The notes beneath the pieces were generated by a model that worked only from the letters and a program-made list of their open reading frames with translations, did no database searches and was not told where the DNA came from. This document shows positions 1 to 64,000 of a stretch of 64,000 nucleotides of DNA, piece by piece. Source of the DNA: Boudabousia tangfeifanii (GTDB lineage: Bacteria; Actinomycetota; Actinomycetes; Actinomycetales; Actinomycetaceae). The translations under genes and the position numbers were made by a program. How positions within the stretch are numbered: the first letter of the stretch is position 1; the number at the start of each line of letters is the position of its first letter. The DNA lies in assembly GCF_001856685.1 (NCBI RefSeq), contig NZ_CP017812.1, forward strand, positions 2,108,001-2,172,000, written 5' to 3'.

Positions 1-2272
1 CCACAATGTCGACTTTCACGCCGGCTTGGCTGGCTCGGTACAGGGCGTCGATCACGGCCTCATCGACGATGGAGTTGACCTTGATCGAAATCCGGGCAGG
101 ACGCCCAGCCTTATGGTGTTCGACTTCGCGTTCAATGCGTTCAATCAGGCCGGGGCGAATCGAGCGGGGTGCAACCAAGAGACGATTGAAGGTTGCCAAG
201 GGGGCGTAACCGCTCATCAGGTTGAACAATCGGGTGAGGTCTTGGGCTACTTCCGGGTCGGTGGTTAACAAACCAAGATCCTCGTAACCGCGGGCGGTCT
301 TGGGGTGGTAGTTACCGGTCCCGACGTGGCAGTAACGACGCAAACCGTCAGCTTCTTGACGTACCACTAGGGAAAGCTTGCAGTGCGTCTTGAGTCCAAT
401 CATGCCGTAGACCACGTGAACGCCGGCGCGCTCTAGCTTGCGTGCCCACGAGATGTTAGCGTCCTCGTCGAAACGGGCCTTAATTTCGACGATGGCAACC
501 ACCTGTTTGCCAGCCTGAGCTGCCGCGATTAGTGCCGAAACAATCGGAGAATCGGAACTGGTGCGGTACAAGGTCTGTTTGATGGCCTGCACCTGAGGAT
601 CCTTGGCGGCAGTAGCCACAAAATGCTGGACCGAGGTCGCGAAAGAGTCGTACGGGTGGTGCAGCAAAATGTCGTGATCTCGCATGGAAGCGAAAATGTC
701 GCCCGGGGTGGAGCGTTCGACTTTAGATAGCCCGAAAGCCGTCACTGGTACGTAGTTCGGGTACTTTAGGTGTGGCAGGTCGAGGTCGTGGAGTTGGTTC
801 AAACACGTCAGATCCAGCGGTTCGGGTAGACGATAGACATCTGCATGCGTGATTTCTAGTTTTTGTACCAAGAAGTCGAGGACGGTCGGCGTGATCGTGT
901 CGGTGACTTCAAGGCGAACTGCCGGACCAAATTTACGGCGTAGCAATTCTTGTTCCATCGCCGTCAATAGGTTTTCGGCGTCGTCTTCTTCCACTTCCAC
1001 GTCCTCGTTACGGGTGAGGCGGAAGACGTGATCTTCTAGGATTTCCATTCCGGGGAACAGGTAGGCCAAGTGCGCCGAAATGACCGATTCGATCGGGACG
1101 AAAGTGGCGCCACCACGATCCTCAACCAAGCGAGCTGGATCAATTTCAGTGCCAGCAGTTTCGACGTTGAGGAAGCGCGGCAGCGAGTCAGGCACTTTCA
1201 CCCGGGCAAAGTATTCCTTGTTGCTGATTGGGTTTCTGGTTACGACTGCAATGTTGAGTGAGAGACCAGAGATATAGGGGAAGGGGTGCGAAGGGTCTAC
1301 TGCCAACGGGGTCAACACGGGGAAGATTTGCTTCCGGAAATAGTTGGTGAGTTTTTCCTGGTCTTTTTCTTCCAGTTGTTCCCAAGTGCGCAAACGGAGG
1401 CCAGCTTCTTCTAGTCCCGGCAGAATCTCGGTTTGGAAGAATTCACCCTGGCGTTGGGTCAGCTGACGGGTGCGGGTACGAATCCCGTCCATCACTTGCT
1501 GTGGCGAGAGACCAGAAGCAGCCGGTTTTGCGATTCCCGCGGCAATACGACGCTTAAGTCCGGCGGCGCGCACCATCATGAACTCGTCAAGGTTGGAGCT
1601 GAAAATTGCGAGGAACCAGGCTCGTTCTAGTAATGGCAAGTTGGGGTCTTCCGCCTGTTCGAGGACGCGCTCATTGAAAGCCATCCACGAAAGCTCACGG
1701 TCAGCGAAGCGACCTGCTGGGAGCGGCTGGTCTTCCCCTAGGTTGGATTGCTCAATCAGCGGTTCCGAAATCGGGGTGGGCAATTCTTCGAAGTAGAGAG
1801 TGGTGTCGTCCTGCTCGTCGTCGTCCTCGTCATCCATAGCTTCAAGATTGACAACTTCAGGGGAGGCTGAGCCTTTGTCTCCCGCTTTCTTAGCTTTATC
1901 TAGGGCATCAGACTTGATCTCAGACTTTTTATCCTCGTTCTTTTTCCCGTCAGATTTATCATCCGACTTGGCCTCACGGTTTTTCTCCTCAGACTTTTTA
2001 TCCTTGGAGTCTTTTGATGCTTCAGTCTTATCTGATTTCTTCTCAGCTTTTTCTGTGTTCAGAGATTTATCTGTGGTCTGCTTGGAATCAGCTTCGCCGC
2101 TCTCTTGCGAAGCACTGGCAGAACTACTAGCACCGCCAGCTTGGCGGTTACCTGCCGGTCCCCCGATTAGCAGGGACGCGAGGGCAGTTTTCCCTACTGT
2201 CAGAAATTCTTCGGGGCGGGCGGAAGCGTAGGCGTACTGGTTTTCGCCGTTGTCAGTTTTTTCAGTGCTCAT
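1..2272 (-). CDS. ppk1: Polyphosphate kinase 1 (3' end outside window)
   Basis: Polyphosphate kinase transfers the gamma-phosphate of ATP to a growing polyphosphate chain. I translated this frame by hand: it starts at the ATG at 2270-2272 ([15 protein letters not shown]) and stays open to the window edge, so the C-terminus is missing. The PPK N-domain begins near residue 190 with [19 protein letters not shown], followed by [16 protein letters not shown]. Further on come [14 protein letters not shown] and [17 protein letters not shown], the conserved region holding the autophosphorylated histidine. About 188 residues precede the family's usual start. They are Lys/Asp/Ser/Glu-rich and low-complexity (runs such as KDKKSEEKN) and end in an acidic patch ([10 protein letters not shown]). 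A promoter is predicted about 60 bases upstream. The family call is secure; the role of the extension is unknown. Confidence 0.95.
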
Positions 2273-2332
2273 CACGTTTCCTTAAAATTTTCTGGAGAGC
2301 AGAAAGACCACTCAAGTTTTTCAGTCTATTTG

Positions 2333-2361
2333 ATTCTAAAGGGAAACTACTTTTTTGTGAA
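2333..2361 (-). promoter_or_regulatory. Predicted sigma-A type promoter for ppk1
   Basis: On the minus strand TTCACA (2356-2361) is followed after 17 bases by TAGAAT (2333-2338); each hexamer matches consensus at 5 of 6 positions. It would start transcription near 2326, giving a leader of about 55 bases. The rest of the 282-base gap up to the next gene is AT-rich and shows nothing else clear. Confidence 0.45.
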
Positions 2362-2554
2362 ACGCAACACCAAGGCTTTTTGTTTGCCACTAAAAGAGAG
2401 TGGCTTTTTCAAAACCAGTTCTTGCTGCTAATACTCGATTTTTTGGCAAAATTTCAAAGGCTATCGAAGTTTGCGAAGCAGACGAGCTCAAGCTAGACAA
2501 CTTTTGCTAAAACCTAAAGCTTGCCGAGCTTCGGAGGATGGTGCCAGTAAAACC

Positions 2555-3181
2555 TTAGGGGTTAACAAACTCCGGGTTGGCAGCCGCTTTGGCACCTTGC
2601 GCAAATTCATCCGCAGTTTTGAGCAAAGCTTCAGAACGGCGGGTTACTAGTGCAGCCAACTCATCGGCATCACTTTCAATCCATTGGGCATCAGCATTAC
2701 CAGCCGCAAAGATTCGCAACAAAATAGCGCTATTTTTCAATAATCCAGGCAGGTTTTCGCAGCCTTCACCCGCAAACAATTCGGCCAGAGTGGCAAAGTG
2801 TCTAGTCAAGAAGTTACTAGGAACGTCTAGGCCCTTTGCTTGCGCGATTTTCACCCCAGCTTCATAACGCTCAGTTAGCACTTTTCGATCGCGCGAATAC
2901 CACTCATTTAGAAGGTAGAGGCGCCAAAGCTGCCCGGGCAAAGTCAAATAACCGGAGCGGGACCAGAGGGCAGCAGCAAAATCAACGCCCTGAGTTTTAA
3001 TCACATCTACCAAGTCGGCAACTTGCTCTTGTCCGAACTCTTGATCGGACCAGCCAAGCAAGGCTCGTGCAGCAGTTTGTGCCGTAGTGGTGGTGATTGC
3101 CGGATCTTCATCACCAGGAATCTGTTCGGCCACTTCCGGATCCAACATGGCGGGTCGACGTGGACGGCGATTCTCAGTCAT
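2555..3181 (-). CDS. Unknown soluble protein, 208 aa
   Basis: I do not recognise the family. The protein has a basic, Pro/Arg-rich start (MTENRRPRRPAML), then a mostly helical body with no signal peptide or membrane segment. Notable stretches are GWSDQEFGQEQVADLVDVI, a hydrophobic aromatic segment (SGYLTLPGQLWRLYLLNEWY) and a central LTRHFATLAELF. The spacing of residues suggests an all-helical fold. It lies divergently from tRNA-Lys and upstream of ppk1 on the same strand, separated by about 280 bases with its own ppk1 promoter, so co-transcription is uncertain. The frame is well supported by length, codon use and a plausible start. Confidence 0.75.
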   Translation of the reverse strand: MTENRRPRRPAMLDPEVAEQIPGDEDPAITTTTAQTAARALLGWSDQEFGQEQVADLVDVIKTQGVDFAAALWSRSGYLTLPGQLWRLYLLNEWYSRDRKVLTERYEAGVKIAQAKGLDVPSNFLTRHFATLAELFAGEGCENLPGLLKNSAILLRIFAAGNADAQWIESDADELAALVTRRSEALLKTADEFAQGAKAAANPEFVNP

Positions 3182-3250
3182 TGGGTACCTCCATGGTGGG
3201 CGAAGTTGCTCACAATATTGTCTCTCATTGGTAGAAATTTTGCAGATGGG

Positions 3251-3279
3251 ATGACGAAACGAGTTTTTCTCGCTATACT
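3251..3279 (+). promoter_or_regulatory. Predicted promoter of tRNA-Lys
   Basis: ATGACG (3251-3256) and TATACT (3274-3279) are 17 bases apart. The -10 hexamer matches 5 of 6 and the -35 4 of 6. Transcription would begin near 3286, just before the mature 5' end of the tRNA at 3291. Confidence 0.45.
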
Positions 3280-3290
3280 TGACGGCGCAC

Positions 3291-3364
3291 GGGCCTCTAG
3301 CTCATCTGGTTAGAGCAACGGACTTTTAATCCGTGGGTGCGGGGTTCGAGTCCCCGGGGGCCTA
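3291..3364 (+). tRNA. tRNA-Lys (anticodon TTT)
   Basis: The 74-base sequence folds as a full cloverleaf: acceptor GGGCCTC pairs with GGGGCCT, D stem GCTC/GAGC, anticodon stem ACGGA/TCCGT around the loop CTTTTAA (anticodon TTT), and T stem CGGGG/CCCCG with loop TTCGAGT. The discriminator is A3364. CCA is not encoded. A promoter lies directly upstream and an intrinsic terminator directly downstream, so it is a single-gene transcription unit. Confidence 0.96.
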
Positions 3365-3377
3365 CTGCAACTTGGGC

Positions 3378-3420
3378 CTCCCGCGTTCCTAGCCTTTGGC
3401 ACGCGGGGGGCTCTTTTTTT
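3378..3420 (+). terminator. Rho-independent terminator after tRNA-Lys
   Basis: CCCGCGT (3380-3386) pairs with ACGCGGG (3401-3407), extendable to about 9 bp, followed by CTCTTTTTTTT. It ends the tRNA-Lys transcript and separates it from msrB, which converges from the other strand. Confidence 0.85.
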
Positions 3421-3426
3421 ATCCGC

Positions 3427-3867
3427 TTATGCTTCGTCGGCCTCGAAAGTCAGGCAAACCGAATTCATGCAGTAACGGTTACCAGTCGGAGTCTGAGGCG
3501 CATCATTGAAGACGTGCCCCAGGTGCGAATCACAGTTGGCACAACGAATTTCTGTCCGTTGCATGCCGTACGAAGTATCAGTTAGTTCCACCGTGGAACC
3601 TTCCTCGGCCTGAAAGAATGAGGGCCAGCCGCAACCCGATTCAAACTTGGCATCAGAGCGGAAAAGCTTATTCCCGCAAGCACGGCAGTAGTAGGTACCA
3701 CGACGGTTTTCGTCTAGCAACGCCCCAGTACCGGGACGTTCAGTACCAGCTTCACGTAGCACGTGGTATTCCATGGGGGCGAGGCGGGCACGCCACTGAT
3801 CCTCGGTCAAAGTTTTCGGATCTTGGGGAAGATTCATTTCAGTCATTGCTTCTTCTTTCTGCTGCAT
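3427..3867 (-). CDS. msrB: Peptide-methionine (R)-S-oxide reductase MsrB
   Basis: MsrB reduces the R-epimer of methionine sulfoxide in oxidised proteins, using thioredoxin. The 146-residue length is normal for a single-domain MsrB. Two zinc-binding CxxC pairs are visible (C61/C64 in CRACG and C109/C112 in [12 protein letters not shown]). The catalytic cysteine is C133 in RYCMNS, and C79 in SGCGWPSF is a candidate resolving cysteine. The start at 3867 or the in-frame ATG seven codons later are both possible; the family core begins well after either. It is monocistronic in appearance: the next gene upstream (MscS channel) ends 26 bases before its start, so weak co-transcription with it is possible. 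Confidence 0.96.
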
Positions 3868-3893
3868 TTTCTATGGTTAAAGGCATTATGCGC

Positions 3894-5663
3894 CTAGTTG
3901 CCCAGTTCTGTGCCTTCGCCACTCTCAAGGCCACCATCACTTTCGATGGGTGGAAGTTTTTCTTCATCTTCACCTTTGTTTTGGCGACGAATTTCAGCTT
4001 CACGCTCGGCTAGGGCGGCTTCTCCTGGGCCTTGGAAAGCGCGCGAGCGTTCCTCATTTTGCGGCGAACCGGAATAGAGTCGCTCTTCGCTCGGGGTCGA
4101 TTCGCTTTCGCTTACCGCCCCGGATAGCACGACCACTTCCCCCGTTTCGACTGCCAGTTTTTTCGCCTGTTCAGCGTCACTTACGCTCAGTTTTCCGTCA
4201 GTTTTTGTGCTAGCCGAGGACGGGCTCAGCTCCGCTTCACGCCCGGCAGCAGCTGCTTCATGCGGCTTAGCTACGGGTGCTTTCGGCTTGTTTTCCGCTT
4301 GATTGTCTTCTGGGCTACTGCCCCAGTATTGCGCGAGCAAAGAGATGGCCTTGCGCGCCTTAGCTCCCGCTTTGACCGCAGCGGCCGCAGGCTTATCCGC
4401 CACTTCCCGCAAAGATGCGCTAGTAGTGGTTTCTACTTCTGCTTCTAGGGCTTTCGCTTGCGCGTGCACGTCCTCGGCCGAAATATCGGCGGCAGGATCG
4501 AATAAATCATGGGTTTGCAAACGAGTACGAGCCAAGGCGTGCGGGGCCTCGTTGGCGGTCCAAGCAATCAGGTTTTCTCGCAAGTAGCAGCGCAAATCCC
4601 ACAAGTTTGCTGGCGTATCGGCGGAAACGCAAACGCGCACAGTCATGGTGCCATTTTGCGCATCAGTTACCTGCACCGAGGCAGTCTGCCCATCCCACAA
4701 GTCTGTTTTGGCCAGCAAGCGCTTTAATTCAGCCCGCACCGCATTCACCGGGGCACCCCAGTCCATGGGGAGTTCAACCGTGCCCAACATTTGGGTGTGT
4801 CGACGAGTCCAGTTCTGGATGCTCTTCTCGGTTAGCAATTTGCTGGGAATAATCAGTCGTTTTTCGTCCCAAACCCGCAGAACTACATAGGTTAAGGTGA
4901 TTTCTTCGACCGTGCCGAACTGCTCGTCATAAAGCAGCACATCACCTACGCGCACCGAATCAGTAAAGGCTACCTGCAGCCCGGCAAACATATTGCCGAG
5001 GACGTTTTGGGCGGCAATACCAGCAACGATTGAGATCACCCCGGCGGATGAAAGCAAGGCCATCATGCCGGTGCGTGCCTGGGGGAAAGTTAGCAGAATG
5101 ATGATAATGCCGATGGCGACCAAAATGGCTTGTACCACTTGGCGGAGCACCTGAGTTTGGGTGGTGACTCGGCGAGCCCGACCGGCCTCGGCAGACCCAT
5201 ATTTGCAGACAGCGACATCCTCGATAATGTGTGCAGCCGCGACTGCCAACCAAGTCAAAGAGGCGATTACCGCAATCCGAACCCCATGGTTTAGCGGGTC
5301 CACCCACCATTCTGAGGATTGGTTCAAATGCCAATCCACCATTTCTAGCGCAATGTCGATTCCCACCAAAGCAAGCGACAAGATCAGCGGAATCCGAATA
5401 TTGTGAGCCATCAACCGTAAGGGTTCGCGCCGACGAGCTACCGTGCGGAAGATGAGATAAAGCAGCAGGCCGAGGCCGGCCCCCACTGCTGCGCCCGCCG
5501 CTACCGAGGCAAGTACGGAAGCAAGGTCAACCGCATTTTCCACGGCAGCTTTTGTGGTGTCGTCCGCATCTGTACCACGCAGCACTGTGGTGGCCAGTTG
5601 GCCAATAGTTGAGGTAGCAAACACGTTTTTCCAGGTGGGCAATGCGTAGAAAAGGTCCATCAT
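3894..5663 (-). CDS. MscS-family mechanosensitive channel with long acidic C-terminus
   Basis: A small-conductance mechanosensitive channel or related MscS-fold membrane protein of 589 residues, presumably releasing solutes under hypo-osmotic shock. Hydrophobic segments occur near residues 45-70, 88-108, 128-148, 178-195 and 198-225; the last is the pore-lining type (GMMALLSSAGVISIVAGIAAQNVLGN). It is followed by the beta domain (VRVGDVLLYDEQFGTVEEITL, IIPSKLLTEKSIQNW). After about residue 430 the chain becomes Ala/Lys/Glu-rich and looks disordered, rich in EREAEIRRQNKGEDEEKLPP-like sequence. That tail of roughly 150 residues is longer than in typical MscS proteins and probably cytoplasmic. 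The ion channel class is secure; gating and selectivity are not deducible. Confidence 0.93.
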   Translation of the reverse strand: MMDLFYALPTWKNVFATSTIGQLATTVLRGTDADDTTKAAVENAVDLASVLASVAAGAAVGAGLGLLLYLIFRTVARRREPLRLMAHNIRIPLILSLALVGIDIALEMVDWHLNQSSEWWVDPLNHGVRIAVIASLTWLAVAAAHIIEDVAVCKYGSAEAGRARRVTTQTQVLRQVVQAILVAIGIIIILLTFPQARTGMMALLSSAGVISIVAGIAAQNVLGNMFAGLQVAFTDSVRVGDVLLYDEQFGTVEEITLTYVVLRVWDEKRLIIPSKLLTEKSIQNWTRRHTQMLGTVELPMDWGAPVNAVRAELKRLLAKTDLWDGQTASVQVTDAQNGTMTVRVCVSADTPANLWDLRCYLRENLIAWTANEAPHALARTRLQTHDLFDPAADISAEDVHAQAKALEAEVETTTSASLREVADKPAAAAVKAGAKARKAISLLAQYWGSSPEDNQAENKPKAPVAKPHEAAAAGREAELSPSSASTKTDGKLSVSDAEQAKKLAVETGEVVVLSGAVSESESTPSEERLYSGSPQNEERSRAFQGPGEAALAEREAEIRRQNKGEDEEKLPPIESDGGLESGEGTELGN

Positions 5664-5761
5664 GCTCTCTAGGTTAGAGGGAAAAGGTCAAAAATTCGCT
5701 AATTTTCGGTGTTTTTAGCCATCACCAATGTTGTTGTGTGTAGGCTCACACCCATTTCGCT

Positions 5762-5791
5762 TTGCATTCGGGGGGTAAAACCATATATGAT
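5762..5791 (+). promoter_or_regulatory. Predicted promoter of the tRNA-Glu/Asp/Phe cluster
   Basis: TTGCAT (5762-5767) and TATGAT (5786-5791) are separated by 18 bases. Transcription would start near 5798, about 55 bases before tRNA-Glu. No other promoter-like sequence is evident between the MscS gene start and the tRNAs. Confidence 0.4.
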
Positions 5792-5853
5792 TCTTCAAGT
5801 CTTCTCCGGAAGACACAGAACGAACAGAGTTCAGATGAACAAAGTTCTTCTAG

Positions 5854-5926
5854 GCCCCCATCGTCTAGCGGCCTAGGACACCGCCCTTTCACGGCGGCGG
5901 CACGGGTTCGAATCCCGTTGGGGGTA
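5854..5926 (+). tRNA. tRNA-Glu (anticodon TTC)
   Basis: A 73-base cloverleaf: acceptor GCCCCCA pairs with TGGGGGT, anticodon stem CCGCC/GGCGG carries loop CTTTCAC (anticodon TTC), and T stem ACGGG/CCCGT has loop TTCGAAT. The discriminator is A5926 and CCA is not encoded. It is the first gene of a three-tRNA cluster. Confidence 0.96.
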
Positions 5927-5972
5927 CGAAACACTTTTAGTGTTTTGCCTAAGGCTTCGTCCTTAAAAACGA

Positions 5973-6046
5973 GGCCCCGTAGCGCAGTTGGTTAGCGCGC
6001 CGCCCTGTCACGGCGGAGGTCGCGGGTTCAAGTCCCGTCGGGGTCG
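5973..6046 (+). tRNA. tRNA-Asp (anticodon GTC)
   Basis: A 74-base cloverleaf: acceptor GGCCCCG pairs with CGGGGTC, anticodon loop CTGTCAC (GTC), T stem GCGGG/CCCGT with loop TTCAAGT. The discriminator is G6046, as expected for aspartate. CCA is not encoded. Confidence 0.96.
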
Positions 6047-6056
6047 CAGACAGTAC

Positions 6057-6080
6057 CGGTCGGTCCATTATGGCCGACCG
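6057..6080 (+). other. Hairpin between tRNA-Asp and tRNA-Phe
   Basis: CGGTCGG (6057-6063) pairs with CCGACCG (6074-6080) around a 10-base loop. There is no T-run after it, so it is more likely a processing or spacing element in the tRNA precursor than a terminator. Confidence 0.4.
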
Positions 6081-6090
6081 TGATTGTTAT

Positions 6091-6166
6091 GGCCCTGTAG
6101 CTCAGTTGGCAGAGCGTTCGACTGAAAATCGAAAGGTCACCGGATCGACGCCGGTCGGGGCCACCA
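6091..6166 (+). tRNA. tRNA-Phe (anticodon GAA)
   Basis: Mature body 6091-6163 plus an encoded CCA (6164-6166). Acceptor GGCCCTG pairs with CGGGGCC, anticodon stem TTCGA/TCGAA holds loop CTGAAAA (anticodon GAA), T stem ACCGG/CCGGT. The T loop reads ATCGACG, so position 54 is A rather than the usual T. It is the only one of the four tRNAs here that encodes CCA. Confidence 0.96.
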
Positions 6167-6171
6167 CTCAC

Positions 6172-6200
6172 CGCTCCAGCATTTTGCTGGGGCGTTTTTT
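6172..6200 (+). terminator. Terminator of the tRNA cluster
   Basis: CGCTCCAGCA (6172-6181) pairs over 10 bp with TGCTGGGGCG (6185-6194) around a TTT loop, followed by six T residues. It lies 5 bases from the stop of the convergent response-regulator gene and may serve both directions. Confidence 0.85.
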
Positions 6201-6204
6201 GGTT

Positions 6205-6810
6205 TTAGAGCCAACCGGCCTCGTTAGCGGTCAGAGCCGCTTCCATCCTGGTGCTGGTGTGGGTTTTGGCTATCGCGCTGGAAATATGATTCCTAACGGT
6301 TCCTGCCGATAGATGCAATCGTTGCGCGATAGTTTCAATCCCCACCCCAGTTAAAGCTTCTTGCAGCACTTCGATTTCCCGAGCGGTCAGCGGGTTTGGT
6401 CCGCTAGTAATCGAAGCAATGGCTAGGGTTGGGTCGATGACAGTCTCCCCTTGGTGGATTTTGCGCACGGCCACAGCCAATTCTTCAGCGGGGGTATCTT
6501 TCACCAAGAACCCCTTGGCCCCAGCTTCAAGGGCTCGTTGTAAATAACCAGGGCGGCCAAAAGTCGTCACGAGGGCGCAGGGCAAGCCGGGGTGGCTCTT
6601 AGCTAGTTGTGATACGAGTTCAATCCCATTTGCCCCAGGCATTTCAATGTCGAGTAAGCAAACATCGGGCGCTTTTTCGGCCACAGCCGCCGCCACCTGG
6701 TCACCACTGGTGCAGGTGGCCACAACCTCGAGGTCGTCCTCGGCCCCCAAAAGGGCAGCCAAAGCCCCTAAGACTAGGCTCTGATCGTCAGCTAGCAACA
6801 CTTTAATCAT
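6205..6810 (-). CDS. NarL/LuxR-type response regulator (DesR-like)
   Basis: A DNA-binding response regulator of 201 residues, the output partner of the adjacent histidine kinase. The receiver domain (1-120) has the acidic pair D8/D9, phospho-acceptor D54 in LLDIEMPGANG, T82/T83 and K104 in GFLVKD. A LuxR-type helix-turn-helix follows (about 138-195: LTAREIEVLQEALTG through AGTVRNHISSAIAKT). It begins 5 bases after the kinase stop, so the two are translationally linked. The ABC-2 exporter genes upstream on the same strand are the likely target. The inducing signal cannot be read from the sequence; membrane or antimicrobial stress is typical of this arrangement. Confidence 0.95.
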   Translation of the reverse strand: MIKVLLADDQSLVLGALAALLGAEDDLEVVATCTSGDQVAAAVAEKAPDVCLLDIEMPGANGIELVSQLAKSHPGLPCALVTTFGRPGYLQRALEAGAKGFLVKDTPAEELAVAVRKIHQGETVIDPTLAIASITSGPNPLTAREIEVLQEALTGVGIETIAQRLHLSAGTVRNHISSAIAKTHTSTRMEAALTANEAGWL

Positions 6811-6815
6811 GCTGA

Positions 6816-8057
6816 TTACTCCTTACCGACTGGGGCTTTTGAGGTATTGCTTTCCAGCGTACTCGACAAGGTGGCAGTTTGGGAACTTTCGGGGCTATTC
6901 CAAGAAACTTGTAGTTCGAGGCCGCCCAACTCGGCGCTGCGATCCAAGGACAGGTGGGCGTTAACGCTAGCGAGTCGACTGCGCATGCCACTTAGCCCAT
7001 TTCCGCTCATGCTTGCCCCAGCCCCAAGGAGTTGAGCTAGCTTTTCCTCGGTTAGTTCATGGCCGTTATCGGCATAGATCATGCCTTGCGGGGAGAAAAC
7101 CACTTTTACCTGTCGGGCTTTGGCGTGGCGCAGCGTATTCGTCACCGCTTCGCGGAGCACCCACGAGCAAACGCCCTGTTTATCCAAAGGAACTACTTGG
7201 GGGTCGCCCTCGGTCAAAAACTTCACCTGAGTAGCCTGCAACAGACGCTGGGTACGATCGACTTGCATCCCCAGGGTTACTTCCTTCAGTCCGGTAACGG
7301 CAGCCCTGACCTGTACTAGTCCTTCGCGAGCCAGCTGGCTAATCTCTTGGGCTTCTTGTTTTGCCTTCGGATCAGTTGCGGTACGTGCCAGCACCTGCGC
7401 TTTAAGGTTAATCGCGGTCAAAGAGTGCCCTAACAAATCATGCACATCTTGGGCAATGCGCTGGCGCTCTTCCATCACTGATAGATCTTGCTGGTATTGG
7501 TAGCGACGCTCCTGGTTTTCATTAAGTACCCGCCCCACCACGGCAATCGCACCCCAGAGCAGAATGTAAAGGGAAGCCCAGAGCAGACCGGACATTTGCC
7601 AAAAGGTGCCACTAATAAATAGCCCGAAGTCAAGTAGCAGGGTCAATCCTATTGACCAGCCTAATGGAAAACAGTAAAGCAAAATCCCCACTAGGAAACT
7701 CATGTTCGCGCCAAAATCGGGCATTCCCGACACTATCACTGTTCCCAAGGACAAGAGTAAGAGTAGGAAAGCAACCACTACCGCCTGTTGCGTGGCATTC
7801 TTAGGCCGGTTTGGGTTCATCTTATTTAGCCGAATCGAGCCATAAAGAAAAACGGGACCAATCGCCAAGGAAAGTAGGAAGGTCACTACTTTGGCCCAAA
7901 GCTCTGCTGTCATCACCACCGAAAAATACAGCGGAATCAACAAGAAAACTACCCAAACGGAGGCAAAGAAATAGTTTCCAAATTTTTCGAACTTACTATT
8001 GATTCTCAGCTTGCCGTTTAGTTCCTCGTAGACAGTGTGGTTAGTAGCGTCAGGCAT
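6816..8057 (-). CDS. Sensor histidine kinase, DesK/HisKA_3 type
   Basis: A membrane sensor kinase of 413 residues. Five or six hydrophobic helices fill residues 30-180 with almost no extracytoplasmic loop, so the sensor is probably intramembrane. The dimerisation and phospho-acceptor region contains H206 in RIAQDVHDLLGHS, the HisKA_3 pattern. The ATPase domain follows (VLREAVTNTLRHAKARQV as N-box, YADNGH, GNGLSGMRSRL as G-box). It precedes the response regulator by 5 bases and follows the ABC permease gene by 60 bases on the same strand. Confidence 0.94.
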   Translation of the reverse strand: MPDATNHTVYEELNGKLRINSKFEKFGNYFFASVWVVFLLIPLYFSVVMTAELWAKVVTFLLSLAIGPVFLYGSIRLNKMNPNRPKNATQQAVVVAFLLLLLSLGTVIVSGMPDFGANMSFLVGILLYCFPLGWSIGLTLLLDFGLFISGTFWQMSGLLWASLYILLWGAIAVVGRVLNENQERRYQYQQDLSVMEERQRIAQDVHDLLGHSLTAINLKAQVLARTATDPKAKQEAQEISQLAREGLVQVRAAVTGLKEVTLGMQVDRTQRLLQATQVKFLTEGDPQVVPLDKQGVCSWVLREAVTNTLRHAKARQVKVVFSPQGMIYADNGHELTEEKLAQLLGAGASMSGNGLSGMRSRLASVNAHLSLDRSAELGGLELQVSWNSPESSQTATLSSTLESNTSKAPVGKE

Positions 8058-8117
8058 TATGGTTTCCTTTCCACCTTTATCTTAAGGGCTATCTAGGTTA
8101 AGACCCAGATGGCTCCC

Positions 8118-8864
8118 TTAACCTTGTTGGCGAGCCTTTCGGGTGGCCGCCAGGCCAACGAGTGCGAGAATGGCGAGCCAAACGATCGAGTTAGCCCAAA
8201 CTCCCACCCAGTTAAGGTCGGTACCAATCGCGCTCTTACCTTCGGTTAGAGCCCAAGTCAGCAGGCTCTTAAGGCCAAAGAGCGGCATGAACTTGGCGAC
8301 GGTAAACATGGTGCCTTCTAGGGGGTTGAACAGGTCTGAGGCAAAAGCACTAAAGACGATAATGCCGGAAGTGACACCACCTGCCGCCGAAGCCGGCAAA
8401 TAGCAGCCCAAGAGTTGCCCAACCGCAGAGAACAGTCCGGAAACTACCAAGATGCCTAGATAGGTGCCAATCCAGTAGCTGGTAGGCATTTTCGCGTAGC
8501 TAAAGTAGCCCGCAACGTAGAGGAGGGTGACTGGCACCAAGGTGGTCAAGTAAGCGATAGAAGCTCGTACCAGCCATAAATCGCGATCATGTACCCCTAC
8601 TAGGTAAAGCGTACGGCTCCAGGAAACCTCACGGTCTTGGGAAATTTCGGAACCGGACATGCCGGCTGCTAGTACGGCCGAGTAAAAAGCCATATTAATC
8701 AAAATTACTGCGGAGATATTTGCCCCGGAGGGTAGTTCAATCGCTCGTACTTCATTCATGCCACCAAAAATGACGTACATACCTAGGGGCATGATCACGG
8801 CGAAGAAAATCTGATATGGGCTAAGCAGCTGGTGCTTTAGTTCAGTTAAAAAATAGGTTTTCAT
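8118..8864 (-). CDS. ABC-2 type exporter permease
   Basis: The integral membrane half of an ABC exporter, 248 residues with about six transmembrane helices (first at 16-36, last at 223-240). Its pattern (LTELKHQLLSPYQIFFAVIMPLGMYVIFGG; SGSEISQDREVSWSRTLYL) is typical of the ABC-2/YadH-like permeases found with DesKR-type systems. It lies 9 bases after the ATPase gene and precedes the sensor kinase. Substrate unknown; lipids, peptides or drugs are usual. Confidence 0.9.
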   Translation of the reverse strand: MKTYFLTELKHQLLSPYQIFFAVIMPLGMYVIFGGMNEVRAIELPSGANISAVILINMAFYSAVLAAGMSGSEISQDREVSWSRTLYLVGVHDRDLWLVRASIAYLTTLVPVTLLYVAGYFSYAKMPTSYWIGTYLGILVVSGLFSAVGQLLGCYLPASAAGGVTSGIIVFSAFASDLFNPLEGTMFTVAKFMPLFGLKSLLTWALTEGKSAIGTDLNWVGVWANSIVWLAILALVGLAATRKARQQG

Positions 8865-8873
8865 GGTCTGCTC

Positions 8874-9599
8874 CTAGTTGTTAGCGTCGGTCAAGGCGAA
8901 GAAGGCGCCCTCGAGCGTGCTCTCACCGGTTTCACGGAGGTAATCGTCTAAGGTACCGTCAGCGATCAACCGACCTTGATGCATCAAAATGATCCGCTCG
9001 GCGTACTGGGTGGCTTCATCCAAGAAGTGGGTAGCGTAAAGAACGGTGGCTCCGCTTTGGGCGGCACCGTCAATCAGCCGCCAGAAGTCACGACGGGCAT
9101 GAGGATCCATGCCGGCAGTCGGTTCATCTAACAACATCAACGGAGCAGGTTTCAACAGTGCCAACGCTAGCTTCAGACGTTGCTTCTGACCTCCAGAACA
9201 CTTTCCCACCTTTTGCGAAAGGAAAGGCTTAACCCCGGTTTCTGCCACCACTTGGTCAACGAGGTCGCTGTGCCCAGCGAGGGCAGCAATGGAGCGAATG
9301 ATTTCCTCTACCGTCCAGTGCAACAAAAGTCCACCGGTTTGGAGCAGGGAGGTAATCAGATCGCGCTTTTGCGCTTCGGCAGGGGTGGTACCGAAGATTT
9401 CCACCTTTCCCTCGTCAATCGTCATCAGATCGAGGATTAGATTAAAAAGGGTTGATTTCCCAGCACCGTTGGACCCGAGGAGCGCCACCTTTTGCCCAGC
9501 TGGGATTTCTAAGCTGAGGTGATTAACTGCGCGCAAGGGCCCGTTTTTGGTCCGAAAGACCTTAGTGGCGTTATCTACTTTCAAAGCTAAATTGTTCAT
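8874..9599 (-). CDS. ABC exporter ATP-binding protein
   Basis: The ATPase subunit of the exporter, 241 residues. It shows Walker A G42-T50 (GSNGAGKST), a signature with Cys in place of Leu (CSGGQKQRLKLALALL), Walker B LMLLDEPTAGMD and the switch histidine in ATHFLDEA. It is the first gene of the four-gene exporter and two-component operon (9599 to 6205). The preceding 276-base gap separates it from the PTS gene, which terminates at the hairpin at 9796-9839. Confidence 0.95.
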   Translation of the reverse strand: MNNLALKVDNATKVFRTKNGPLRAVNHLSLEIPAGQKVALLGSNGAGKSTLFNLILDLMTIDEGKVEIFGTTPAEAQKRDLITSLLQTGGLLLHWTVEEIIRSIAALAGHSDLVDQVVAETGVKPFLSQKVGKCSGGQKQRLKLALALLKPAPLMLLDEPTAGMDPHARRDFWRLIDGAAQSGATVLYATHFLDEATQYAERIILMHQGRLIADGTLDDYLRETGESTLEGAFFALTDANN

Positions 9600-9795
9600 G
9601 CTTCTAGTTTGCTAGAAACGCAAAGAAAATATAAGTCCCTTCTGTCATCACTTTTCTAGGAATTTTGCCTAAGGGTCTCCCTGACAAATGTCACGGTGGG
9701 AATCTGAAACTAGCTACCTGCACCCCACTACCTAGCAGCATCCCACTCCTCCCGAACAATACGAACCGGCCTAGTTTTCTAGAAGGCGACAAAAA

Positions 9796-9839
9796 GTTGA
9801 GGCCCTCCCCCGAAGGGAAGGGCCTCAACTGAAAGTTAT
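9796..9839 (-). terminator. Terminator of the PTS EIIC gene
   Basis: On the minus strand GTTGAGGCCC..GGGCCTCAAC forms a stem of about 14 bp (9796-9810 with 9825-9839) around a short CGAA-centred loop, followed by TTTTT. It lies 37 bases beyond the EIIC stop codon. Confidence 0.85.
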
Positions 9840-9875
9840 CGCTAGTAACTCAACAGGTTACTAATCGGCAACTAC

Positions 9876-11297
9876 TCACTTAGCGTTCTTGCCAGTGCGC
9901 TGTGCAGCGGTAGCCTGAGCTTCTGCGAATGCATCAGCGGTGTCATCGTCTTCGCGACCAGGGGTCTTGAAGTCGAACTTGACAATCATGAAGCGGAACA
10001 AGAAGTAGTAGATGACGGCGAAGATGAGACCAAGGATGATCAACATGATCGGGCCCTGGAACCAGCCGCCGGACTTGTCAGCCGACTTGCCTAGGTTGAG
10101 CAAGAAGTCGATCGCACCAGCGGAGAACGAGAAGGAGTCCTTCGCGCCCAAAGCGTTGGTGACAGCCAAAGCGGTACCGGTGAGAACAGCGTGTACAGCG
10201 TAGAGTGGGAAGGCTGCGTATGCGAATGCGAATTCTAGAGGTTCGGTAACACCGGTTAGGAAGGCGGTGAAACCAACGGAAACCATAAGAGCGGTGGTAG
10301 CAGCGCGCTTCGATTCCTTCGAAACATGTGCCATTGCCAAAGCAGCTGCTGGCAATGCGAACATCATGATTGGGAAGAAGCCGGAGGTGAAGTTACCGGT
10401 CCAAGCGGAGGTTTCTGGAGTACCGGAGAAGAAGCAGGTGAGGTCACCGTGTAGTTCCTTACCGGAAGCGTCGGTGCAGGTACCTAGCTGGAACCATGGG
10501 ATGGAGTTCCAGAGGTGGTGCAAACCGAATGGGATCAAGAGACGGTTGATAACACCGTAGATGAAACCAACGAATGCCTTCGAAGCGGAGGAAGCGTCAG
10601 GTGCACCTGCGCTCATCAACCAACCACCGAGCTTGACGTTGATCAACCAGTTGAATGCTGGGTAGATGAAGCCCATAACGACACCAACGAGCATGGTGAC
10701 GAAGGAGGTTACGATCGGCACGAAGCGGCGGCCACCGAAGAAGGCCAACCAATCCGGCAACTTGATGCGGTAGTACTTCTGCCATAGGAGAGCAGCGAGG
10801 ATACCAACAATAATGCCGCCCAAAACACCGTAGTTAACTTCGGTGGCTGGGACGTCCTTCATCAAACCACAAAGACCAGCGACGCCTTCCTTAACGGAAT
10901 CGCCTTCACAGAGGGCCTTGATGTCATCAGTTACGTCGATGTTCTTCTTCATGTCGAAGACGTAACCCGACATAACCTTTTCCATTGCCTGGAATACGAG
11001 GTAACCGAATACTGCAGCAACACCGGTCGAGCCATCGGACTTCTTAGCGAAGCCGACTGCGACACCAACGGCGAAGAGCATTGGAAGGTTACCGAATACG
11101 GCGCCACCAGCGGCTGCCATAACCTGTGCTACCGGATCCAAGAACGGCATGTACTTGGAAAGGCCATCAGCACCGAGAACGTCGGGCTGACCAATACGGA
11201 GCAGCAAACCAGCTGCTGGCAGGGTAGCGATAGGCAACATCAAGGAGCGACCGAGTCGCTGGGCAAGGGCGAATGCCTTGCTATCTTGTTTAGCCAT
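9876..11297 (-). CDS. PTS EIIC permease, glucose/N-acetylglucosamine class
   Basis: The membrane channel of a sugar phosphotransferase system, 473 residues. It opens with the EIIC pattern (LGRSLMLPIATLPAAGLLLRIGQ) and carries the substrate-site GVTEPLEFAFAY motif near residue 345. There is no EIIB cysteine domain and no EIIA domain, so this is a stand-alone EIIC that must work with EIIB and EIIA encoded elsewhere. Such split EIIC proteins are known in actinobacterial GlcNAc systems. The ATG at 11295-11297 has AGGAG eight bases upstream. A DasR-like 16-mer sits just downstream of a TTGACA promoter, supporting N-acetylglucosamine as substrate; glucose or maltose remain possible. Confidence 0.9.
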   Translation of the reverse strand: MAKQDSKAFALAQRLGRSLMLPIATLPAAGLLLRIGQPDVLGADGLSKYMPFLDPVAQVMAAAGGAVFGNLPMLFAVGVAVGFAKKSDGSTGVAAVFGYLVFQAMEKVMSGYVFDMKKNIDVTDDIKALCEGDSVKEGVAGLCGLMKDVPATEVNYGVLGGIIVGILAALLWQKYYRIKLPDWLAFFGGRRFVPIVTSFVTMLVGVVMGFIYPAFNWLINVKLGGWLMSAGAPDASSASKAFVGFIYGVINRLLIPFGLHHLWNSIPWFQLGTCTDASGKELHGDLTCFFSGTPETSAWTGNFTSGFFPIMMFALPAAALAMAHVSKESKRAATTALMVSVGFTAFLTGVTEPLEFAFAYAAFPLYAVHAVLTGTALAVTNALGAKDSFSFSAGAIDFLLNLGKSADKSGGWFQGPIMLIILGLIFAVIYYFLFRFMIVKFDFKTPGREDDDTADAFAEAQATAAQRTGKNAK

Positions 11298-11350
11298 TTT
11301 CTAAACTCCTGAGTCTAAAGTTTTTGATACAGCAGCTTTGCTGCACCAGG

Positions 11351-11375
11351 CTAGGTCCCTCCGGTAGGAACCTAG
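11351..11375 (-). promoter_or_regulatory. Inverted repeat in the PTS leader
   Basis: CTAGGT (11351-11356) and ACCTAG (11370-11375) are complementary, with additional CC/GG pairing inside. It lies 54-78 bases upstream of the EIIC start, within the predicted transcript, so it can act as an RNA hairpin or as a protein operator. There is no T-run after it. Confidence 0.4.
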
Positions 11376-11386
11376 ACAGTCCAAAC

Positions 11387-11402
11387 AGTTGTCTGGACCA
11401 CT
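11387..11402. promoter_or_regulatory. DasR-like operator (dre) candidate
   Basis: The minus strand reads AGTGGTCCAGACAACT, which matches 13 of 16 positions of the dre consensus ACTGGTCTAGACCACT that I recall for the GntR-family regulator DasR in streptomycetes. It is placed at the predicted transcription start of a PTS EIIC gene, a typical DasR target. The match was made by eye. Confidence 0.5.
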
Positions 11403-11409
11403 AGAGAAT

Positions 11410-11438
11410 AGTTTTAACGCAGGGATAGAAAATGTCAA
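11410..11438 (-). promoter_or_regulatory. Predicted promoter of the PTS EIIC gene
   Basis: A perfect TTGACA (minus strand, 11433-11438) is followed after 17 bases by the weak -10 AAAACT (11410-11415). The DasR-like site starts about 8 bases downstream, where a bound repressor would block initiation. Confidence 0.4.
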
Positions 11439-11617
11439 GCAGACAACAGAGTTGAAGCCAAACTGTAACATTTGCGAGATCTTTCGTAATTTTTCTGCTC
11501 TACATCACGTCTAAACGTAAATTAGATTGAGATTCCAACGAATTTTTATTCTCATTCAGTTATTAAAGTTGTTTCCTAAACCACTTAAATTCGCAATACG
11601 TAAATCGTCCCGTTAAA

Positions 11618-11643
11618 GTTTTTAGGGCTTGAGACCCAAAAAC
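11618..11643. promoter_or_regulatory. Inverted repeat upstream of the alanine symporter gene
   Basis: GTTTTTAGGG (11618-11627) and CCCAAAAAC (11635-11643) pair with one bulged A around CTTGAGA. It lies about 160 bases before the chosen start codon and could be an operator or an RNA hairpin. Confidence 0.3.
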
Positions 11644-11801
11644 CTATGGTCTAACCACTTGTGTTTATTAAATTTTTAGGGTTTCGCCTTTTGCCGTTTT
11701 TATGTGGTGGGATGAAGCTTGGAGGTTGCTGCCATGCGCAGCAGGGTTCAACTTTACATCCCTTCGTAACGGCCTGTAACTGTTGTATATCGAAGGAAAT
11801 T

Positions 11802-13706
11802 ATGTTTTTTTCGCCCCTGTTAGGCACTGCCATGCCGCGATTGAACCAGCTGGCTGGTTTGCAACCTGCGCAAACCTGGAGCGAGAAGGTTAATCAGGCT
11901 ATCTCTAACGCTTTAGACCCTTTTGTTAACGCGCTTTCCAGCGTGGTCTTTTTTGCCCCTAAGATCGGTGACGTGGAAATCCCACTGATTGTGCTCTGGC
12001 TTTTGGCTGGCGGCATTTTCTTCACCGTTTACCTTTCTTTCCAGCAGCTACGCCCATCTGCCCACGCTCACTCGCGTCGTTTGGTTAAGGGCATGTTCTC
12101 GCGCCACACCGACCCGGGCGAAGTTACCAGTTTCCAGGCCTTGGCCACCGAGCTTTCCGGTACGGTCGGCCTCGGCAATATTGCTGGTGTGGCTGTCGCT
12201 ATCACCCTTGGTGGCCCTGGCGCTACCTTGTGGATCATCATTGCTGGCCTAATTGGTATGGCTTTGAAGATGGCAGAAGCTACCCTCGGTGTGAAGTACC
12301 GTGAAGTGGCCGAGGACGGTACCACTTCCGGTGGTCCCATGTACTACCTACAAAACGGCTTGGCGGAGCAAGGTAAGCCCCTACTTGGCCGCATCCTCGC
12401 GATTTTCTTCGCTATCGCTACTGTTTTCGGCGTTACTGGTGCCGGCAACATGTTCCAGTCAAACCAGGCTGCTGCCCAGCTAGTTCACATTACCGGCGGA
12501 GAAAATGGTTTCCTCTACGGTCGTGAATGGCTAATCGGTGTAGTTTTCGCGATTGTGGCCGGCGTAGTAATCCTCGGTGGTATTCAGAAGATTGGTGCGG
12601 TTACCTCTAAGGTTGTCCCTTTCATGGCCGTCTTGTACTTGGTCATGTGCCTCTTCGTGATTATCCCAAACATTTCCCAGATTCCAGCCGCTTTTGAAGA
12701 AATCTTCGAGGGCGCTTTCACCGGTCATGGCATTGCCGGCGGCGTGCTAGGCGTCATGATTGTGGGTCTACGTCGTGCCGCTTTCTCCAACGCCGCTGGT
12801 GTTGGTACCGCTGCGATGGCTCACTCTGCCGTGAAGACCCGTCGTCCTGCGACCGAAGGTTTCGTGGCCATGTGGGAACCTTTCGTGGACTCGGTGCTGA
12901 TTTGTACTTTGACCGCTTTGACCGTGATTATTTCCGGTGTTTGGCACAATGGTGAAAATGTGGAAGGCGTGCAGCTAACTGCATCGGCTCTTTCCACTGC
13001 CGTTTCTTGGTTCGACATTCCGCTGACCATTGCGGTTGCTCTCTTCGCTTTCTCCACCATGCTTTCGTACTCCTACTACGGCATGAAGGCCGTGGGCTAC
13101 CTCTTCGGTGGATCCCGTAAGGCCGAGCAGACCTACAACATCATTTACTTGATTTTGATTGTGGTTGGTGCGGCTGCTTCCTTGGATACCATCATTAACT
13201 TCTCGGATGCCATGTTCTTCCTCATGTCGATTCCGAACCTGTTGGGTCTTTACTTCCTAGCTGGCGTTGTTAAGCGTGAAATCCTCGGTCACCGCGAAAA
13301 GGTTGACGCCGGCGTAATTTCCGAGGTTGAAGAACACGAAGCTACCGGCATCTTCTCGACTGGTCCAGATTCGGATCCAACTCACGTAGAGATTGCACAT
13401 GCCGAAACTGTTGCTGCTTTCGAAGCAGCCGCAGAAGCCCGTTATGATGCGGAAAACGCCACTAACGACGCTTCCATTTCGGACGAGATTACTGCCGACC
13501 GAGTTGCCGAGGCCGAGGCCGCTGCGGCCATGGCTGTCGAGACTGCGGCGACTGCTCGTCAGATCGTGATCGAGGCTGATGACCACACTGGAATGCTTCC
13601 AGATCATGCCGAAGTTGACGCTTTGGTTAGTGGACATGCCACCGAGTCTTCGATCAATAGTGATAATGAAGACGATTCTGAAAGCGCATCAGAGCAGCAA
13701 AGCTGA
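11802..13706 (+). CDS. Sodium:alanine/glycine symporter (AgcS/AlsT family)
   Basis: A secondary transporter that imports alanine or glycine with Na+. I place the start at the ATG at 11802 (MFFSPLLGTAMPRL) because AAGGAA lies 5-6 bases before it; the frame is open 47 codons further upstream, but that sequence is Cys-rich and unlike the family. The family signature is clear: GLGNIAGVAVAITLGGPGA, then GGPMYYLQNGL, SNAAGVGTAAMAHS and YSYYGMKAVGYLFGG. About ten membrane helices occupy residues 50-500. The last 110 residues are an Ala/Glu/Asp-rich soluble tail (AEAAAAMAVETAATARQ) not usual for the family. The MFS gene follows after 12 bases, so the two are probably co-transcribed. Confidence 0.92.
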   Translation: MFFSPLLGTAMPRLNQLAGLQPAQTWSEKVNQAISNALDPFVNALSSVVFFAPKIGDVEIPLIVLWLLAGGIFFTVYLSFQQLRPSAHAHSRRLVKGMFSRHTDPGEVTSFQALATELSGTVGLGNIAGVAVAITLGGPGATLWIIIAGLIGMALKMAEATLGVKYREVAEDGTTSGGPMYYLQNGLAEQGKPLLGRILAIFFAIATVFGVTGAGNMFQSNQAAAQLVHITGGENGFLYGREWLIGVVFAIVAGVVILGGIQKIGAVTSKVVPFMAVLYLVMCLFVIIPNISQIPAAFEEIFEGAFTGHGIAGGVLGVMIVGLRRAAFSNAAGVGTAAMAHSAVKTRRPATEGFVAMWEPFVDSVLICTLTALTVIISGVWHNGENVEGVQLTASALSTAVSWFDIPLTIAVALFAFSTMLSYSYYGMKAVGYLFGGSRKAEQTYNIIYLILIVVGAAASLDTIINFSDAMFFLMSIPNLLGLYFLAGVVKREILGHREKVDAGVISEVEEHEATGIFSTGPDSDPTHVEIAHAETVAAFEAAAEARYDAENATNDASISDEITADRVAEAEAAAAMAVETAATARQIVIEADDHTGMLPDHAEVDALVSGHATESSINSDNEDDSESASEQQS

Positions 13707-13718
13707 AAAAATAGATAG

Positions 13719-15134
13719 GTGAAGTCCTATTTAGATTTGTATCGGATTCCCGGTACCTTTATGTTTTCGCTAGCTGGCTTTGTAGCCCGCTTCCCGATGT
13801 CATTCGTGGGTCTGGCGACAGTACTTTTACTGACCCAGACCCACGAGTCATACACGGCAGCTGGTCTAGTTAACGCTGCCGCGATCATAGGGTTCGCTTC
13901 TTTTGCCCCATTTTTGGCTCGTTTGGTTGAACAGTTTGGTCAGTCAACCATCATGCGACCTTCAATTGTTATTTCGGTGCTTTCTAACCTAGCACTGATT
14001 TATTTTGCTTTACATGTTGCCCCTGTTTGGTTATTAGCTATTTTTGCGGCTGTTGGTGGTGCCGCTTCGGGTTCGATCGGTGCGATGGTTCGCTCGCGTT
14101 GGTCGCATACTTTGCATGATCCGGAACAATTGCAGACGGCTTTCGCCCTCGAATCTGCCTTGGATGAAGTGGTTTTCATTTTTGGTCCGATCATTGCCAC
14201 CACCGTTTCGGTACACCTCTTCCCTGCCGCCGGCTTACTTTTAGTTACCATTTTTTCGCTTTTTGGCGGCATGTGGTTCTTTAGCCTCAAGTCGACCCAA
14301 CCGAAACCAACTGGCCGCTCTAAGGGTGGTTCGAACGGCACATCGCCGATGCGCGCCCCAGCTTTGTGGGCTATCGGCGCTGCCTTTATCGGTTCGGGTA
14401 CGCTCTTTGGGGCGCTTGACGTGGCGATTGTGGAGTTTACTCGCTTGTTAGGTCACCCTGGCAGTGCTGGTTTACAGCTTGGCATTATGGCAGCGGGTTC
14501 CTTGTTGGGCGCCCTCGTTTATGGGGCACGCAAGTGGTCTTGGCCTTTATGGAAGCTTTATGTCACCGGCATGGCCTTGTTGTCTTTGGGCACCACCATG
14601 TTTATTTTTGCTTCCACTCAGGTGGTCATGGGTATTCTCATGTTTATTACCGGCATTGTGGTGGCCCCAACGATTACGAACGCCTACTCCTTGGTCGAAC
14701 GGATTGTTCCTAAGACTCGCTTGACCGAGGGGCTTACTTGGATGAACACCTTCATGAACCTTGGCGTGGCTCTGGGCACTTCGCTGGGTGGTATGTTGAT
14801 TGACCGTTACGGCTATCGTGGTGGTTTGGCTTTGGCAGCCCTGGCTTCTTGGGCCATGTTCTGGGTGGCTCTTTCCACCAGTTCGCTCATTCGCAATGCG
14901 GTCAACAAGGGGGCGGCAAAAGCCACTTTGCGTGGCACTTTGAAAGCACGCTTAGGCCGTCGGCGTAATAAGTCCAGTTGGACCACCGATCAGCAGCATG
15001 TCACCCCTTCGGGCGATGTTAAATGGGCCCTAACTCCTAGCGAATTAGAGGAAGAAGCTGGCGTGGTCATTCCTGGGGAAGACGTTCGCCGCGTCCCAAC
15101 TGGCCGTATGGAGCAGCCGGAAAACAACGGTTAA
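13719..15134 (+). CDS. MFS transporter, 12 helices
   Basis: A major facilitator superfamily carrier of 471 residues that starts with GTG at 13719, 12 bases after the symporter gene. It has twelve hydrophobic segments and a central basic loop (STQPKPTGRSKGG). Its loops resemble the drug or peptide efflux branch more than sugar porters (MVRSRWSHTLHDPEQLQTAFALESALDEVVFIFGP, a pattern common in actinobacterial MFS proteins of unknown substrate). The final 70 residues are hydrophilic. Substrate unknown; the operon context with an alanine symporter may suggest an amino acid or peptide. Confidence 0.88.
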   Translation: MKSYLDLYRIPGTFMFSLAGFVARFPMSFVGLATVLLLTQTHESYTAAGLVNAAAIIGFASFAPFLARLVEQFGQSTIMRPSIVISVLSNLALIYFALHVAPVWLLAIFAAVGGAASGSIGAMVRSRWSHTLHDPEQLQTAFALESALDEVVFIFGPIIATTVSVHLFPAAGLLLVTIFSLFGGMWFFSLKSTQPKPTGRSKGGSNGTSPMRAPALWAIGAAFIGSGTLFGALDVAIVEFTRLLGHPGSAGLQLGIMAAGSLLGALVYGARKWSWPLWKLYVTGMALLSLGTTMFIFASTQVVMGILMFITGIVVAPTITNAYSLVERIVPKTRLTEGLTWMNTFMNLGVALGTSLGGMLIDRYGYRGGLALAALASWAMFWVALSTSSLIRNAVNKGAAKATLRGTLKARLGRRRNKSSWTTDQQHVTPSGDVKWALTPSELEEEAGVVIPGEDVRRVPTGRMEQPENNG

Positions 15135-15161
15135 ATCGGCTTAAAACCTAATAAAGATAGT

Positions 15162-15211
15162 ATTAAGCGCCGCCTCTGAGTCCCCGCACGGAAACAGAAA
15201 CGGCGCTTAAT
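15162..15211. terminator. Long-stem hairpin between convergent genes
   Basis: ATTAAGCGCCG (15162-15172) and CGGCGCTTAAT (15201-15211) form an 11-bp perfect stem around a 28-base loop. No strong T-run follows on either strand. Its position between the MFS gene and the convergent flavoprotein gene suggests a bidirectional terminator of the U-less kind. Confidence 0.55.
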
Positions 15212-15243
15212 CTTTGGTGTAACCTCGACTAGTTTAGCTTAAG

Positions 15244-16632
15244 TTACTTCGCAGCGGAAATTACCTCCGCGATTCCTTCAGTGGCACTTGGGTGCGTGTA
15301 GATTTCAGCGGCCAACTGGGTGGCAGTGATTTCGTAGCGCATTGCCAGGGCAACGAGGTTAATGACTTCGTGCGAGTTCGGCATGAGCAGCTGCGCACCA
15401 AGGATTTGGTCGCTATCTGCATCGATTACGAACTTGAGCAAACCAACTGGCTGCTGCACGATCTTGGCCCATGGCATGGTGGCCACAGCGGCGGTTGGCT
15501 TGGTGCCAACCTTGATGTTCTTGCCGGCTTCGCGTGCTTCCTTTTCGGTCATACCGACAGAAGCCAAAGGCACGGACAAGTAGATGGTGTTAGGTACAGC
15601 CTTGCGGTCTGCAGTGGAACGCTGGCCTTCACCGGTGAGCTGGTCGAGGACGATCCGGAAGTCGTCCAAGGAAATGTAGGTGAACTGTGGGCCACCGTTA
15701 ACGTCACCAACGGCCCAAACACCGTCCACGTTGGTACGGAGGTGATCATCGACCTTGACGGCGCCACGTTCAGTGGTTTCAATGCCAGCGGCTTCTAGGT
15801 TTAGGTCGTCGATGGCTGGGCGGCGACCGGTAGCCGCAAGCACATAGTCTGCGGTGAAGGTTTCGGCCTGACCGTCGTTCTCGTAGTGAACGGTGATCTG
15901 GTCGTCGTCTTCGGTAACTTCGGTGATCTTGACGCCGGCAAAAGCCTTAACGCCAGAGCTCTGGAGTACCTCGACGGCGGCCTCGGCCACGTCATCATCG
16001 CTACGTCCGAAAAGCTTCGGAGCGGCTTCGAGCAGGAGTACCTCGGTGCCGAAAGTAGCGAAGAGGCTAGCGAACTCAGCACCGATGGGGCCACCACCGA
16101 TTACTGCCAGCTTGGCTGGACGAGTTTCGAGCATCTGAGCTTCGGTGGAAGTGATTACGCGCTTGGCTTCCTTCAAACCTGGGATCGGCACTAGGGAGGA
16201 GACAGCCCCGGTGTTGATCACAATGTTTTCGGCGGAAAGTTCGAGGGTCTCGTTACCAGCAGAAACCTCAACGGTCTTAGGACCGGTGAACTTTGCCAAA
16301 CCAGTAATCACAGTTACCTGTGGGTTGCTTTCTAGCATGTTGAGGTTGGCGGCACGCATCTTGTCAGTTAGCTTGCCACGGAAAGTGGTGGCGGCAGCGA
16401 ACTGCTTGGCACCATCGACCTCGGCAGAAAGGTTGTCTGAAGCAGCGGCGAAGGTTTCAGCGCGGTGAACCAAAGCCTTGGTAGGAACACAACCAATGTT
16501 GATGCAGGTGCCACCGTACATCTGGTCGGAACGTTCTACCATTGCGACTTTGTGTCCAGCGTTAGCGTAAGCCCCAGCGAGGGTCTTACCAGCTTTACCG
16601 AAGCCAATAACGATCAGATCAAACTTTTCCAC
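15244..16632 (-). CDS. rclA: RclA-like pyridine nucleotide-disulfide oxidoreductase
   Basis: A class I flavoprotein disulfide reductase, 462 residues. Its N-terminus (IVIGFGKAGKTLAGAYANAG, then MYGGTCINIGCVPTKALVH) follows E. coli RclA/YkgC closely as I remember it. RclA uses NAD(P)H to reduce Cu(II) and protects against hypochlorite and copper. The FAD motif GFGKAGK is at 10-16, the redox pair is C43/C48, the NAD site is VIGGGPIGAEFASLFATFG, and the C-terminal HPSATE supplies H447/E452. The gene starts with GTG at 16632, with GAAGGAG nine bases upstream. A large palindrome lies 44-76 bases upstream. Mercuric reductase or lipoamide dehydrogenase are less likely: no E2 genes are near and there is no C-terminal Cys pair. 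Confidence 0.85.
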   Translation of the reverse strand: MEKFDLIVIGFGKAGKTLAGAYANAGHKVAMVERSDQMYGGTCINIGCVPTKALVHRAETFAAASDNLSAEVDGAKQFAAATTFRGKLTDKMRAANLNMLESNPQVTVITGLAKFTGPKTVEVSAGNETLELSAENIVINTGAVSSLVPIPGLKEAKRVITSTEAQMLETRPAKLAVIGGGPIGAEFASLFATFGTEVLLLEAAPKLFGRSDDDVAEAAVEVLQSSGVKAFAGVKITEVTEDDDQITVHYENDGQAETFTADYVLAATGRRPAIDDLNLEAAGIETTERGAVKVDDHLRTNVDGVWAVGDVNGGPQFTYISLDDFRIVLDQLTGEGQRSTADRKAVPNTIYLSVPLASVGMTEKEAREAGKNIKVGTKPTAAVATMPWAKIVQQPVGLLKFVIDADSDQILGAQLLMPNSHEVINLVALAMRYEITATQLAAEIYTHPSATEGIAEVISAAK

Positions 16633-16658
16633 GGGATAACTCCTTCAAGGATGGGATT

Positions 16659-16673
16659 GTGGCGGTTTGCCAC
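16659..16673 (-). promoter_or_regulatory. Small hairpin in the rclA leader
   Basis: GTGGC (16659-16663) and GCCAC (16669-16673) enclose GGTTT, just upstream of the ribosome binding site. Confidence 0.3.
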
Positions 16674-16675
16674 GG

Positions 16676-16708
16676 CTCAAATGCAGCACAATGCTGCCTA
16701 CATTTGAG
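16676..16708. promoter_or_regulatory. 33-base nested palindrome upstream of rclA
   Basis: CTCAAATG (16676-16683) and CATTTGAG (16701-16708) are exact inverted copies, and inside them GCAGC (16683-16687) and GCTGC (16693-16697) form a second arm pair. The element lies 44-76 bases before the GTG start. It looks like an operator for a dimeric or tetrameric regulator; no regulator gene is adjacent. Confidence 0.5.
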
Positions 16709-16867
16709 TAAACACGAACCCTTGCGGAATTATTCCCACCAGTTTTTTTGCTGGCCGAGGGCGGGGACGGGCTAGGCGAAAGCAACGGGGAAAACGGGCT
16801 GTTAGCTGGGACGCTAAGGGGTGAGAGTCGCGCTCGCTAACTTAGTCTGGCCGCCAGCTGCCAATAC

Positions 16868-18205
16868 TTAGTCGGTGTGGCGTGGGGCGAGTTTGGTGCC
16901 TTGTGAGGCGAAGTTATCTCCTTCGGGGCCAATCGGGCCGGCGGCGGCAGCGGTTTCTGCTGCCGGGTATTTTTTCGCATTCTTGACTGCTTTGGCGCGA
17001 GTGGCGGCAGCTAGGTCAATGTCACAGACGGAGCAGAGTTGTAGCAGGTAGAGGAAAACGTCGGCGACTTCATCGCGGATCGCTTCGGCTCGCTCCCCTT
17101 CTTTGGCGAGGGCGGCAGCTTGGTCAGCCGGTAGCCACTGGAAGCATTCAGCTAGCTCCCCTACTTCACCCATCATGGCTAGCAGGATGGATTTGGGGTC
17201 TTGGAAGCGCTGCCAGTTTCGTTCAATCACGAACTCTTCCATTTCGCGGCGCAGTTGTTCCACTTCGGGCACGGTTTCTTCGTCTGTGGAAGAGCCCTGT
17301 GCCGGTGTGGTCTGGGCTTGGAATGCCCCGGGTTCGTTTGCGCTCGAATCTGGTGCGGGCGCGGTTTGGGCGGCAGCTGCGACGGGTTCGCTCGCAGGGG
17401 CGACTGAAGTAGTAGCTTCGGAGGGTTCGTTGCCGTTAGCTTTCTGTTCACCGTTTATGGGAGCATCGGTTGTTTCTCCCCAGCTGGTGGGGTCAGAAAA
17501 ATCGAGGGCGTCTGCTTCCCATAGGGCGGCCTGCGGACTAGGCTCGCTAGTTGCTGTACGGTTCTGGTCTGCGGGAGCCTTGGCTGCTTTGGCTTCAGTT
17601 GCCGGAGCTTTTTCTTTCGCCACAGGAGCTGGTACCTCTGTGGCCGGAGCTGGCGCTTCTGTGGCGGGCACATTCCCACTTGGTTTTTCCGGCTTGGCGT
17701 CCCCATTTTTGCCGAGGGTCCAGCCTGGTCCCTCGTTGGGTTGACGCTTTTGCTGGTAGGCGGTTGCCGCATTGCGGGCTTTTTCATCCGCGAGTTCATT
17801 CAAGGGGTGACCAGCATGGCCTTTTACCCACTCAAATTCGACTTGCCGGTTTGCTAGAGCAGCATCAAGTGCCTGCATGATTTCCACATTTAGGACCGGT
17901 TTGCCGTCAGCTTTCTTCCAGCCTTTCTTTTTCCAGCCGAAGCGCCACTTGGTTAAAGAGTTAATCACGTACTGGGAATCGCACTGGATAAGTAGTGGTT
18001 CACCAGCTAGTCCGGCCTCGGCTGTGGCCTGCAAAAGTTCAAGGACTGCGGTGAGTTCCCCTTGATTATTGGTGCCATTTGGCCACCCTCCGGCAGCCCA
18101 ACAGGACTCGTTAACCACCCAGGCCCAACCGGCGGGACCAGGATTTGAAAGGGCAGATCCATCAGCAGCAGCAATAATCGTCATACCCATAAGGGTAACT
18201 GCCAT
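16868..18205 (-). CDS. RNase HI-MazG pyrophosphohydrolase fusion
   Basis: Two enzymes joined in one 445-residue chain. Residues 8-155 are RNase HI, which cuts the RNA of RNA-DNA hybrids; the catalytic set is complete (D15, E50, D76, D140, with H130 in KGHAGHPLNELADEKAR) and the basic handle KWRFGWKKKGWKKADGKP is present. Residues 160-310 are an Ala/Pro/Glu-rich linker. Residues 314-413 match all-alpha NTP pyrophosphatases of the MazG/dCTPase type, with E347xxE350 and E379xxD382 for Mg2+. A C-terminal tail follows. The true start may be the third ATG (MTIIAAADGS, 18184). It follows the HNH nuclease gene by 56 bases. The fusion suggests a link between hybrid removal and nucleotide-pool cleansing; that is inference. 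Confidence 0.9.
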   Translation of the reverse strand: MAVTLMGMTIIAAADGSALSNPGPAGWAWVVNESCWAAGGWPNGTNNQGELTAVLELLQATAEAGLAGEPLLIQCDSQYVINSLTKWRFGWKKKGWKKADGKPVLNVEIMQALDAALANRQVEFEWVKGHAGHPLNELADEKARNAATAYQQKRQPNEGPGWTLGKNGDAKPEKPSGNVPATEAPAPATEVPAPVAKEKAPATEAKAAKAPADQNRTATSEPSPQAALWEADALDFSDPTSWGETTDAPINGEQKANGNEPSEATTSVAPASEPVAAAAQTAPAPDSSANEPGAFQAQTTPAQGSSTDEETVPEVEQLRREMEEFVIERNWQRFQDPKSILLAMMGEVGELAECFQWLPADQAAALAKEGERAEAIRDEVADVFLYLLQLCSVCDIDLAAATRAKAVKNAKKYPAAETAAAAGPIGPEGDNFASQGTKLAPRHTD

Positions 18206-18210
18206 GCGCC

Positions 18211-18275
18211 TATTCGGCAGGTAACGGCTTAGCTTGGATCAGAACTTTTCGCCGCGCGCGTTTATTCGGCAGGTA
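18211..18275. repeat. Direct repeat of 13 bases at the 3' end of the HNH gene
   Basis: TATTCGGCAGGTA occurs at 18211-18223 and 18263-18275. The right copy contains the last codons and stop of the nuclease gene; the left copy is in the gap before the RNase HI fusion. It looks like a short tandem duplication remnant. Confidence 0.45.
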
Positions 18276-19017
18276 GTTGTGCTGCCTCGGTAGGTAAGGC
18301 TTTGCCGGGGCAAGCTTTAAGCACCTGCAACCATGACTGTTTTTCTGCCTTGGTGGCATTTAGTCCCCATTTGCTTTTCACGGCGATCTGGCGGAGCACA
18401 TAGTCGCAGTGAAAGGCTTGGTTAGGTGGCAGCCACAAGTTTGCAGGAGCCGACCCCTTATCCTGGTTTGCTTGTCCCGAAACGGCTAGCAAGTTCAAAG
18501 GATCATTGGCAAAGCGTTGTCGTTTAGGTAGTTCCCAGCGCCACGCGCCTGAGCGCCAAGCATCCCCTAGCGCCACCACATGGTCAATTTGGATCAAGTC
18601 CGAGGTTTTCGGGCCACGCTGGAACTGCCAGATTTCCCCAGTATAAGGTTCGGCCAACACCCCGCTGGCGACCTTACAGTTTCCGCGGGCAAACTTTACT
18701 TGACCGAGGTCGCGCGCCAGCACATCATTTCTGGTGTCACACCCATTGTGGTTTTCGTCCGCCCACGCTTTTCCGAACACTTCCCGACGATAAGGTCCAG
18801 CTTCTCGGTCATTTTGCCGCACCTCAATCCGTTCGAAGGCTTCGGCCACTTCCTGGGTGAGTTCTGCGGGCGCAGTCGCCCTCGGCCAACCAAAATCGCT
18901 ACTCCCCCAAAAAGCGGCCAGTTTAGGACCAAGCAGGTTCCAAAGGAAAAAGACCAGCAGTCCCAGTACCAGCGCGGCAGTGAGGTAGTTTCGCCACTTT
19001 GGCAATCGCGGTTGCAT
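18262..19017 (-). CDS. Membrane-anchored HNH nuclease (DUF1524/GmrSD-C type)
   Basis: A 251-residue protein with one N-terminal membrane helix (about residues 11-30, ALVLGLLVFFLWNLLG) that would place the rest outside the cell. The nuclease part carries HNGCDTRNDVLARDL (90-104), the catalytic IDHVVALGDAWRSGAW (144-159) and NDPLNLLAVSGQANQDKG (171-188), the pattern of secreted actinobacterial HNH nucleases of the DUF1524 type. Four cysteines (93, 114, and two near the C-terminus) fit an exported protein with disulfides. Its ATG at 19015-19017 is 3 bases after the TAA ending the open tail of the TRIC gene. Probable role: degrading extracellular DNA for nutrition or DNA processing. Confidence 0.85.
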   Translation of the reverse strand: MQPRLPKWRNYLTAALVLGLLVFFLWNLLGPKLAAFWGSSDFGWPRATAPAELTQEVAEAFERIEVRQNDREAGPYRREVFGKAWADENHNGCDTRNDVLARDLGQVKFARGNCKVASGVLAEPYTGEIWQFQRGPKTSDLIQIDHVVALGDAWRSGAWRWELPKRQRFANDPLNLLAVSGQANQDKGSAPANLWLPPNQAFHCDYVLRQIAVKSKWGLNATKAEKQSWLQVLKACPGKALPTEAAQLPAE

Positions 19018-19020
19018 AAG

Positions 19021-19236
19021 TTAAGTCTGCTCAGATTCTGGTTCAGGGGTTGATTTTAAAAGTTCAGGTTGGGGATAAACTCGGAAGTTAGTTTCCAACC
19101 GGCCGAGGCTAACTTCTTGCCAGGCAAGAACAGCTTCTGGCCGGGTAGGAACAACTTCTGGCCGGGCAAGAACAGCTTCTGGCTGGGTAGGAACAACTTC
19201 CAGTACGGGTAGCCTCTTACATTCCCCCAGTCCTAC
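19021..19236 (-). other. In-frame coding-like tail behind the TRIC stop codon
   Basis: After the TGA at 19237-19239 the same frame stays open for 72 codons to TAA at 19021-19023. I translated it codon by codon: it begins VGLGECKRLPVLEVVPT and contains heptads PEAVLAR, PEVVPTR, PEAVLAW, then ends KSTPEPESEQT. Its end is 3 bases from the next start codon, as expected of a real gene end in this operon. It may be read through, be a separated relic of the TRIC C-terminus, or reflect a base error. Not enough evidence to call it a gene. Confidence 0.5.
19108..19212. repeat. 21-bp tandem repeat, about 4.5 copies
   Basis: The unit AACARCTTCTGGCYGGGYARG repeats with alternating variants (TAGG and CAAG ends). 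Because the unit is 21 bases it keeps the minus-strand frame and encodes a seven-residue repeat (PE-[AV]-V-[LP]-[AT]-x). Confidence 0.8.
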
Positions 19237-20214
19237 TCAGGCTTGCCGAGCGTCATCTCCTGGCTTCACGCCCTCGGTTCCTTCGACTCCCTCAGTATGC
19301 TCGGCCAAAGAATGGCTGGCCGCTTCAGTCGCCGCCTGGGTGGCTGCCTCGGTGGCTGCTTCCACGGCAGCTTCTACCGCCTCAGTGGCCGCTTCAGTCG
19401 CCGCTTGGGTCGCTGCTTCGGTGGCGGCAGCCGAGGCCGCTTCGGTAGCTGCTTCAGTCGCAGCGGCAACAGCCTGTTCAACCGCCCGTTCAATGGTCAT
19501 GGCACGTTGACGCTTCAACATGCGCTTAAGCTGCGTGCCCGAAACCTTAATGGTCAAGGCTTCCGCATCCGGCAAAGTCCACTTCCGCCAGTGCGCCAAA
19601 ATCACAATGGAAAAACCAACCAACAGGGACGCCAACATGCCTAGTCGCTGTTCGTCCCAATACCAGAAGCCAAGGGTGGTCAAAGAGGCGGCTGCAGCTG
19701 GGGTGGCGTACAAGTAGTTACCCCCGAAAACCATCGGAATGTTACCTGCCGAAATGTCACGAATCATGCCACCGCCAATAGCGGTCAACATTCCCATCAT
19801 TAGGGCTGGCATGGGACCGAAGCCAAGATTCATGGTTTTAATGACGCCGGTGGCCGCCCAAACGCCGAGAACCACGCCGTCAGCGACGATCACGAAGCGT
19901 ACCGCCCACTTGGAGCCAAGGCGGAACAGGAGCGCGGTCAGAGCCCCGGCCATCGCAATGTAAAGGTAGTACTTGTCGGTGAGGGCGAAAGGCGGGCCAG
20001 CTTGCAGCATGACGTCACGAATGATGCCGCCGCCCATCCCACTGAGGATGGCCAAAACGAGGAAGCCGACCGCATCGAAGCGTTTTTGTCTCGCGAGACG
20101 TCCACCGATAATGCCGTTTAGAAACACACCGGTGAGGTCGATGTATCGAAACATGCTCTCTAGGGTGATGTTGATGTTATCGGCACCCCAGCCTGCTGCC
20201 CAAATGCTTCCCAA
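19237..20214 (-). CDS. TRIC/UPF0126 cation channel with Ala/Thr repeat tail
   Basis: A trimeric intracellular cation channel homologue, 325 residues. The two inverted halves are visible, with GMGGGIIRDVML and AIGGGMIRDISAGNIP, giving seven membrane helices over residues 20-215; these channels conduct K+ or other monovalent cations, and bacterial members also include glycine-related YicG-type proteins. After a cationic segment (KRMLKRQRAMTIERAV) comes a tail of about 65 residues built from ATEAATQAATEAA-like units, probably a coiled or disordered helix. The reading frame ends at a TGA, but an open coding-like tail continues beyond it. An ATG further in (MFRYIDLTG) is an alternative start closer to the family's usual N-terminus. 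Confidence 0.9.
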   Translation of the reverse strand: MGSIWAAGWGADNINITLESMFRYIDLTGVFLNGIIGGRLARQKRFDAVGFLVLAILSGMGGGIIRDVMLQAGPPFALTDKYYLYIAMAGALTALLFRLGSKWAVRFVIVADGVVLGVWAATGVIKTMNLGFGPMPALMMGMLTAIGGGMIRDISAGNIPMVFGGNYLYATPAAAASLTTLGFWYWDEQRLGMLASLLVGFSIVILAHWRKWTLPDAEALTIKVSGTQLKRMLKRQRAMTIERAVEQAVAAATEAATEAASAAATEAATQAATEAATEAVEAAVEAATEAATQAATEAASHSLAEHTEGVEGTEGVKPGDDARQA

Positions 20215-20261
20215 ACCTGCTCCTCAAATTGCTTAGAAAGTCTGTCAAAATCGTGGGTCTT

Positions 20262-21422
20262 TTAAACCCCGGTAGTTCCAAACGCTAACCCTAACAGATA
20301 GGTGACACCTGCGGCGGCCAGACCGATTAATAACTGGCGAATCCCACGCCAAAGTGGTGGCTGTCCCGATAAGATGCCGACGATCGAACCGGTAAAGAAC
20401 AACACTGCACTGACCACAATGGCAGCCATAACCACGCCCACCATGCCGGTCAGTCCAAAGAGGAAAGGCAGCAGGGGAACGAGGGCGCCCATTGCGAAGA
20501 AACAGAACGAGGACGCCGCGGCCCCAACCGCGGATCCCACTTCTTCGAAACCGTCATAGTCGGCCCCGAACTGACTCTGGGTTTGTTGCTGGTTGCGCGC
20601 ATCCTGTAAGGAAGCCAACTGCTCATCCGCTTTTTCTTGCGCTTCTTCGGCGCTTAAGCCCCGAGCTCGATAAACCAAGGCCAGTTCGTTAACGTTCACG
20701 TCTAACTGCGGCAAAACCAGTTCCGCTTCCGGATCTGGGGCCGAAGCTTCCAACAGCTCGCGCTGTGATTTCACCGAAATGAACTCGCCGGCAGCCATCG
20801 ACATAGCCCCAGCTAGCAAGCCCGAAACACCAGCCAAAATCACCATAGAAGGATCGGCTCCAGCCGCGGCCACACCCAAAATCAAAGCTAGGTTAGAAAC
20901 TAGCCCGTCATTCATACCAAAGACGGCAGCGCGGAACAATCCCGATAGCTGTGCTCGACCTTTAGCGGCCAGAGCCCGCACCACTTCCCCATGGACATGC
21001 TCGTCGGCGGCCATCTGAGCCGGAACGTCCTCGTCAATGTCATAACTGGAACGCTGTTCGGTGCGCTGCATCATGGCTAGCACGAAGATGGAACCGAAAG
21101 TCAAAGCGAGGGTCGAAAGAATGCGTGAACCGAGCGGAACTCGCGGTTCGGGTACTGCCTTCTCGCCCAAAAGCTCTAGCCAGTAGGATTCGTGGCGACC
21201 TTCAGCCACCACCAACTGTTCAAGGATTTCGCGTTCTTCCCCGGTACGTTTGCGTGCCAACGCGCGGTAAGTGTCCGCTTCGTGGCGTTCTTCTGCCAAG
21301 TAACGACGCCAACGACGCACTTGTTCCTTGGTAGGTTCCACCGAGTTTTCGCCTGCTAGCGTCTTCTCCTGGTTCCCCGGTTTTGGCTGACCAAACTGCT
21401 CCGAGGAGGACACGTTTACCAC
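20262..21422 (-). CDS. Ferritin-like domain fused to VIT1/CCC1 Fe/Mn transporter
   Basis: A 386-residue metal transporter of the erythrin-VIT kind. Residues 35-95 form a ferritin-like helical pair with metal ligands of the type E..H and E..H (YLAEERHEADTYRALA; VVAEGRHESYWLELLGEK). The VIT1/CCC1 membrane part follows (FGMNDGLVSNLALILGVAAAG; GAMSMAAGEFISVKSQREL; five helices), with a cytoplasmic Glu-rich loop in the middle (ARGLSAEEAQEKADEQLASL). Related proteins export iron or manganese and give peroxide tolerance. The start is a GTG that overlaps the end of the preceding gene by 7 bases, so translation is coupled. Confidence 0.92.
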   Translation of the reverse strand: MVNVSSSEQFGQPKPGNQEKTLAGENSVEPTKEQVRRWRRYLAEERHEADTYRALARKRTGEEREILEQLVVAEGRHESYWLELLGEKAVPEPRVPLGSRILSTLALTFGSIFVLAMMQRTEQRSSYDIDEDVPAQMAADEHVHGEVVRALAAKGRAQLSGLFRAAVFGMNDGLVSNLALILGVAAAGADPSMVILAGVSGLLAGAMSMAAGEFISVKSQRELLEASAPDPEAELVLPQLDVNVNELALVYRARGLSAEEAQEKADEQLASLQDARNQQQTQSQFGADYDGFEEVGSAVGAAASSFCFFAMGALVPLLPFLFGLTGMVGVVMAAIVVSAVLFFTGSIVGILSGQPPLWRGIRQLLIGLAAAGVTYLLGLAFGTTGV

Positions 21423-21769
21423 CAGGTGCGCTTGTTAGCTTTAGGGGTTTTGGTAGTGCCGTCGGCCTCTACCACTTCTTCGATTTCAACGTCGATGTAC
21501 TCAGCTTTATTAGTTGGCTGCTGATTTGGTGAAACCCCGAAAAGACGGGACTTTACGGCCTCGGCCATCGAATCGGTGATGGCTTCGCCTTGGCGGCGCA
21601 CGGCCTCGGAAACATTCTGAGCAGCCTTATCGAGGGGCTTAGAAACCACTGGATGTTGGCGAATATTTCCGGCCACGTTCTTAATCTGTTCGTAGCGTTC
21701 CCGCCCGGCTTTACTGCCGAGGACGTAACCCACCCCCGCAGCCAGCAAAAGGCCAAGTTTTCGTGCCAT
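21416..21769 (-). CDS. Small YtxH-like membrane-anchored protein
   Basis: A 117-residue protein when started at the ATG at 21767-21769, which has GGGAGG five bases upstream; a longer frame from 21799 lacks such a site. It has one N-terminal hydrophobic segment with small residues (LGLLLAAGVGYVLGSKAGRERYEQI), the YtxH-like pattern, then an amphipathic helical region (KPLDKAAQNVSEAVRRQGEAI) and an acidic end. It overlaps the metal transporter by 7 bases and is first in a train of five co-directional genes. Function unknown. Confidence 0.75.
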   Translation of the reverse strand: MARKLGLLLAAGVGYVLGSKAGRERYEQIKNVAGNIRQHPVVSKPLDKAAQNVSEAVRRQGEAITDSMAEAVKSRLFGVSPNQQPTNKAEYIDVEIEEVVEADGTTKTPKANKRTWW

Positions 21770-21852
21770 TACAGCCTCCCAAGAATCGAAGCGGAACAAA
21801 AGATACTGCCCACAACTTTAACATTATTCTGAACCCGTTACCGCACTTGCCT

Positions 21853-21886
21853 CTAACCGAATGTGAACCGACAGACACTCGGTTAG
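21853..21886. promoter_or_regulatory. Inverted repeat between divergent genes
   Basis: CTAACCGA (21853-21860) and TCGGTTAG (21879-21886) are exact inverted copies 18 bases apart. They lie between the YtxH-like gene (minus) and the hydrolase gene (plus) and could bind a regulator of either. Nearby, TTTATCCAAA is tandemly repeated at about 21953-21976. Confidence 0.4.
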
Positions 21887-22031
21887 GAAATGAGCATGTC
21901 TTCGACCCCCACCTCGGCAAAGTGCAAGAACTTGCAAGAATATTTCTGAATTTATCCAAATATTTATCCAAAAACTAAGTTAAGGGCGAAAGACCTAGAA
22001 TTTTCGTTATTTATTCTTTAAGGTTTAAGAC

Positions 22032-22820
22032 GTGACTGAAGTAGAAATCACTACCCCAAGAGGCGTCCGTCTTTCTGCGACCTTGACCGAACCGGTCGAT
22101 GCACGCGGGGCGGTCGTCGTTTTCGCGCACTCATTTTTAGGTGACCGACATTCGGGTGGTCGATTCGACAAGCTGGCTGGTGCCTACCGGGCCGCCGGCT
22201 ATTCCACGTTACGTTTTGACTTTTCTGGGTGCGGCCTTTCCGACGATGATTCGGTAACGATCGCACACCAGGTGGAAGATCTGCGCTCGGTTTGTGCCTG
22301 GTTGGCTGATCGCGGCTACCAGCGTCAGGTCTTGCACGCGCATTCTTTCGGTGCGGTTACCGCCTTGCGGGCCCGCCCCCCACAGGTCAACACCATGGTC
22401 TTGACTTCGCCCATCACCGGCCCGATGCTCTTTGACTGGTCGCAGATTTTCTCGCCCGAACAGTTAGATGAACTCGAAAAGCACGGTGCTACTCGCATCC
22501 CTGATGATTCGGATGGTCCGCGTGAATGGTTCGTGATTACTCGCGAAACTCTAGCTGACTTGTCACTAAATGACCCGGTGGACCTCCTGTCTGAGCTCCC
22601 CTACCCGGTGCTGATTGTCTTTGACGCGGACGATGTGGAACTCGATATCGTGTCGCAAGCACAAGAGAACTTCGCGATCATGCCTGATGGTTCTCGAATC
22701 CACGTGGCGCACGAATGCTATTTCAGCGATTTAGAGCAAACAGATACTCTGATTGAACTCTCCACTCGCTGGGCCACGAACAAGGTACCAGCCCGGATTG
22801 GAAAGCCGGCAGCCTCATGA
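22032..22820 (+). CDS. Alpha/beta hydrolase
   Basis: A 262-residue alpha/beta-hydrolase with a GTG start at 22032. Visible are the oxyanion-side strand VVVFAHSFLGDRHSGGRF, a nucleophile elbow AHSFGA (Ala in place of the first Gly of GxSxG), a late acid (VFDADDVELD) and a candidate His in HVAHECYF. It resembles the acyl-peptidase or YmfF-like peptidase-independent esterases; substrate unknown. Its TGA overlaps the ATG of hrpA (ATGA), so the two are translationally coupled. Confidence 0.85.
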   Translation: MTEVEITTPRGVRLSATLTEPVDARGAVVVFAHSFLGDRHSGGRFDKLAGAYRAAGYSTLRFDFSGCGLSDDDSVTIAHQVEDLRSVCAWLADRGYQRQVLHAHSFGAVTALRARPPQVNTMVLTSPITGPMLFDWSQIFSPEQLDELEKHGATRIPDDSDGPREWFVITRETLADLSLNDPVDLLSELPYPVLIVFDADDVELDIVSQAQENFAIMPDGSRIHVAHECYFSDLEQTDTLIELSTRWATNKVPARIGKPAAS

Positions 22821-25800
22821 GGCGTGCCGAGGGCGGAACTGGTCGGGGCGGCCGACGCCCTCGGGGAGAAAAACTTTTACGTCGAACTTTTACTCCCGAA
22901 CAAGTTGCGGCACGTGCGGCCTCGGTTCCAAAGTTAACCTATCCTAGCCAGCTGCCGGTTTCGGCTGCGCGCGAGGAAATCAAACAAGCGATCGACCAGC
23001 ATCAAGTGGTGATCGTTTCGGGTGAAACCGGTTCTGGTAAAACCACCCAGCTGCCCAAAATTTGTTTGGAATTAGGTCGCGGCACCAAAGCCATGATCGG
23101 CCACACCCAGCCAAGGCGTTTGGCTGCTCGCGCAGTGGCCACCCGCATTGCCGACGAATTGGGCACCAATCTGGGTGAATTGGTGGGCTACCAGGTGCGT
23201 TTTACCGACCAAGTCAGTGACCGCACCTTGGTCAAGCTAATGACTGACGGTATTTTGCTGGCCGAAATTCAGGGCGACCCGCTGTTGCAGCGCTACGACA
23301 CCATCATTGTCGACGAGGCACATGAGCGTTCCCTCAATATCGACTTCCTGCTTGGTTATCTTTCGCGTCTGCTGCCGATGCGCCCAGATCTGAAGGTGAT
23401 TATCACTTCGGCGACCATCGACGCGGAACGTTTTGCTGAACATTTTGCTTCCCCTCAGGGTGAGCCTGCCCCGATTATTACGGTTTCGGGTCGCACCTAC
23501 CCCGTCGAAATTCGTTACCGTCCCCTCGTTCCTGACCAGCTGACAGCCGAGGGCGACCATCCGGCTAGCACTACCCCCGCAGGATCCAAATCTGGCGGTG
23601 GTGACCATGGCCAGAAGAAGTCCGGCGGCGTCAAGGTGGAGGCAGAAGCCGACCTGATCGGTGCCATTGTAGATGCTTGTGACGAGCTGATGGACGAGGG
23701 CGAAGGCGACATCCTGGTCTTCTTGCCGGGTGAGCGCGATATTCGCGATACGGATCAGGCTCTGGCCGACCATTTGGGCGACCGTTATGTGGATCCGAAG
23801 GCGCCAGCCAGAAAGAACGTGCCCGCTCGGGCAGTGGAAGTGCTACCGCTTTATGCCCGCCTTTCGGCCGCCGAACAGCAACTGGTTTTTGCCCCGCACA
23901 CTCGTCGTCGCATCGTACTGTCGACTAACGTGGCCGAAACTTCGCTGACGGTTCCTTCGATTCGTTATGTGGTCGATCCGGGTTTGGCCCGTATTTCTCG
24001 CTATTCCACCCGCACGAAAGTGCAGCGCCTGCCGATTGAAGCCATCAGTCAGGCTTCGGCAAACCAGCGTTCGGGTCGTTGTGGCCGCGTGGCTGACGGC
24101 ATTGCCATTCGCCTGTATTCGCAAGAAGATTTTGAGGCGCGACCCGAGTTTACCGAACCGGAAATCTTGCGTACCTCCCTTGCCTCGGTCATTTTGCAAA
24201 TGTCATCACTGGGCTTGGGCAAGATTGAAGATTTTCCTTTCGTGCAACCACCGGATGGTCGTTCCATCCGTTCGGGTGTGAACTCGCTCCTCGAAATTGG
24301 GGCGCTGGTAGATGATGGTCGTGGCGGCCAAAAACTCACCAAGATTGGTCGTACCCTCGCTCGCCTACCGATTGACCCACGCTTGGGTCGCATGTTGCTC
24401 GAGGGCGCCAAAACTGGTTGTGCCACTGAAGTTGGCGTGATTGTGGCCGCCCTGTCCATCCAGGATGTGCGTGAGCGGCCCATCGATCATCAGGGCAGTG
24501 CCGATGAGCTTCATGCCCGTTTTATTGACCCGAAGTCGGACTTCATCACCTACCTGAATCTGTGGCGTTATGTCCGCACCCTTTCGCGTGACCTGTCGGG
24601 CTCGGCGTTCCGTCGCACCGTGAAATCGGAGTTCTTGCACTATTTGCGCATTCGCGAATGGCAAGACATTTACGCGCAGTTGCGCCAATTGGCCAAGCCC
24701 CTGGGGATTCATTTAGGTTCACTGGAATTGCCTACCCCTCGCCAGATTTCTCACGAGGCCCAGGAGGGTGGGATCCAAAATGCCACCGCCCGCGCCTGTG
24801 TGGCGTTGACGGCCTCGGCCACCACGGTGGATGCGGATGCGATTCATCAAGCCTTGCTGGTTGGTTTGCTTTCCAATCTTGGTTCGTGGGCGGAAAAGCA
24901 GAAGGATTACGAGGGCGCCCGCGGGGTCCACTTCACCATCTGGCCCGGTTCGGGTCTGGCGAAGGGACGTTTTGACTGGGTGATGGCCGCCGAACTGGTG
25001 GAAACTTCCCGCCTATTCGCCCGCACGGTCGGGGTGGTTAAGCCCGAGTGGATTGAGGCCGCCGGCTCCCATCTGCTGCGTCGCGTCTATGCGGAACCGT
25101 TCTGGTCACGCCGTGGTGGCGCAGCCATGGTGCACGAAAAAGTCATGCTTTACGGATTGACCGTGGTGGCGGACCGCCAGGTGCCATTAGGCAAGCTGGG
25201 GCAACAGTCTTTTGGCACAATCACGGCTCGTGGTTTGGCCCGCGAAATGTTCATTCACCATGCCCTGGCCGAGGGCGACTGGTCGTGCCACCACAAGTTC
25301 TGGCGTCACAACCAAGAAGTGCTCACCGAGATTGAGCAGATTGCCTCCCGGGTGCGAAACCCAGCGCTAGTGCCTGACGCCCTGACTTTGGCGCAATTCT
25401 ACGAGGATCGGATTCCCCCGCAGGTCACTTCTGCCGCGCATTTCAACCGCTGGTGGAAGGATGCGCAGCGCGAAGATCCTCACCAGTTGGACTTGTCCAT
25501 TGACGACTTGTTGCCGCCAGATTTTAACTCGAAGGACTTCCCCGACTATTGGGTGACTGGCGACTTGCAATTGCCGGTGACCTACCAGCATCGTCCTGGA
25601 CGTGCCGCCGATGGCATGACCATTAAGGTGCCGTTGGCGGTGCTACCCACTTTGCGTCCTGAAGAGTTCGAGTGGCTTGTCCCGGGCATGCGCGCTGACT
25701 TGGTCACCGAGACCATCCGTGCCCTGCCTAAACCGATTCGCCGCCAGTTGGTGCCAGCTCCACAGTTCGCGGAGAAAATGTTGCCCTTGTTGGCGAAAGT

Positions 25801-27487
25801 TCGTGCCGGTGAGCCTTTGCTGGCCGAGGGCGCCCTCGGCGAAAAAAGCAAAAACGAACAGTCAGCCGGCAACTCGTCGGCGGCCGCGAACGCGGGAAAT
25901 GCGGCCAGTAGCGGCAATGAGGAGTCGGCTCTGGAAATGAGCTTGGCTCGCCTCGCTAACTGGGCGGGCACCAAGGTTACTAGCCAAGGCGAAAATGCTA
26001 CCAGTGCGGCCACCGCAGCTGAGCCAAAGAAGGCAGCGCCAGCCGAAAAGTCTGTTGAGCCAGAGGGGGCGGCAAAGGGCACTGGGGTTAAACCCGAACC
26101 ACGTTTTGCGCAGGCCTTCCGCCGGGTCGTCTCCCACCTGGTGGGCGCTCACATTTCGAAGGATGATTGGGCGCTAGTCGAGCGCAAACTCCCCGATTAT
26201 GTTCGCCCGCGATTTAGCGTGGTTGCCTCCGATGGACGCATCTTGGGAACTGGGCCAGAGTTGACCGTCCTGCAAAAACAGTTCGCGAAAGATAGTTCGC
26301 AGGCTGTCTCCTCTGTGGTCAAGGATGCTTTGGCGCAAGCGATGGCCGAGGCCAAAGCTCGCCAAGCAGGCTCGGGCCAGCAAAGCGCGAAGGGTGCCCA
26401 AGCGGGGAAGGGGGCCAAAGGCACTTCGGGTCGGGCCGCTAAGGGCGAGGCGCCCTCGGCCAGCCAGAACGGAAAACCGGCAGCTAAAGGTAGTAAGCGA
26501 ACCGATCCGGCCACGCAGCTAGCGGGTTTGCCGGCCGATTGGCAGACCCAAACTAACCTGTCGACTTGGCCGCAGCTTGCCTCTTCCAGCACCCAGATTC
26601 CGCCGATTATTGAATCGGTGGGCCCAGCCGGAGTCAAGGTGCGCGGCTATGTGGGTTTGGCCCCGAATCAGCCACTTGCCCAAAATGGAACCGTGCGCTT
26701 TGCGGTGGCGGCAGATCCGGCAACGCGGGACCGCGACCAGGTCTTGGCGGTTAGTGTCCTGGCGGCTTCGGCTCTGGCTTTGTCGTCGACGCGTATTTCT
26801 ACCCGCTGGTCGAGTGCCGAAACGGTGGCGCTTTCGACTGCGAAGTACGCCAATGGCACCGAGCTCACCAACGCTTTGCAGTTTGCCGCAGCTCGTTCCT
26901 TAGTGGCCGAGTGGGCGCAGGTGGTAACAGGAGTTCCTGGGGCAGGTTCACAGGTGCGTTCTCAGGAGGCCTTCGAGGCGTTAGTTGCCGCCATTAAGCC
27001 GCATTTCGAGGATCGAGTCTTTGAAATCGCCCAGGCGGCAGCACAGGCTTTGAGCCAGTCCCATGAACTTTCACGGGATTTGCGGGAAATTCGCTCGCTG
27101 CATTTGGCGCAGGTAGCCGCCGAGATTAAGGAGCATCAGCAAGAGCTGGTGGGTCCTGGTTTTATCTTGCGTCATTCGTATAGTCAGTTGCCGCATCTAG
27201 CTCGCTATTTGGCTGCTGACCGAGGGCGACTTGCCGCTGCTCGCACCGATCTGAAACGCGATGAACGGCTCGCTTGGGAGCTTGCTACCGCCAGCGATTT
27301 GGTTGCTCACGCCCGGGAAGAAGCTAACGCGTTACCCGCTGGTTTAGAACGGGCCGAGGCGCTCTCTCGGGTTAAGCATGCCCAAGAACTGCTGGAAGAA
27401 TTCCGAGTGCAACTATTCGCTCAAACCCTGGGGACTGCGCAAAAAACCAGTCTCAAGCGCATCCGGGCAGCCCTATCGGGCAACTAA
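22817..27487 (+). CDS. hrpA: ATP-dependent RNA helicase HrpA (DEAH/RHA, DUF3418)
   Basis: A giant DEAH-box helicase of 1556 residues, longer than the roughly 1300 of E. coli HrpA, which resolves stalled ribosomes and structured RNA. Motif I GETGSGKT is at 69-76, DEAH at 166-169, SAT in IITSATIDAERF, motif VI QRSGRCGR near 415-422. HA2 and OB-like regions follow, then the DUF3418 C-terminal domain. The extra length comes from low-complexity inserts: one around 240-270 (HPASTTPAGSKSGGGDHGQK) within the helicase core, and Ala/Gly/Lys-rich stretches near 1010-1095 and 1175-1235. It carries five copies of the iterated 10-mer in both orientations. Confidence 0.96.
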   Translation: MRRAEGGTGRGGRRPRGEKLLRRTFTPEQVAARAASVPKLTYPSQLPVSAAREEIKQAIDQHQVVIVSGETGSGKTTQLPKICLELGRGTKAMIGHTQPRRLAARAVATRIADELGTNLGELVGYQVRFTDQVSDRTLVKLMTDGILLAEIQGDPLLQRYDTIIVDEAHERSLNIDFLLGYLSRLLPMRPDLKVIITSATIDAERFAEHFASPQGEPAPIITVSGRTYPVEIRYRPLVPDQLTAEGDHPASTTPAGSKSGGGDHGQKKSGGVKVEAEADLIGAIVDACDELMDEGEGDILVFLPGERDIRDTDQALADHLGDRYVDPKAPARKNVPARAVEVLPLYARLSAAEQQLVFAPHTRRRIVLSTNVAETSLTVPSIRYVVDPGLARISRYSTRTKVQRLPIEAISQASANQRSGRCGRVADGIAIRLYSQEDFEARPEFTEPEILRTSLASVILQMSSLGLGKIEDFPFVQPPDGRSIRSGVNSLLEIGALVDDGRGGQKLTKIGRTLARLPIDPRLGRMLLEGAKTGCATEVGVIVAALSIQDVRERPIDHQGSADELHARFIDPKSDFITYLNLWRYVRTLSRDLSGSAFRRTVKSEFLHYLRIREWQDIYAQLRQLAKPLGIHLGSLELPTPRQISHEAQEGGIQNATARACVALTASATTVDADAIHQALLVGLLSNLGSWAEKQKDYEGARGVHFTIWPGSGLAKGRFDWVMAAELVETSRLFARTVGVVKPEWIEAAGSHLLRRVYAEPFWSRRGGAAMVHEKVMLYGLTVVADRQVPLGKLGQQSFGTITARGLAREMFIHHALAEGDWSCHHKFWRHNQEVLTEIEQIASRVRNPALVPDALTLAQFYEDRIPPQVTSAAHFNRWWKDAQREDPHQLDLSIDDLLPPDFNSKDFPDYWVTGDLQLPVTYQHRPGRAADGMTIKVPLAVLPTLRPEEFEWLVPGMRADLVTETIRALPKPIRRQLVPAPQFAEKMLPLLAKVRAGEPLLAEGALGEKSKNEQSAGNSSAAANAGNAASSGNEESALEMSLARLANWAGTKVTSQGENATSAATAAEPKKAAPAEKSVEPEGAAKGTGVKPEPRFAQAFRRVVSHLVGAHISKDDWALVERKLPDYVRPRFSVVASDGRILGTGPELTVLQKQFAKDSSQAVSSVVKDALAQAMAEAKARQAGSGQQSAKGAQAGKGAKGTSGRAAKGEAPSASQNGKPAAKGSKRTDPATQLAGLPADWQTQTNLSTWPQLASSSTQIPPIIESVGPAGVKVRGYVGLAPNQPLAQNGTVRFAVAADPATRDRDQVLAVSVLAASALALSSTRISTRWSSAETVALSTAKYANGTELTNALQFAAARSLVAEWAQVVTGVPGAGSQVRSQEAFEALVAAIKPHFEDRVFEIAQAAAQALSQSHELSRDLREIRSLHLAQVAAEIKEHQQELVGPGFILRHSYSQLPHLARYLAADRGRLAAARTDLKRDERLAWELATASDLVAHAREEANALPAGLERAEALSRVKHAQELLEEFRVQLFAQTLGTAQKTSLKRIRAALSGN
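25823..25840. repeat. 18-bp palindrome formed by two opposed 10-mers
   Basis: GCCGAGGGCGCCCTCGGC is a perfect palindrome made from two copies of GCCGAGGGCG overlapping by two bases head to head, inside hrpA. Confidence 0.8.
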
Positions 27488-27568
27488 CCGAGGCCGTGTC
27501 ACCGGAAACCCAAACGCTTCCCCGCCCAGGAACCAAGCGCCTCCCCTATCGGGTAACTTACCGAGGCC
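27472..27568. repeat. Duplicated 3' end of hrpA
   Basis: CCCTATCGGGCAACTAACCGAGGCC (27471-27495) recurs as CCCTATCGGGTAACTTACCGAGGCC (27544-27568). Both copies are preceded by AAGCGC, with a small deletion in the second. The first contains the final codons and stop of hrpA, so the gap to the next gene is a decayed duplicate of the gene end. Confidence 0.6.
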
Positions 27569-27574
27569 CAGCGT

Positions 27575-28279
27575 TTAGTCTTGGTATTTGGCTGGCAGGT
27601 TAAGGAAATTACTGGCAGCAAAGACGTGGTAAATCACCAGTGGGAGGAAAGCGAAAGCTATCCCATAAATCGGGACAAAGTGGGCGCTACAAGCAATAGT
27701 TTCACTGCCACAAATCGCCCGATCTAGCGGCAAAGCTGCTAGGACAAGCAAACCAAACACTAGCGCCGGAACCCACAAGGCCACCATTTCGCGTTGCTTC
27801 ATCCGCCACAGGAATAGCACGAAAACCACGAGCGACAACAGGTATCCCAAAACCGCAAAATAGATCCATGTTTCGAACTGCTTCAGGGTTTGGGGCACAA
27901 AGGAGAGCAATGACCACTCAGCCAGTAGCAGCACGATCATGCTCAGGTTAACTTTGAACGCAAAAATCTGGTTGGGAGTCGGATAGGGCTTGGGACGTAG
28001 CAAGGCGGGTAACCAGGCTGGGACTCGCCCTCGGCCAGCTAACAAGGGAACGCCCGGGATCGGCCAGCAGAACAGTAAAAGGTGAGCCAAAGCGGCATAA
28101 ACCCAAGTAACGCCAAGGAAAATGCTCAAGAGCGTGGCCGACAGTAGTGGCAGCACCACGATTCTTAGCACGCTGAAGCTTTTCGGCCACCACGTCGGTA
28201 GATCCGTTCGCCAGCTATAGGTCACCATGACCAGATAACTGGCCAAAATCAACGCATACGCCAACCAATACGCGAACAT
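27575..28279 (-). CDS. Unknown seven-helix membrane protein, 234 aa
   Basis: I do not recognise this protein. It has about seven hydrophobic helices (near 3-23, 35-58, 60-77, 108-128, 140-162, 168-190, 205-225), short basic loops (GRGRVPAWLPALLRPKPYPTPNQIF) and two cysteines in CGSETIACSAHF, which would face outwards and could form a disulfide. A decent ribosome binding site (AAGGACG) precedes the ATG at 28279. It ends 10 bases before... the next gene upstream on the same strand (DUF4921) stops 11 bases from its start, so they are likely co-transcribed. Confidence 0.75.
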   Translation of the reverse strand: MFAYWLAYALILASYLVMVTYSWRTDLPTWWPKSFSVLRIVVLPLLSATLLSIFLGVTWVYAALAHLLLFCWPIPGVPLLAGRGRVPAWLPALLRPKPYPTPNQIFAFKVNLSMIVLLLAEWSLLSFVPQTLKQFETWIYFAVLGYLLSLVVFVLFLWRMKQREMVALWVPALVFGLLVLAALPLDRAICGSETIACSAHFVPIYGIAFAFLPLVIYHVFAASNFLNLPAKYQD

Positions 28280-28289
28280 TTTCGTCCTT

Positions 28290-29672
28290 TTAGCCCAACA
28301 TTTCTGGGGTTACTTTACATTCCTTGCCGATCCGCATTGGGGCAATAAGTGGCAGATTGGGGTCGCGCTGTTCTTCTGGCTTTTCGCTGTTTTCTCGCAA
28401 TTCCAGAAGTTTTTCGGTGACACGGTCACGGATTACCCATGGGTCGAGAGTGTTCAGGTAGATGCGGGTCCCGCCCTCGAAGCCAGCCAAGGTCGAAATC
28501 CGCCATTTGAGGAGGATGCGCCAACGCATATTGACCTTGCCTGACTGGGATGGTGGGCAGTGGTACCACTCTTCGTTACAAGGCACCTCCACCCCAGTGG
28601 CGGCGTGCATTGCTTGGAGCAGGTCAGAAACACCTCGCACTTGTTCTGGGGTGCATTCCCAAGGGGTGGCAGCTTGGCCTAGTGGCCATACTGCGACCGA
28701 GGGGAAACGATGTCCGAAACCGGCCAGAGCTACCGCATGGTCGTTTTGAGCCAAGACCAAGCCGCGGGAGGCTGTGTAAGCCAAGATTTGGCTGTAAATC
28801 TGTGGGTTCTTGCGCAAGCGGGATAGTTCGGCCTCGATTTGCACGGGGCGTTCGTCAATGGCCACTAGTTGCTTGTGCAGATGGTCAAAAGAAGCACCAG
28901 CTGGGCGCAACCAGTTTTGGAAGGCTGCGACATAACGGACATCCTTGTGGAGCCCATAGAGCTGTTTCATCGACTCAATGGTGAAGCGAATGAACTGTTC
29001 GTGTTCGTTAGGAGTAAGAGTGCCAGCGCCAGCGAGCTGGCTGTCATCCGTGGCACCGTCCACGAAGTGTCGGCGGCCGATAATCAGGTCGTGTCCCCCG
29101 CAGAAGAACCCATAGGCGGCGCGTAGCAGTTCTGGTTCGCTGATTTGTTCGAGGTCGGCCTCGCTCGAACCGGAAGCTTTGAGCTTATTGCGGACGATTG
29201 ACAGAATATGGTCGTAGCCTCCCGGAGTGGCAAGGTATTCGGCCATGGCGCGACGTTGCTCTTCTGAAGGTTCCAGACCATGGCCAAGATGCCAGTAGTT
29301 GTAGGAGACGATTTCAAATAGGTTAGGGACGCGGCGGAAATCTGCCACCGTCTTGCCTAGGTCTTGGGGAAGCTGTCCGGGAAGGGTTCGCCAAGAGACA
29401 TCTCCGTGCACGTTGACGTCACGCACTACTCGGGCTTTTTCTGGCGGGGTTTCAAGCATGCGCCCACTACAGAAGGCACAGGCAGTTTTTTCTGCGCCGT
29501 CCTCGATAGGCTGTGGGATGCGATCTGGCACGGTTAGGGGCCGGTGACCTCGACCAGGGATGGTCCAAACCTGGGTGCCGGTTAGCGGATTGACTTGTTT
29601 GACGGTTCCATCGGGCATCCGCACAATCACATCATTGTCGATAGTGGGGCCGCTTTGGGCGTTCTTCTTCAC
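28290..29672 (-). CDS. DUF4921 protein, GalT/HIT-like
   Basis: A 460-residue protein of the actinobacterial DUF4921 family, distantly related to galactose-1-phosphate uridylyltransferase. The N-terminal half has DPLTG-like VNPLTGTQVWTIPGRGHRPL and a CAFCSGRMLETPPEK zinc-type CxxC. The central NLFEIVSYNYWHLGHGLEPS and AGASFDHLHKQLVAID contain the HxH-type transferase histidines. Nucleotidyl transfer or hydrolysis is probable, substrate unknown. I start it at the GTG at 29672, which has CAAGGAA eight bases upstream; the frame extends to another GTG at 29735 without a ribosome binding site. Confidence 0.85.
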   Translation of the reverse strand: MKKNAQSGPTIDNDVIVRMPDGTVKQVNPLTGTQVWTIPGRGHRPLTVPDRIPQPIEDGAEKTACAFCSGRMLETPPEKARVVRDVNVHGDVSWRTLPGQLPQDLGKTVADFRRVPNLFEIVSYNYWHLGHGLEPSEEQRRAMAEYLATPGGYDHILSIVRNKLKASGSSEADLEQISEPELLRAAYGFFCGGHDLIIGRRHFVDGATDDSQLAGAGTLTPNEHEQFIRFTIESMKQLYGLHKDVRYVAAFQNWLRPAGASFDHLHKQLVAIDERPVQIEAELSRLRKNPQIYSQILAYTASRGLVLAQNDHAVALAGFGHRFPSVAVWPLGQAATPWECTPEQVRGVSDLLQAMHAATGVEVPCNEEWYHCPPSQSGKVNMRWRILLKWRISTLAGFEGGTRIYLNTLDPWVIRDRVTEKLLELRENSEKPEEQRDPNLPLIAPMRIGKECKVTPEMLG

Positions 29673-29740
29673 GGTATTTTCCTTGTGGGGGTGGGCGTCA
29701 AGCTCGGTTGCTTGACTGCACTTCACAACACTCACAGATT

Positions 29741-29788
29741 ACCGCCCGTCCATTGCTTTGGCAGGATACCAAGCCGTGAACGGGCGGT
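29741..29788 (-). terminator. Hairpin downstream of the Asp23/AmaP operon
   Basis: ACCGCCCGT (29741-29749) pairs with ACGGGCGGT (29780-29788), with a second inner pairing (TTTGG/CCAA). No T-run follows on the minus strand, so it is a candidate U-less terminator for the five-gene operon ending at 29807. Confidence 0.45.
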
Positions 29789-29806
29789 TTAATCTGGTGG
29801 TGAACT

Positions 29807-30424
29807 CTATTTCACGCGAGGAGCGTTCGATACCGTCTGGGTAATCGCACTTCCTGGTGAAACGTGGACGAGTACCGGCATAGTGTGCCCGAGCATGCCA
29901 TCTAGTTTGGTAACTAGCGCATCGATCGGTGCTTTCACTTCGGTCGGGTCCACACCGGGAGCCAGCTTCACACGGAGGTAGAGGCTGTTATTGCCCTTAA
30001 CCTTCCAGGTGCTGACGTTCACCCCGGTAATCGTATTGATTTCTTCTAGCTGGTCACGCACGAACTGGCTGGTGAACTTGGTGGTCAAGTTAATGTCACC
30101 AGGGTTCTCCTTGTCGCCCTTCACTCGCAATGCTTCGTAGGTGCGTCCGCCGGACTGGGCAAAGATAGTGACCAGGGCGAGGACGAATACCAAGAGGCCG
30201 ACAGCCAACACGATCCAGGTAATCCAAGAGGTGTTGTAATCAGGGATCTTGGTGTCTGCTAAAACCTTGCGTAGTTCGTTGAAGACCTCAGGGGCGTACT
30301 GGTTCCACCAGTCAGCCACGATTGGGACTACTTGAACGGCGAATAGTACTACCCCGAGCGCTACCAATAGTAGGCCGGAAAGACCAGCGACTAGACGGTT
30401 CCAAAAACGGGGGTAATGCCTCAT
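29807..30424 (-). CDS. AmaP-like membrane anchor of the Asp23 cluster
   Basis: A 205-residue protein with two N-terminal membrane helices (about 12-32 and 65-87, VLAVGLLVFVLALVTIF) and a cytoplasmic C-terminal domain (ISL-type beta strands: INTITGVNVSTWKVKG; NSLYLRVKLAPGVDPTEVK). This is the layout of AmaP, which anchors Asp23 to the membrane in Gram-positive bacteria. It overlaps the upstream gene by 4 bases and is last in the operon. Confidence 0.8.
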   Translation of the reverse strand: MRHYPRFWNRLVAGLSGLLLVALGVVLFAVQVVPIVADWWNQYAPEVFNELRKVLADTKIPDYNTSWITWIVLAVGLLVFVLALVTIFAQSGGRTYEALRVKGDKENPGDINLTTKFTSQFVRDQLEEINTITGVNVSTWKVKGNNSLYLRVKLAPGVDPTEVKAPIDALVTKLDGMLGHTMPVLVHVSPGSAITQTVSNAPRVK

Positions 30425-31008
30425 TCTGGTGCACCTCCAGTCTGTACCTCTACTACTGGGCGTAGATCGGTGGTTAGTTTCTGGCTGCTTAGGAAGCTAA
30501 CCAGTTCATTTTGTAGCGCAGTTTTGTCAACGATTCGTCCAGCATGTGGGGAAACGGTGACAGTTACAGTCTTACGATCTACGCTGGTGATTACTTGCCC
30601 CTGTCCGAGGCCAGCAAACTGACGCAGATGCGAAGAGACTGCGGCAGCGAGGACGCGGTCGTCAATGATCCAAGTGACTCGATCGGAGTCGACTTGGTGA
30701 CGGTTAAGCGAACCAGCTGCAAGTGCTTTGATCAGCAGAATTAAACCCAAAATGAACAAGCCGAGGCCGACTAGTGCCAGCCATGGCAAAGCCACCCGTG
30801 ACGGCAGGTCACGGACGAACTCCAACATTTGCAAGGGTGAAGCCAACAAGGGACCGTAACCCAGCATGCTCATGACTAGTTCTACGAGTAGGTAGCCAGA
30901 GATCACTGCCACGACAAAACCGACGATTCCGGCGGTCCATGCACGAGACGAGTGGGTTGCGCGGCGCGCCAAGTACTTGATGTAAAGCTTGGAATTGCTT
31001 TGGCTCAT
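30421..31008 (-). CDS. DUF6286-like membrane protein of the Asp23 cluster
   Basis: A 195-residue protein with two membrane helices (about 25-48 and 75-98, WLALVGLGLFILGLILLIKAL) and a soluble C-terminal domain (WIIDDRVLAAAVSSHLRQFAG; KTVTVTVSPHAGRIVD) built like the AmaP domain. It resembles the DUF6286 proteins found with actinobacterial Asp23 genes. It overlaps its neighbours by 4 bases on both sides, so translation is tightly coupled. Confidence 0.75.
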   Translation of the reverse strand: MSQSNSKLYIKYLARRATHSSRAWTAGIVGFVVAVISGYLLVELVMSMLGYGPLLASPLQMLEFVRDLPSRVALPWLALVGLGLFILGLILLIKALAAGSLNRHQVDSDRVTWIIDDRVLAAAVSSHLRQFAGLGQGQVITSVDRKTVTVTVSPHAGRIVDKTALQNELVSFLSSQKLTTDLRPVVEVQTGGAPE

Positions 31009-31448
31009 TCGACGCGCCTCCTTTCAGGTTCAGACTGCGCACTGGTGTTGCTTGAATCCGAGGAGAAAAGTCCCCAGGCGTTACGGAAAGAAGAACCGCT
31101 ATTGTTGGCGGGTGCGTCTTCCGGATTTGGGTAGTAGATCGACATGATGTTGAGTTCTACGACCCCTACCTTGGCCCCCAACAGTTCGGTCAAGTGATCA
31201 CGCAGGTTCGAACGAGCAGTCTGCAAAGCAGCAATTACGTTCGTGCCGGGATCTTCTAACCAAGTGTTAGGGACAGCGGTTTTCAAGCTGACAGTCAACG
31301 GGGTTTCGTCACGGTTACAAGACACGTTGATCGCGGCCATTGGCACCCCAAGGTGCTGGGCGGCAGCACCTTTGATGGTGGCATGTACCGCGCGGGTGGA
31401 GACATTCGTGTGGCCCGGCAAACGCCGGGCTTCACGGGATTCAGTCAT
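31005..31448 (-). CDS. Second Asp23-like domain protein
   Basis: A 147-residue soluble protein. Its core (VSTRAVHATIKGAAAQHLGVPMAAINV; LTVSLKTAVPN; VIAALQTARSNLRDHLTELLGAKVGVVELNI) follows the Asp23/Gls24 pattern but lacks the Gly-rich start of the main Asp23 protein in this operon. The C-terminus is a Ser/Asn-rich tail. It probably forms a mixed assembly with the first Asp23 protein under the membrane. Confidence 0.75.
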   Translation of the reverse strand: MTESREARRLPGHTNVSTRAVHATIKGAAAQHLGVPMAAINVSCNRDETPLTVSLKTAVPNTWLEDPGTNVIAALQTARSNLRDHLTELLGAKVGVVELNIMSIYYPNPEDAPANNSGSSFRNAWGLFSSDSSNTSAQSEPERRRVE

Positions 31449-31452
31449 TGTC

Positions 31453-31650
31453 TCAGTCCGACGTGGTCTTTGTGTTTCCCGTCAACGCGTTGAACGCTGC
31501 ACGGAAGTCGAGACTACCCTCCAGCTGCCGCCCAGCTAGGTAGCCGACCGCGGCGAGCAGAGCGACCAGGAGTACCCCCCAGCCGAAGCAAAGGATTAGC
31601 ACCCCGGTAACAGCCCCGATTAGAGCCCAAAGATACGACGGTTTCATCAT
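31453..31650 (-). CDS. DUF2273 small membrane protein
   Basis: A 65-residue protein made mostly of two hydrophobic helices (LWALIGAVTGVLILCFGWG, VLLVALLAAVGYLAGRQLEG) and a short polar end. Size and sequence fit DUF2273, a regular partner of Asp23. Its ATG overlaps the stop of the first Asp23 gene (ATGA). Confidence 0.85.
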   Translation of the reverse strand: MMKPSYLWALIGAVTGVLILCFGWGVLLVALLAAVGYLAGRQLEGSLDFRAAFNALTGNTKTTSD

Positions 31651-32186
31651 TTAACTCGAGGCTCCTCTGGCTTTTCTTCCTTCTTAGGTTCTGCTGGCTT
31701 TTCTTCTTCGACTGGTTCTTCGCCTGGGACGTGAACGTCGGTGACGTCGATGTTAACTTCGACGACCTCTAGACCAACAATGTTTTCAACTGCACCGAGG
31801 ACGGTCTTGCGGACGTCTTCAGCAACTTCGTGAATTGGGTGTGGGTATTCGACGATCAAGCTGAGGTCGATAGCGGCCTGCTTGGAGCCAACCTCAACGG
31901 AAACACCCTGGGTGATGTTCTTGGAAGCGCCGAATGCTTCACGAGCAGCGCCGAGGGCGCGGGAGAAGCCGCCACCAACAGCGTAAACGCCCTTAACTTC
32001 AGCCAATGCTAGGCCAGCGACCTTAGCAACAACGGCATCAGCAATGGTGGTGGTGCCGCGTTCAGCGACATCCTTCTTGACGTCAGCCTTTGCAGGCAGG
32101 TTTTCGTTTGCCATGTTTGTCTCCTTTGGATTTGTTTCAATATTCTTGGCAACAGTCTTGGGTGATGGGGTCTTAGCGTTAGCCAT
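31647..32186 (-). CDS. Asp23/Gls24 envelope stress protein with two possible starts
   Basis: Asp23 proteins polymerise beneath the membrane and respond to cell-envelope stress. The Asp23 domain occupies about 45-145 (GTTTIADAVVAKVAGLALAEVKGVYAVGGG; VSVEVGSKQAAIDLSLIVEYPHPIHEVAEDVRKTV), followed by a Glu/Pro/Lys-rich tail (EEPVEEEKPAEPKKEEKPEE). Two in-frame ATGs both have strong ribosome binding sites: 32184-32186 (AGGAGG) and 32112-32114 (AAGGAG, six bases away). The products would be 179 and 155 residues, and both begin MAN. First gene of the operon 32186 to 29807. Confidence 0.92.
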   Translation of the reverse strand: MANAKTPSPKTVAKNIETNPKETNMANENLPAKADVKKDVAERGTTTIADAVVAKVAGLALAEVKGVYAVGGGFSRALGAAREAFGASKNITQGVSVEVGSKQAAIDLSLIVEYPHPIHEVAEDVRKTVLGAVENIVGLEVVEVNIDVTDVHVPGEEPVEEEKPAEPKKEEKPEEPRVK

Positions 32187-32231
32187 TTGAACCTCCTAAA
32201 TAGTGATTTACAGTTCTATTCTCAGCAGTTG

Positions 32232-33134
32232 CTATCTACCGAGGAAGTCTACTTTGTCTGGATGATCGCCATAGCGACCTGCTTCGCCTTTATCCAGTTG
32301 GTCGATTGCGGCCATGGCTTCTGCCGGCATTTCAATCGTCAAGCAGTGCGCATTTTCAGCCAAGCGTGCGACCTTTGAAGTCTTGGGGAAAATCACGTCA
32401 CCGCGAGCGAGCGCCCAGCCCAAAACTAGGTCAGTTGGGGCAATCTCAAATCGTTGCGATAGCTCTTCAACTACTGGGTCCTTTAAGACCGTGGCACGAG
32501 CAAGTGGAGCCCATGCTTCAACCACGATTTCCTTGGATTGGCAGAACTGACGCAACTCGTTGTTAGCGAAGTATGGGTGTGCCTGAATCTGATTAGCATG
32601 TGGCACGAAACCGGTGGCATCAATAATTCGTTCCAAGTGGTGAATTTCGAAGTTGGAAACGCCGATGGCTTTTGATTTTTCGGTTTCATAGATCCGATCA
32701 ATCATGGTTTGCCAAGTTAGGTCATAGCGACCGTCGTAAAGCTTAGGAACTGGCCAGTGGATCAAGAATAGATCAACATAATCGAGGCCAAGGTCTTTTA
32801 GGGACTGGTCAAAAGAGCGCACGACCTCGGCAGGTTCATGAAAGTCGTTATTAAGCTTGGTAGTAATGAACAGATCTTCACGTTTTACTAAACCAGCTTT
32901 AATCGCCTCATTCAAGGCCTTACCCACAGCTGCTTCATTATGGTAGAGCTGAGCGGTATCAAAGTGACGATAACCCATTTCTACGGCGGCCGAAACAATC
33001 GGAACGGCATCTTCTGGGCTCAATTGGTAGGTCCCAACCCCAAGCTGTGGGATTATGTTTCCATTGTGCAAAGTTAAAGACGGGATGTCATCTAAAGATG
33101 CTTCCCGTTGGACGTTGGTCAGGTCACAAGCCAT
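32232..33134 (-). CDS. Aldo/keto reductase
   Basis: A 300-residue NADPH-dependent aldo/keto reductase, similar to 2,5-diketo-D-gluconate reductases. The barrel begins LTLHNGNIIPQLGVGTYQL; the catalytic tetrad is visible as D (HFDTAQLYHNEAAVG, D and Y), K (FITTKLNND) and H (FLIHWPVP). The NADPH site near the end includes IFPKTSKVARLAENA. Monocistronic: 282 bases separate it from the divergent Old Yellow Enzyme gene, and the Asp23 gene ends its side. TAGAGT lies six bases before the ATG, so the message may be leaderless. Confidence 0.95.
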   Translation of the reverse strand: MACDLTNVQREASLDDIPSLTLHNGNIIPQLGVGTYQLSPEDAVPIVSAAVEMGYRHFDTAQLYHNEAAVGKALNEAIKAGLVKREDLFITTKLNNDFHEPAEVVRSFDQSLKDLGLDYVDLFLIHWPVPKLYDGRYDLTWQTMIDRIYETEKSKAIGVSNFEIHHLERIIDATGFVPHANQIQAHPYFANNELRQFCQSKEIVVEAWAPLARATVLKDPVVEELSQRFEIAPTDLVLGWALARGDVIFPKTSKVARLAENAHCLTIEMPAEAMAAIDQLDKGEAGRYGDHPDKVDFLGR

Positions 33135-33210
33135 ATCAAAACTCTAACGGTTTTTACTTAATACCGCTATCTCAAAGCATGACGTTAGGCCTACTTTCGC
33201 CCTGCGCCAA

Positions 33211-33235
33211 TTTATTGCCTGATTTCGGCAATAAA
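33211..33235. promoter_or_regulatory. Palindrome between two divergent oxidoreductase genes
   Basis: TTTATTGCC (33211-33219) and GGCAATAAA (33227-33235) are exact inverted repeats around TGATTTC. The position, 77-101 bases upstream of the aldo/keto reductase and 182 upstream of the other gene, suits an operator. The rest of the 282-base gap is AT-rich with no other clear element apart from the -10 site at 33405. Confidence 0.45.
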
Positions 33236-33404
33236 GGGAATAAAACCGTCAACCATTTTTGTTAATTGGCCATCCGAGGAAAGCCCCTGTCGCTAACGCG
33301 GTCTATCCTTCCGTCAATTTACTTGCCCAGATCGGCACATTTTAAGCTGATATTTAGCGTGGGTCCTCTTGCTCGGATTGACCTAGTTTTCGTTCACGAC
33401 TTGG

Positions 33405-33410
33405 CATAAT
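33405..33410 (+). promoter_or_regulatory. -10 hexamer giving a leaderless message
   Basis: CATAAT ends six bases before the ATG at 33417, so transcription would start at the A of the start codon. No ribosome binding site precedes the ATG, which agrees. Confidence 0.45.
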
Positions 33411-33416
33411 AGAAAT

Positions 33417-34532
33417 ATGAGCAAACTCTTCTCCCCACTGACTTTAAACCTTTCCGAAAAGCAGCAGACAACTGTTCGCAATCGCCTAATCATGCCGCCG
33501 ATGTGCATGTATAGCGCCGATTCTGAGGGTCCGCGAGTAGGACTTCCTAACCCTTTCCACCTCGAACATTACGGGGTACGCGCGACCTCGGTTGGGCAAG
33601 TGGTAGTAGAAGCCACTGGTATTCGTCCTGATGGCCGTATTTCTCCGCAGTGCTTGTGCGTCAGTGAGGATACTCGTCCCGAGGATTTTGCTCCTTTGGC
33701 CACCGCGATTAAAGAAAAAGGGGCCTTGGCTGGCATCCAGTTGAACCACGCCGGACCGAAAGCAAGCGAGTTAGTTGCCTCGCCGCGCATCTCCCCCGAT
33801 AGCCTTTCGACCTCGGAAATTAGCGAACTGGTGGCTACTTGGGGGCACGCAGCCAAACTGATGGCCGAAGCCGGTTTCGATTTTGTGCAAGTCCACAGCG
33901 CCCACGGCTACCTGCTGCACAGTTTCCTTTCGCCTTACACCAATCACCGCACTGATGAATACGGTGGCATGCTAGAAAATCGCGCCCGGTTTGTCCTGCA
34001 AGTATTGGCCGAGGTCGGTCGCTACTTGCCGGTCGCCGTCCGTTTTTCGGGCACTGACTGGTTGGGCGAAGATGGCCTCGAAATTGCTGAAGTGGAGTAT
34101 GTGGCCCAGTGGGCTCAAGCTTTAGGCGTTCACCAAATCAGCATGTCAACGGGCGGGATTGCTCCTGATGCTTCTGCGATTCCCGTTGGACCCGGCTACC
34201 AGGTGTTTGCGGCCCGCCAGGTTCGAGCAGCGATGGACAGCATGATCCTGCCAGTCCACGACCTAATCACTGACGAGGTGCTGGAGCAACGCTGGAATCA
34301 GACTAGCGAAGACGATGAGAGTGCCTGGCGGGATTATTGCGCGAAAGTTAGTGCCGTTGGGATTATCCTCAATGGCGTTCAGGCGGAAAGCATTTTGGCA
34401 ACTGGGGCTGCGGATCTGATCGAGGTCGGTCGTCCGCTCCTAGCAAACCCGTACCTCGGTTTTAAATGGCAGGCAGAACTGGGCGAAGAGGTCGAACTGC
34501 CTCGGCAATATCGCCGCGCAGTGATTGTTTAG
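33417..34532 (+). CDS. NADH:flavin oxidoreductase, YqjM-type Old Yellow Enzyme
   Basis: A 371-residue FMN-dependent ene-reductase. NRLIMPPMCMYSA holds the Cys characteristic of the thermophilic-like YqjM subclass. QLNHAGPKAS, QVHSAHGYLLHSFLSPYTNHRTDEYGG (FMN and substrate histidines) and EVGRPLLANP complete the barrel. Compared with YqjM, the stretch between QLNHAGPKA and the next helix looks about 10-15 residues shorter, so the active-site lid may differ. Electrophilic alkenes are reduced with NAD(P)H; the physiological substrate is unknown. It may start leaderless at 33417. Confidence 0.95.
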   Translation: MSKLFSPLTLNLSEKQQTTVRNRLIMPPMCMYSADSEGPRVGLPNPFHLEHYGVRATSVGQVVVEATGIRPDGRISPQCLCVSEDTRPEDFAPLATAIKEKGALAGIQLNHAGPKASELVASPRISPDSLSTSEISELVATWGHAAKLMAEAGFDFVQVHSAHGYLLHSFLSPYTNHRTDEYGGMLENRARFVLQVLAEVGRYLPVAVRFSGTDWLGEDGLEIAEVEYVAQWAQALGVHQISMSTGGIAPDASAIPVGPGYQVFAARQVRAAMDSMILPVHDLITDEVLEQRWNQTSEDDESAWRDYCAKVSAVGIILNGVQAESILATGAADLIEVGRPLLANPYLGFKWQAELGEEVELPRQYRRAVIV

Positions 34533-34545
34533 TCTGCTTGCGCGC

Positions 34546-35334
34546 CTAGTTGGCTGCCGCCTCTGCCTGTTGAGAAGTTAGGTACCAGTAGGGCAAAGCC
34601 ACGAAAATAGCACCGCCAACGATATTGCCAACCAGCACTACCGCCAGGTTATAGGCGATCCCGCCCAAGGTGACGCCTGGTGCTCCATACATGTAGGCCA
34701 TGGGTAGTAGGGTCATATTGGCAACCACGTGCTCGAAACCAGACGAGGCGAACATGCCGATCAGCGCCACGATTGCTGCAATTTTGGCTCCTTCCGTTTC
34801 GGCTCGTCCTGCTGCCCAAATGGCCAAACAAACCAGAATATTACATAGTACTGCGCGGAAGAAACCGGCGGAAACACTCAAGTGCGTTTTGGCTTCCCCG
34901 ATGGCAAACAGCATTTCTCGACCGGGGCCTTTGGCGAAAATTTGGGAGCCCCAAACTAGAGCCGCGAAGATTACTGACCCCACGAAGTTTCCGAGTAGCA
35001 TGATGCCAAAAGCGCGGGAGAGCCCACCCCAGTTGGCCCGGTGGTTCCAGCCGCCAAGGGGCAAGGTCATCATGGCCGAGGTCGCCAATTCGGCGCCAGC
35101 GAAGACTACCGCCATCAGGCCGACGGTAAAAACAAGCCCCCCAACTAGGGCAGTTAGGGGGTGGTGTGCGGCACGGAGGGGACCAGCAGCGGTCAACATG
35201 AAGGTGCCACCAATTCCAACGAATGCTCCAGCGAGCATAGAGGAAACGAAGTAGCGGCTAAAGTTGGCTGAATCTAATGCTTTTTGTTGCGCAGAGATTG
35301 CTTGATCGCGCATAGCGGCAGGAAGGGTCAACAT
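34546..35334 (-). CDS. Formate/nitrite transporter family channel
   Basis: A 262-residue FNT channel with six membrane helices, which form pentamers that pass formate, nitrite or hydrosulfide. Typical patterns are MLAGAFVGIGGTFMLTA, FAGAELATSAMMTLPLGG, LCNILVCLAIWAAGRAETEGAKI and SGFEHVVANMTLLPMAYMYG. The region normally reading GN.LGG is VGNIVGGAIFVALPYW. It converges on the Old Yellow Enzyme gene, 13 bases apart with no obvious terminator. No nitrite reductase or pyruvate-formate lyase is nearby, so the ion is not determined. Confidence 0.94.
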   Translation of the reverse strand: MLTLPAAMRDQAISAQQKALDSANFSRYFVSSMLAGAFVGIGGTFMLTAAGPLRAAHHPLTALVGGLVFTVGLMAVVFAGAELATSAMMTLPLGGWNHRANWGGLSRAFGIMLLGNFVGSVIFAALVWGSQIFAKGPGREMLFAIGEAKTHLSVSAGFFRAVLCNILVCLAIWAAGRAETEGAKIAAIVALIGMFASSGFEHVVANMTLLPMAYMYGAPGVTLGGIAYNLAVVLVGNIVGGAIFVALPYWYLTSQQAEAAAN

Positions 35335-35418
35335 GATGCCAAATTATAGCCCCCTTTTGCCCCTATGCACTGCTATGATGAGCGGGTAGCATTCCGCCAC
35401 TTTCTTAAGGGATTTTCC

Positions 35419-36852
35419 ATGGAACAGAACTTTACTGATTTCGCCACCTTGAACCCACCGATCGCCCTCGGCCCCCTTGATGGTCGTTACCGGGGTGCGG
35501 TGGCGCCACTAACCAACCACCTTTCTGAAGCTGCTTTGAACCGTGCTCGTTTCCAGGTGGAAGTGGAATGGCTAATCTTCCTGCTCGACAACCAAGTTTT
35601 GCCGGGAGCTCCTAAACTTTCTGAAGCGGAACGCGAATACCTTCGTCAGCAAGTAACCGATTTTGGGGCTCAGGAAATTGCCGAACTGGCCAAGATTGAA
35701 GCCCAGACTCGTCACGATGTGAAAGCGGTCGAGTACTTGTTGAAATCGCGCCTAGATGCGGCTGGCGAAGTACTTGAGGAAACAGTGCTTCCACAGTTGC
35801 ACGAGGTCGTCCATATTTTCTGCACCTCGGAAGACATCAACAATCTTTCTTATGCTTTGACCATTCAGGCTGCCGTACAGCAGGTTTGGTTGCCTGCAGC
35901 CCGTCAGTTGGTGGCCGATTTGACCGCATTGGCTCATTCTTGTGCGGATGCTCCCATGTTGGCTCGAACCCACGGCCAGGCCGCCACTCCGGTTACTTTG
36001 GGTAAGGAAATGGCTGTGTTGGCCTTCCGTTTGGGCCGCCAAATTCGCCGGGTCGAAAAGACCGAGTATTTGGGCAAGATCAATGGTGCTACCGGCACTT
36101 TTGCCGCTCATGTGGTTTCAGTGCCTGAGGCTAACTGGCCCGAGTTGGCCGAAAAGTTCGTTACCGGCCTCGGTCTAACCTGGAACCCGCTGACGACCCA
36201 AATTGAGTCTCACGACTGGCAGGCGGAACTTTACGCCGACATGGGTCGTTTCAACCGCATTGCCCATAACTTGGCCACTGATGTGTGGACCTACATTTCT
36301 TTGGGGTATTTCCGCCAAAACTTGGCTGCGCAGGGTTCGACCGGTTCTTCTACCATGCCTCATAAGGTGAACCCGATTCGCTTCGAAAATGCGGAAGCTA
36401 ATCTGGAAATTTCCTGTGCTTTGCTCGATACCTTGTCGGCTACTTTGGTGACTTCGCGTCTCCAGCGCGACTTGACTGACTCCTCCACCCAGCGCAATAT
36501 CGGTGTGGCTTTCGGTCACTCGATTTTGGCCATCGACAATATCTGTCGCGGTCTTGCTGGTCTGGAAGTGGATCGCGACAAGATGGCTGACGACCTCGAC
36601 CATAACTGGGAGGTACTAGGTGAAGCTATCCAGCAGGCCATGCGAGCCGCCTCGATTGCCGGGGCCGAGGGCATGGAGAATCCTTACGAGCGTTTGAAGG
36701 AATTGACTCGTGGCCGTCGGGTTGATGCCACGGCAATGCGTGATTTCATCGCTTCTTTGGGTTTGCCAACCGAGGTCGAAGAGCGCTTGCTGGCTTTGAC
36801 TCCAGCTACCTACATTGGACTTGCTCCTCAGCTGGTCACTCACTTGGACTGA
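35419..36852 (+). CDS. purB: Adenylosuccinate lyase
   Basis: PurB cleaves SAICAR and adenylosuccinate to fumarate in purine synthesis. The start is placed at the ATG at 35419 (MEQNFTDFATLNPPIALGPLDGRY) with TTAAGGG upstream; an earlier in-frame ATG at 35365 would add 18 residues not typical of the family. The enzyme is 477 residues. It has the fumarase-family signature GSSTMPHKVNPIRFENAE, HDVKAVEYLL, CTSEDINNLSYAL and ARTHGQAATPVTLGKE. This is the shorter E. coli-like clade. TATGAT at 35374-35379 is a likely -10. It terminates at the hairpin at 36871-36911. Confidence 0.97.
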   Translation: MEQNFTDFATLNPPIALGPLDGRYRGAVAPLTNHLSEAALNRARFQVEVEWLIFLLDNQVLPGAPKLSEAEREYLRQQVTDFGAQEIAELAKIEAQTRHDVKAVEYLLKSRLDAAGEVLEETVLPQLHEVVHIFCTSEDINNLSYALTIQAAVQQVWLPAARQLVADLTALAHSCADAPMLARTHGQAATPVTLGKEMAVLAFRLGRQIRRVEKTEYLGKINGATGTFAAHVVSVPEANWPELAEKFVTGLGLTWNPLTTQIESHDWQAELYADMGRFNRIAHNLATDVWTYISLGYFRQNLAAQGSTGSSTMPHKVNPIRFENAEANLEISCALLDTLSATLVTSRLQRDLTDSSTQRNIGVAFGHSILAIDNICRGLAGLEVDRDKMADDLDHNWEVLGEAIQQAMRAASIAGAEGMENPYERLKELTRGRRVDATAMRDFIASLGLPTEVEERLLALTPATYIGLAPQLVTHLD

Positions 36853-36870
36853 TTAGCTAGAGAAAATTTA

Positions 36871-36911
36871 TTTGGCCCCTACCTGGTTGTTTTGACTAGG
36901 TAGGGGCCAAA
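36871..36911. terminator. Bidirectional terminator between purB and the SLH protein gene
   Basis: TTTGGCCCCTACCT (36871-36884) and AGGTAGGGGCCAAA (36898-36911) form a 14-bp perfect stem around 13 bases. Both sides are A/T-rich (AAATTTTC on the minus side). It lies between converging genes. Confidence 0.8.
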
Positions 36912-36925
36912 CTCTTGTGGCGATT

Positions 36926-39883
36926 TTATCGCTTCACTTTAACCACATGGTTGTTAGTCAAGCGGTAGAGGAAGGCGATCATAGCGTCACGATGTAGCTT
37001 GTCGACCGGACGGAAGGTGCGATCGGGGTAGCCGGTGGTGATGCGAGCCTTTTCTAGCCACAGAATGTCAATGCGGAAGGCGTCACCTGACAGGTCACGC
37101 AAACGCGATGGTGGCACGGTCACGCCCTTGAGGGCCAGCATGTTTGGCTTGACCTTCTTGGGGTACTTCTTGGCGAAACGGTGCAAGAGTGCAGCCATGG
37201 CGTTACGGTCAATCGGGTTCTTGCCTCGAACCGTACCATCTGGCCAACCGGTGATAATACGGTTTTGCTTTGCCCAAGTGAGTTCACGAGCGAACTGGTG
37301 GTTCTTTGGAACATCACGGAATGGAGCGGTCTTGACATTAACCTTCGGCGATCCAGCTAGACGGTAGAGGAAGGCCGCCACTGCTTGGCGTTCCACATTG
37401 TTAACTGGACGGAAAGTTCCGTCACCGTAGCCGCTGGTAACACGAGTGTTCTTGGCCCACTGGATTTCCTTGGCAAAGTAGTTTGTGACTGCAATGTCGC
37501 GGAATGGGCGGCGGGTTACCTTCAAGTTCGGGTGGCTGAGAGCAACCACGTACTTGTATGCCGGCTTAGGTGCTGGCTTAGGCTTAGGTGCCGGCTTCGG
37601 CTTAGGCTTCGGAGCTGGCTTCGGCTTCGGAGCCGGCTTAGGCTTAGGTGCCGGCTTGGGCTTGGGCTTCGGAGCCGGCTTAGGCTTAGGTGCCGGCTTC
37701 GGCTTCGGCTTGACAGTCACCTTGTTAACTAGGGTGGTTACCGCGATAGAGCGGCCCATATCGTTGTAGGAAACTAGTCGGATCTTGTCACCGGCCTTTG
37801 CCAACTTGCTTGGTACGTTTAGCTTGTAGCTAGCCGAGGTCGATGGGATGGTACCGTTCCACTTACCACCGTCATAAGTCACCCACTTCTTGGATCCCTT
37901 CTTTAGAATCTGGAAGTAGAAGTCGGTACCAGCAGTACCAGTGATCTTGAATGGGATCGGAGTGGTTTTTTGAGCCTTTACCTGGGCTGGAAGAGCCGAT
38001 GAGGGCTTCTTGAAGACAGTCAACTTGGTAAAGACCTTGACTGGGTAGGACCACGAGTAACGTAGGTTGTTAGTTGGCATCGTGGTGATGTTAATCAAGA
38101 TAGTACGCACGTGGTTTGGTTTAATGCGTAGGAAAGAGTTGTCATTCTTCGGGAATGGCTGGAAGATCAAGTATGGGTAAAGCCCATTGTTCAATCCACC
38201 CGAGTATGGGGAGTTTTGCTGCTTGATCGTCTTGTCATCCTTGGAGAACAAACGACGTTCTTTCACCACAACTTTAGAACCAGTCAACAAGTACTTATCT
38301 CGTGATTTTGCGGAGAAGCCCCAACGTCCAGGAACGGAACGTACCTTAATACGAGTAGCCTCGTCGACGTTCTGCAACCGAGAATAGCCGGGCACCATTC
38401 TAGCTGGCATATAACCGGCTGCTGGCCATGGCATATTGGCTGGCGAATTACGGTAACGGGTAAAGTCTTGACTCTGATCTGGATATCCCGCATTTTCAGC
38501 TTTACTTAGATCAGGATCATTCATCTTGTCCATCCAAGTAACTGCCTGAACACTGGCGCCGTATTCCCAGGAACGACGGTGGCCAGGAATATTCTTGTAC
38601 AAGTTTGCCCAGCGTCGAATATCTGGGTTAATCGCACCAAGCGGGTCACCTTCACGCTGCAGAGCAAGCGAAGAAACCGCCATCTTGGTCAACGATGGAG
38701 ACGTAAGGTCCACACGGTGACCAACTACGGAGTTGTTCCAACCGTCATCATCAATGTACTGCAAGGCTGCTCGCGCAGTGCCAGACCAACCAGCTCGTTT
38801 AAAGGGCTGCAAACGACGATCTACTTCGGCCTTCGTTGCTCGAATTTCAGCACCTACTTGCGCATTCGAGAAGAGGATGTCGCCGTGGGCGGTAGCTTTC
38901 GCACCACCAGTGGTGCGACAAGGGAAGGGGCCTTCCTTTGCCTTCAAGCCGTGAGAAATCTTGGCAGCACGGATCATGGAAACACCACCAAATTGTGCGT
39001 CCATATAAGCTGGGTGATTGGCTGGCAGCAAAGACACAGCAGGCACACCGATCAGACGGCGAACTTGATTAATCGTCACCGCGAAGGCATTAGAATCCGC
39101 GCGATTTGGAGCTGGTAGTTTCTTTGGACATTTTTCGCTGGTGTTTAGCACCGTCTTAATCGGAAAATCAACCCGCATAATCTGGTTCCAAGCATCTTGT
39201 GCTGTTCTTGGGGTGGCGAACTGCTTCACCCCAAGATATTTGGTGCGAACTTTGGCCCCAACAGCAGATGCGGGAGCGTTTTCCCCATCAGCAGTTTCGC
39301 CCTCGACTGGGCGCTCAGGATCAAGAGCTCCTTCGACACCTGGTTCAAGAGTGCTTTCAGGTAACGCTTCCACTACGTCAGGAACTTGCTGCAGCACGGA
39401 TTGTGGCAATTCCTTGACAGCTTCTTTTTGGAAGGATGGATCTGGAAGATCAGTCGGCAAAGTCTGGGAATCGATCGCCTCGAACTTATCGTCAGCCTTT
39501 ACCTCTGGAGCCGCTGGGGCATCGAAAGGTTCTGCCTGAAGTTCCGCTTGGGCATTCTTTGCTTCCGCCGAGTCAGCATCAGGAACGTTTTCATCAAGCA
39601 CTAAGCCATCTGGGTTAGCGCTTTGCTCATCACCGACTGTCACCTCGGCATCTTCAGATTCTTCGACGTTTTCCTCGCTACCGAGTTCGGCAGCTTCTTC
39701 GCCAGCATCTTGCCCGTCAACAACTTGTCCTTCCACATCATCAGAGTAGGAAGCGACCTCGACCGAGGATCCCAAGCTGTCTGGTTGCGTCCCATCACCA
39801 GCATCGGCGCTGGCTAAAGGAGTTAAGGTGGTTAGCGAAACAGCCAACGCTGCGCCGGTAACCGCGAATAATTTAGCTTTCAT
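36926..39883 (-). CDS. Secreted CAP-like surface protein with three SLH repeats
   Basis: A 985-residue exported protein started at the ATG at 39883, with AGAGAGG seven bases upstream (a TTG at 39889 is in frame). A signal peptide spans about 1-28 (LFAVTGAALAVSLTTLTPLASADA). Residues 30-190 are acidic and probably disordered. A CAP/SCP-like domain lies about 235-420 (NQVRRLIGVPAVSLLPANHP; ISHGLKAK; PCRTTGGAKATAHGDI; NNSVVGHRVDLTSP). Next come an Ig-like region near 620-725, a Pro/Lys repeat (about 727-777) and three S-layer homology motifs at 795-985 (FRDI..FAKEIQWAKNTRVTSGYGDGTFRP). SLH repeats attach proteins to secondary wall polymers. Role likely adhesion or cell-surface; enzymatic activity is not evident. 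Confidence 0.88.
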   Translation of the reverse strand: MKAKLFAVTGAALAVSLTTLTPLASADAGDGTQPDSLGSSVEVASYSDDVEGQVVDGQDAGEEAAELGSEENVEESEDAEVTVGDEQSANPDGLVLDENVPDADSAEAKNAQAELQAEPFDAPAAPEVKADDKFEAIDSQTLPTDLPDPSFQKEAVKELPQSVLQQVPDVVEALPESTLEPGVEGALDPERPVEGETADGENAPASAVGAKVRTKYLGVKQFATPRTAQDAWNQIMRVDFPIKTVLNTSEKCPKKLPAPNRADSNAFAVTINQVRRLIGVPAVSLLPANHPAYMDAQFGGVSMIRAAKISHGLKAKEGPFPCRTTGGAKATAHGDILFSNAQVGAEIRATKAEVDRRLQPFKRAGWSGTARAALQYIDDDGWNNSVVGHRVDLTSPSLTKMAVSSLALQREGDPLGAINPDIRRWANLYKNIPGHRRSWEYGASVQAVTWMDKMNDPDLSKAENAGYPDQSQDFTRYRNSPANMPWPAAGYMPARMVPGYSRLQNVDEATRIKVRSVPGRWGFSAKSRDKYLLTGSKVVVKERRLFSKDDKTIKQQNSPYSGGLNNGLYPYLIFQPFPKNDNSFLRIKPNHVRTILINITTMPTNNLRYSWSYPVKVFTKLTVFKKPSSALPAQVKAQKTTPIPFKITGTAGTDFYFQILKKGSKKWVTYDGGKWNGTIPSTSASYKLNVPSKLAKAGDKIRLVSYNDMGRSIAVTTLVNKVTVKPKPKPAPKPKPAPKPKPKPAPKPKPAPKPKPAPKPKPKPAPKPKPAPKPAYKYVVALSHPNLKVTRRPFRDIAVTNYFAKEIQWAKNTRVTSGYGDGTFRPVNNVERQAVAAFLYRLAGSPKVNVKTAPFRDVPKNHQFARELTWAKQNRIITGWPDGTVRGKNPIDRNAMAALLHRFAKKYPKKVKPNMLALKGVTVPPSRLRDLSGDAFRIDILWLEKARITTGYPDRTFRPVDKLHRDAMIAFLYRLTNNHVVKVKR
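37559..37715. repeat. Pro/Lys-coding tandem repeat
   Basis: Irregular 6- and 12-base units (GGCTTAGG/GGCTTCGG types) encode KPKPAPKPKP repeats on the minus strand over about 51 residues. They link the Ig-like region to the SLH motifs and may span the cell wall; length could vary by slippage. Confidence 0.8.
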
Positions 39884-40156
39884 GTCCAAACCTCTCTAGT
39901 AGGGATGTCGGATAGGTCTCATTTTATGGCATGGAACACCAAATTGTTCACTAAGTTGCAATTAATTTGAGTTAAATTTTTTCCAACTATCGACCAAAAC
40001 TAACTTAAATAATGCTCTAGCACACTAACACGCGACTTTTGTTATTCTTCTCGAGGGCGGTCTCAACAATAAATCTTGCGTCCAGATGGGCCACAACTTC
40101 TGCCTGCTTTGCTCCCTAATGATCCTCGGCCCAAAATAGCCGCAACACTCGAAAAG

Positions 40157-41992
40157 CTATTCAACCACGGTTTCAACTACCTGCCCGCCAAGGTCATTAC
40201 GCGCAGTGAGCCTAACTTTCGACCCTTTTGGCAAGGCTGCTTCGGGCACCTCAAAATTTAATGCTTCAGCAACTTCCCAGGTGATACCGTCCCATTTTCC
40301 GCCCGCTAGTGGTTGCCACTTTTTTGCCTTTTCGTTCCAAACAGTAAAAGTAAACTCGGTACCTGCGGTTCCTTCGATAGTAAATGCGAGCTTAGCTTTA
40401 CCATTTTCAAGACTGCTTTTAACCCATTGCGCTTTTGCTGGCTTAAAAGTTTCTAGCTGTCTAAAAACTTTTACCGGGTAGACCCAGCGGTGTTGGCCGT
40501 TGGCGGTCTTAATCTCAACCCAGAAAGTCCGCACCTGATCATTCGGCATTTCCCGCAGACGATTGTCATCAGCTGGCCATGGTTTGAAGGTGACTGTCGG
40601 ATACCAGAATGCTTGGGAAGCATTGGGGTTAATCGGGCCTTGCAGCTTAAGTTCTTCTCGCTGCGAGTTAAACCGATCTTGCCAATAGACCTTAATCTGC
40701 GCGTTCTTAAATAGGTCTTTTTCGCCAACTAGAGTGGTAAAAGACCAGCGTCCCGGTTCCTTTAATTGGTCGGAATACCGCTCATCTCCCCAAACTCCTT
40801 GTTGTCCTTGGGCGTCGCGCTGGTTCTCTTGGCCGGTTAAGAACATTGCGGGAACATACCCCGCGGAAGGCCATGGATAATTCTGGGGAGCTTTAGCAAA
40901 GCGTTCAGGATCCCAAATGGTTTGCCGGTATTTGACTTTTTCTTCCGGCTTGAGTCCCTTTATTGGGCTTTCTTCGCTAAAACCGAGGGCGGCCGTAGCC
41001 ATCTTTTGCCCATAAACCCAAGCATCATACTTATGCTCGTCATTAGCTTTTTCGTAGTAAAGGTATTTTTCTCCCAAGATTCCCACGGCAGTTTCTTTTA
41101 AGACTGGGTTCATCATGGAGATGCGGTGACCGACGGCCTCGTTATTATCGCCTGTGTCGTGGAAATAGAATAGCAGGTGGTTGACTGGGGAGATAGCGTA
41201 TTTTTTAATGATTTTTTGGATTTCACTTTTGCTAGTATTCCAACCGCCGAAGCGTTCGAGGCTAATGTCTGCCTTGGCCGTCGCTTTGGCTCCTCCCGTG
41301 GTCCGGCAAGGATAATCTTTTGCCGGCAAAAGTCCATGCGAAAAAGTATTGGCCTTGACCATGGACCAGGCACCTTGTTGTAGGTCAGCCCAGGCTGGGT
41401 GATTGTCTGGCATTAGTTTGAGCGGAGCCACCCCAACTTGTTTGCGTACCTGATTCCAGGCGGTCATAAAATTTTTTAGATCATTGGGATTTACTTTGGG
41501 TAGTGGCGGGCATTCCTCTTTGGTTTCCATGATTAATTCAAGGGGTTTGCGCGCCTGCACGATGGTGTTTTTCAAGTCCTGGGAGGTTTCTGCACTTACT
41601 TGCCCAACCAACTTGGTGACGTAGGTTTTCCCTTCCCGATAGAGATTCTGGGTGGGATCATTCCCCCACTTTTTGCTGGGTTGAAATGGACCCCTGGGGT
41701 CACTACCCACCGCAATACGTAGTTCTTTTTCCTTTGGTTCTACAGGTACTTCAGGGCTTTCCACACTCGGTTTTGCCGCGTTTGTCTCTTCGGGGGTGGA
41801 CGCTTGGGAATTATCGGTTTCCCCGTGAAGCCACTGGTTAATGGTAACTAATCCGTGCTCGAAAAAGTTAACCCCATAGTTTAGAACTTGTGCGCCATGG
41901 GTGATCAGGTAACCGCCCCCAACCAGGAGCAGTAATGCTATTAATAGCGTGCGGAAAGGATGGCGTTTTCCTTGGGCCACTACGGCCTCCAC
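40157..41992 (-). CDS. Membrane-anchored CAP-like protein, paralogue of the SLH protein
   Basis: A 611-residue protein with one N-terminal helix (RTLLIALLLLVGGGYLITHG) instead of a cleavable signal, and no SLH repeats. Residues 170-340 match the CAP-like domain of the SLH protein next door (WNQVRKQVGVAPLKLMPDNHP; SHGLL; PCRTTGGAKATAKADI, eleven identical residues; NNEAVGHRISMMNPVL). The C-terminal Ig-like part (TVKFKPWPADDNRLREMPNDQVRTFWVEI) is also shared. The gene is third in the operon 44297 to 40157; its GTG start overlaps the preceding gene by 13 bases. The rest of the gap to the SLH gene (39890-40156) is AT-rich and holds the SLH gene promoter region; nothing else is clear. Confidence 0.82.
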   Translation of the reverse strand: MEAVVAQGKRHPFRTLLIALLLLVGGGYLITHGAQVLNYGVNFFEHGLVTINQWLHGETDNSQASTPEETNAAKPSVESPEVPVEPKEKELRIAVGSDPRGPFQPSKKWGNDPTQNLYREGKTYVTKLVGQVSAETSQDLKNTIVQARKPLELIMETKEECPPLPKVNPNDLKNFMTAWNQVRKQVGVAPLKLMPDNHPAWADLQQGAWSMVKANTFSHGLLPAKDYPCRTTGGAKATAKADISLERFGGWNTSKSEIQKIIKKYAISPVNHLLFYFHDTGDNNEAVGHRISMMNPVLKETAVGILGEKYLYYEKANDEHKYDAWVYGQKMATAALGFSEESPIKGLKPEEKVKYRQTIWDPERFAKAPQNYPWPSAGYVPAMFLTGQENQRDAQGQQGVWGDERYSDQLKEPGRWSFTTLVGEKDLFKNAQIKVYWQDRFNSQREELKLQGPINPNASQAFWYPTVTFKPWPADDNRLREMPNDQVRTFWVEIKTANGQHRWVYPVKVFRQLETFKPAKAQWVKSSLENGKAKLAFTIEGTAGTEFTFTVWNEKAKKWQPLAGGKWDGITWEVAEALNFEVPEAALPKGSKVRLTARNDLGGQVVETVVE

Positions 41993-42531
41993 TCGGGGTC
42001 GGCACTAGTAGGCCCAAAACGGGCAAAAAGTTCGTGGGGGTAGGCGATATCGTTTTCGAAGCCGAGGTCGGTGCCGTCGATGATGCGGCCATCGGGCAGA
42101 CTAAGTTCCATGTCGACTGCCGATACTCCCCCTAGTGCCGAGTCCCAAGCAAGTCGTAGCACCTCAAGCCCTACTTGTTGCACGGTGCCAGCATGGCTGG
42201 TGTTCAGGTCTGCACGGACCCACAGCCGTCTGGAAGCCATGGCTTTTTGGAGTTTGACTTGAGCTTTCGAAACTGGTTCTAGGCCCGCAATAGCCTTAGC
42301 TAAGTCGTCGTTTTCCACATTTGGCTTTACTTCTTGCGGTTTTTTCGCAATCATGCGGTAAACCCCAGCGCAGGCTGCTGAACCGAGGCCGAGGGCACCA
42401 AGCAGTAACGGATTTTTTACCTCAGGTACTTCTTTTTCGTTTGGGCGGTTCGAATATGGCTTATTTACAGGCAATTGTTGCCCAATGGCCTTGAGCCCAT
42501 CGAGCCAGCTGCGTCGTGGTGGTTTTACCAT
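41980..42531 (-). CDS. Unknown protein with one membrane helix, 183 aa
   Basis: I do not recognise it. A short basic start (MVKPPRRSWLDGLKAIGQQ) precedes one hydrophobic segment (about 44-60, LLLGALGLGSAACAGVY). The remaining 120 residues look soluble and mixed alpha/beta (LWVRADLNTSHAGTVQQVGLEVLRL; VSAVDMELSLPDGRIIDGTDLG). It starts two bases after the stop of the lipase-like gene and overlaps the next gene by 13 bases, so the three proteins were probably selected to be made together. Confidence 0.75.
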   Translation of the reverse strand: MVKPPRRSWLDGLKAIGQQLPVNKPYSNRPNEKEVPEVKNPLLLGALGLGSAACAGVYRMIAKKPQEVKPNVENDDLAKAIAGLEPVSKAQVKLQKAMASRRLWVRADLNTSHAGTVQQVGLEVLRLAWDSALGGVSAVDMELSLPDGRIIDGTDLGFENDIAYPHELFARFGPTSADPEWRP

Positions 42532-42533
42532 GC

Positions 42534-44297
42534 TTAGTTTCCTTTATTTTTTGGCTCGGGATCTGAGGTTTGGTTTGCGGTAATTAGGGTATCCGTTAGG
42601 CTGACAATTTTTCGAATCTGCGCGTTGGGATCTACTGGTTTTAGCCCTTCTTCCCAGTCAGGTAAGGGGTCAAATTCGGCTCGGTCCAATACCTGGCTGA
42701 AAGCTTCAAAGCGGTAATCGTCCTCAGGATACTTACTAGGACTATGTGGGTCGATAGGGCAAGTATCGGGCTTTTGCGGAAGTAGAATCTCTTGCGCAAT
42801 CTCATAGAAGTAAACTTCCACTTTCTCCCCCGGTTTTGGCAGCATCCGGTTGAGCTCTTTGACCGCTTTGGCGGTTCGCCCGATGGGCACTTGGTTGGCT
42901 TGCGCGGCGGCAATTTCGGCCTCGACCTCGGCTAGCAAAATCTTGACGGTTTCGAGGTAAGTACCGGCAGAGTGTGCGTAATAAAGCGGGTTGCGCTTGG
43001 GTTTGGTCAATTTTCGTCGCACAAAAATGCGATCGTCGAGGTTGTCGGCCAGCATCCCGTCCATCCAAGGAATCATGTCTTGGGTGTGTTCGATGCTGAT
43101 ATTGACCAGCGACTTTGGCAGGGGCAGATTTCTCGAGGGCGAGCCGATGGTTAGGGCATGAGTAACGTTAATCAAGGCGTCTTGGTCACCAGCCAGCGCA
43201 TGGGCCACAATGCCACCTTGACTGTGCCCCACCAACATGAGTTTTTGCTGCTTACAGTCTTGTGGTTTCACGCCCGCATGCGACATAGCCCGCACAATCG
43301 CCAGCTCCACGCCAGCCCGCGCTGCCGAACGCAAGCCCAGCATTTCGCGCACATTCGACTCAGTGTCGGCGGGGTTCGGCATGGACATCATGGCCATGTG
43401 GTCCGTGCCGGGGACAATGGCTAACCAGCGGAGGTTTTCGCCCTCGCCAATCGCCATAATTTTCATGACCATTCCGGCCCCTGAGGACCAGTAAAGATCA
43501 TCGAGATCAGCGATAGTTTGATCCAGACTGGTGGGGGCGTTCAAACGTCGCATTTCGAACTTGAGAGGCAAGGGGGATTCCAGTTTGCCGCGCACCAAAA
43601 GCGGCGAGTGTGGCTGATTTAGTTTCCCCAGCGGGTGGTCGGGATTGTTCAAATCCACCCAAATGCCGGCAGCTTGAGCATCATCCCAGCCAGCTTCACG
43701 AATAAAAGGCGGGATTTGAGTGACGGGCAAGGCTTTGCCATTGTCGTTGATCAGCCTGGCATGCACTTTGCCGCCACGGAAATAGCCGAGGGCGGTCCCG
43801 CCCGAAAGCACCAGCGCCATCAGAGTGGTGAAGCCGGTGGTCGGAAGAGCTGCTTCTAGCCGCCGACGTTGACGCAATTGGCTAGGTGACACCTCTACGG
43901 GTAGATCATCGATAAAGTCGAGGACGCCACGCAGTGCCCAGGTGGTTAGCCCGGCGGTGCGGGAAACATTGTGCATGACGGTTTGGTAAAGCCAAGGGTG
44001 GTCGAAGAAGAACTCCTGCATGGCTTCAATGTTCAGATTCCATTTCTGGTCGGCGTCTTCCCCCAGGGAGGCAAACTTTTGCCAAGGATCGGGAATATTG
44101 GCGACTGCTGATTCAACCACGGCGCCACCAAGCCGGCACAGGATTTTCCCCAGTGGTTTTAGCTCTTTAGCTTTTTCCTGATAGTAGGGCAGGTGAGCGA
44201 GGCGTCCGGTGAGGGATCGTAGGGTACGCTGGGAAAGGGATTCTTTTGGCCACGGGGTCCAACCGCGGTCTTGCCCACTGGACAATTCTTGCGCCAT
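42534..44297 (-). CDS. Lipase-like alpha/beta hydrolase, 587 aa
   Basis: A large alpha/beta hydrolase. The nucleophile elbow is LMLVGHSQGGIVAHALAG near residue 360, with GxSxG intact. A candidate acid and His lie later (IEHTQDMIPWMDG; LYYAHSAGTY). One hydrophobic segment around 155-172 (TGFTTLMALVLSGGTALGYF) may anchor it in the membrane. The N-terminal 150 residues have no family I know. The ATG has AAGGAGG upstream. First gene of a three-gene operon with a single-helix protein and a CAP-like protein; a cell-envelope lipid or ester substrate is plausible. Confidence 0.78.
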   Translation of the reverse strand: MAQELSSGQDRGWTPWPKESLSQRTLRSLTGRLAHLPYYQEKAKELKPLGKILCRLGGAVVESAVANIPDPWQKFASLGEDADQKWNLNIEAMQEFFFDHPWLYQTVMHNVSRTAGLTTWALRGVLDFIDDLPVEVSPSQLRQRRRLEAALPTTGFTTLMALVLSGGTALGYFRGGKVHARLINDNGKALPVTQIPPFIREAGWDDAQAAGIWVDLNNPDHPLGKLNQPHSPLLVRGKLESPLPLKFEMRRLNAPTSLDQTIADLDDLYWSSGAGMVMKIMAIGEGENLRWLAIVPGTDHMAMMSMPNPADTESNVREMLGLRSAARAGVELAIVRAMSHAGVKPQDCKQQKLMLVGHSQGGIVAHALAGDQDALINVTHALTIGSPSRNLPLPKSLVNISIEHTQDMIPWMDGMLADNLDDRIFVRRKLTKPKRNPLYYAHSAGTYLETVKILLAEVEAEIAAAQANQVPIGRTAKAVKELNRMLPKPGEKVEVYFYEIAQEILLPQKPDTCPIDPHSPSKYPEDDYRFEAFSQVLDRAEFDPLPDWEEGLKPVDPNAQIRKIVSLTDTLITANQTSDPEPKNKGN

Positions 44298-44342
44298 TCC
44301 CCCTCCTTTTCCCGCCTTTGTTTGGCTCTAAAGTCATGGTTT

Positions 44343-44360
44343 TTGCGGCTTTAACCGCAA
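44343..44360. promoter_or_regulatory. Palindrome between the hydrolase operon and the MFS gene
   Basis: TTGCGG (44343-44348) and CCGCAA (44355-44360) flank CTTTAA. It is 46 bases upstream of the hydrolase start, in a divergent promoter region, so it is a candidate operator. Confidence 0.35.
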
Positions 44361-44390
44361 GGTTTATAGTCATCCAATCTTAATTCACTT

Positions 44391-45839
44391 GTGGTGTTTT
44401 TCGCTAAAAAAGTGGCTCTTGGCGTAAGTTTTGCCGCTAATCTGGTGGACATGAATGTGGTGCAACAAATTGAAACCAGGCCAATGACCAAACGCCAGTG
44501 GGAACTGGTCGCTTTGGGTGTGGTCGCGAACGTCGCCGAGTACTTTGACCTGTTTTTGATCGGTTTCGTGGTCGCTTTATTGACTAAGCCGTGGCATTTA
44601 ACCGGTTTGGAAGCTGGCATCATTTTGACTTGTTCTGGTTTCGGTACGGTTTTGGGTTCTTGGCTTGGCGGCATGGTGGCTGACCGGGTCGGTCGCAAAC
44701 GCACTTTCAGCTACTGTGTTCTCACGTTTGTTGGTTTTACCGCCTTGTCTTTGCTGACCCCAGAGCGTGGCTGGCAAATGTTGGCACTTTCTCGCATTGG
44801 AGTGGGTGCGGGGGTGGCCGCTCTAAATATCACCACGATTCCTTATGTTCAGGAGTTCATGCCGCGAGCTAAGCGGGGCATGTTCACTGGCCTGGTTTCC
44901 GTTTTTATTCCTGCGGGCTTGTTCTTGGGAGCGGCTGCGCAGCGTTTCTTTAGTGATTCTTTGGGTTGGCGTGGCTTGATTGCTTTGGGGATCATTCCGG
45001 TTTTCTTGTTGCTTTGGATTGCCCGGGTGCCTGAGTCTCCACGTTTCTTGTTGGCTGCTGGCCGAGGGCGGGAAGCCCAGGAGGCCTACGCTTGGGCCAT
45101 GGAGTTGCCGGTCTCGAAGCTCGCTCCGCTGCCAGCAAATGCCGAGGGGAAACAGATTTCAACTTTGGCCCAGGCAAGCAAGCCTGATCCGGTATTGAGT
45201 TTGGGTGAGTTCTTCCGCGGCTATTGGCGACCTTATCTAGTGGTCGCGACTGGCTCTTTCTGCTTTATTTTGGGCGTTTTCACCGTCCAGTCATGGGGCC
45301 AGTCGTTATTAAGTGAGGCCTTTGGCTATTCCACCGTAATGGTGGGCACCATGTTTATGTGGATTTCTGTGGCCGATATTGCTGGGCGCGCTTTTTCTGC
45401 TTGGATTTGTGACTACATTGGTCGTAAACGCACCATGCTGATTTATGGTCTTTTGGGTGGTTTGGGCGCTTTCATTTGTGCGATTTCGGCGATGCGTGCA
45501 GCCGCGGGAGCACACGGCCAGGGCGCTTGGTTCTACGCGGGTTTGGTCTTGATTTTGGCTTTCGGTGACGGTGCTTTTGGCATTGTGAACCTGTTTGGGG
45601 CGGAGCAGTTCCCTACCCCGGTGCGTGGTCGCGGCCTTGGTTTGGGTTATGGCACTGGGGCGATTGCCAAGATTATTGGTCCGGCTTTGGTTGGCCTCTT
45701 GTTGGGCCCAGCCGCTTTGCATGGCGAGATTTCCCTGTCGGCAGTAGTGCCTGCCTTGTGGGTTTTCGGGGTGCTGCTCGTCCTCGGCGGGTTGATTTAC
45801 CAGTTCGCTACGGAAACTGCCCGCGATCCCTTGAGCTAG
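44391..45839 (+). CDS. MFS metabolite transporter (sugar/aromatic acid branch)
   Basis: A 12-helix major facilitator, 482 residues if started at the GTG at 44391; the ATG at 44451 (MNVVQQIETRPMTKRQ) with GGTGG just before it is as likely. The family signatures are GSWLGGMVADRVGRKRTFSY (loop 2-3), RIGVGAGVAALNITTIPYVQEFMPRAKRG, PESPRFLLAAGRGREAQ and DYIGRKRTMLIYG. These are typical of the sugar porter and aromatic-acid symporter group. A central cytoplasmic loop of about 50 residues separates the halves. Substrate unknown. Confidence 0.88.
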   Translation: MVFFAKKVALGVSFAANLVDMNVVQQIETRPMTKRQWELVALGVVANVAEYFDLFLIGFVVALLTKPWHLTGLEAGIILTCSGFGTVLGSWLGGMVADRVGRKRTFSYCVLTFVGFTALSLLTPERGWQMLALSRIGVGAGVAALNITTIPYVQEFMPRAKRGMFTGLVSVFIPAGLFLGAAAQRFFSDSLGWRGLIALGIIPVFLLLWIARVPESPRFLLAAGRGREAQEAYAWAMELPVSKLAPLPANAEGKQISTLAQASKPDPVLSLGEFFRGYWRPYLVVATGSFCFILGVFTVQSWGQSLLSEAFGYSTVMVGTMFMWISVADIAGRAFSAWICDYIGRKRTMLIYGLLGGLGAFICAISAMRAAAGAHGQGAWFYAGLVLILAFGDGAFGIVNLFGAEQFPTPVRGRGLGLGYGTGAIAKIIGPALVGLLLGPAALHGEISLSAVVPALWVFGVLLVLGGLIYQFATETARDPLS

Positions 45840-45958
45840 CAATAAAATCTAAGATCCGTTCCTATTCCCGACTGTTGCCATCAGCGAAACTACTAGTTCT
45901 TCTGGCTGGGTAACGGTATAAAGAGATAAAGATAGTTTTATTTGAAAGTTGGTTTGCG

Positions 45959-46312
45959 ATGAGTTCTTTTGATCGTACTGTTGAGCTTGATGTTCCAGGG
46001 ATGACCTGCAACAACTGTGTTTCTCACGTCCGCACCGAGTTGGAAGCTTTGCCTGAAGTTAACAATGTGGAAGTTATTTTGCGTTCCGAGGGCGTTTCTT
46101 TGGTGACCGTGCACATTAACGCCCCAATTTCTGATGATGCTTTGCGCGCCGCTGTGGATGAGGCCGGCTATGACGTCAACGAGATCCGTCGTGACGATGT
46201 GGCTGGGATTGCTCCTGAAGGTCGCGAAACCATGCGTTTGTCTGATGTGAACGCCACTGGTGAAAAGGGTTCGGGCGAGGGCGGCTGTGGCTGCGGTTGC
46301 GGCTGCAAGTAA
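45959..46312 (+). CDS. copZ: Copper chaperone-like HMA protein with Cys-rich tail
   Basis: A 117-residue protein whose first 70 residues form a heavy-metal-associated domain with the Cu(I) site VPGMTCNNCVSHV (C17, C20). After a linker of about 30 residues comes GGCGCGCGCK, a tail with four alternating Cys that could bind further Cu(I). CopZ proteins hand copper to CopA. The gene is 132 bases upstream of a copper ATPase that lacks its own N-terminal HMA domain, which makes this a probable partner in trans. A terminator follows, so the two genes are separate units. Confidence 0.88.
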   Translation: MSSFDRTVELDVPGMTCNNCVSHVRTELEALPEVNNVEVILRSEGVSLVTVHINAPISDDALRAAVDEAGYDVNEIRRDDVAGIAPEGRETMRLSDVNATGEKGSGEGGCGCGCGCK

Positions 46313-46353
46313 GTAGGCGTCCGTTTTCGGCCTCGGCCAGTAAGTTTTGTTGA

Positions 46354-46395
46354 AAACTGCAGCTATCACTCGTGGTGGCTGCAGTTTCTTTATTC
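46354..46395 (+). terminator. Terminator of the copper chaperone gene
   Basis: AAACTGCAGC (46354-46363) pairs with GCTGCAGTTT (46378-46387) around 14 bases, followed by CTTTATTCC. Ten-bp stem, moderate T content. Confidence 0.65.
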
Positions 46396-46446
46396 CTATT
46401 TTTTGGTTTTGATCCCTTTGTGGGGTTTTGGGGAAAGTAGTTTTTG

Positions 46447-48999
46447 ATGGCTAAAGCAGCTGAGTCTTTTCAGGCTCGCATTATTGTGGCCCTTGTTTTC
46501 GGCATTCCGGTTTCTTTGATTTCGATGATTCCGGCTCTGCAATTTTCGCACTGGCAGTGGGTGGTAGCTTTCTTGTCGCTACCGGTGGTGGTGTGGGCGG
46601 CAGCTCCCTTCCATCTGGGTGCGGCTAAAGCGCTTCGTTATGGTTCTTTCACCATGGACACGCTGGTGTCGATGGGCGTGCTGGCAGCTTCGCTTTGGTC
46701 TTGGTTCGTGCTGTTGTTCGGCAATGACTCTCAGCATGTTTATTTTGATGGGGCGACCATGGTGGTGGCCTTCTTGTTGATTGGTCGTCTGGCGGAGGCC
46801 CGCGCCAAGAGCACTGCGGGTTCGGCTTTGCGCGCGCTGCTCGATATGGGTGCGAAGCAGGCTACTTTGCTGACCGAGGACGCTTCAGGCCAGCAGGTCG
46901 AAACGGTAATTCCTGCCGCCGACTTGAAGGTGGGCGATGTTTTTAAGGTTCGTCCAGGTGAAAAGTTGGCCACTGATGGTCAGATCCTTGCCGGCTATTC
47001 TTCGATTGATGAGTCTTTGCTGACGGGTGAGCCGGTCCCGGTGGAGGTTGCTCCGGGCGACCAGGTTACGGGTGCCACCATTAATGGCGAAGGTGTTTTG
47101 CAGGTGCGGGCCACCCGAGTGGGTGCGGATACGACTTTGGCTCAGATTGGTCAGATGGTGGCGAAAGCGCAGGCTGGTAAAGCACCGGTGCAGCGTTTGG
47201 CCGACAAGGTCGCATCCATTTTTGTTCCGGCGGTTCTAACTTTGAGTGTTTTGACTTTTGCCGGCTGGATGATTGCTGGTTATGGTTCAAATGTGGCTTT
47301 TACTGCCGCTGTTTCGGTGCTAGTGGTGGCTTGCCCTTGCGCGTTGGGTTTGGCTACTCCGATGGCACTTTTGGTGGGTTCGTCACGTGCTGCCCAGATG
47401 GGAATTTTGCTGAAGGGCCCGCAGGTGCTAGAAACTACCCGCCAGATTGACACCATGTTGCTAGATAAAACTGGCACTATCACGGTTGGTAAGTTGTCGG
47501 TAATGGCTGAGGGGATGCGTTTGGACCCGGCCTCGGGTCTAGATGAGAAGCAGGCTTGGTGTTTGCTAGCTAGCGCGGAAAGTAGCTCTGAGCATCCGGT
47601 GGCGAAAGCCGTGGTAGCTGCCGCTCAGGCTGATGGCGTCGAAGTTAGCACTCCGAAGCGTTTTTGGAACGTGCCGGGTCGCGGCGTGATTGCTTTGCAC
47701 CCAAATGATCAGCAACAGGTAGTGATTGTGGGTCGTCCTCAGTGGGTGGCACAGTTGGCTGGGACTGATCACGAAACTGGTCAGGAACTGGTTTTGCCAG
47801 AGTTTGAACAGTTAACCCTTTCGCAGGGCGCCACTTTATTGCGTGGTGCGACTGCCACTTTAACCCCCGATTTTTGGTCTGCCGAGGGCGGGGCAACCCA
47901 GGCAGCCAACGGCGATGCTGCTCAGTCCTTAACGGCTGTTTCAAAATCTTCGACCCTTTCGGTCGACGATGGCCAGCAGACTGCCGAGGAGCTTTCTGCA
48001 GAAACTGCCCAGCAGCTGGCTCCGCCGGCAAAGCTGGCAGTACAGCTAGCCATTAGTGGCATGAGTTGTGCGGCTTGTGTGCGCCGAGTGGAACGACGGT
48101 TGGGCAAACTGGATGGGGTTAGCGCGGAAGTTAACTTGGCAACCGAATCGGCTATGATCGAGGCCCCTGAGGGCACTGATCCGCAGTCGCTGGTGGAGGC
48201 AGTGAAGCAGGCCGGTTATGACGCGACTTTGACTTCTGTTTCCGACTCATCCACTGCGGCGTCCTCGGATAGCCAGACTAAGGCAGATAGCGTCAACTTG
48301 GACAACTCCCCTATGGGTGAGTCTGTGACCGGCACGGAGGATTCTCAAGCTACTGGTGCCAGCGAGTCCGATTTGGCGACTAACTTGCCGACCCGTTCTG
48401 CGGACCAGGTCTTGACGGCTTTGAGCCAGGTTACCGAATTCGCTTCGGTGGCCTTGTCCGATACGGTGAAGCCTTCAAGTGCAAAGGCGATTGCTGAGCT
48501 GAAGGATCAGGGCATTACCCCGGTTTTGCTCACTGGCGACAACTTGCAGGCCGCCCAACATGTGGCTGCCCAAGTGGGCATCGACCAGGTTATCGCTGGA
48601 GTGCTTCCAGCCCAAAAGCAGGAGGAAGTTAATAAGCTCCAGCAGGCAGGCAAGACCGTGGCGATGGTCGGCGATGGCGTAAACGATGCGGCAGCTCTGG
48701 CCCAGGCGGGCACCCAGGGTCTTGGTTTTGCCATGGGCTCGGGCACCGACGTGGCGATCGAAGCTGCAGACATTACCTTGGTGCGTTCAGATTTATTGGC
48801 CGCCCCGGCTGCAATTCGAGTTTCTCGCGCTACCTTGCGCAACATTAAGGAAAATCTGGCGTGGGCTTTCGGTTATAACCTGATCGCTTTGCCACTGGCA
48901 GTCAGCGGTTTAATGAACCCAATGATTGCGGGGGCTTGCATGGCCTTCTCGTCAGTGGCGGTAGTTTTGAACGCACTACGATTGCGTCGAGTTAGTTAG
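46447..48999 (+). CDS. copA: Copper P1B-type ATPase with HMA domain inside the nucleotide-binding region
   Basis: A Cu(I)-exporting ATPase of 850 residues started at the ATG at 46447 (a TTG precedes it). All P1B-1 marks are present: eight helices, CPC at 296-298, DKTGT with D340, HP at 383-384, TGDN at 696-699, [10 protein letters not shown] at 742-751, and the late YN and MAFSS pairs. There is no N-terminal HMA domain. Instead HMA motif [18 protein letters not shown] (C541, C544; domain about 533-600) lies between HP and TGDN, flanked by Ser/Thr/Ala-rich linkers of about 50-70 residues. The insert sits just before the strand [11 protein letters not shown]. The chaperone-like gene upstream probably delivers copper. 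Confidence 0.93.
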
Positions 49000-49929
49000 C
49001 CGCACTAGCCGGTGTAGTAACCAACCTAAATGCTCACCCCGGGTCCACATCACCATATGATCTGATTTGATCACCTGCACAATGTGGGTTTTCCCGGGGT
49101 TGAGTGCCATTCGGCGACTTTGTAGCGCCACCCACCAGCGTTGTAACGCACTCGAAAGGTGAGTGCGTCCGGGGGCAACTACCACCCAGACTGGCATGGT
49201 AAGGGGATGGGTCGACACCATGTCTTGTACTTTCGAAACCCATGATTGTTCTTGGGTAATCTCCCCTAGCGCCTGCCACATGCCGTTGGGGTGCTGGTAG
49301 TATTGCAAAACTTTTTGGATGGTTTCGGGGTCCTCCCCGCGAATCTGGCAAACTCGTTTCATTACGATCTTGCCGAGGGCGATTGCCGCTTTCGGTGGCA
49401 ACTGGGTGGCCCAGCGAGCCAAGAGGCTGGGCCCAACCGTTTTGAACTGGGCTGGACTGCGCGGCGGCTTGCCATTTAGGCCGATTGGGGAAGAACCGTC
49501 AATCAAAACTAGTTGGGCCACCAGTTCAGGGTGAAGTCGTGCCAATCCTTCGACCAGTATCGCGCCTACAGAATGTCCCACAAGGATAACTGGCTTGCCT
49601 TGGCCGGCTGCTTCGACGTGGCGACGCACGTGCATCAGTTCAGCTTCCCAAGGTCCCATGACTGCGCCGCGCCATTTTTCGGGGATCGGCCATGGTTTCG
49701 GGATGCATTTGCCGCAGAGGGGAACTCGTTCCACGAAGGTGATTTGGGGAAGATCGCTGGGTTTATGACCGCTTTGTTCCTCGGTGTTGAGTTTTTGGCC
49801 GTAAGCGTCCTCGGTAAGCAAATCGGTGATGCTCACCCCATAGATTTGGGCGATCGCGCGCAGAGTTGGCTCCCATTCTGGGCGGTGTACGGTTAAACCG
49901 CCTACCAGCACGATCGGTGTGGACATCAT
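48976..49929 (-). CDS. Alpha/beta hydrolase
   Basis: A 318-residue alpha/beta hydrolase with [19 protein letters not shown] as nucleophile elbow, IDGSSPIG following, a late DH-type pair in [12 protein letters not shown] and an N-terminal strand [16 protein letters not shown] start it at the ATG at 49927-49929, which overlaps the stop of the DUF998 gene as ATGA; the longer frame to 50145 would read through the DUF998 gene in another frame. Its end overlaps the convergent copper ATPase gene by 24 bases. Substrate unknown. Confidence 0.82.
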
Positions 49930-50630
49930 TGCACCCTTCGATAATCGGGCCCGCTGATTTGGCCGGCCCACAAGAGTAGGTTCGCTGCCCAGAATAGAAT
50001 GGCGGGCTGTTGCCAGGCTCCGACGGGAGCATTTGGGATGATGGCGGCAATAGCGACGGCAGCATTGATCCCGACGCCGACTAGCGCCACAGCCCTTCTC
50101 CCGGGGAGTTCTTTTCGATCCCAAGCAGTGACTGCTAATGCCCACAATATCGCGATTTGCGCCAAGCTGGAAGTGATTTCGTGAACTGTGTCGGTAAAGG
50201 GTCGGGAAAGGTCAAAAAGGGTGGCGCTGCAACCGACCTCCAATTGGGGGCTGCAGCTCATAGGGAACAGGCAGTCGAGGATAGTGAAAATCCCAAAAAA
50301 GATTAGGGCGAGGCCACGTCTCCGCACTGCCCGGCGGGAAATGGACCAGATGATAAATCCGGCCACTAGTGAGCTAAGACCAGCTTGAAAGTCGAGGACC
50401 CGGAAAATTCCTGAGTGTGGACGCGAGAGGGCCGAAAGTTCGGACATGAAGGCTTGCTTATTGGCCATGATTTGCCAGTCAAAAATCCAGCCAGCAAGCC
50501 AACCACAGTAGCTAATGGCCGCAATAACTAGGGCTACTGCCGCAACTTTTCGGGCCCCACGGTAGCGCCCTAACGGATAGGGGTAGTCGCTTATTTGACG
50601 CGCTTTTTGGCTGCTCGTTCTTGCCGCCAT
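49926..50630 (-). CDS. DUF998 membrane protein
   Basis: A 234-residue protein with six hydrophobic helices (from about 32 to 225). The loop FPMSCSPQLEVGCSATLFDLSRPFTDTVHEITSSLAQI has the Cys pair and His of the DUF998 family. The function of DUF998 proteins is not established. Its first 13 codons overlap the DedA gene's last 40 bases, and it is coupled by ATGA to the hydrolase downstream. The three genes 51340 to 48976 form one operon. Confidence 0.8.
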   Translation of the reverse strand: MAARTSSQKARQISDYPYPLGRYRGARKVAAVALVIAAISYCGWLAGWIFDWQIMANKQAFMSELSALSRPHSGIFRVLDFQAGLSSLVAGFIIWSISRRAVRRRGLALIFFGIFTILDCLFPMSCSPQLEVGCSATLFDLSRPFTDTVHEITSSLAQIAILWALAVTAWDRKELPGRRAVALVGVGINAAVAIAAIIPNAPVGAWQQPAILFWAANLLLWAGQISGPDYRRVQ

Positions 50631-51340
50631 GTTTTCAACTTTTGGGTAAAGACGGGGGTGGCTTTAATCAAGAGTGGCAGGATCGAAATCAGCACGATGA
50701 TGATGGCGAGGATGTCCACGTTTTCACGAATGAAGGTGATTGATCCCAGTTGCGAGCCGAGGAAGGTGACACCCATGCCCCAAAGGAAGGCACCGGTGAT
50801 ATCCCAGCGGAGGAAGTGGGTGTACTTGTAACCGGCAATGCCTGCCGCTAGTGGCACATAGGTGCGCACGAGGGGGACGAAACGCGCAAGGATTAGCGCT
50901 GGCCCGCCGTGCTTTTCAAAGAATCCTTCGGCAGCTTCTAGGTATTCCGTTTTGAGGATTTTAGCGTCTGGCGAGAAGAGTCTGCGCCCAAATTTGTAGC
51001 CGAGGAAGTAACCTACTTGGTCTCCACAAAAAGCGGAGAGGAAGATGAGGAACATCAACAGCCAAAGGTTTAGTCCCAGCTGCGAGTGTAGTAGACCGGC
51101 GGTGAAAATCAGAGAGTCGCCAGGCAGGAAGGGGAAAAGCACACCCGATTCGATGAAGACGATCAGGCAGGTGATGGCTAATACCCACGGGCCGAGGGCG
51201 ATCAGCATTTCGTCAACATTGCGGAAGTAGTAAACAATGTCGCCGAAAAAGCTCCCGGGCATGAGGTTGGGAGCAAGGGTCGTCCATGCGGTGAAAATCT
51301 GGTTTATCATCGCCTCTACTTTAGCGAAAATACCTGTCAT
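50591..51340 (-). CDS. DedA family membrane protein
   Basis: A 249-residue DedA/SNARE-associated protein, a family that flips undecaprenyl phosphate or phospholipids and keeps the proton motive force. It shows FIESGVLFPFLPGDSLIFTAGLL, CGDQVGYFLGYKFGRRLF, FFEKHGGPALILARFVPLVRTYVPLAAG, and the C-terminal helix near 205-225. Basic residues fill the C-terminal end (KLKTWRQERAAKKRVK). The start could also be the second ATG at 51310. First gene of its operon. Confidence 0.94.
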   Translation of the reverse strand: MTGIFAKVEAMINQIFTAWTTLAPNLMPGSFFGDIVYYFRNVDEMLIALGPWVLAITCLIVFIESGVLFPFLPGDSLIFTAGLLHSQLGLNLWLLMFLIFLSAFCGDQVGYFLGYKFGRRLFSPDAKILKTEYLEAAEGFFEKHGGPALILARFVPLVRTYVPLAAGIAGYKYTHFLRWDITGAFLWGMGVTFLGSQLGSITFIRENVDILAIIIVLISILPLLIKATPVFTQKLKTWRQERAAKKRVK

Positions 51341-51400
51341 TTAGAGCTTAAACGCGGAAAATGTGGGAGGCGGCATTTAATCTAGCCTAAACTGGTCTGT

Positions 51401-54175
51401 ATGAGCCGAGCCGATTCTCCCGTGGAGCAACCCGAGTTGTTGCCCCTTTTGGCTCCATCCAACCCTGTGTTGGTGGTAGACGCTCCCCTGTCCCCGGTTC
51501 ATCGTCCCGATAATCTTTGGTGGTCGGCACTTGATGTGGTGGGGATTTTTTTGGTTTTATGGGCGGCTCGTTGGGGTGATGGGTCGGCCGCTACGATGGC
51601 TCGCGAAGCCTTCTTTGCCTCTCTGCCAGATAGTAGTCCTAAGCTAGCTTTTCCTTCAGTCCTCATCGAGACTCTGGTATTCCTCTTGGTCACCTTGTTG
51701 CTGATGGTGCCTTTGGTTTGGCGTCGTCGTTGGTCTTTGCTGGCCGAGGGCGCTGCCGCCCTCGTTTTTGGCATTGTGCTGGTGGGGGTGTTTACTGAAC
51801 TTTTGCCGTTGATTGCTCCGGCTTCTTGGTCTGCGTTGGTATTTACCCGTTTGGGTGAGGCGCAAGTTCCGGTGAACTTTGTGGTGGCGGCTCTGGTGGC
51901 TTTTTTGGCGGCCTTAAGTGGTCGTATTTCGGGTCGTCTTGAGCGCTGGTCTTGGCTCGGTTTAGCCGTGGCTGGTTTGTTCCCCGTTTTAAGTGGCGTC
52001 ATGGGCTTCCCGGGAGCCATTTTGTCTTTCGTTTTGGGACATCTTTCGGCACGGTTGACTCGCTTTTTGGTGGGCGCCGATACCGCTCAAGCTTCTGGTG
52101 TCGACTTGGTGGAGGCAATTGTCCGTGCCGGCATTAATCCCGTGCGCGTCGTGCGCTCTGCCCCTAATTTTTCTCCTGAGAAAGAGCACTCTTTCGCTCC
52201 CAAGGTCAACTTGGTAAACTACTCTGGCAGTTCCAGAGTGGTTAGAAATTGGTTGAAAACTTGGAAATGCCCGTGGGGTCGTAAACGATTGAGCGCCCCT
52301 TTTGATTGGGAAGTTTATTTGGTTACCACCCCAGCCCAATCGCACGAGTCCTCCCTAGCTAAAATGATTTCTCATCAAGCAGAGACTTTGCTTGCTGACC
52401 CTGATTTCCTAGATCCTAGGCAGATTCTGCGTCCCACTTTGGTGCGGGTCAATCCTGATTTGAAAGAAGTTGCGAACCCCACTCACCTGTTACAGTTGGC
52501 CGCCCAAATGCCGCCCGTTTCTTTAACTGGCCGCACTGGCCGTAACTATTTTGTTTGGGATGCTTCTGGCCGCACTTATTCTTTGACCGTGCTCGATCCT
52601 TTGCAGCGGCTTTGGACTTTGCTGTTGGATTTTTTGAAAGATTTGCGTTTCCGCGGTTTGGATCGTGCTTCGGCAACTTCGGTACGCGGTGCTCTTGAGC
52701 GTGGAGCTTTAGCGCAAATGTTGGCAGCTAAAGCTCAGGTCGGCATGTGCGAGTTCACGGCTATCAGTCAAACCGAGGACTCTTTGGTGGTGCTTTCGCA
52801 AGTGACTGAGTCTTTGCGTCCTTGGTCGCAGATCCCTTCCGAAGATTTTTCTGATGCCATGTTGTTGGATGCGTGGGAGCAGCTTTTGCGAGCTCACCGG
52901 GTGGGTTTGGCCCATCACGGGATTGATGCGCAGGCTTTGGCTTTTAACCCATCAGGTCAGGCTCGCTTGGGGGTTTGGCGCGATGCCGAGACTTCCGCCA
53001 ATGAGCTTGGCCAGTTGGTCGATCTGGCGCAAATGTTGACTTTGCAGGCTTTGAAAGTTGGCGCCCCTCGCGCGGTGAGTCTTGCCGAGTCCGTCCTCGG
53101 CAAGCAACTTTTGACTCGGGTGGAGAAGGTGTTGCAGCCGGTGGCACTTTCGAAGTCGTTGCGAGCCGAAGCGAAGGCGGCGGGGATTTTGCCGCAGCTA
53201 CAGAAGTGTTTATCTTCCGAGGACGAGTTGGACGATACGGCACAGGTCGAGTTGCGTTCTTACTCCCCCAAGACGGTACTTTCTACCATTTTGGCGCTAG
53301 TGGTAGTGGTGGTCGTTTTTGGCTCTCTCAGTTTCGACCAAGTCGCGGCGGCCATGACCGGGGCGAATCCTTGGTGGCTGTTAGCAGCTTTTGGTTTCTC
53401 CTTACTAATGTTTATTGGCTCGGCCATCCCCTTGCAAGCTTTTGTTCCCGAAAAACTTGGTTTAGGTGAGAGCACTTTGGTGCAGGTGGCCGGTTCCGTG
53501 GTGGCCTTGGTAGCACCTGCGGGGATTGGTCCGGCGGCACTGAATCTTCGTTTCTTGTCGCGTAAAAAGGTGCCAACTCGGGTGGCTGTGGCGACGGTTG
53601 CCCTGATTCAGGTGGAGCAGTTCGTGGTGACGATTGTGCTCCTAGTTTTGGTGACTTTGTTGACGGGTCAGCAGGGTGCTCTGGTGATGCCTTCGGCGAA
53701 TGTGCTGTGGGGTGGCGGCCTGATCCTGATTGCGCTTTTGGGTCTGACCTTTATTGGTCCGGTGCGAGGCTGGTTGTGGGAAAAAATTAAGCCAACTTGG
53801 GAGCAGATTTGGCCGCGTCTTCTTTGGTTGGGTTCTCATCCTGGCCGGGTAGCTTACGGGGTTTTCGGTTCAGTGTTGATTACCGTGGCAGCGGTAGCTT
53901 CTTTCGGTTCGGCTTTGGCTGCTTTTGGCTACAGTTTGGATCCGGCATTGTTGGCTATCACTTATTTGGTTTCTAATTCGGCGGGCGCTTTGATTCCCAC
54001 TCCTGGTGGGGTTGGCCCGGTGGAAGCAGCTTTGAGTTTAGGTTTGCGTGCTGCGGGGATTCCGGCCTCGGTGGCAGTTTCTACCGCCTTGTTGTTCCGT
54101 CTGGTAACTTTCTGGGCACGTTTACCTTTGGGTTGGCTGGCTCTTAAATTCTTACAGAAACGAGGCACTTTATGA
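51401..54175 (+). CDS. LPG-synthase-type flippase with pseudokinase-like middle domain
   Basis: A 924-residue membrane protein. Residues 40-210 hold about six helices. Residues 210-620 are soluble; RGALERGALAQMLAAKAQVGMCEF, LVVLSQVTESLRPW, DAWEQLLRAHRVGLAHHGI and ELGQLVDLAQML resemble a kinase fold in which the HxD and DFG residues are not recognisable. Residues 620-924 carry the PF03706-type flippase region (FVPEKLGLGESTLVQVAGSVVALVAPAGIGPAALNLRFL; TPGGVGPVEAALSLGLRAAGI). Similar proteins are common in actinobacteria as putative flippases. It overlaps crcB by 4 bases (ATGA). Confidence 0.85.
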   Translation: MSRADSPVEQPELLPLLAPSNPVLVVDAPLSPVHRPDNLWWSALDVVGIFLVLWAARWGDGSAATMAREAFFASLPDSSPKLAFPSVLIETLVFLLVTLLLMVPLVWRRRWSLLAEGAAALVFGIVLVGVFTELLPLIAPASWSALVFTRLGEAQVPVNFVVAALVAFLAALSGRISGRLERWSWLGLAVAGLFPVLSGVMGFPGAILSFVLGHLSARLTRFLVGADTAQASGVDLVEAIVRAGINPVRVVRSAPNFSPEKEHSFAPKVNLVNYSGSSRVVRNWLKTWKCPWGRKRLSAPFDWEVYLVTTPAQSHESSLAKMISHQAETLLADPDFLDPRQILRPTLVRVNPDLKEVANPTHLLQLAAQMPPVSLTGRTGRNYFVWDASGRTYSLTVLDPLQRLWTLLLDFLKDLRFRGLDRASATSVRGALERGALAQMLAAKAQVGMCEFTAISQTEDSLVVLSQVTESLRPWSQIPSEDFSDAMLLDAWEQLLRAHRVGLAHHGIDAQALAFNPSGQARLGVWRDAETSANELGQLVDLAQMLTLQALKVGAPRAVSLAESVLGKQLLTRVEKVLQPVALSKSLRAEAKAAGILPQLQKCLSSEDELDDTAQVELRSYSPKTVLSTILALVVVVVVFGSLSFDQVAAAMTGANPWWLLAAFGFSLLMFIGSAIPLQAFVPEKLGLGESTLVQVAGSVVALVAPAGIGPAALNLRFLSRKKVPTRVAVATVALIQVEQFVVTIVLLVLVTLLTGQQGALVMPSANVLWGGGLILIALLGLTFIGPVRGWLWEKIKPTWEQIWPRLLWLGSHPGRVAYGVFGSVLITVAAVASFGSALAAFGYSLDPALLAITYLVSNSAGALIPTPGGVGPVEAALSLGLRAAGIPASVAVSTALLFRLVTFWARLPLGWLALKFLQKRGTL

Positions 54176-54657
54176 GTTCGATAGATCCGACTGCTAAGCC
54201 TGCCCCGCAGGCCGAGGGCGGTGGGGTAACTCCCGAGCGAGCTAGGTGGGCTGCTTCGGCTAGCTGGCCAGATTGGTTGCTAATTTTCCTTGGTGGTTTC
54301 TTAGGTTCAACGTTGCGTTACTTGACGGATTTGGTGTCAATTTCTTGGGCTCCGGCTTTGGGCATTAGCGTGCCATCTACCTGGATGTTGTTTCTGGTGA
54401 ATGTGATTGGCGCTTTCATTTTGGGTTGGCTTTCGGGCCGAGAAGTAAGTAGTTCGGCGAAGTTGTTGTTTGGCACGGGCATGTGCGGGGCGTTTACCAC
54501 TTATGGTTCTTTGATGTTGCTTCCGGTCAATAGTTATTTGGTGGGCTGGGAAGTAATGGCTTGGTCCCTGCTGTGGGCGGCGATTATTTTGGCTTTGGGC
54601 TTGGCCGCGGCGGCGGCTGGTTGGAAGCTGGGAGCCAGGAGGACCAAGCATGCTTAA
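54172..54657 (+). CDS. crcB: Fluoride channel CrcB/Fluc, first subunit
   Basis: A 161-residue four-helix fluoride channel. It has an N-terminal extension of about 35 residues (DPTAKPAPQAEGGGVTPERARWAA) before FLGGFLGSTLRYLTD, then NVIGAFILGWL and GMCGAFTTYGSLMLLP, the residues lining the pore (N, F, T). Paired crcB genes encode the two subunits of a dual-topology heterodimer in many Gram-positives. It is coupled to the flippase gene and overlaps the second crcB by 8 bases. Confidence 0.93.
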   Translation: MSSIDPTAKPAPQAEGGGVTPERARWAASASWPDWLLIFLGGFLGSTLRYLTDLVSISWAPALGISVPSTWMLFLVNVIGAFILGWLSGREVSSSAKLLFGTGMCGAFTTYGSLMLLPVNSYLVGWEVMAWSLLWAAIILALGLAAAAAGWKLGARRTKHA

Positions 54658-55039
54658 GGTTTTGTTGATTACTGCGATCTTTGGTGGTTTTGGGGCGATT
54701 GCTCGTCATTATCATTCTGCTGGCATTGAGCAGCGTGCTCGTCAGCGCAATCAGTTGCTCGGCCCGGTGGGTCATGGCACGCTTGGGGTCAATCTGATTG
54801 GCTCATTTTTAGCTGGGTTGGTTTTAGGATTTCCGTTGATGCCGATGACGATAAAGCTAATGTTGCTTTCGTTCCTGTCTGGTTATACGACTTTTTCCAC
54901 CGCCATGGTGGATGTGGTGAAGGCTTGGTCGATGGGTGAACGTTCGCTCGCTTTGCGCTACGTTTATTTGATGCCTCTGCTTTGTTTGTTGGCGGTGGCT
55001 TTTGGGTTCTTCCTGCCAATAATTTTCCTTGCTTTTTAA
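54650..55039 (+). CDS. crcB: Fluoride channel CrcB/Fluc, second subunit
   Basis: A 129-residue CrcB with the full set of motifs: GGFGAIARHY, NLIGSFLAGLVLG, GYTTFSTAMVDVV and four helices. No soluble extension. The pair probably forms one heterodimeric fluoride exporter. I saw no fluoride riboswitch in front of the pair, and there is no room for one within the overlapping genes. Confidence 0.94.
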   Translation: MLKVLLITAIFGGFGAIARHYHSAGIEQRARQRNQLLGPVGHGTLGVNLIGSFLAGLVLGFPLMPMTIKLMLLSFLSGYTTFSTAMVDVVKAWSMGERSLALRYVYLMPLLCLLAVAFGFFLPIIFLAF

Positions 55040-55060
55040 GAGTTATTCACTTCTTTCAGT

Positions 55061-55104
55061 TTTATTCCCGCTTTATTCCCGCCCACGCCGTGGGCGAAAC
55101 CCGG
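55061..55104. repeat. Tandem 11-mer and palindrome in the crcB-dsbA gap
   Basis: TTTATTCCCGC occurs twice in tandem (55061-55082). The second copy runs into the palindrome CGCCCACGCCGTGGGCG (55080-55096). These could form a terminator-like hairpin after crcB, but there is no T-run. Confidence 0.45.
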
Positions 55105-55133
55105 TTGGGACTTTCTGCCCCGCCCGTTAGACT
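55105..55133 (+). promoter_or_regulatory. Predicted promoter of the DsbA-like gene
   Basis: TTGGGA (55105-55110) and TAGACT (55128-55133) are 17 bases apart, each 4 of 6 to consensus. The transcript would begin near 55140 with a short hairpin CGGGT/ACCCG (55149-55164) in its leader. Confidence 0.35.
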
Positions 55134-55195
55134 TAAACCGTATATCCTCGGGTTTTTCTACCCGTTTGTTGATTCTTGATTCGAAAGTTGGATTA

Positions 55196-56038
55196 ATGGC
55201 CGCAAAACGTAATGTTTCCCAGGGTCCTGCCCTGAAGACTGCTGACCAGACTGCGACCGGAGGTAACCCAAAGTGGCTAGTGCCGCTATTGGTTGCCCTT
55301 GTTTTGGTTTTGGTTGCTGTGGTTTCTTTTATGATGGGCAAGTCAGTGGGCGCTCGTTCGGCCACTAATGCTCCTGCCACGGTGGAAGCTTCGGCTCCAG
55401 CCCAGGATGGTAAGAGCGCTGATCAGGCTCAGCAGCCTACTAAGGCCGAGCCGATTACTGATCCTAAGACTTTGGAATTTGTGAAGGGTTTGCCTCGTCG
55501 TGAGGCTAATGATCCTCGCGCTTTGGGCCCAGTTGATGCCCCAGTTGTGATGACTATGTGGGAAGACTTTGCTTGCCCCATGTGTACTCGTTTCGAATTG
55601 ACTTCCTTCCCAGAGATTAAGAAGTTGGCTGAGGAAGGAAAGATCCGTATCGAATGGCGCGATCTTTCTATCTTCACCCAGCCTCACCACTCTGATTTGG
55701 CTGCGATTGGTTCGCGTGCTGCCGCTAAGCAGGGTAAGTTCTGGGATTTCGTGCGTACTGCTTATGAAGAGGCTGGCCATGGCCACCCTGATTACACTGA
55801 CGATTTGGTCAAGCAGATTGCCCAGAAGGCTGGCGTGCCAGATATGGCCCAGTTTGAGAAGGATTACAAGGATCCAACTCTGAAGCAGGCAGTTGATGCG
55901 GAGACTCAGGAAGCTCAGCGTATCGGCATTGGTGGCACCCCAGCTTTCGTGGTGGGCGATGCTTTCATCGGTGGCGCTTACCCGACTGATTTCTTCTTGA
56001 ACACGATTAATGATCGCTTGGCTGCTGCTAAGAAGTAG
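55196..56038 (+). CDS. Membrane-anchored DsbA-like thiol oxidoreductase
   Basis: A 280-residue protein from the ATG at 55196 (a TTG at 55166 is in frame but without support). One membrane helix at 27-47 anchors it; after a linker of about 45 residues comes a DsbA-type thioredoxin fold with active site FACPMC (C127, C130), cis-proline in GGTPAFVVGD and an all-helical insert. It probably catalyses disulfide formation or exchange outside the membrane. The downstream CcdA-like gene is the expected redox partner. This class is common in actinobacteria with pili or cysteine-containing exported proteins. Confidence 0.92.
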   Translation: MAAKRNVSQGPALKTADQTATGGNPKWLVPLLVALVLVLVAVVSFMMGKSVGARSATNAPATVEASAPAQDGKSADQAQQPTKAEPITDPKTLEFVKGLPRREANDPRALGPVDAPVVMTMWEDFACPMCTRFELTSFPEIKKLAEEGKIRIEWRDLSIFTQPHHSDLAAIGSRAAAKQGKFWDFVRTAYEEAGHGHPDYTDDLVKQIAQKAGVPDMAQFEKDYKDPTLKQAVDAETQEAQRIGIGGTPAFVVGDAFIGGAYPTDFFLNTINDRLAAAKK

Positions 56039-56094
56039 TAGTTGCCTAGTTTTCTGTTCGTTTCGTTTCTTTTTCTAACAAAGCAGGTTTAGTT

Positions 56095-57129
56095 TTGGAT
56101 TTGACGTTTGCGGGCGCCTATTTTGGCGGCTGGTTGACCCTTTTTGCCCCTTGTGCGGCTTTGATGTTGCCTGGTTTCTTTGCTTTTGCGACGGCTTCTC
56201 GTCGTGATTTGTTGGCCAAGACTGGCATTTTCACGCTGGGTATTTTGGTGGCTTTGGCTCCTTTGGGGTTCTTGGCTGGTTCTTTGGGTTCTTTGTTGCG
56301 CACCTACCAGTCTCGGATTTCTTTGGTGTTGGGTTTGCTGATCGCCGTTTTGGGTATTTGGCAGGCTTTTAGTTTACCGTTCCCTCATTTCTCGCGGAAG
56401 GCTAAGCCGGGTGCTTCGGTTGGTACTGTGGGCGCTGGGGCGGCTAAGGGTGTGACTTTGGGTCAGTCGGCTCGGGCGGCTTCTTTGCCTGCCGAGGGCG
56501 GCTTGGCGGTTGCTTCTCATCCTGGCGAGGCGAAGGCTGGTGGCGTTAGTGCTGCTCGCTTGTCAGCTAATGCTCCGGCAGCAAAGCCGGCCGCTGATAA
56601 CAGTGGGATGAATGCGATTAAGGCCACCTCGCAGGGTGCGAATCCTTTGGCCACTTTCGGTTTGGGTGCTGGTTATGCGCTCGCTGGCGTGGGTTGTTCT
56701 GGTCCAATTTTGGGCGCTATGTTGGCTTTGGCCGGTTTGGGTGGTAGCCCAGTCCGGGGCGGCTTTATGATGCTCTTCTATGGTTTGGGCATGGCTACCC
56801 CGGTGGTTATTTTGGCCTTTATTTGGGACTACTTGCAGTCGACTCATCCGGGTTGGTTGAAGCCGACTCCAATGAAGGTTTTGGGTCGTTGGACTACCCG
56901 CGGCGCGTTCTTCTCAGGCATTTTGTTCGTGATCCTTGGTTTGCTTTTGGCTTTCACCGGCGGTTCGAACCATTTGCCTTCGTTGATGACTGCTGACACC
57001 CAGGTGGAGCTGGAGAGTAGCTTGTCGGCTGCTTTCACGGCTGTTCCAAACTGGTTGTTCGTCTTGTTGCTAGTGGCGATTGTGGCTTTGATTGTGGTTT
57101 GGCGCCGTGGTCGTAAGCAGGCTAGCTAG
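56095..57129 (+). CDS. CcdA/DsbD-like transmembrane electron carrier
   Basis: A 344-residue membrane protein of the CcdA family, passing electrons from cytoplasmic thioredoxin to exported thiol proteins. The redox cysteines are C20 in LFAPCAALMLPGF and the Cys in LAGVGCSGPILGAML. It has six or more helices. A Gly/Ala-rich loop of about 70 residues (residues 105-175) separates the two Cys-bearing halves, which is longer than usual. The start is TTG at 56095 with AGGTTTAG before it; no ATG fits. It lies 56 bases after the DsbA-like gene and ends at a strong terminator. Confidence 0.88.
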   Translation: MDLTFAGAYFGGWLTLFAPCAALMLPGFFAFATASRRDLLAKTGIFTLGILVALAPLGFLAGSLGSLLRTYQSRISLVLGLLIAVLGIWQAFSLPFPHFSRKAKPGASVGTVGAGAAKGVTLGQSARAASLPAEGGLAVASHPGEAKAGGVSAARLSANAPAAKPAADNSGMNAIKATSQGANPLATFGLGAGYALAGVGCSGPILGAMLALAGLGGSPVRGGFMMLFYGLGMATPVVILAFIWDYLQSTHPGWLKPTPMKVLGRWTTRGAFFSGILFVILGLLLAFTGGSNHLPSLMTADTQVELESSLSAAFTAVPNWLFVLLLVAIVALIVVWRRGRKQAS

Positions 57130-57146
57130 TTAGCTTTTTGTCTTTG

Positions 57147-57180
57147 GGTGGGAGTCAGTTTTCTGGCTCCCACCTTTTTT
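57147..57180 (+). terminator. Terminator of the DsbA-CcdA unit
   Basis: GGTGGGAGTCAG (57147-57158) pairs over 12 bp, with one G-T pair, with CTGGCTCCCACC (57163-57174) around TTTT and is followed by six T residues. Confidence 0.93.
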
Positions 57181-57337
57181 AATGTTTTGATTCCAGACCG
57201 GTGGCGCTTTTGGCATTTGCTTGGCGTTCCACCTGTCACACCGGCACGTCAACTGCCCGGTGGCGCTTCTCGTTTTTTATCAGCCTGTTTTCTGCAGTAG
57301 CACCTACTGCACCTACGGGCGAACTGCCAATCGTCGC
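57181..57337. other. Intergenic region with a short palindrome and repeat
   Basis: The gap contains a repeated CCGGTGGCGCTT (near 57199 and 57258) and the palindrome TGCAGTAG-CAC-CTACTGCA (57293-57311). The palindrome is followed by A rather than T residues in the direction of the photolyase gene, so it is a U-less terminator candidate at best. Confidence 0.4.
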
Positions 57338-58966
57338 CTAGTCGTTTCTGGCGTGGTAGCGGCGGAGTGCTTCTTCGCGGGCGGTTTTGTGGTCAACGAT
57401 GGGTTCTGGGTAGTCTGCCTGCCCTGGTTTTTCGTGTAGTTTTTTGGCTGTTTTGGCGTCAAGTTCTTTGAGCCAGATGGTTTTTCCAGCTTTGAGCGGC
57501 CTCGGGTAGGCAACTTTGTGGGGCTTATTTTCTGGTATTTCTAGCCCGGGTAGGGTTTTGCTTTCGCTTTCGTTTTCGCTTCGTTCTAGCAGGCTTTGCA
57601 GGGCTGGATTCCAGGCACGAATGTAGATGGCTTCAGGGTCGAATTTGGCGCCTTGCAGGTAGGGGTTGAAGACCCGGAAGTAGGGTGAGGCGTCGGTGCC
57701 GGTACCGGCGGTCCATTGCCAGCCGTGTTGGTTGGAGGCAAATTCGGCGTCCACTAGGTGGTGGAGGAAGAATTTGGCTCCCCATTGCCAGGGCAGTAGG
57801 AGGTGTTTGGTCAGGAAGGAGGCGACGACCATGCGGGCTCGGTTGTGCATCCAACCGCTTTCGACGAGCTGGTGCATGGCAGCGTCTACGACTGGGTATC
57901 CGGTTTGGCCTTGGCACCATTTTTCGAATTTTTCTTGGTCATCATCCCAGTCGAAGCGGGCGAAGCCGGGGTTAACGTTTTCCCAGGCGGAGTCTGGCTG
58001 ACAGTATAGGAAGTCACCGTAGAACTCTCGCCATGCAATTTCGGTGGCGTATCGTTCGCTGGCTTTTTCGGGTAGGTCCGCTTGCGCTAGTTCAGCGAGG
58101 ATGGTGCGTGGGTGGATGGTGCCGTAAGCGAGCTGGGTGGAAAGGCGACTGGTGCCGTCTCGATCCATCCGGTCGCGGTCGGTATCGTAGTTGACTCCGG
58201 CGGGACCGGTGAGAAATTCTTCGAGTCGCACTTTGGCTTGTTTTTCTCCGATGTGGGTGGTCCACACTTCGGGCACAGCCCCAGTGCACTTGTCTAGGTT
58301 GACTGTTTGCGATTCGAAGCCGCTGATTTCGCTAGGGTCTTTGAGGATCGCAGTTACTTTTAACCCTCCTGCCGGGACCTGGTCTATATCGACGGTTTTG
58401 GCGATAGATCTGCCAATTTTTGCTTCTATTTTGCCGTTTCGAACCTTGGTGGGCATGGGGCCTGGGTGTGGTAGGGCGAACCAGCGTTTGGAGAAGGCGG
58501 TGAAGACTTTGTAGTTGCCACCGTCTTGGGTGGTGATGGTTCCGGGTGGAATCAGGTAGGGGTCGCCCGTGCGCACGAGGGGCAGGTTTTGTTGGTCGAG
58601 GGCGTCCTCGACCCGCTCATAGAGGTCTTGCGCGTATGGGGTGTAGTCGTCGGTGACGTGGACCGAGTTGGCTCCGATAGTTTTGGCGAGCCGGCTGATG
58701 GCGGTGACGGGGTCTTCCCAGAGGACCAAAAGGCGCCCATCTAGTGTCCGGTTGAGTTCTTGTAGGCCGTTGATGAGGGCGTGGTAGCGCCAGCGTCCGT
58801 GCAGGTGACATTGCGCGGGGTCGAAGATAAAAACGGGTAGCACTTCGGCTTGTTCGTTTTGACCGTTTGGGGTGCTGCCGTGTTGGGCCCAGGTTGCGGC
58901 GGCGGCGAGGGCGGGGTGGTCGCCCGTGCGCAGGTCTCGACGAAACCAGAGGATGCTGGTGCTCAT
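57338..58966 (-). CDS. phrB: Deoxyribodipyrimidine photolyase
   Basis: A 542-residue FAD enzyme that splits UV pyrimidine dimers with blue light. It opens with ILWFRRDLRTGDHPALA. The FAD-binding C-terminal domain has TRLSTQLAYGTIHPRTIL, EIAWREFYGDFL, TGYPVVDAAMHQLVESGWMHNRARM, FLTKHLLLPWQWGAKFF, DAEFASNQHGWQWTAGTGTD and RVFNPYLQGAKFDPEAIYIR. These place it in the class I CPD photolyase group. Compared with the usual 450-480 residues the extra length is in the linker between the antenna and FAD domains. Confidence 0.95.
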   Translation of the reverse strand: MSTSILWFRRDLRTGDHPALAAAATWAQHGSTPNGQNEQAEVLPVFIFDPAQCHLHGRWRYHALINGLQELNRTLDGRLLVLWEDPVTAISRLAKTIGANSVHVTDDYTPYAQDLYERVEDALDQQNLPLVRTGDPYLIPPGTITTQDGGNYKVFTAFSKRWFALPHPGPMPTKVRNGKIEAKIGRSIAKTVDIDQVPAGGLKVTAILKDPSEISGFESQTVNLDKCTGAVPEVWTTHIGEKQAKVRLEEFLTGPAGVNYDTDRDRMDRDGTSRLSTQLAYGTIHPRTILAELAQADLPEKASERYATEIAWREFYGDFLYCQPDSAWENVNPGFARFDWDDDQEKFEKWCQGQTGYPVVDAAMHQLVESGWMHNRARMVVASFLTKHLLLPWQWGAKFFLHHLVDAEFASNQHGWQWTAGTGTDASPYFRVFNPYLQGAKFDPEAIYIRAWNPALQSLLERSENESESKTLPGLEIPENKPHKVAYPRPLKAGKTIWLKELDAKTAKKLHEKPGQADYPEPIVDHKTAREEALRRYHARND

Positions 58967-59075
58967 GTGGTCCTTTTACTGTGCGGGTTTGGTGGTGGCA
59001 CTTTAGGTGCTACGGGTTTTGGTGACAGCGCGATCAAGCTTTAATCTCTTTAATCTGCGCTCTGGCGCGTTGTCT

Positions 59076-59858
59076 TTAGCCAGCTAGTTTGCCTGCGAAT
59101 CCAGCGACGATTTCTGGGTTGGTAGTGGTCCATCCGTGGCTGGTTTCGCGCATGGGACTGCCGTAGGAGTTTTGTTTGCCGTTTTCTTCTGGGGTCCAGG
59201 GGGCTCGTAGATGGTATTGGGTGAAGCCAGCTTCGAGGAGCCCGCCGTCCCATTTTTCGGGGCGTAGTCCGCCTGAGGCGAGGACGCCGAGGCCGTATTT
59301 TTCACCGCGCTGAGCTAGTTTGATCATGCCTTCGGTGGAGTAGCCTTGGCCTTCATCGGCGGGGGCTACGCCTTTGCCGGTGGTGAGGATGAGGTTGACT
59401 CCGGCTTCTCCGAGGGCGTCGATTGCTTCTTCCCAGTTGGGGACGGAGTCGATGGCTCGGTGGAAGGTGAGGAGGCGATCGCCGGCTGCTTCCCGGATTT
59501 GTTTGCAGGCGGCGGCATTGACGGTCAGGTCTGGGTTGAGGGTGCCGAAAACGAATCCGATTTGGATGTCGTGGGTTGGTGTGAGGTGTCTGAAGGCCTC
59601 AATTTCGGTGCAGATTAGGTCGATTTCGCGTTGGGAGTGGACGAAATCTCCGCCGCGTGGTCGCACCATGATTTGTAGGTCTGCGTTCACGAGGGTGCGC
59701 GAGAGTAGGGCGACTTCAGCAAGGGCGGGGGTGGTGCCGCCGACGTTGAGGTCTTCACAGTATTCGATGCGGTTGGCTCCGGCGTCTGCGGCGGCGTAGG
59801 CGCCGGCTAGGTCGTCAACGCAAACTTCGAGGGCGATGCCTGCTTGGTTGGTTTTCAT
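59076..59858 (-). CDS. cutC: CutC family protein
   Basis: A 260-residue TIM-barrel protein of the CutC family, linked to copper homeostasis in E. coli though the mechanism is disputed. Visible patterns are LEVCVDDLAGAYAAADAGANRIEYCEDL, IMVRPRGGDFVHSQREIDL, LTFHRAIDSVPNWEEAIDAL and LTTGKGVAPADEGQG. The ATG at 59858 has AAAGGAAA upstream. It ends 109 bases before the photolyase start and lies 28 bases after oligopeptidase B, so the last two are likely co-transcribed. No hypothesis on copper should rest on this gene alone. Confidence 0.95.
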   Translation of the reverse strand: MKTNQAGIALEVCVDDLAGAYAAADAGANRIEYCEDLNVGGTTPALAEVALLSRTLVNADLQIMVRPRGGDFVHSQREIDLICTEIEAFRHLTPTHDIQIGFVFGTLNPDLTVNAAACKQIREAAGDRLLTFHRAIDSVPNWEEAIDALGEAGVNLILTTGKGVAPADEGQGYSTEGMIKLAQRGEKYGLGVLASGGLRPEKWDGGLLEAGFTQYHLRAPWTPEENGKQNSYGSPMRETSHGWTTTNPEIVAGFAGKLAG

Positions 59859-59886
59859 GGTGTTTCCTTTGGTTTGGGTTGGCGGT

Positions 59887-62097
59887 TTAGTTTTCGTTGG
59901 GGGTGACGGTTAGTTCGGTGGCTTCGATTTGTCCGAGGAGGAAGCTGAATACTTGGGCGTATTCTTCCCAGCGTCCTTCACGGCCACTCTTGCCGGCGTG
60001 GCCGGCGACCATTTCGCAGTGGTAGAGCAGCGGGCGCTCGGTGGGATTGTTGGTGGTGGCTTCGCGTAGTCGTTGGATCCATTTGAGTGGTTCGACGTAG
60101 AACACGCGGGTGTCGTTCAGTGAGGTGGTGGCGAGGATAGCGGGGTATTGCACGCCCTCGGCAACGTTCTCGTAGGGACTGTATGAGCGCATGTACTGGT
60201 AGACGTCAGCGTTTTCGAGCGGGTTACCCCATTCGTCCCACTCCCCTACGGTTAGGGGCAGTTCTGGGCGCAAGATGGTGTTCAGAGCGTCAACAAATGG
60301 AACCATAGCAGCGATGGCTCGGAAGGTTTGTGGCGCAAGGTTAGCGACGGCACCCATGAGGAGTCCACCGGCTGACCCGCCGAGGGCGGCGAGGCGGTTT
60401 GCGGCGACTTGCCCGGAGGTGATCAGGTGTTGGGCACAGGCAATGAAGTCGGTGAAGGTGTTGCGCTTGAATTCCATGCGACCGTGTTCGTACCAAGCTC
60501 GTCCTTGTTCGCCGCCGCCGCGTGGGTGGGCGATGGCGTAGGTGACGCCGCGGTCTAGCAGCGATTGGATGTGGCTGGAGAAGGTGGGGTCGATGCTGAT
60601 TTCGTAGGAGCCGTAGCCGTAGATGACGCCGGCGCCGGGTGCTTGTTGGTCGAGGTCGACGCGACGGATGACGGTGAGTGGGATTTTGGTGCCGTCTTCG
60701 GCGGTGGCCCACTGTCGTTCTTCGAGGTAGTCGTCGGGGTTGAAACCTGGGGTTTCGGTGGTTTTGCGCACCATGATGTTTTTGGCGTCGGTGGGATCAA
60801 TTTCGAGGATGGTGGGCGCAGTTTTTAGGCTGGTGACGGCGTAGCGTAGGAGCGGGTTCCACCACCATCCGCCTGGTTGTGGGTAGACGGTCAGGGGGGC
60901 ATCCTCGGCTACTCCTGGTGCGGTGAGTTGGCCTTCGACTACCCATTTGTGTTCTGGGTCGGGTAGCAGGTAGAGGCCGGCGGCACTGGCGTTGGAGCGT
61001 AGTTCTAGGGTGGCGTGGGTGGCGCAGGCGCTAATGGAGAGGAAGCGTTGACCTTCTACTGGTTTTAGTAGGCTTTGCCAGGCGCTGGGGCTGCCGGTGA
61101 CGCCGGGTGCTGGGAGTGGGGCCCAGGCAAGTTCGCCTTCAATTTCGTTGAGGTTGTGGACGATTAGCAGGTGATCTCCGGCTGGTTCGACTTGGTATTC
61201 GACTCCTTTGTGTCGTCCTGCTACAGAGGTGGGCCTAGCTGGGGCGGTGCCACCTTGGGCGTGGGCGTCGATTAGCCAGGTTTCGCTGGTGTTGGTAGCT
61301 CCGGCGACCATTATGATCCAGTTGCCGTCACGGGAGGCTTCGATGCCGACGTTGAAGGTTTCGTCGTCTTCTTGGTAGATGAGTTCGTCGGTTTCGGCGG
61401 GCTGGCCGAGGCGGTGTAGCCAGACTTGGTGTGAGCGCCAGGCTTCGTCGGCGCGAACGTAGTAGAGGCAGTTTGAGGAGGCGGACCAGGCGACGCCGTA
61501 GACTACGTTTTCGATTTGGTCGACGATTTGTCCACTGACGGTGTCGAGCACGTATTGGGTAAAGCGTTCGTCGCCGGAGTGGTCGACGGCGTAGGTGTAG
61601 TAGCGGGCGTCGGGGGAAATTTCGTGGTTGGTGGTGCTGGTGAAGCTTTCCCCTTGGGCGAGGGCGTTGACGTCTACTAGTAGGTGGGCTTGAGTCCCGT
61701 CAGGCAACTCTGTGGGGTTGTCTGGGTTGACCTTTGGGGGCTCTTGGTAGTAGTTTTCTTGGTCCGCTGGGGTGCGCAGGTAGATGGGGTAGTCTTTGCC
61801 GGTTTGGACGACGGCGTAGTACCACCAGTTTCCGATTCGGGTGGGTACTGAGGTGTCGTCTAGCTTGGTGTGTGCCCGGTATTCGTCAACGAGGGTGTCT
61901 TGCAGGGTTTTGGTGGCAGCGAGGTTTTGTTCGGTCCACTGGTTTTCTGCTTCGATCAGGGAGATGACTTCGGGGTTTTCTTTGTCTCTGAGCCATTCCC
62001 ACGGGTCAACGAAGGCGTGACCGTGGTGGGTGCGGTTTTCTGGTCGTTTTTCCGCTACAGGCGGCTGTGACATTGGGGTGCGCGAGTCATTTTCCAT
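59887..62097 (-). CDS. ptrB: Oligopeptidase B-like S9 peptidase
   Basis: A 736-residue cytosolic serine peptidase of family S9A. The N-terminal 400 residues form the beta-propeller that limits access to short peptides (WRDKENPEVISLIEAENQWTEQNLA as the starting pattern). The catalytic domain has YGYGSYEISIDPTFSSH, HPRGGGEQGRAWYEHG, nucleophile LAALGGSAGGLLMGAVAN, acid in LNDTRVFYVEPLKWI, His in EMVAGHAGKSGR. It cleaves after Arg or Lys in small peptides by family knowledge. It starts about 90 bases past the stop of the repeat protein gene with a palindromic hairpin in between. Confidence 0.95.
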   Translation of the reverse strand: MENDSRTPMSQPPVAEKRPENRTHHGHAFVDPWEWLRDKENPEVISLIEAENQWTEQNLAATKTLQDTLVDEYRAHTKLDDTSVPTRIGNWWYYAVVQTGKDYPIYLRTPADQENYYQEPPKVNPDNPTELPDGTQAHLLVDVNALAQGESFTSTTNHEISPDARYYTYAVDHSGDERFTQYVLDTVSGQIVDQIENVVYGVAWSASSNCLYYVRADEAWRSHQVWLHRLGQPAETDELIYQEDDETFNVGIEASRDGNWIIMVAGATNTSETWLIDAHAQGGTAPARPTSVAGRHKGVEYQVEPAGDHLLIVHNLNEIEGELAWAPLPAPGVTGSPSAWQSLLKPVEGQRFLSISACATHATLELRSNASAAGLYLLPDPEHKWVVEGQLTAPGVAEDAPLTVYPQPGGWWWNPLLRYAVTSLKTAPTILEIDPTDAKNIMVRKTTETPGFNPDDYLEERQWATAEDGTKIPLTVIRRVDLDQQAPGAGVIYGYGSYEISIDPTFSSHIQSLLDRGVTYAIAHPRGGGEQGRAWYEHGRMEFKRNTFTDFIACAQHLITSGQVAANRLAALGGSAGGLLMGAVANLAPQTFRAIAAMVPFVDALNTILRPELPLTVGEWDEWGNPLENADVYQYMRSYSPYENVAEGVQYPAILATTSLNDTRVFYVEPLKWIQRLREATTNNPTERPLLYHCEMVAGHAGKSGREGRWEEYAQVFSFLLGQIEATELTVTPNEN

Positions 62098-62150
62098 ACC
62101 CTCAGTCTAGCGCGGTTGGGGCTGTCTGGATTGTTGGGCGCTGCCCTGTT

Positions 62151-62179
62151 CACCGCTAGCTAGAGGCTAGCTAGCGGTG
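62151..62179. terminator. Perfect palindromic hairpin after the repeat protein gene
   Basis: CACCGCTAGCTAG (62151-62163) and CTAGCTAGCGGTG (62167-62179) form a 13-bp perfect stem with a three-base loop. No T-run follows on the minus strand. It lies 9 bases past the stop codon of the large repeat protein and before the oligopeptidase gene. Confidence 0.6.
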
Positions 62180-62187
62180 TTTGGCGT

Positions 62188-64000
62188 CTATTGGTTTGCG
62201 CCGAGGTCGTCTGGGATTCCAGGCCGCTTTGGTGGGGCGGGAACGCTGAAGGTACGCACGTATGGTGGCGGGGTGTTGCTACTTGGTTGGGTACTTTCAG
62301 TTTCTTCGACTGGCTGGCTGTCTGCACTTTGCTCTGGGTTGCGGTTGATCCCGTAGGCGTTGGCGGCACTTGGGGCGCTTTCGCTGGCCGAGGTCGTTTC
62401 CCCGGTGGTTTGAGCGGTGGTGCTAGCCGATGGCATTGAGAGGCCGGTTGGCCAGGCGGTGCGCACGCGTGACGCTGCTTCTGGTGCTGGCGCTGCTGGC
62501 GTGGGTTCTGGTGCCGTTGGCGCTGCTGGTGCTTCGCTTTGAGCTGGCATTGCCGAGGTTGCGGCTGGTGCTTGGCTGTCGCTTGATGCACTGCTGGTGC
62601 GTGGCTGGGCTAGTTCGGCGCCGGTGGTTGGCTCGTAGCTGGCAGCGGCGGCGAATGGCGAGGGGCCACTGCCGTAGCGGGACGAGAAGGTGCCGACTGA
62701 GCCGTAGCGGTTGTAGCTGCGTGGTGCCGTTGGGCTGCTGGCAGTGGTTTCTGCTCGACCTTGGCCCGTGGTTGGGGTTGGGGTAGCAGGGGTTTCTGCT
62801 GCTGGTTGCGAGCTGGCTACGCTTGGGGTTGCTGGTGCGCTTTCGGTGGTGGCAGCGGCCTCGGCTTGTGCTTGGACGGCTGCTTCGGCCTCGGCGGCAG
62901 CTTTTTGAGCTTGGCGTACGTGCCATGGCACGTAGGTGTATTCGGGTAGCTCGGTGTCCGCAAATGGGTTTGCTGGCTTGGGCTCTGGCTTTGGTTCCGG
63001 CTGGGCTGGGGTCATGCTTTGGGCAATGGGGTGCCGTTGACGCCATGATCCGAGTGGGCTTTCTGCCGGGATGTCACTGCTGTAGCCCGAGTAGCTGGTG
63101 GCGGCAGGTGCAGCTGGGGTGGTCGCGGCTGGGGTTGCTTGTGGGGCAGCAGTTGGGGTTGCCGACTGTCTGCCATGGGTTGCATTAGCCCCGGTTTCAC
63201 GAGTGTCTGCTTCGCGTGGTTTAGCGCTTTGGTTTTCGGATTCACCGAGTAGATCCACCATGTGGGTCGAGGTGTTGACCTTTTCAATGGAGTCTGTGCG
63301 GGTGCCTTCTGCTTCGAGGTACTGTGCTTCGGCTTCGTCGAGGGCGGATTCTTGCATTGCCGAGTGGTAACGCGAGATTGCCTGGGTAGCGGCGACGAAG
63401 CGCGAGTATGCGGTGTCCTCGGTTGGCTTGGAGGTTGGGATCGGGGCTGGATCGTCAGTGCGCTTAGCAGCGGAGGCAACTCCTAAACCGCTAGCTGCCA
63501 CTGCGGCGGCGGTGCCTTCTTCTGTGCTTGTAATGGGAGCCGTACCTGTAGGCACGTTTGCCTCGGTGCTTTCGGCACCGGTAGTTTGGCTAGTGTAGCT
63601 ACTACCGAAGAAGGAAGAACGATCGTATTCTTCTGCACTTTCGGTTTGGTTCGCAGTTTCAGTTCCAGTAGCGGTGTCGTTTCCAACTTCAGCTGTCTGG
63701 TATTGCGAGGCATCGGTGGCAGTTTCGGTAGTTGCTTCTGCAGACTGGTATTGAGCCTGATCATAACCAGCTTGGTCGTAGGCGGCCTGGTCGTAGCCTT
63801 CAACCGCGTATTCGCCCTGCTGGTAGTCACCTTCAGCATAGGTGTTTTGGTCATAGCCTGCGGCCGCGTATTCAGCTGCGGTGTATTCACCTTGCTGGTA
63901 GCCAGCCTGATCATAGGCAGCTTGGTCATAACCAGTCTGATCATAGGCGGCCTGGTCGTAAGCGGTCTGGTCGTAGCCTTCAACCGCGTATTCGCCCTGC
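62188..64000 (-). CDS. Tyr-Asp-Gln pentapeptide repeat protein (5' end outside window)
   Basis: A minus-strand frame open from 63999 to the stop at 62188-62190, at least 604 residues and lacking its start. The visible N-terminal side (to about 63720) consists of pentapeptide repeats of the kind AYDQA, GYDQA, EYAAA, GYQQG: Tyr every five residues, with Asp/Gln next. The rest is Ala/Ser/Thr/Pro/Glu-rich (ATTETATDAS; PAATPSVASSQ; TAPRSYNRYGSVGTFSSRYGSG), ends with GIPDDLGANQ and shows no membrane segment or known domain. The composition suggests a disordered, possibly self-associating protein. Shadow frames on this stretch are artefacts of repeat composition. Confidence 0.82.
   Translation of the reverse strand, partial: QGEYAVEGYDQTAYDQAAYDQTGYDQAAYDQAGYQQGEYTAAEYAAAGYDQNTYAEGDYQQGEYAVEGYDQAAYDQAGYDQAQYQSAEATTETATDASQYQTAEVGNDTATGTETANQTESAEEYDRSSFFGSSYTSQTTGAESTEANVPTGTAPITSTEEGTAAAVAASGLGVASAAKRTDDPAPIPTSKPTEDTAYSRFVAATQAISRYHSAMQESALDEAEAQYLEAEGTRTDSIEKVNTSTHMVDLLGESENQSAKPREADTRETGANATHGRQSATPTAAPQATPAATTPAAPAATSYSGYSSDIPAESPLGSWRQRHPIAQSMTPAQPEPKPEPKPANPFADTELPEYTYVPWHVRQAQKAAAEAEAAVQAQAEAAATTESAPATPSVASSQPAAETPATPTPTTGQGRAETTASSPTAPRSYNRYGSVGTFSSRYGSGPSPFAAAASYEPTTGAELAQPRTSSASSDSQAPAATSAMPAQSEAPAAPTAPEPTPAAPAPEAASRVRTAWPTGLSMPSASTTAQTTGETTSASESAPSAANAYGINRNPEQSADSQPVEETESTQPSSNTPPPYVRTFSVPAPPKRPGIPDDLGANQ
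63787..64000. repeat. 34-bp direct repeat, 180 bp apart, in the pentapeptide region
   Basis: CTGGTCGTAGCCTTCAACCG and the following 14 bases occur at 63787-63820 and again at 63967-64000. The spacing of 180 bases equals 60 residues (12 pentapeptides), so the region grew by duplication in frame. Confidence 0.85.

Follow-up and report, generated by a model that had tools for sequence, protein, structure and literature searches.

The role of the metal-binding domains (MBDs) of copper pumps is disputed, since delivery of the ion, sensing and autoinhibition have all been put forward (accessible part of PMC11970713). According to the accessible part of PMC10973460, their number is "zero in certain prokaryotes", and the MBD numbering scheme of 2024 has places for N- and C-terminal domains; there, as in the sections at hand of PMC7558416 and PMC8475189, MBDs are described as terminal or typically N-terminal. 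In LpCopA the MBD is terminal, with a fold other than that of the HMA domain, and was proposed to be a copper sensor, the tail inhibiting the pump at low copper through the A/N-domain interface; an inhibitory nanobody also acts through the N-domain (same part of PMC11970713). Searches of open-access full text gave us no description of an internal HMA in a P1B ATPase, and the first-pass annotation of the present locus had likewise been made without knowledge of such an arrangement.

The window, i.e. the whole stretch of 64,000 nucleotides that was analysed, contains at 46447-48999 a copA-like gene whose translation runs without interruption for 850 residues up to the stop codon (this gene and all features given below are on the + strand). 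Its product matches TIGR01511 (copper-translocating P-type ATPase) with 519.9 bits for a cut-off of 397. The catalytic set of P-type ATPases is complete and comprises TGE of the A-domain (47023-47031, residues 193-195), the DKTGT phosphorylation motif (47464-47478, residues 340-344), HP of the N-domain (47593-47598, residues 383-384), GxG (residues 411-413), TGDN (48532-48543, residues 696-699) and GDGVND (48670-48687, residues 742-747). Eight membrane helices were recognized, with MA and MB ahead of the core; M4 carries C296-P-C298 (47332-47340), the transmembrane copper site, M5 carries Y810-N811 and M6 carries MAFSS (residues 832-836). CPC in M4, YN in M5 and MxxSS in M6 make up the motif set of P1B-1 copper ATPases. 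Judged from its sequence, the product is a P1B-1 (CopA-type) copper-export ATPase. The earlier statement that the motifs other than the HMA were intact was correct for TGE, CPC, DKTGT, GxG, GDGVND and MAFSS alike.

The usual terminal MBD, which is not defining for P1B-1, is missing from this protein, and its sole HMA, a domain that most relatives have N-terminally, lies in the N-domain. Pfam PF00403 (HMA) matches a single stretch, residues 534-592 (48.3 bits, cut-off 24.8, E 1.3e-12), in a domain that spans residues 529-600 (48031-48246), and the two stretches matched by PF00702 (Hydrolase), of which the best is 652-755, include this one C-terminal of the HMA. The CxxC of the domain, CAAC (48067-48078), belongs to GMSCAAC (residues 538-544), with C541 and C544 as putative copper ligands. 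A complete HMA between HP and TGDN, as first annotated, is thus found at the positions claimed. The absence of an N-terminal HMA was confirmed too: Pfam detects none there and only one match in the whole protein, and the first membrane helix leaves no space for such a domain, its hydrophobic stretch beginning at about residue 12 (in the model the helix covers residues 2-27). Chance is ruled out by the HMA score together with the occurrence of the same architecture in many genomes.

In the AlphaFold model the P/N fold is intact, with 264 residues superposed on AfCopA 3a1c at 1.9 Å, and the HMA is folded, with its strands and helices in the expected order. The domain splits a hairpin of the N-domain, whose strands were placed by model and alignment, the latter being loose at the first strand of the window protein. 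This first strand (47833-47862, residues 463-472) is followed by a Ser/Thr/Ala-rich, largely disordered linker 1 (47863-48030, residues 473-528; pLDDT <50 at 481-517), the HMA, a largely disordered linker 2 (48247-48420, residues 601-658; pLDDT <50 at 604-643) and the second strand, which leads back to the P-domain (48421-48459, residues 659-671). On the predicted structure, the HMA is a module set into one exposed turn of a beta-hairpin of the nucleotide-binding domain by two long disordered linkers. As most of either linker is disordered, it looks tethered in the model, rather than packed at a fixed site, and no docking site for it on the pump is visible, as judged without the error map. The structure prediction proposed earlier to locate the HMA gave no packing site, and the model does not show the direct contact between HMA and N-domain that had been supposed.

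Upstream of copA, a separate CopZ-like gene (45959-46312) encodes one HMA (44.1 bits); this domain and the internal HMA of CopA are the two HMA matches of the window genome, a single contig of 2.2 Mb that is 99.99% complete. The CopZ-like product is by its sequence a probable copper chaperone and ends in a Gly/Cys tail, GGCGCGCGCK, which could bind further copper. A terminator-like hairpin lies between the two genes (46354-46387), and since three such sites occur in 801 bases for 1.5 expected, the hairpin alone is weak evidence. We considered that the small gene might be a frameshifted N-terminal HMA of the pump and rejected this: it is in a different frame, 134 bases off, with the terminator-like hairpin in between. 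Capture of CopZ into the pump is not favoured by the HMA tree (one CopZ, 67 columns): there the internal HMAs fall among those of CopA, and a very long branch sets the window CopZ off from them. The internal HMA probably belongs with the usual CopA HMAs. Elsewhere in the window, two adjacent overlapping CrcB genes (54172-54657 and 54650-55039) probably encode a two-gene fluoride channel, and the gene at 51401-54175 encodes a membrane protein of 924 residues with an LPG synthase TM region in its C-terminal part.

The first-pass annotation had proposed a search for homologues with the same domain order, and these turned out to be numerous. Among the best 120 of 7999 scored homologues, 118 have one internal HMA; of the other two, P0004 has two HMAs in tandem, both internal, and the Georgenia protein P0005, with two N-terminal HMAs, is the only one of ordinary architecture. 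In the Actinomycetaceae, the family of the window, a CopA match was found in 212 of 213 genomes. CopA was examined in 90 of these, made up of the listed rows with a match running over the insert and of representatives from further genera, which is not a random choice: the HMA is internal in 59 and N-terminal in 30, and one is interrupted by an assembly gap; four genomes of the largest internal genus code (G142, G155, G172 and G173) stand outside this classification. Internal placement occurs in 9 of 36 genus codes (g1, g16, g19, g20, g23, g24, g27, g30 and g35), with Boudabousia liubingyangii, Schaalia HMT-172, Actinomyces marseillensis, Scrofimicrobium R131 and an uncultured Mobiluncus as named cases; a genome sharing the genus code of the window genome has a CopA core near-identical to that of B. 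liubingyangii. No CopA row examined combines both placements in one protein. This either/or placement is not universal for pumps, as at least one family genome has a pump with no HMA at all (L198 of G124).

The 80 loci taken from named genomes comprise 77 with an N-terminal HMA (Actinomyces denticolens included) and three with an internal one, all from Actinomycetaceae; these three were dropped as copies of family rows. A heuristic order-wide check of 297 genomes (24 of the family) gave, outside the family, none crossing the insert among about 150 matches listed. A second homologue list, seeded from the Mobiluncus clade, held 31 internal and 88 N-terminal cases among 119 new proteins listed. 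The two tandem HMAs of P0004 (residues ~508-665, in the N-domain hairpin) group together (96/87) and are, on this tree, an internal duplication. An assembly or fusion artefact, which the earlier annotation had named as a refuting case along with relatives having only an N-terminal HMA and no insert, has a negligible probability: 59 genomes, spread over nine genus codes, share the order, as do 118 of the best 120 of 7999 homologues, and the window genome is a single, nearly complete contig. The artefact is refuted by these relatives, and relatives of both kinds exist.

All 63 internal rows aligned (some of them near-copies) carry the insertion in the same hairpin turn. Linker 1 has a median of 36 residues (range 23-84) and linker 2 of 39 (26-88), lengths that are approximate for the window protein, L102 and a few other rows, where the alignment is loose at the first strand. 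In 31 N-type rows the median length of this turn is 6 residues, and four of them have 11, 13, 39 and 63. These lengths bear on one alternative, copper-gated ATP binding in cis, where the apo or the loaded HMA would pack on the N-domain and alter its nucleotide affinity or its swing. Two points speak for such gating: HMA and N-domain are joined in one covalent chain, and an inhibitory nanobody acting as a mimic of the LpCopA tail attaches to the N-domain (accessible part of PMC11970713). However, the linkers on both sides are long, largely disordered and of any length between 23 and 88 residues, which gives no hint of a fixed HMA/N-domain interface, and the model offers no sign of docking; we regard gating in cis as unlikely.

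Conservation was then compared between the parts of the pump. CxxC is present in 64/64 internal HMAs, found with a profile that was made from CxxC domains and might miss some without it. DKTG, TGD, GDGxND, YN, MxxSS and TGE are conserved in 59/59 internal loci, HP and CPC each in 58/59, and the residue preceding HP is variable. The exception to both is L144 (G126), an internal-HMA pump on a long branch with CAC in place of CPC and HG in place of HP, whose sequence suggests either a changed metal or a decaying gene. In 30 internal pairs with 75-97% core identity (drawn from 31 of the 59 loci), the HMA had a dN/dS of 0.10 and the core one of 0.13, against 0.47 in the linkers; the corresponding values of 24 N-type pairs were 0.31, 0.27 and 0.63. 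These ratios are rough, as the internal dS of ~1.2-1.35 is near saturation and the pairs are non-independent; the contrast between HMA and linkers is plain in the sequences compared. By this measure the internal HMA is under purifying selection and evolves as slowly as the core.

These data also concern a neutral relocation, in which the hairpin would tolerate insertions and the HMA would be a mere copper buffer whose position has no consequence. In two N-type pumps, L152 and L160, the same turn is taken up by stretches without an HMA (39 and 63 residues), which indicates that the loop is permissive, the L160 stretch being a dispersed repeat. Against neutrality, the HMA has a dN/dS as low as that of the core, CxxC is kept in every internal domain examined, placement is single in each protein, and the same turn is used by lineages that fail to group in a single clade. 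We consider a relocation without consequence improbable.

How often the placement changed was addressed with a tree of the core, from which the HMA and N-terminal parts were removed (77 rows; 22 near-copies and most of the far outgroups were left out). In a quick tree a single clade (SH-aLRT 87) had taken in 60 of the 63 internal rows; in the careful 77-row tree the fork of the main internal group is left open, with ten N-type rows within. Four changes of placement are needed on this tree, of which the starred branches force two. A single clade of all 41 internal rows was rejected by the AU test (lnL difference 209, p 1.4e-56), while one clade of the 38 rows remaining without L137, L151 and L154 was not (difference 11.8, p 0.28). 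L137 is a long branch, which makes its separate origin uncertain. The clearest case is the Mobiluncus clade (g23), in which the HMA is internal in G129 and G130 and N-terminal in G131 and G132. With more proteins the clade has 13 rows, 6 internal and 7 N-terminal, joined in the core tree with support 100/100 and in the HMA tree with 97/90, so that one HMA lineage has changed place within one gene. Both placements in this clade with one HMA lineage, together with the rejection of a single clade, show that the placement changed at least twice, by moves in or by moves in and back. In the smaller set the N-type G131 and G132 split off ahead of the internal pair (97/92); in the larger one two internal proteins branch first, and a return to the N-terminus is hence as possible as repeated moves in. 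The rejection of one clade fits two moves in and one move in plus a return alike, and such trees cannot tell them apart.

A relic of a move was sought in the linkers. In L160 the N-terminal and hairpin linkers share 103 of 119 aligned columns, and 0 of 300 codon shuffles were as good. BLAST of this stretch gave 50 matches in its own genome, G132, and none in three sister genomes; a 21-base pattern of it (at most 1 mismatch) occurs 31 times in G132 and in none of four other genomes. The repeat lies in frame in two linkers of one pump (1352-1459 and 2960-3097) and makes up most of the 63-residue stretch of the hairpin. The likeness as a relic of the HMA move was rejected for this reason; a dispersed repeat there points to a permissive loop and to a possible recombination route, the move itself not being demonstrated. 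L152 and L148 show no linker likeness, and 42 comparisons of N-tails and linkers in 14 of the 59 internal loci gave no clear trace of a move; among them, linker 1 against linker 2 of L113 beat all 200 shuffles (28 against 25) and the L092 score was reached by 1 of 200.

Two further kinds of CopA were met in these genomes. In the Mobiluncus clade, L196 (G131), P0150 (56 member sequences) and P0152 have an N-terminal HMA and almost no N-domain: the DKTG-to-GDG span is 112 residues in P0150 and 149 in P0152 instead of about 200, and the HP and GxG region is missing. No second copper pump was found in G131 among the matches listed. From their sequences, pumps of this type may be dead or may bind ATP another way. 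In G142 (84% complete; contig C8, 213379-215581), CopA pieces lie out of order, the hairpin and HMA piece with a stop inside coming first, then the N-terminal part and the C-terminal part, through either an assembly fault or a rearrangement.

With moderate confidence, and by analogy with LpCopA, we propose that the internal HMA has kept a copper-sensing role and holds the pump in check, but does so from a tether on the N-domain. So attached, it would sit near the A/N-domain interface in all states, and a pull on the first membrane helix can have no part in its working. For a domain that needs only to reach the A/N interface, the N-terminus and the N-domain could both serve as an anchor, which fits the either/or placement. 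As the fold of the LpCopA MBD is unlike that of HMA, the role would be transferred by analogy. Copper delivery, in which the HMA would receive Cu(I) from a chaperone and carry it on flexible arms to the membrane entry site, would agree with the CxxC in 64/64 domains and with the small HMA-bearing open frame present in 56/59 internal-type loci (28/30 N-type ones in the family), and in eukaryotic pumps one of the MBDs has been suggested to act in this way (accessible part of PMC10973460). But adding the MBD core to an MBD-less LpCopA left activity unchanged (accessible part of PMC11970713). The geometry would also be unfavourable. In P-type structures the tip of the N-domain hairpin is distant from the membrane, so that by this inferred geometry the shortest linkers, of 23 and 26 residues, would be near full stretch. 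Delivery is in our opinion quite unlikely. We rank regulation first, neutrality and direct gating next. The broader form, an N-domain copper sensor that would couple Cu(I) occupancy to ATP binding or N-domain motion through a hairpin used repeatedly, defining an internally regulated class of P1B pumps, is possible, although we hold it doubtful.

In closely related pumps the HMA is the same but stands either at the N-terminus or inside the N-domain, which amounts to a natural domain swap. The observation first made on the window gene is sound and holds more generally than this gene alone could reveal, and the mechanism suggested with it is one of several. If the internal-HMA pumps work, any mechanism that depends on a pull of the HMA on the first membrane helix is excluded for them, and those based on A/N-domain proximity predict a like behaviour of both placements.

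The CopA of Archaeoglobus fulgidus (7r0g, 3a1c, 3j09) is also a P1B-1 ATPase, but its aligning HMA is N-terminal (residues 6-67 of 3j09), whereas that of the window lies inside the N-domain behind a bare N-terminus. Georgenia CopA (P0005), 53% identical to the window CopA in the best segment, has two N-terminal HMAs and a six-residue turn where the window protein has its HMA and linkers. ATP7B (human, frog) and plant HMA4 are, like the window CopA, P1B-1 pumps with ferredoxin-like MBDs, and ATP7B chains have the top score among the solved relatives of the window HMA; their MBDs are in the N-terminal chain, unlike the internal one studied here. LpCopA of Legionella pneumophila, likewise P1B-1, is the pump whose MBD was proposed to sense copper, as presumed here for the HMA, but that MBD is terminal and of a different fold, and the HMA of the window is internal (accessible part of PMC11970713 for LpCopA).
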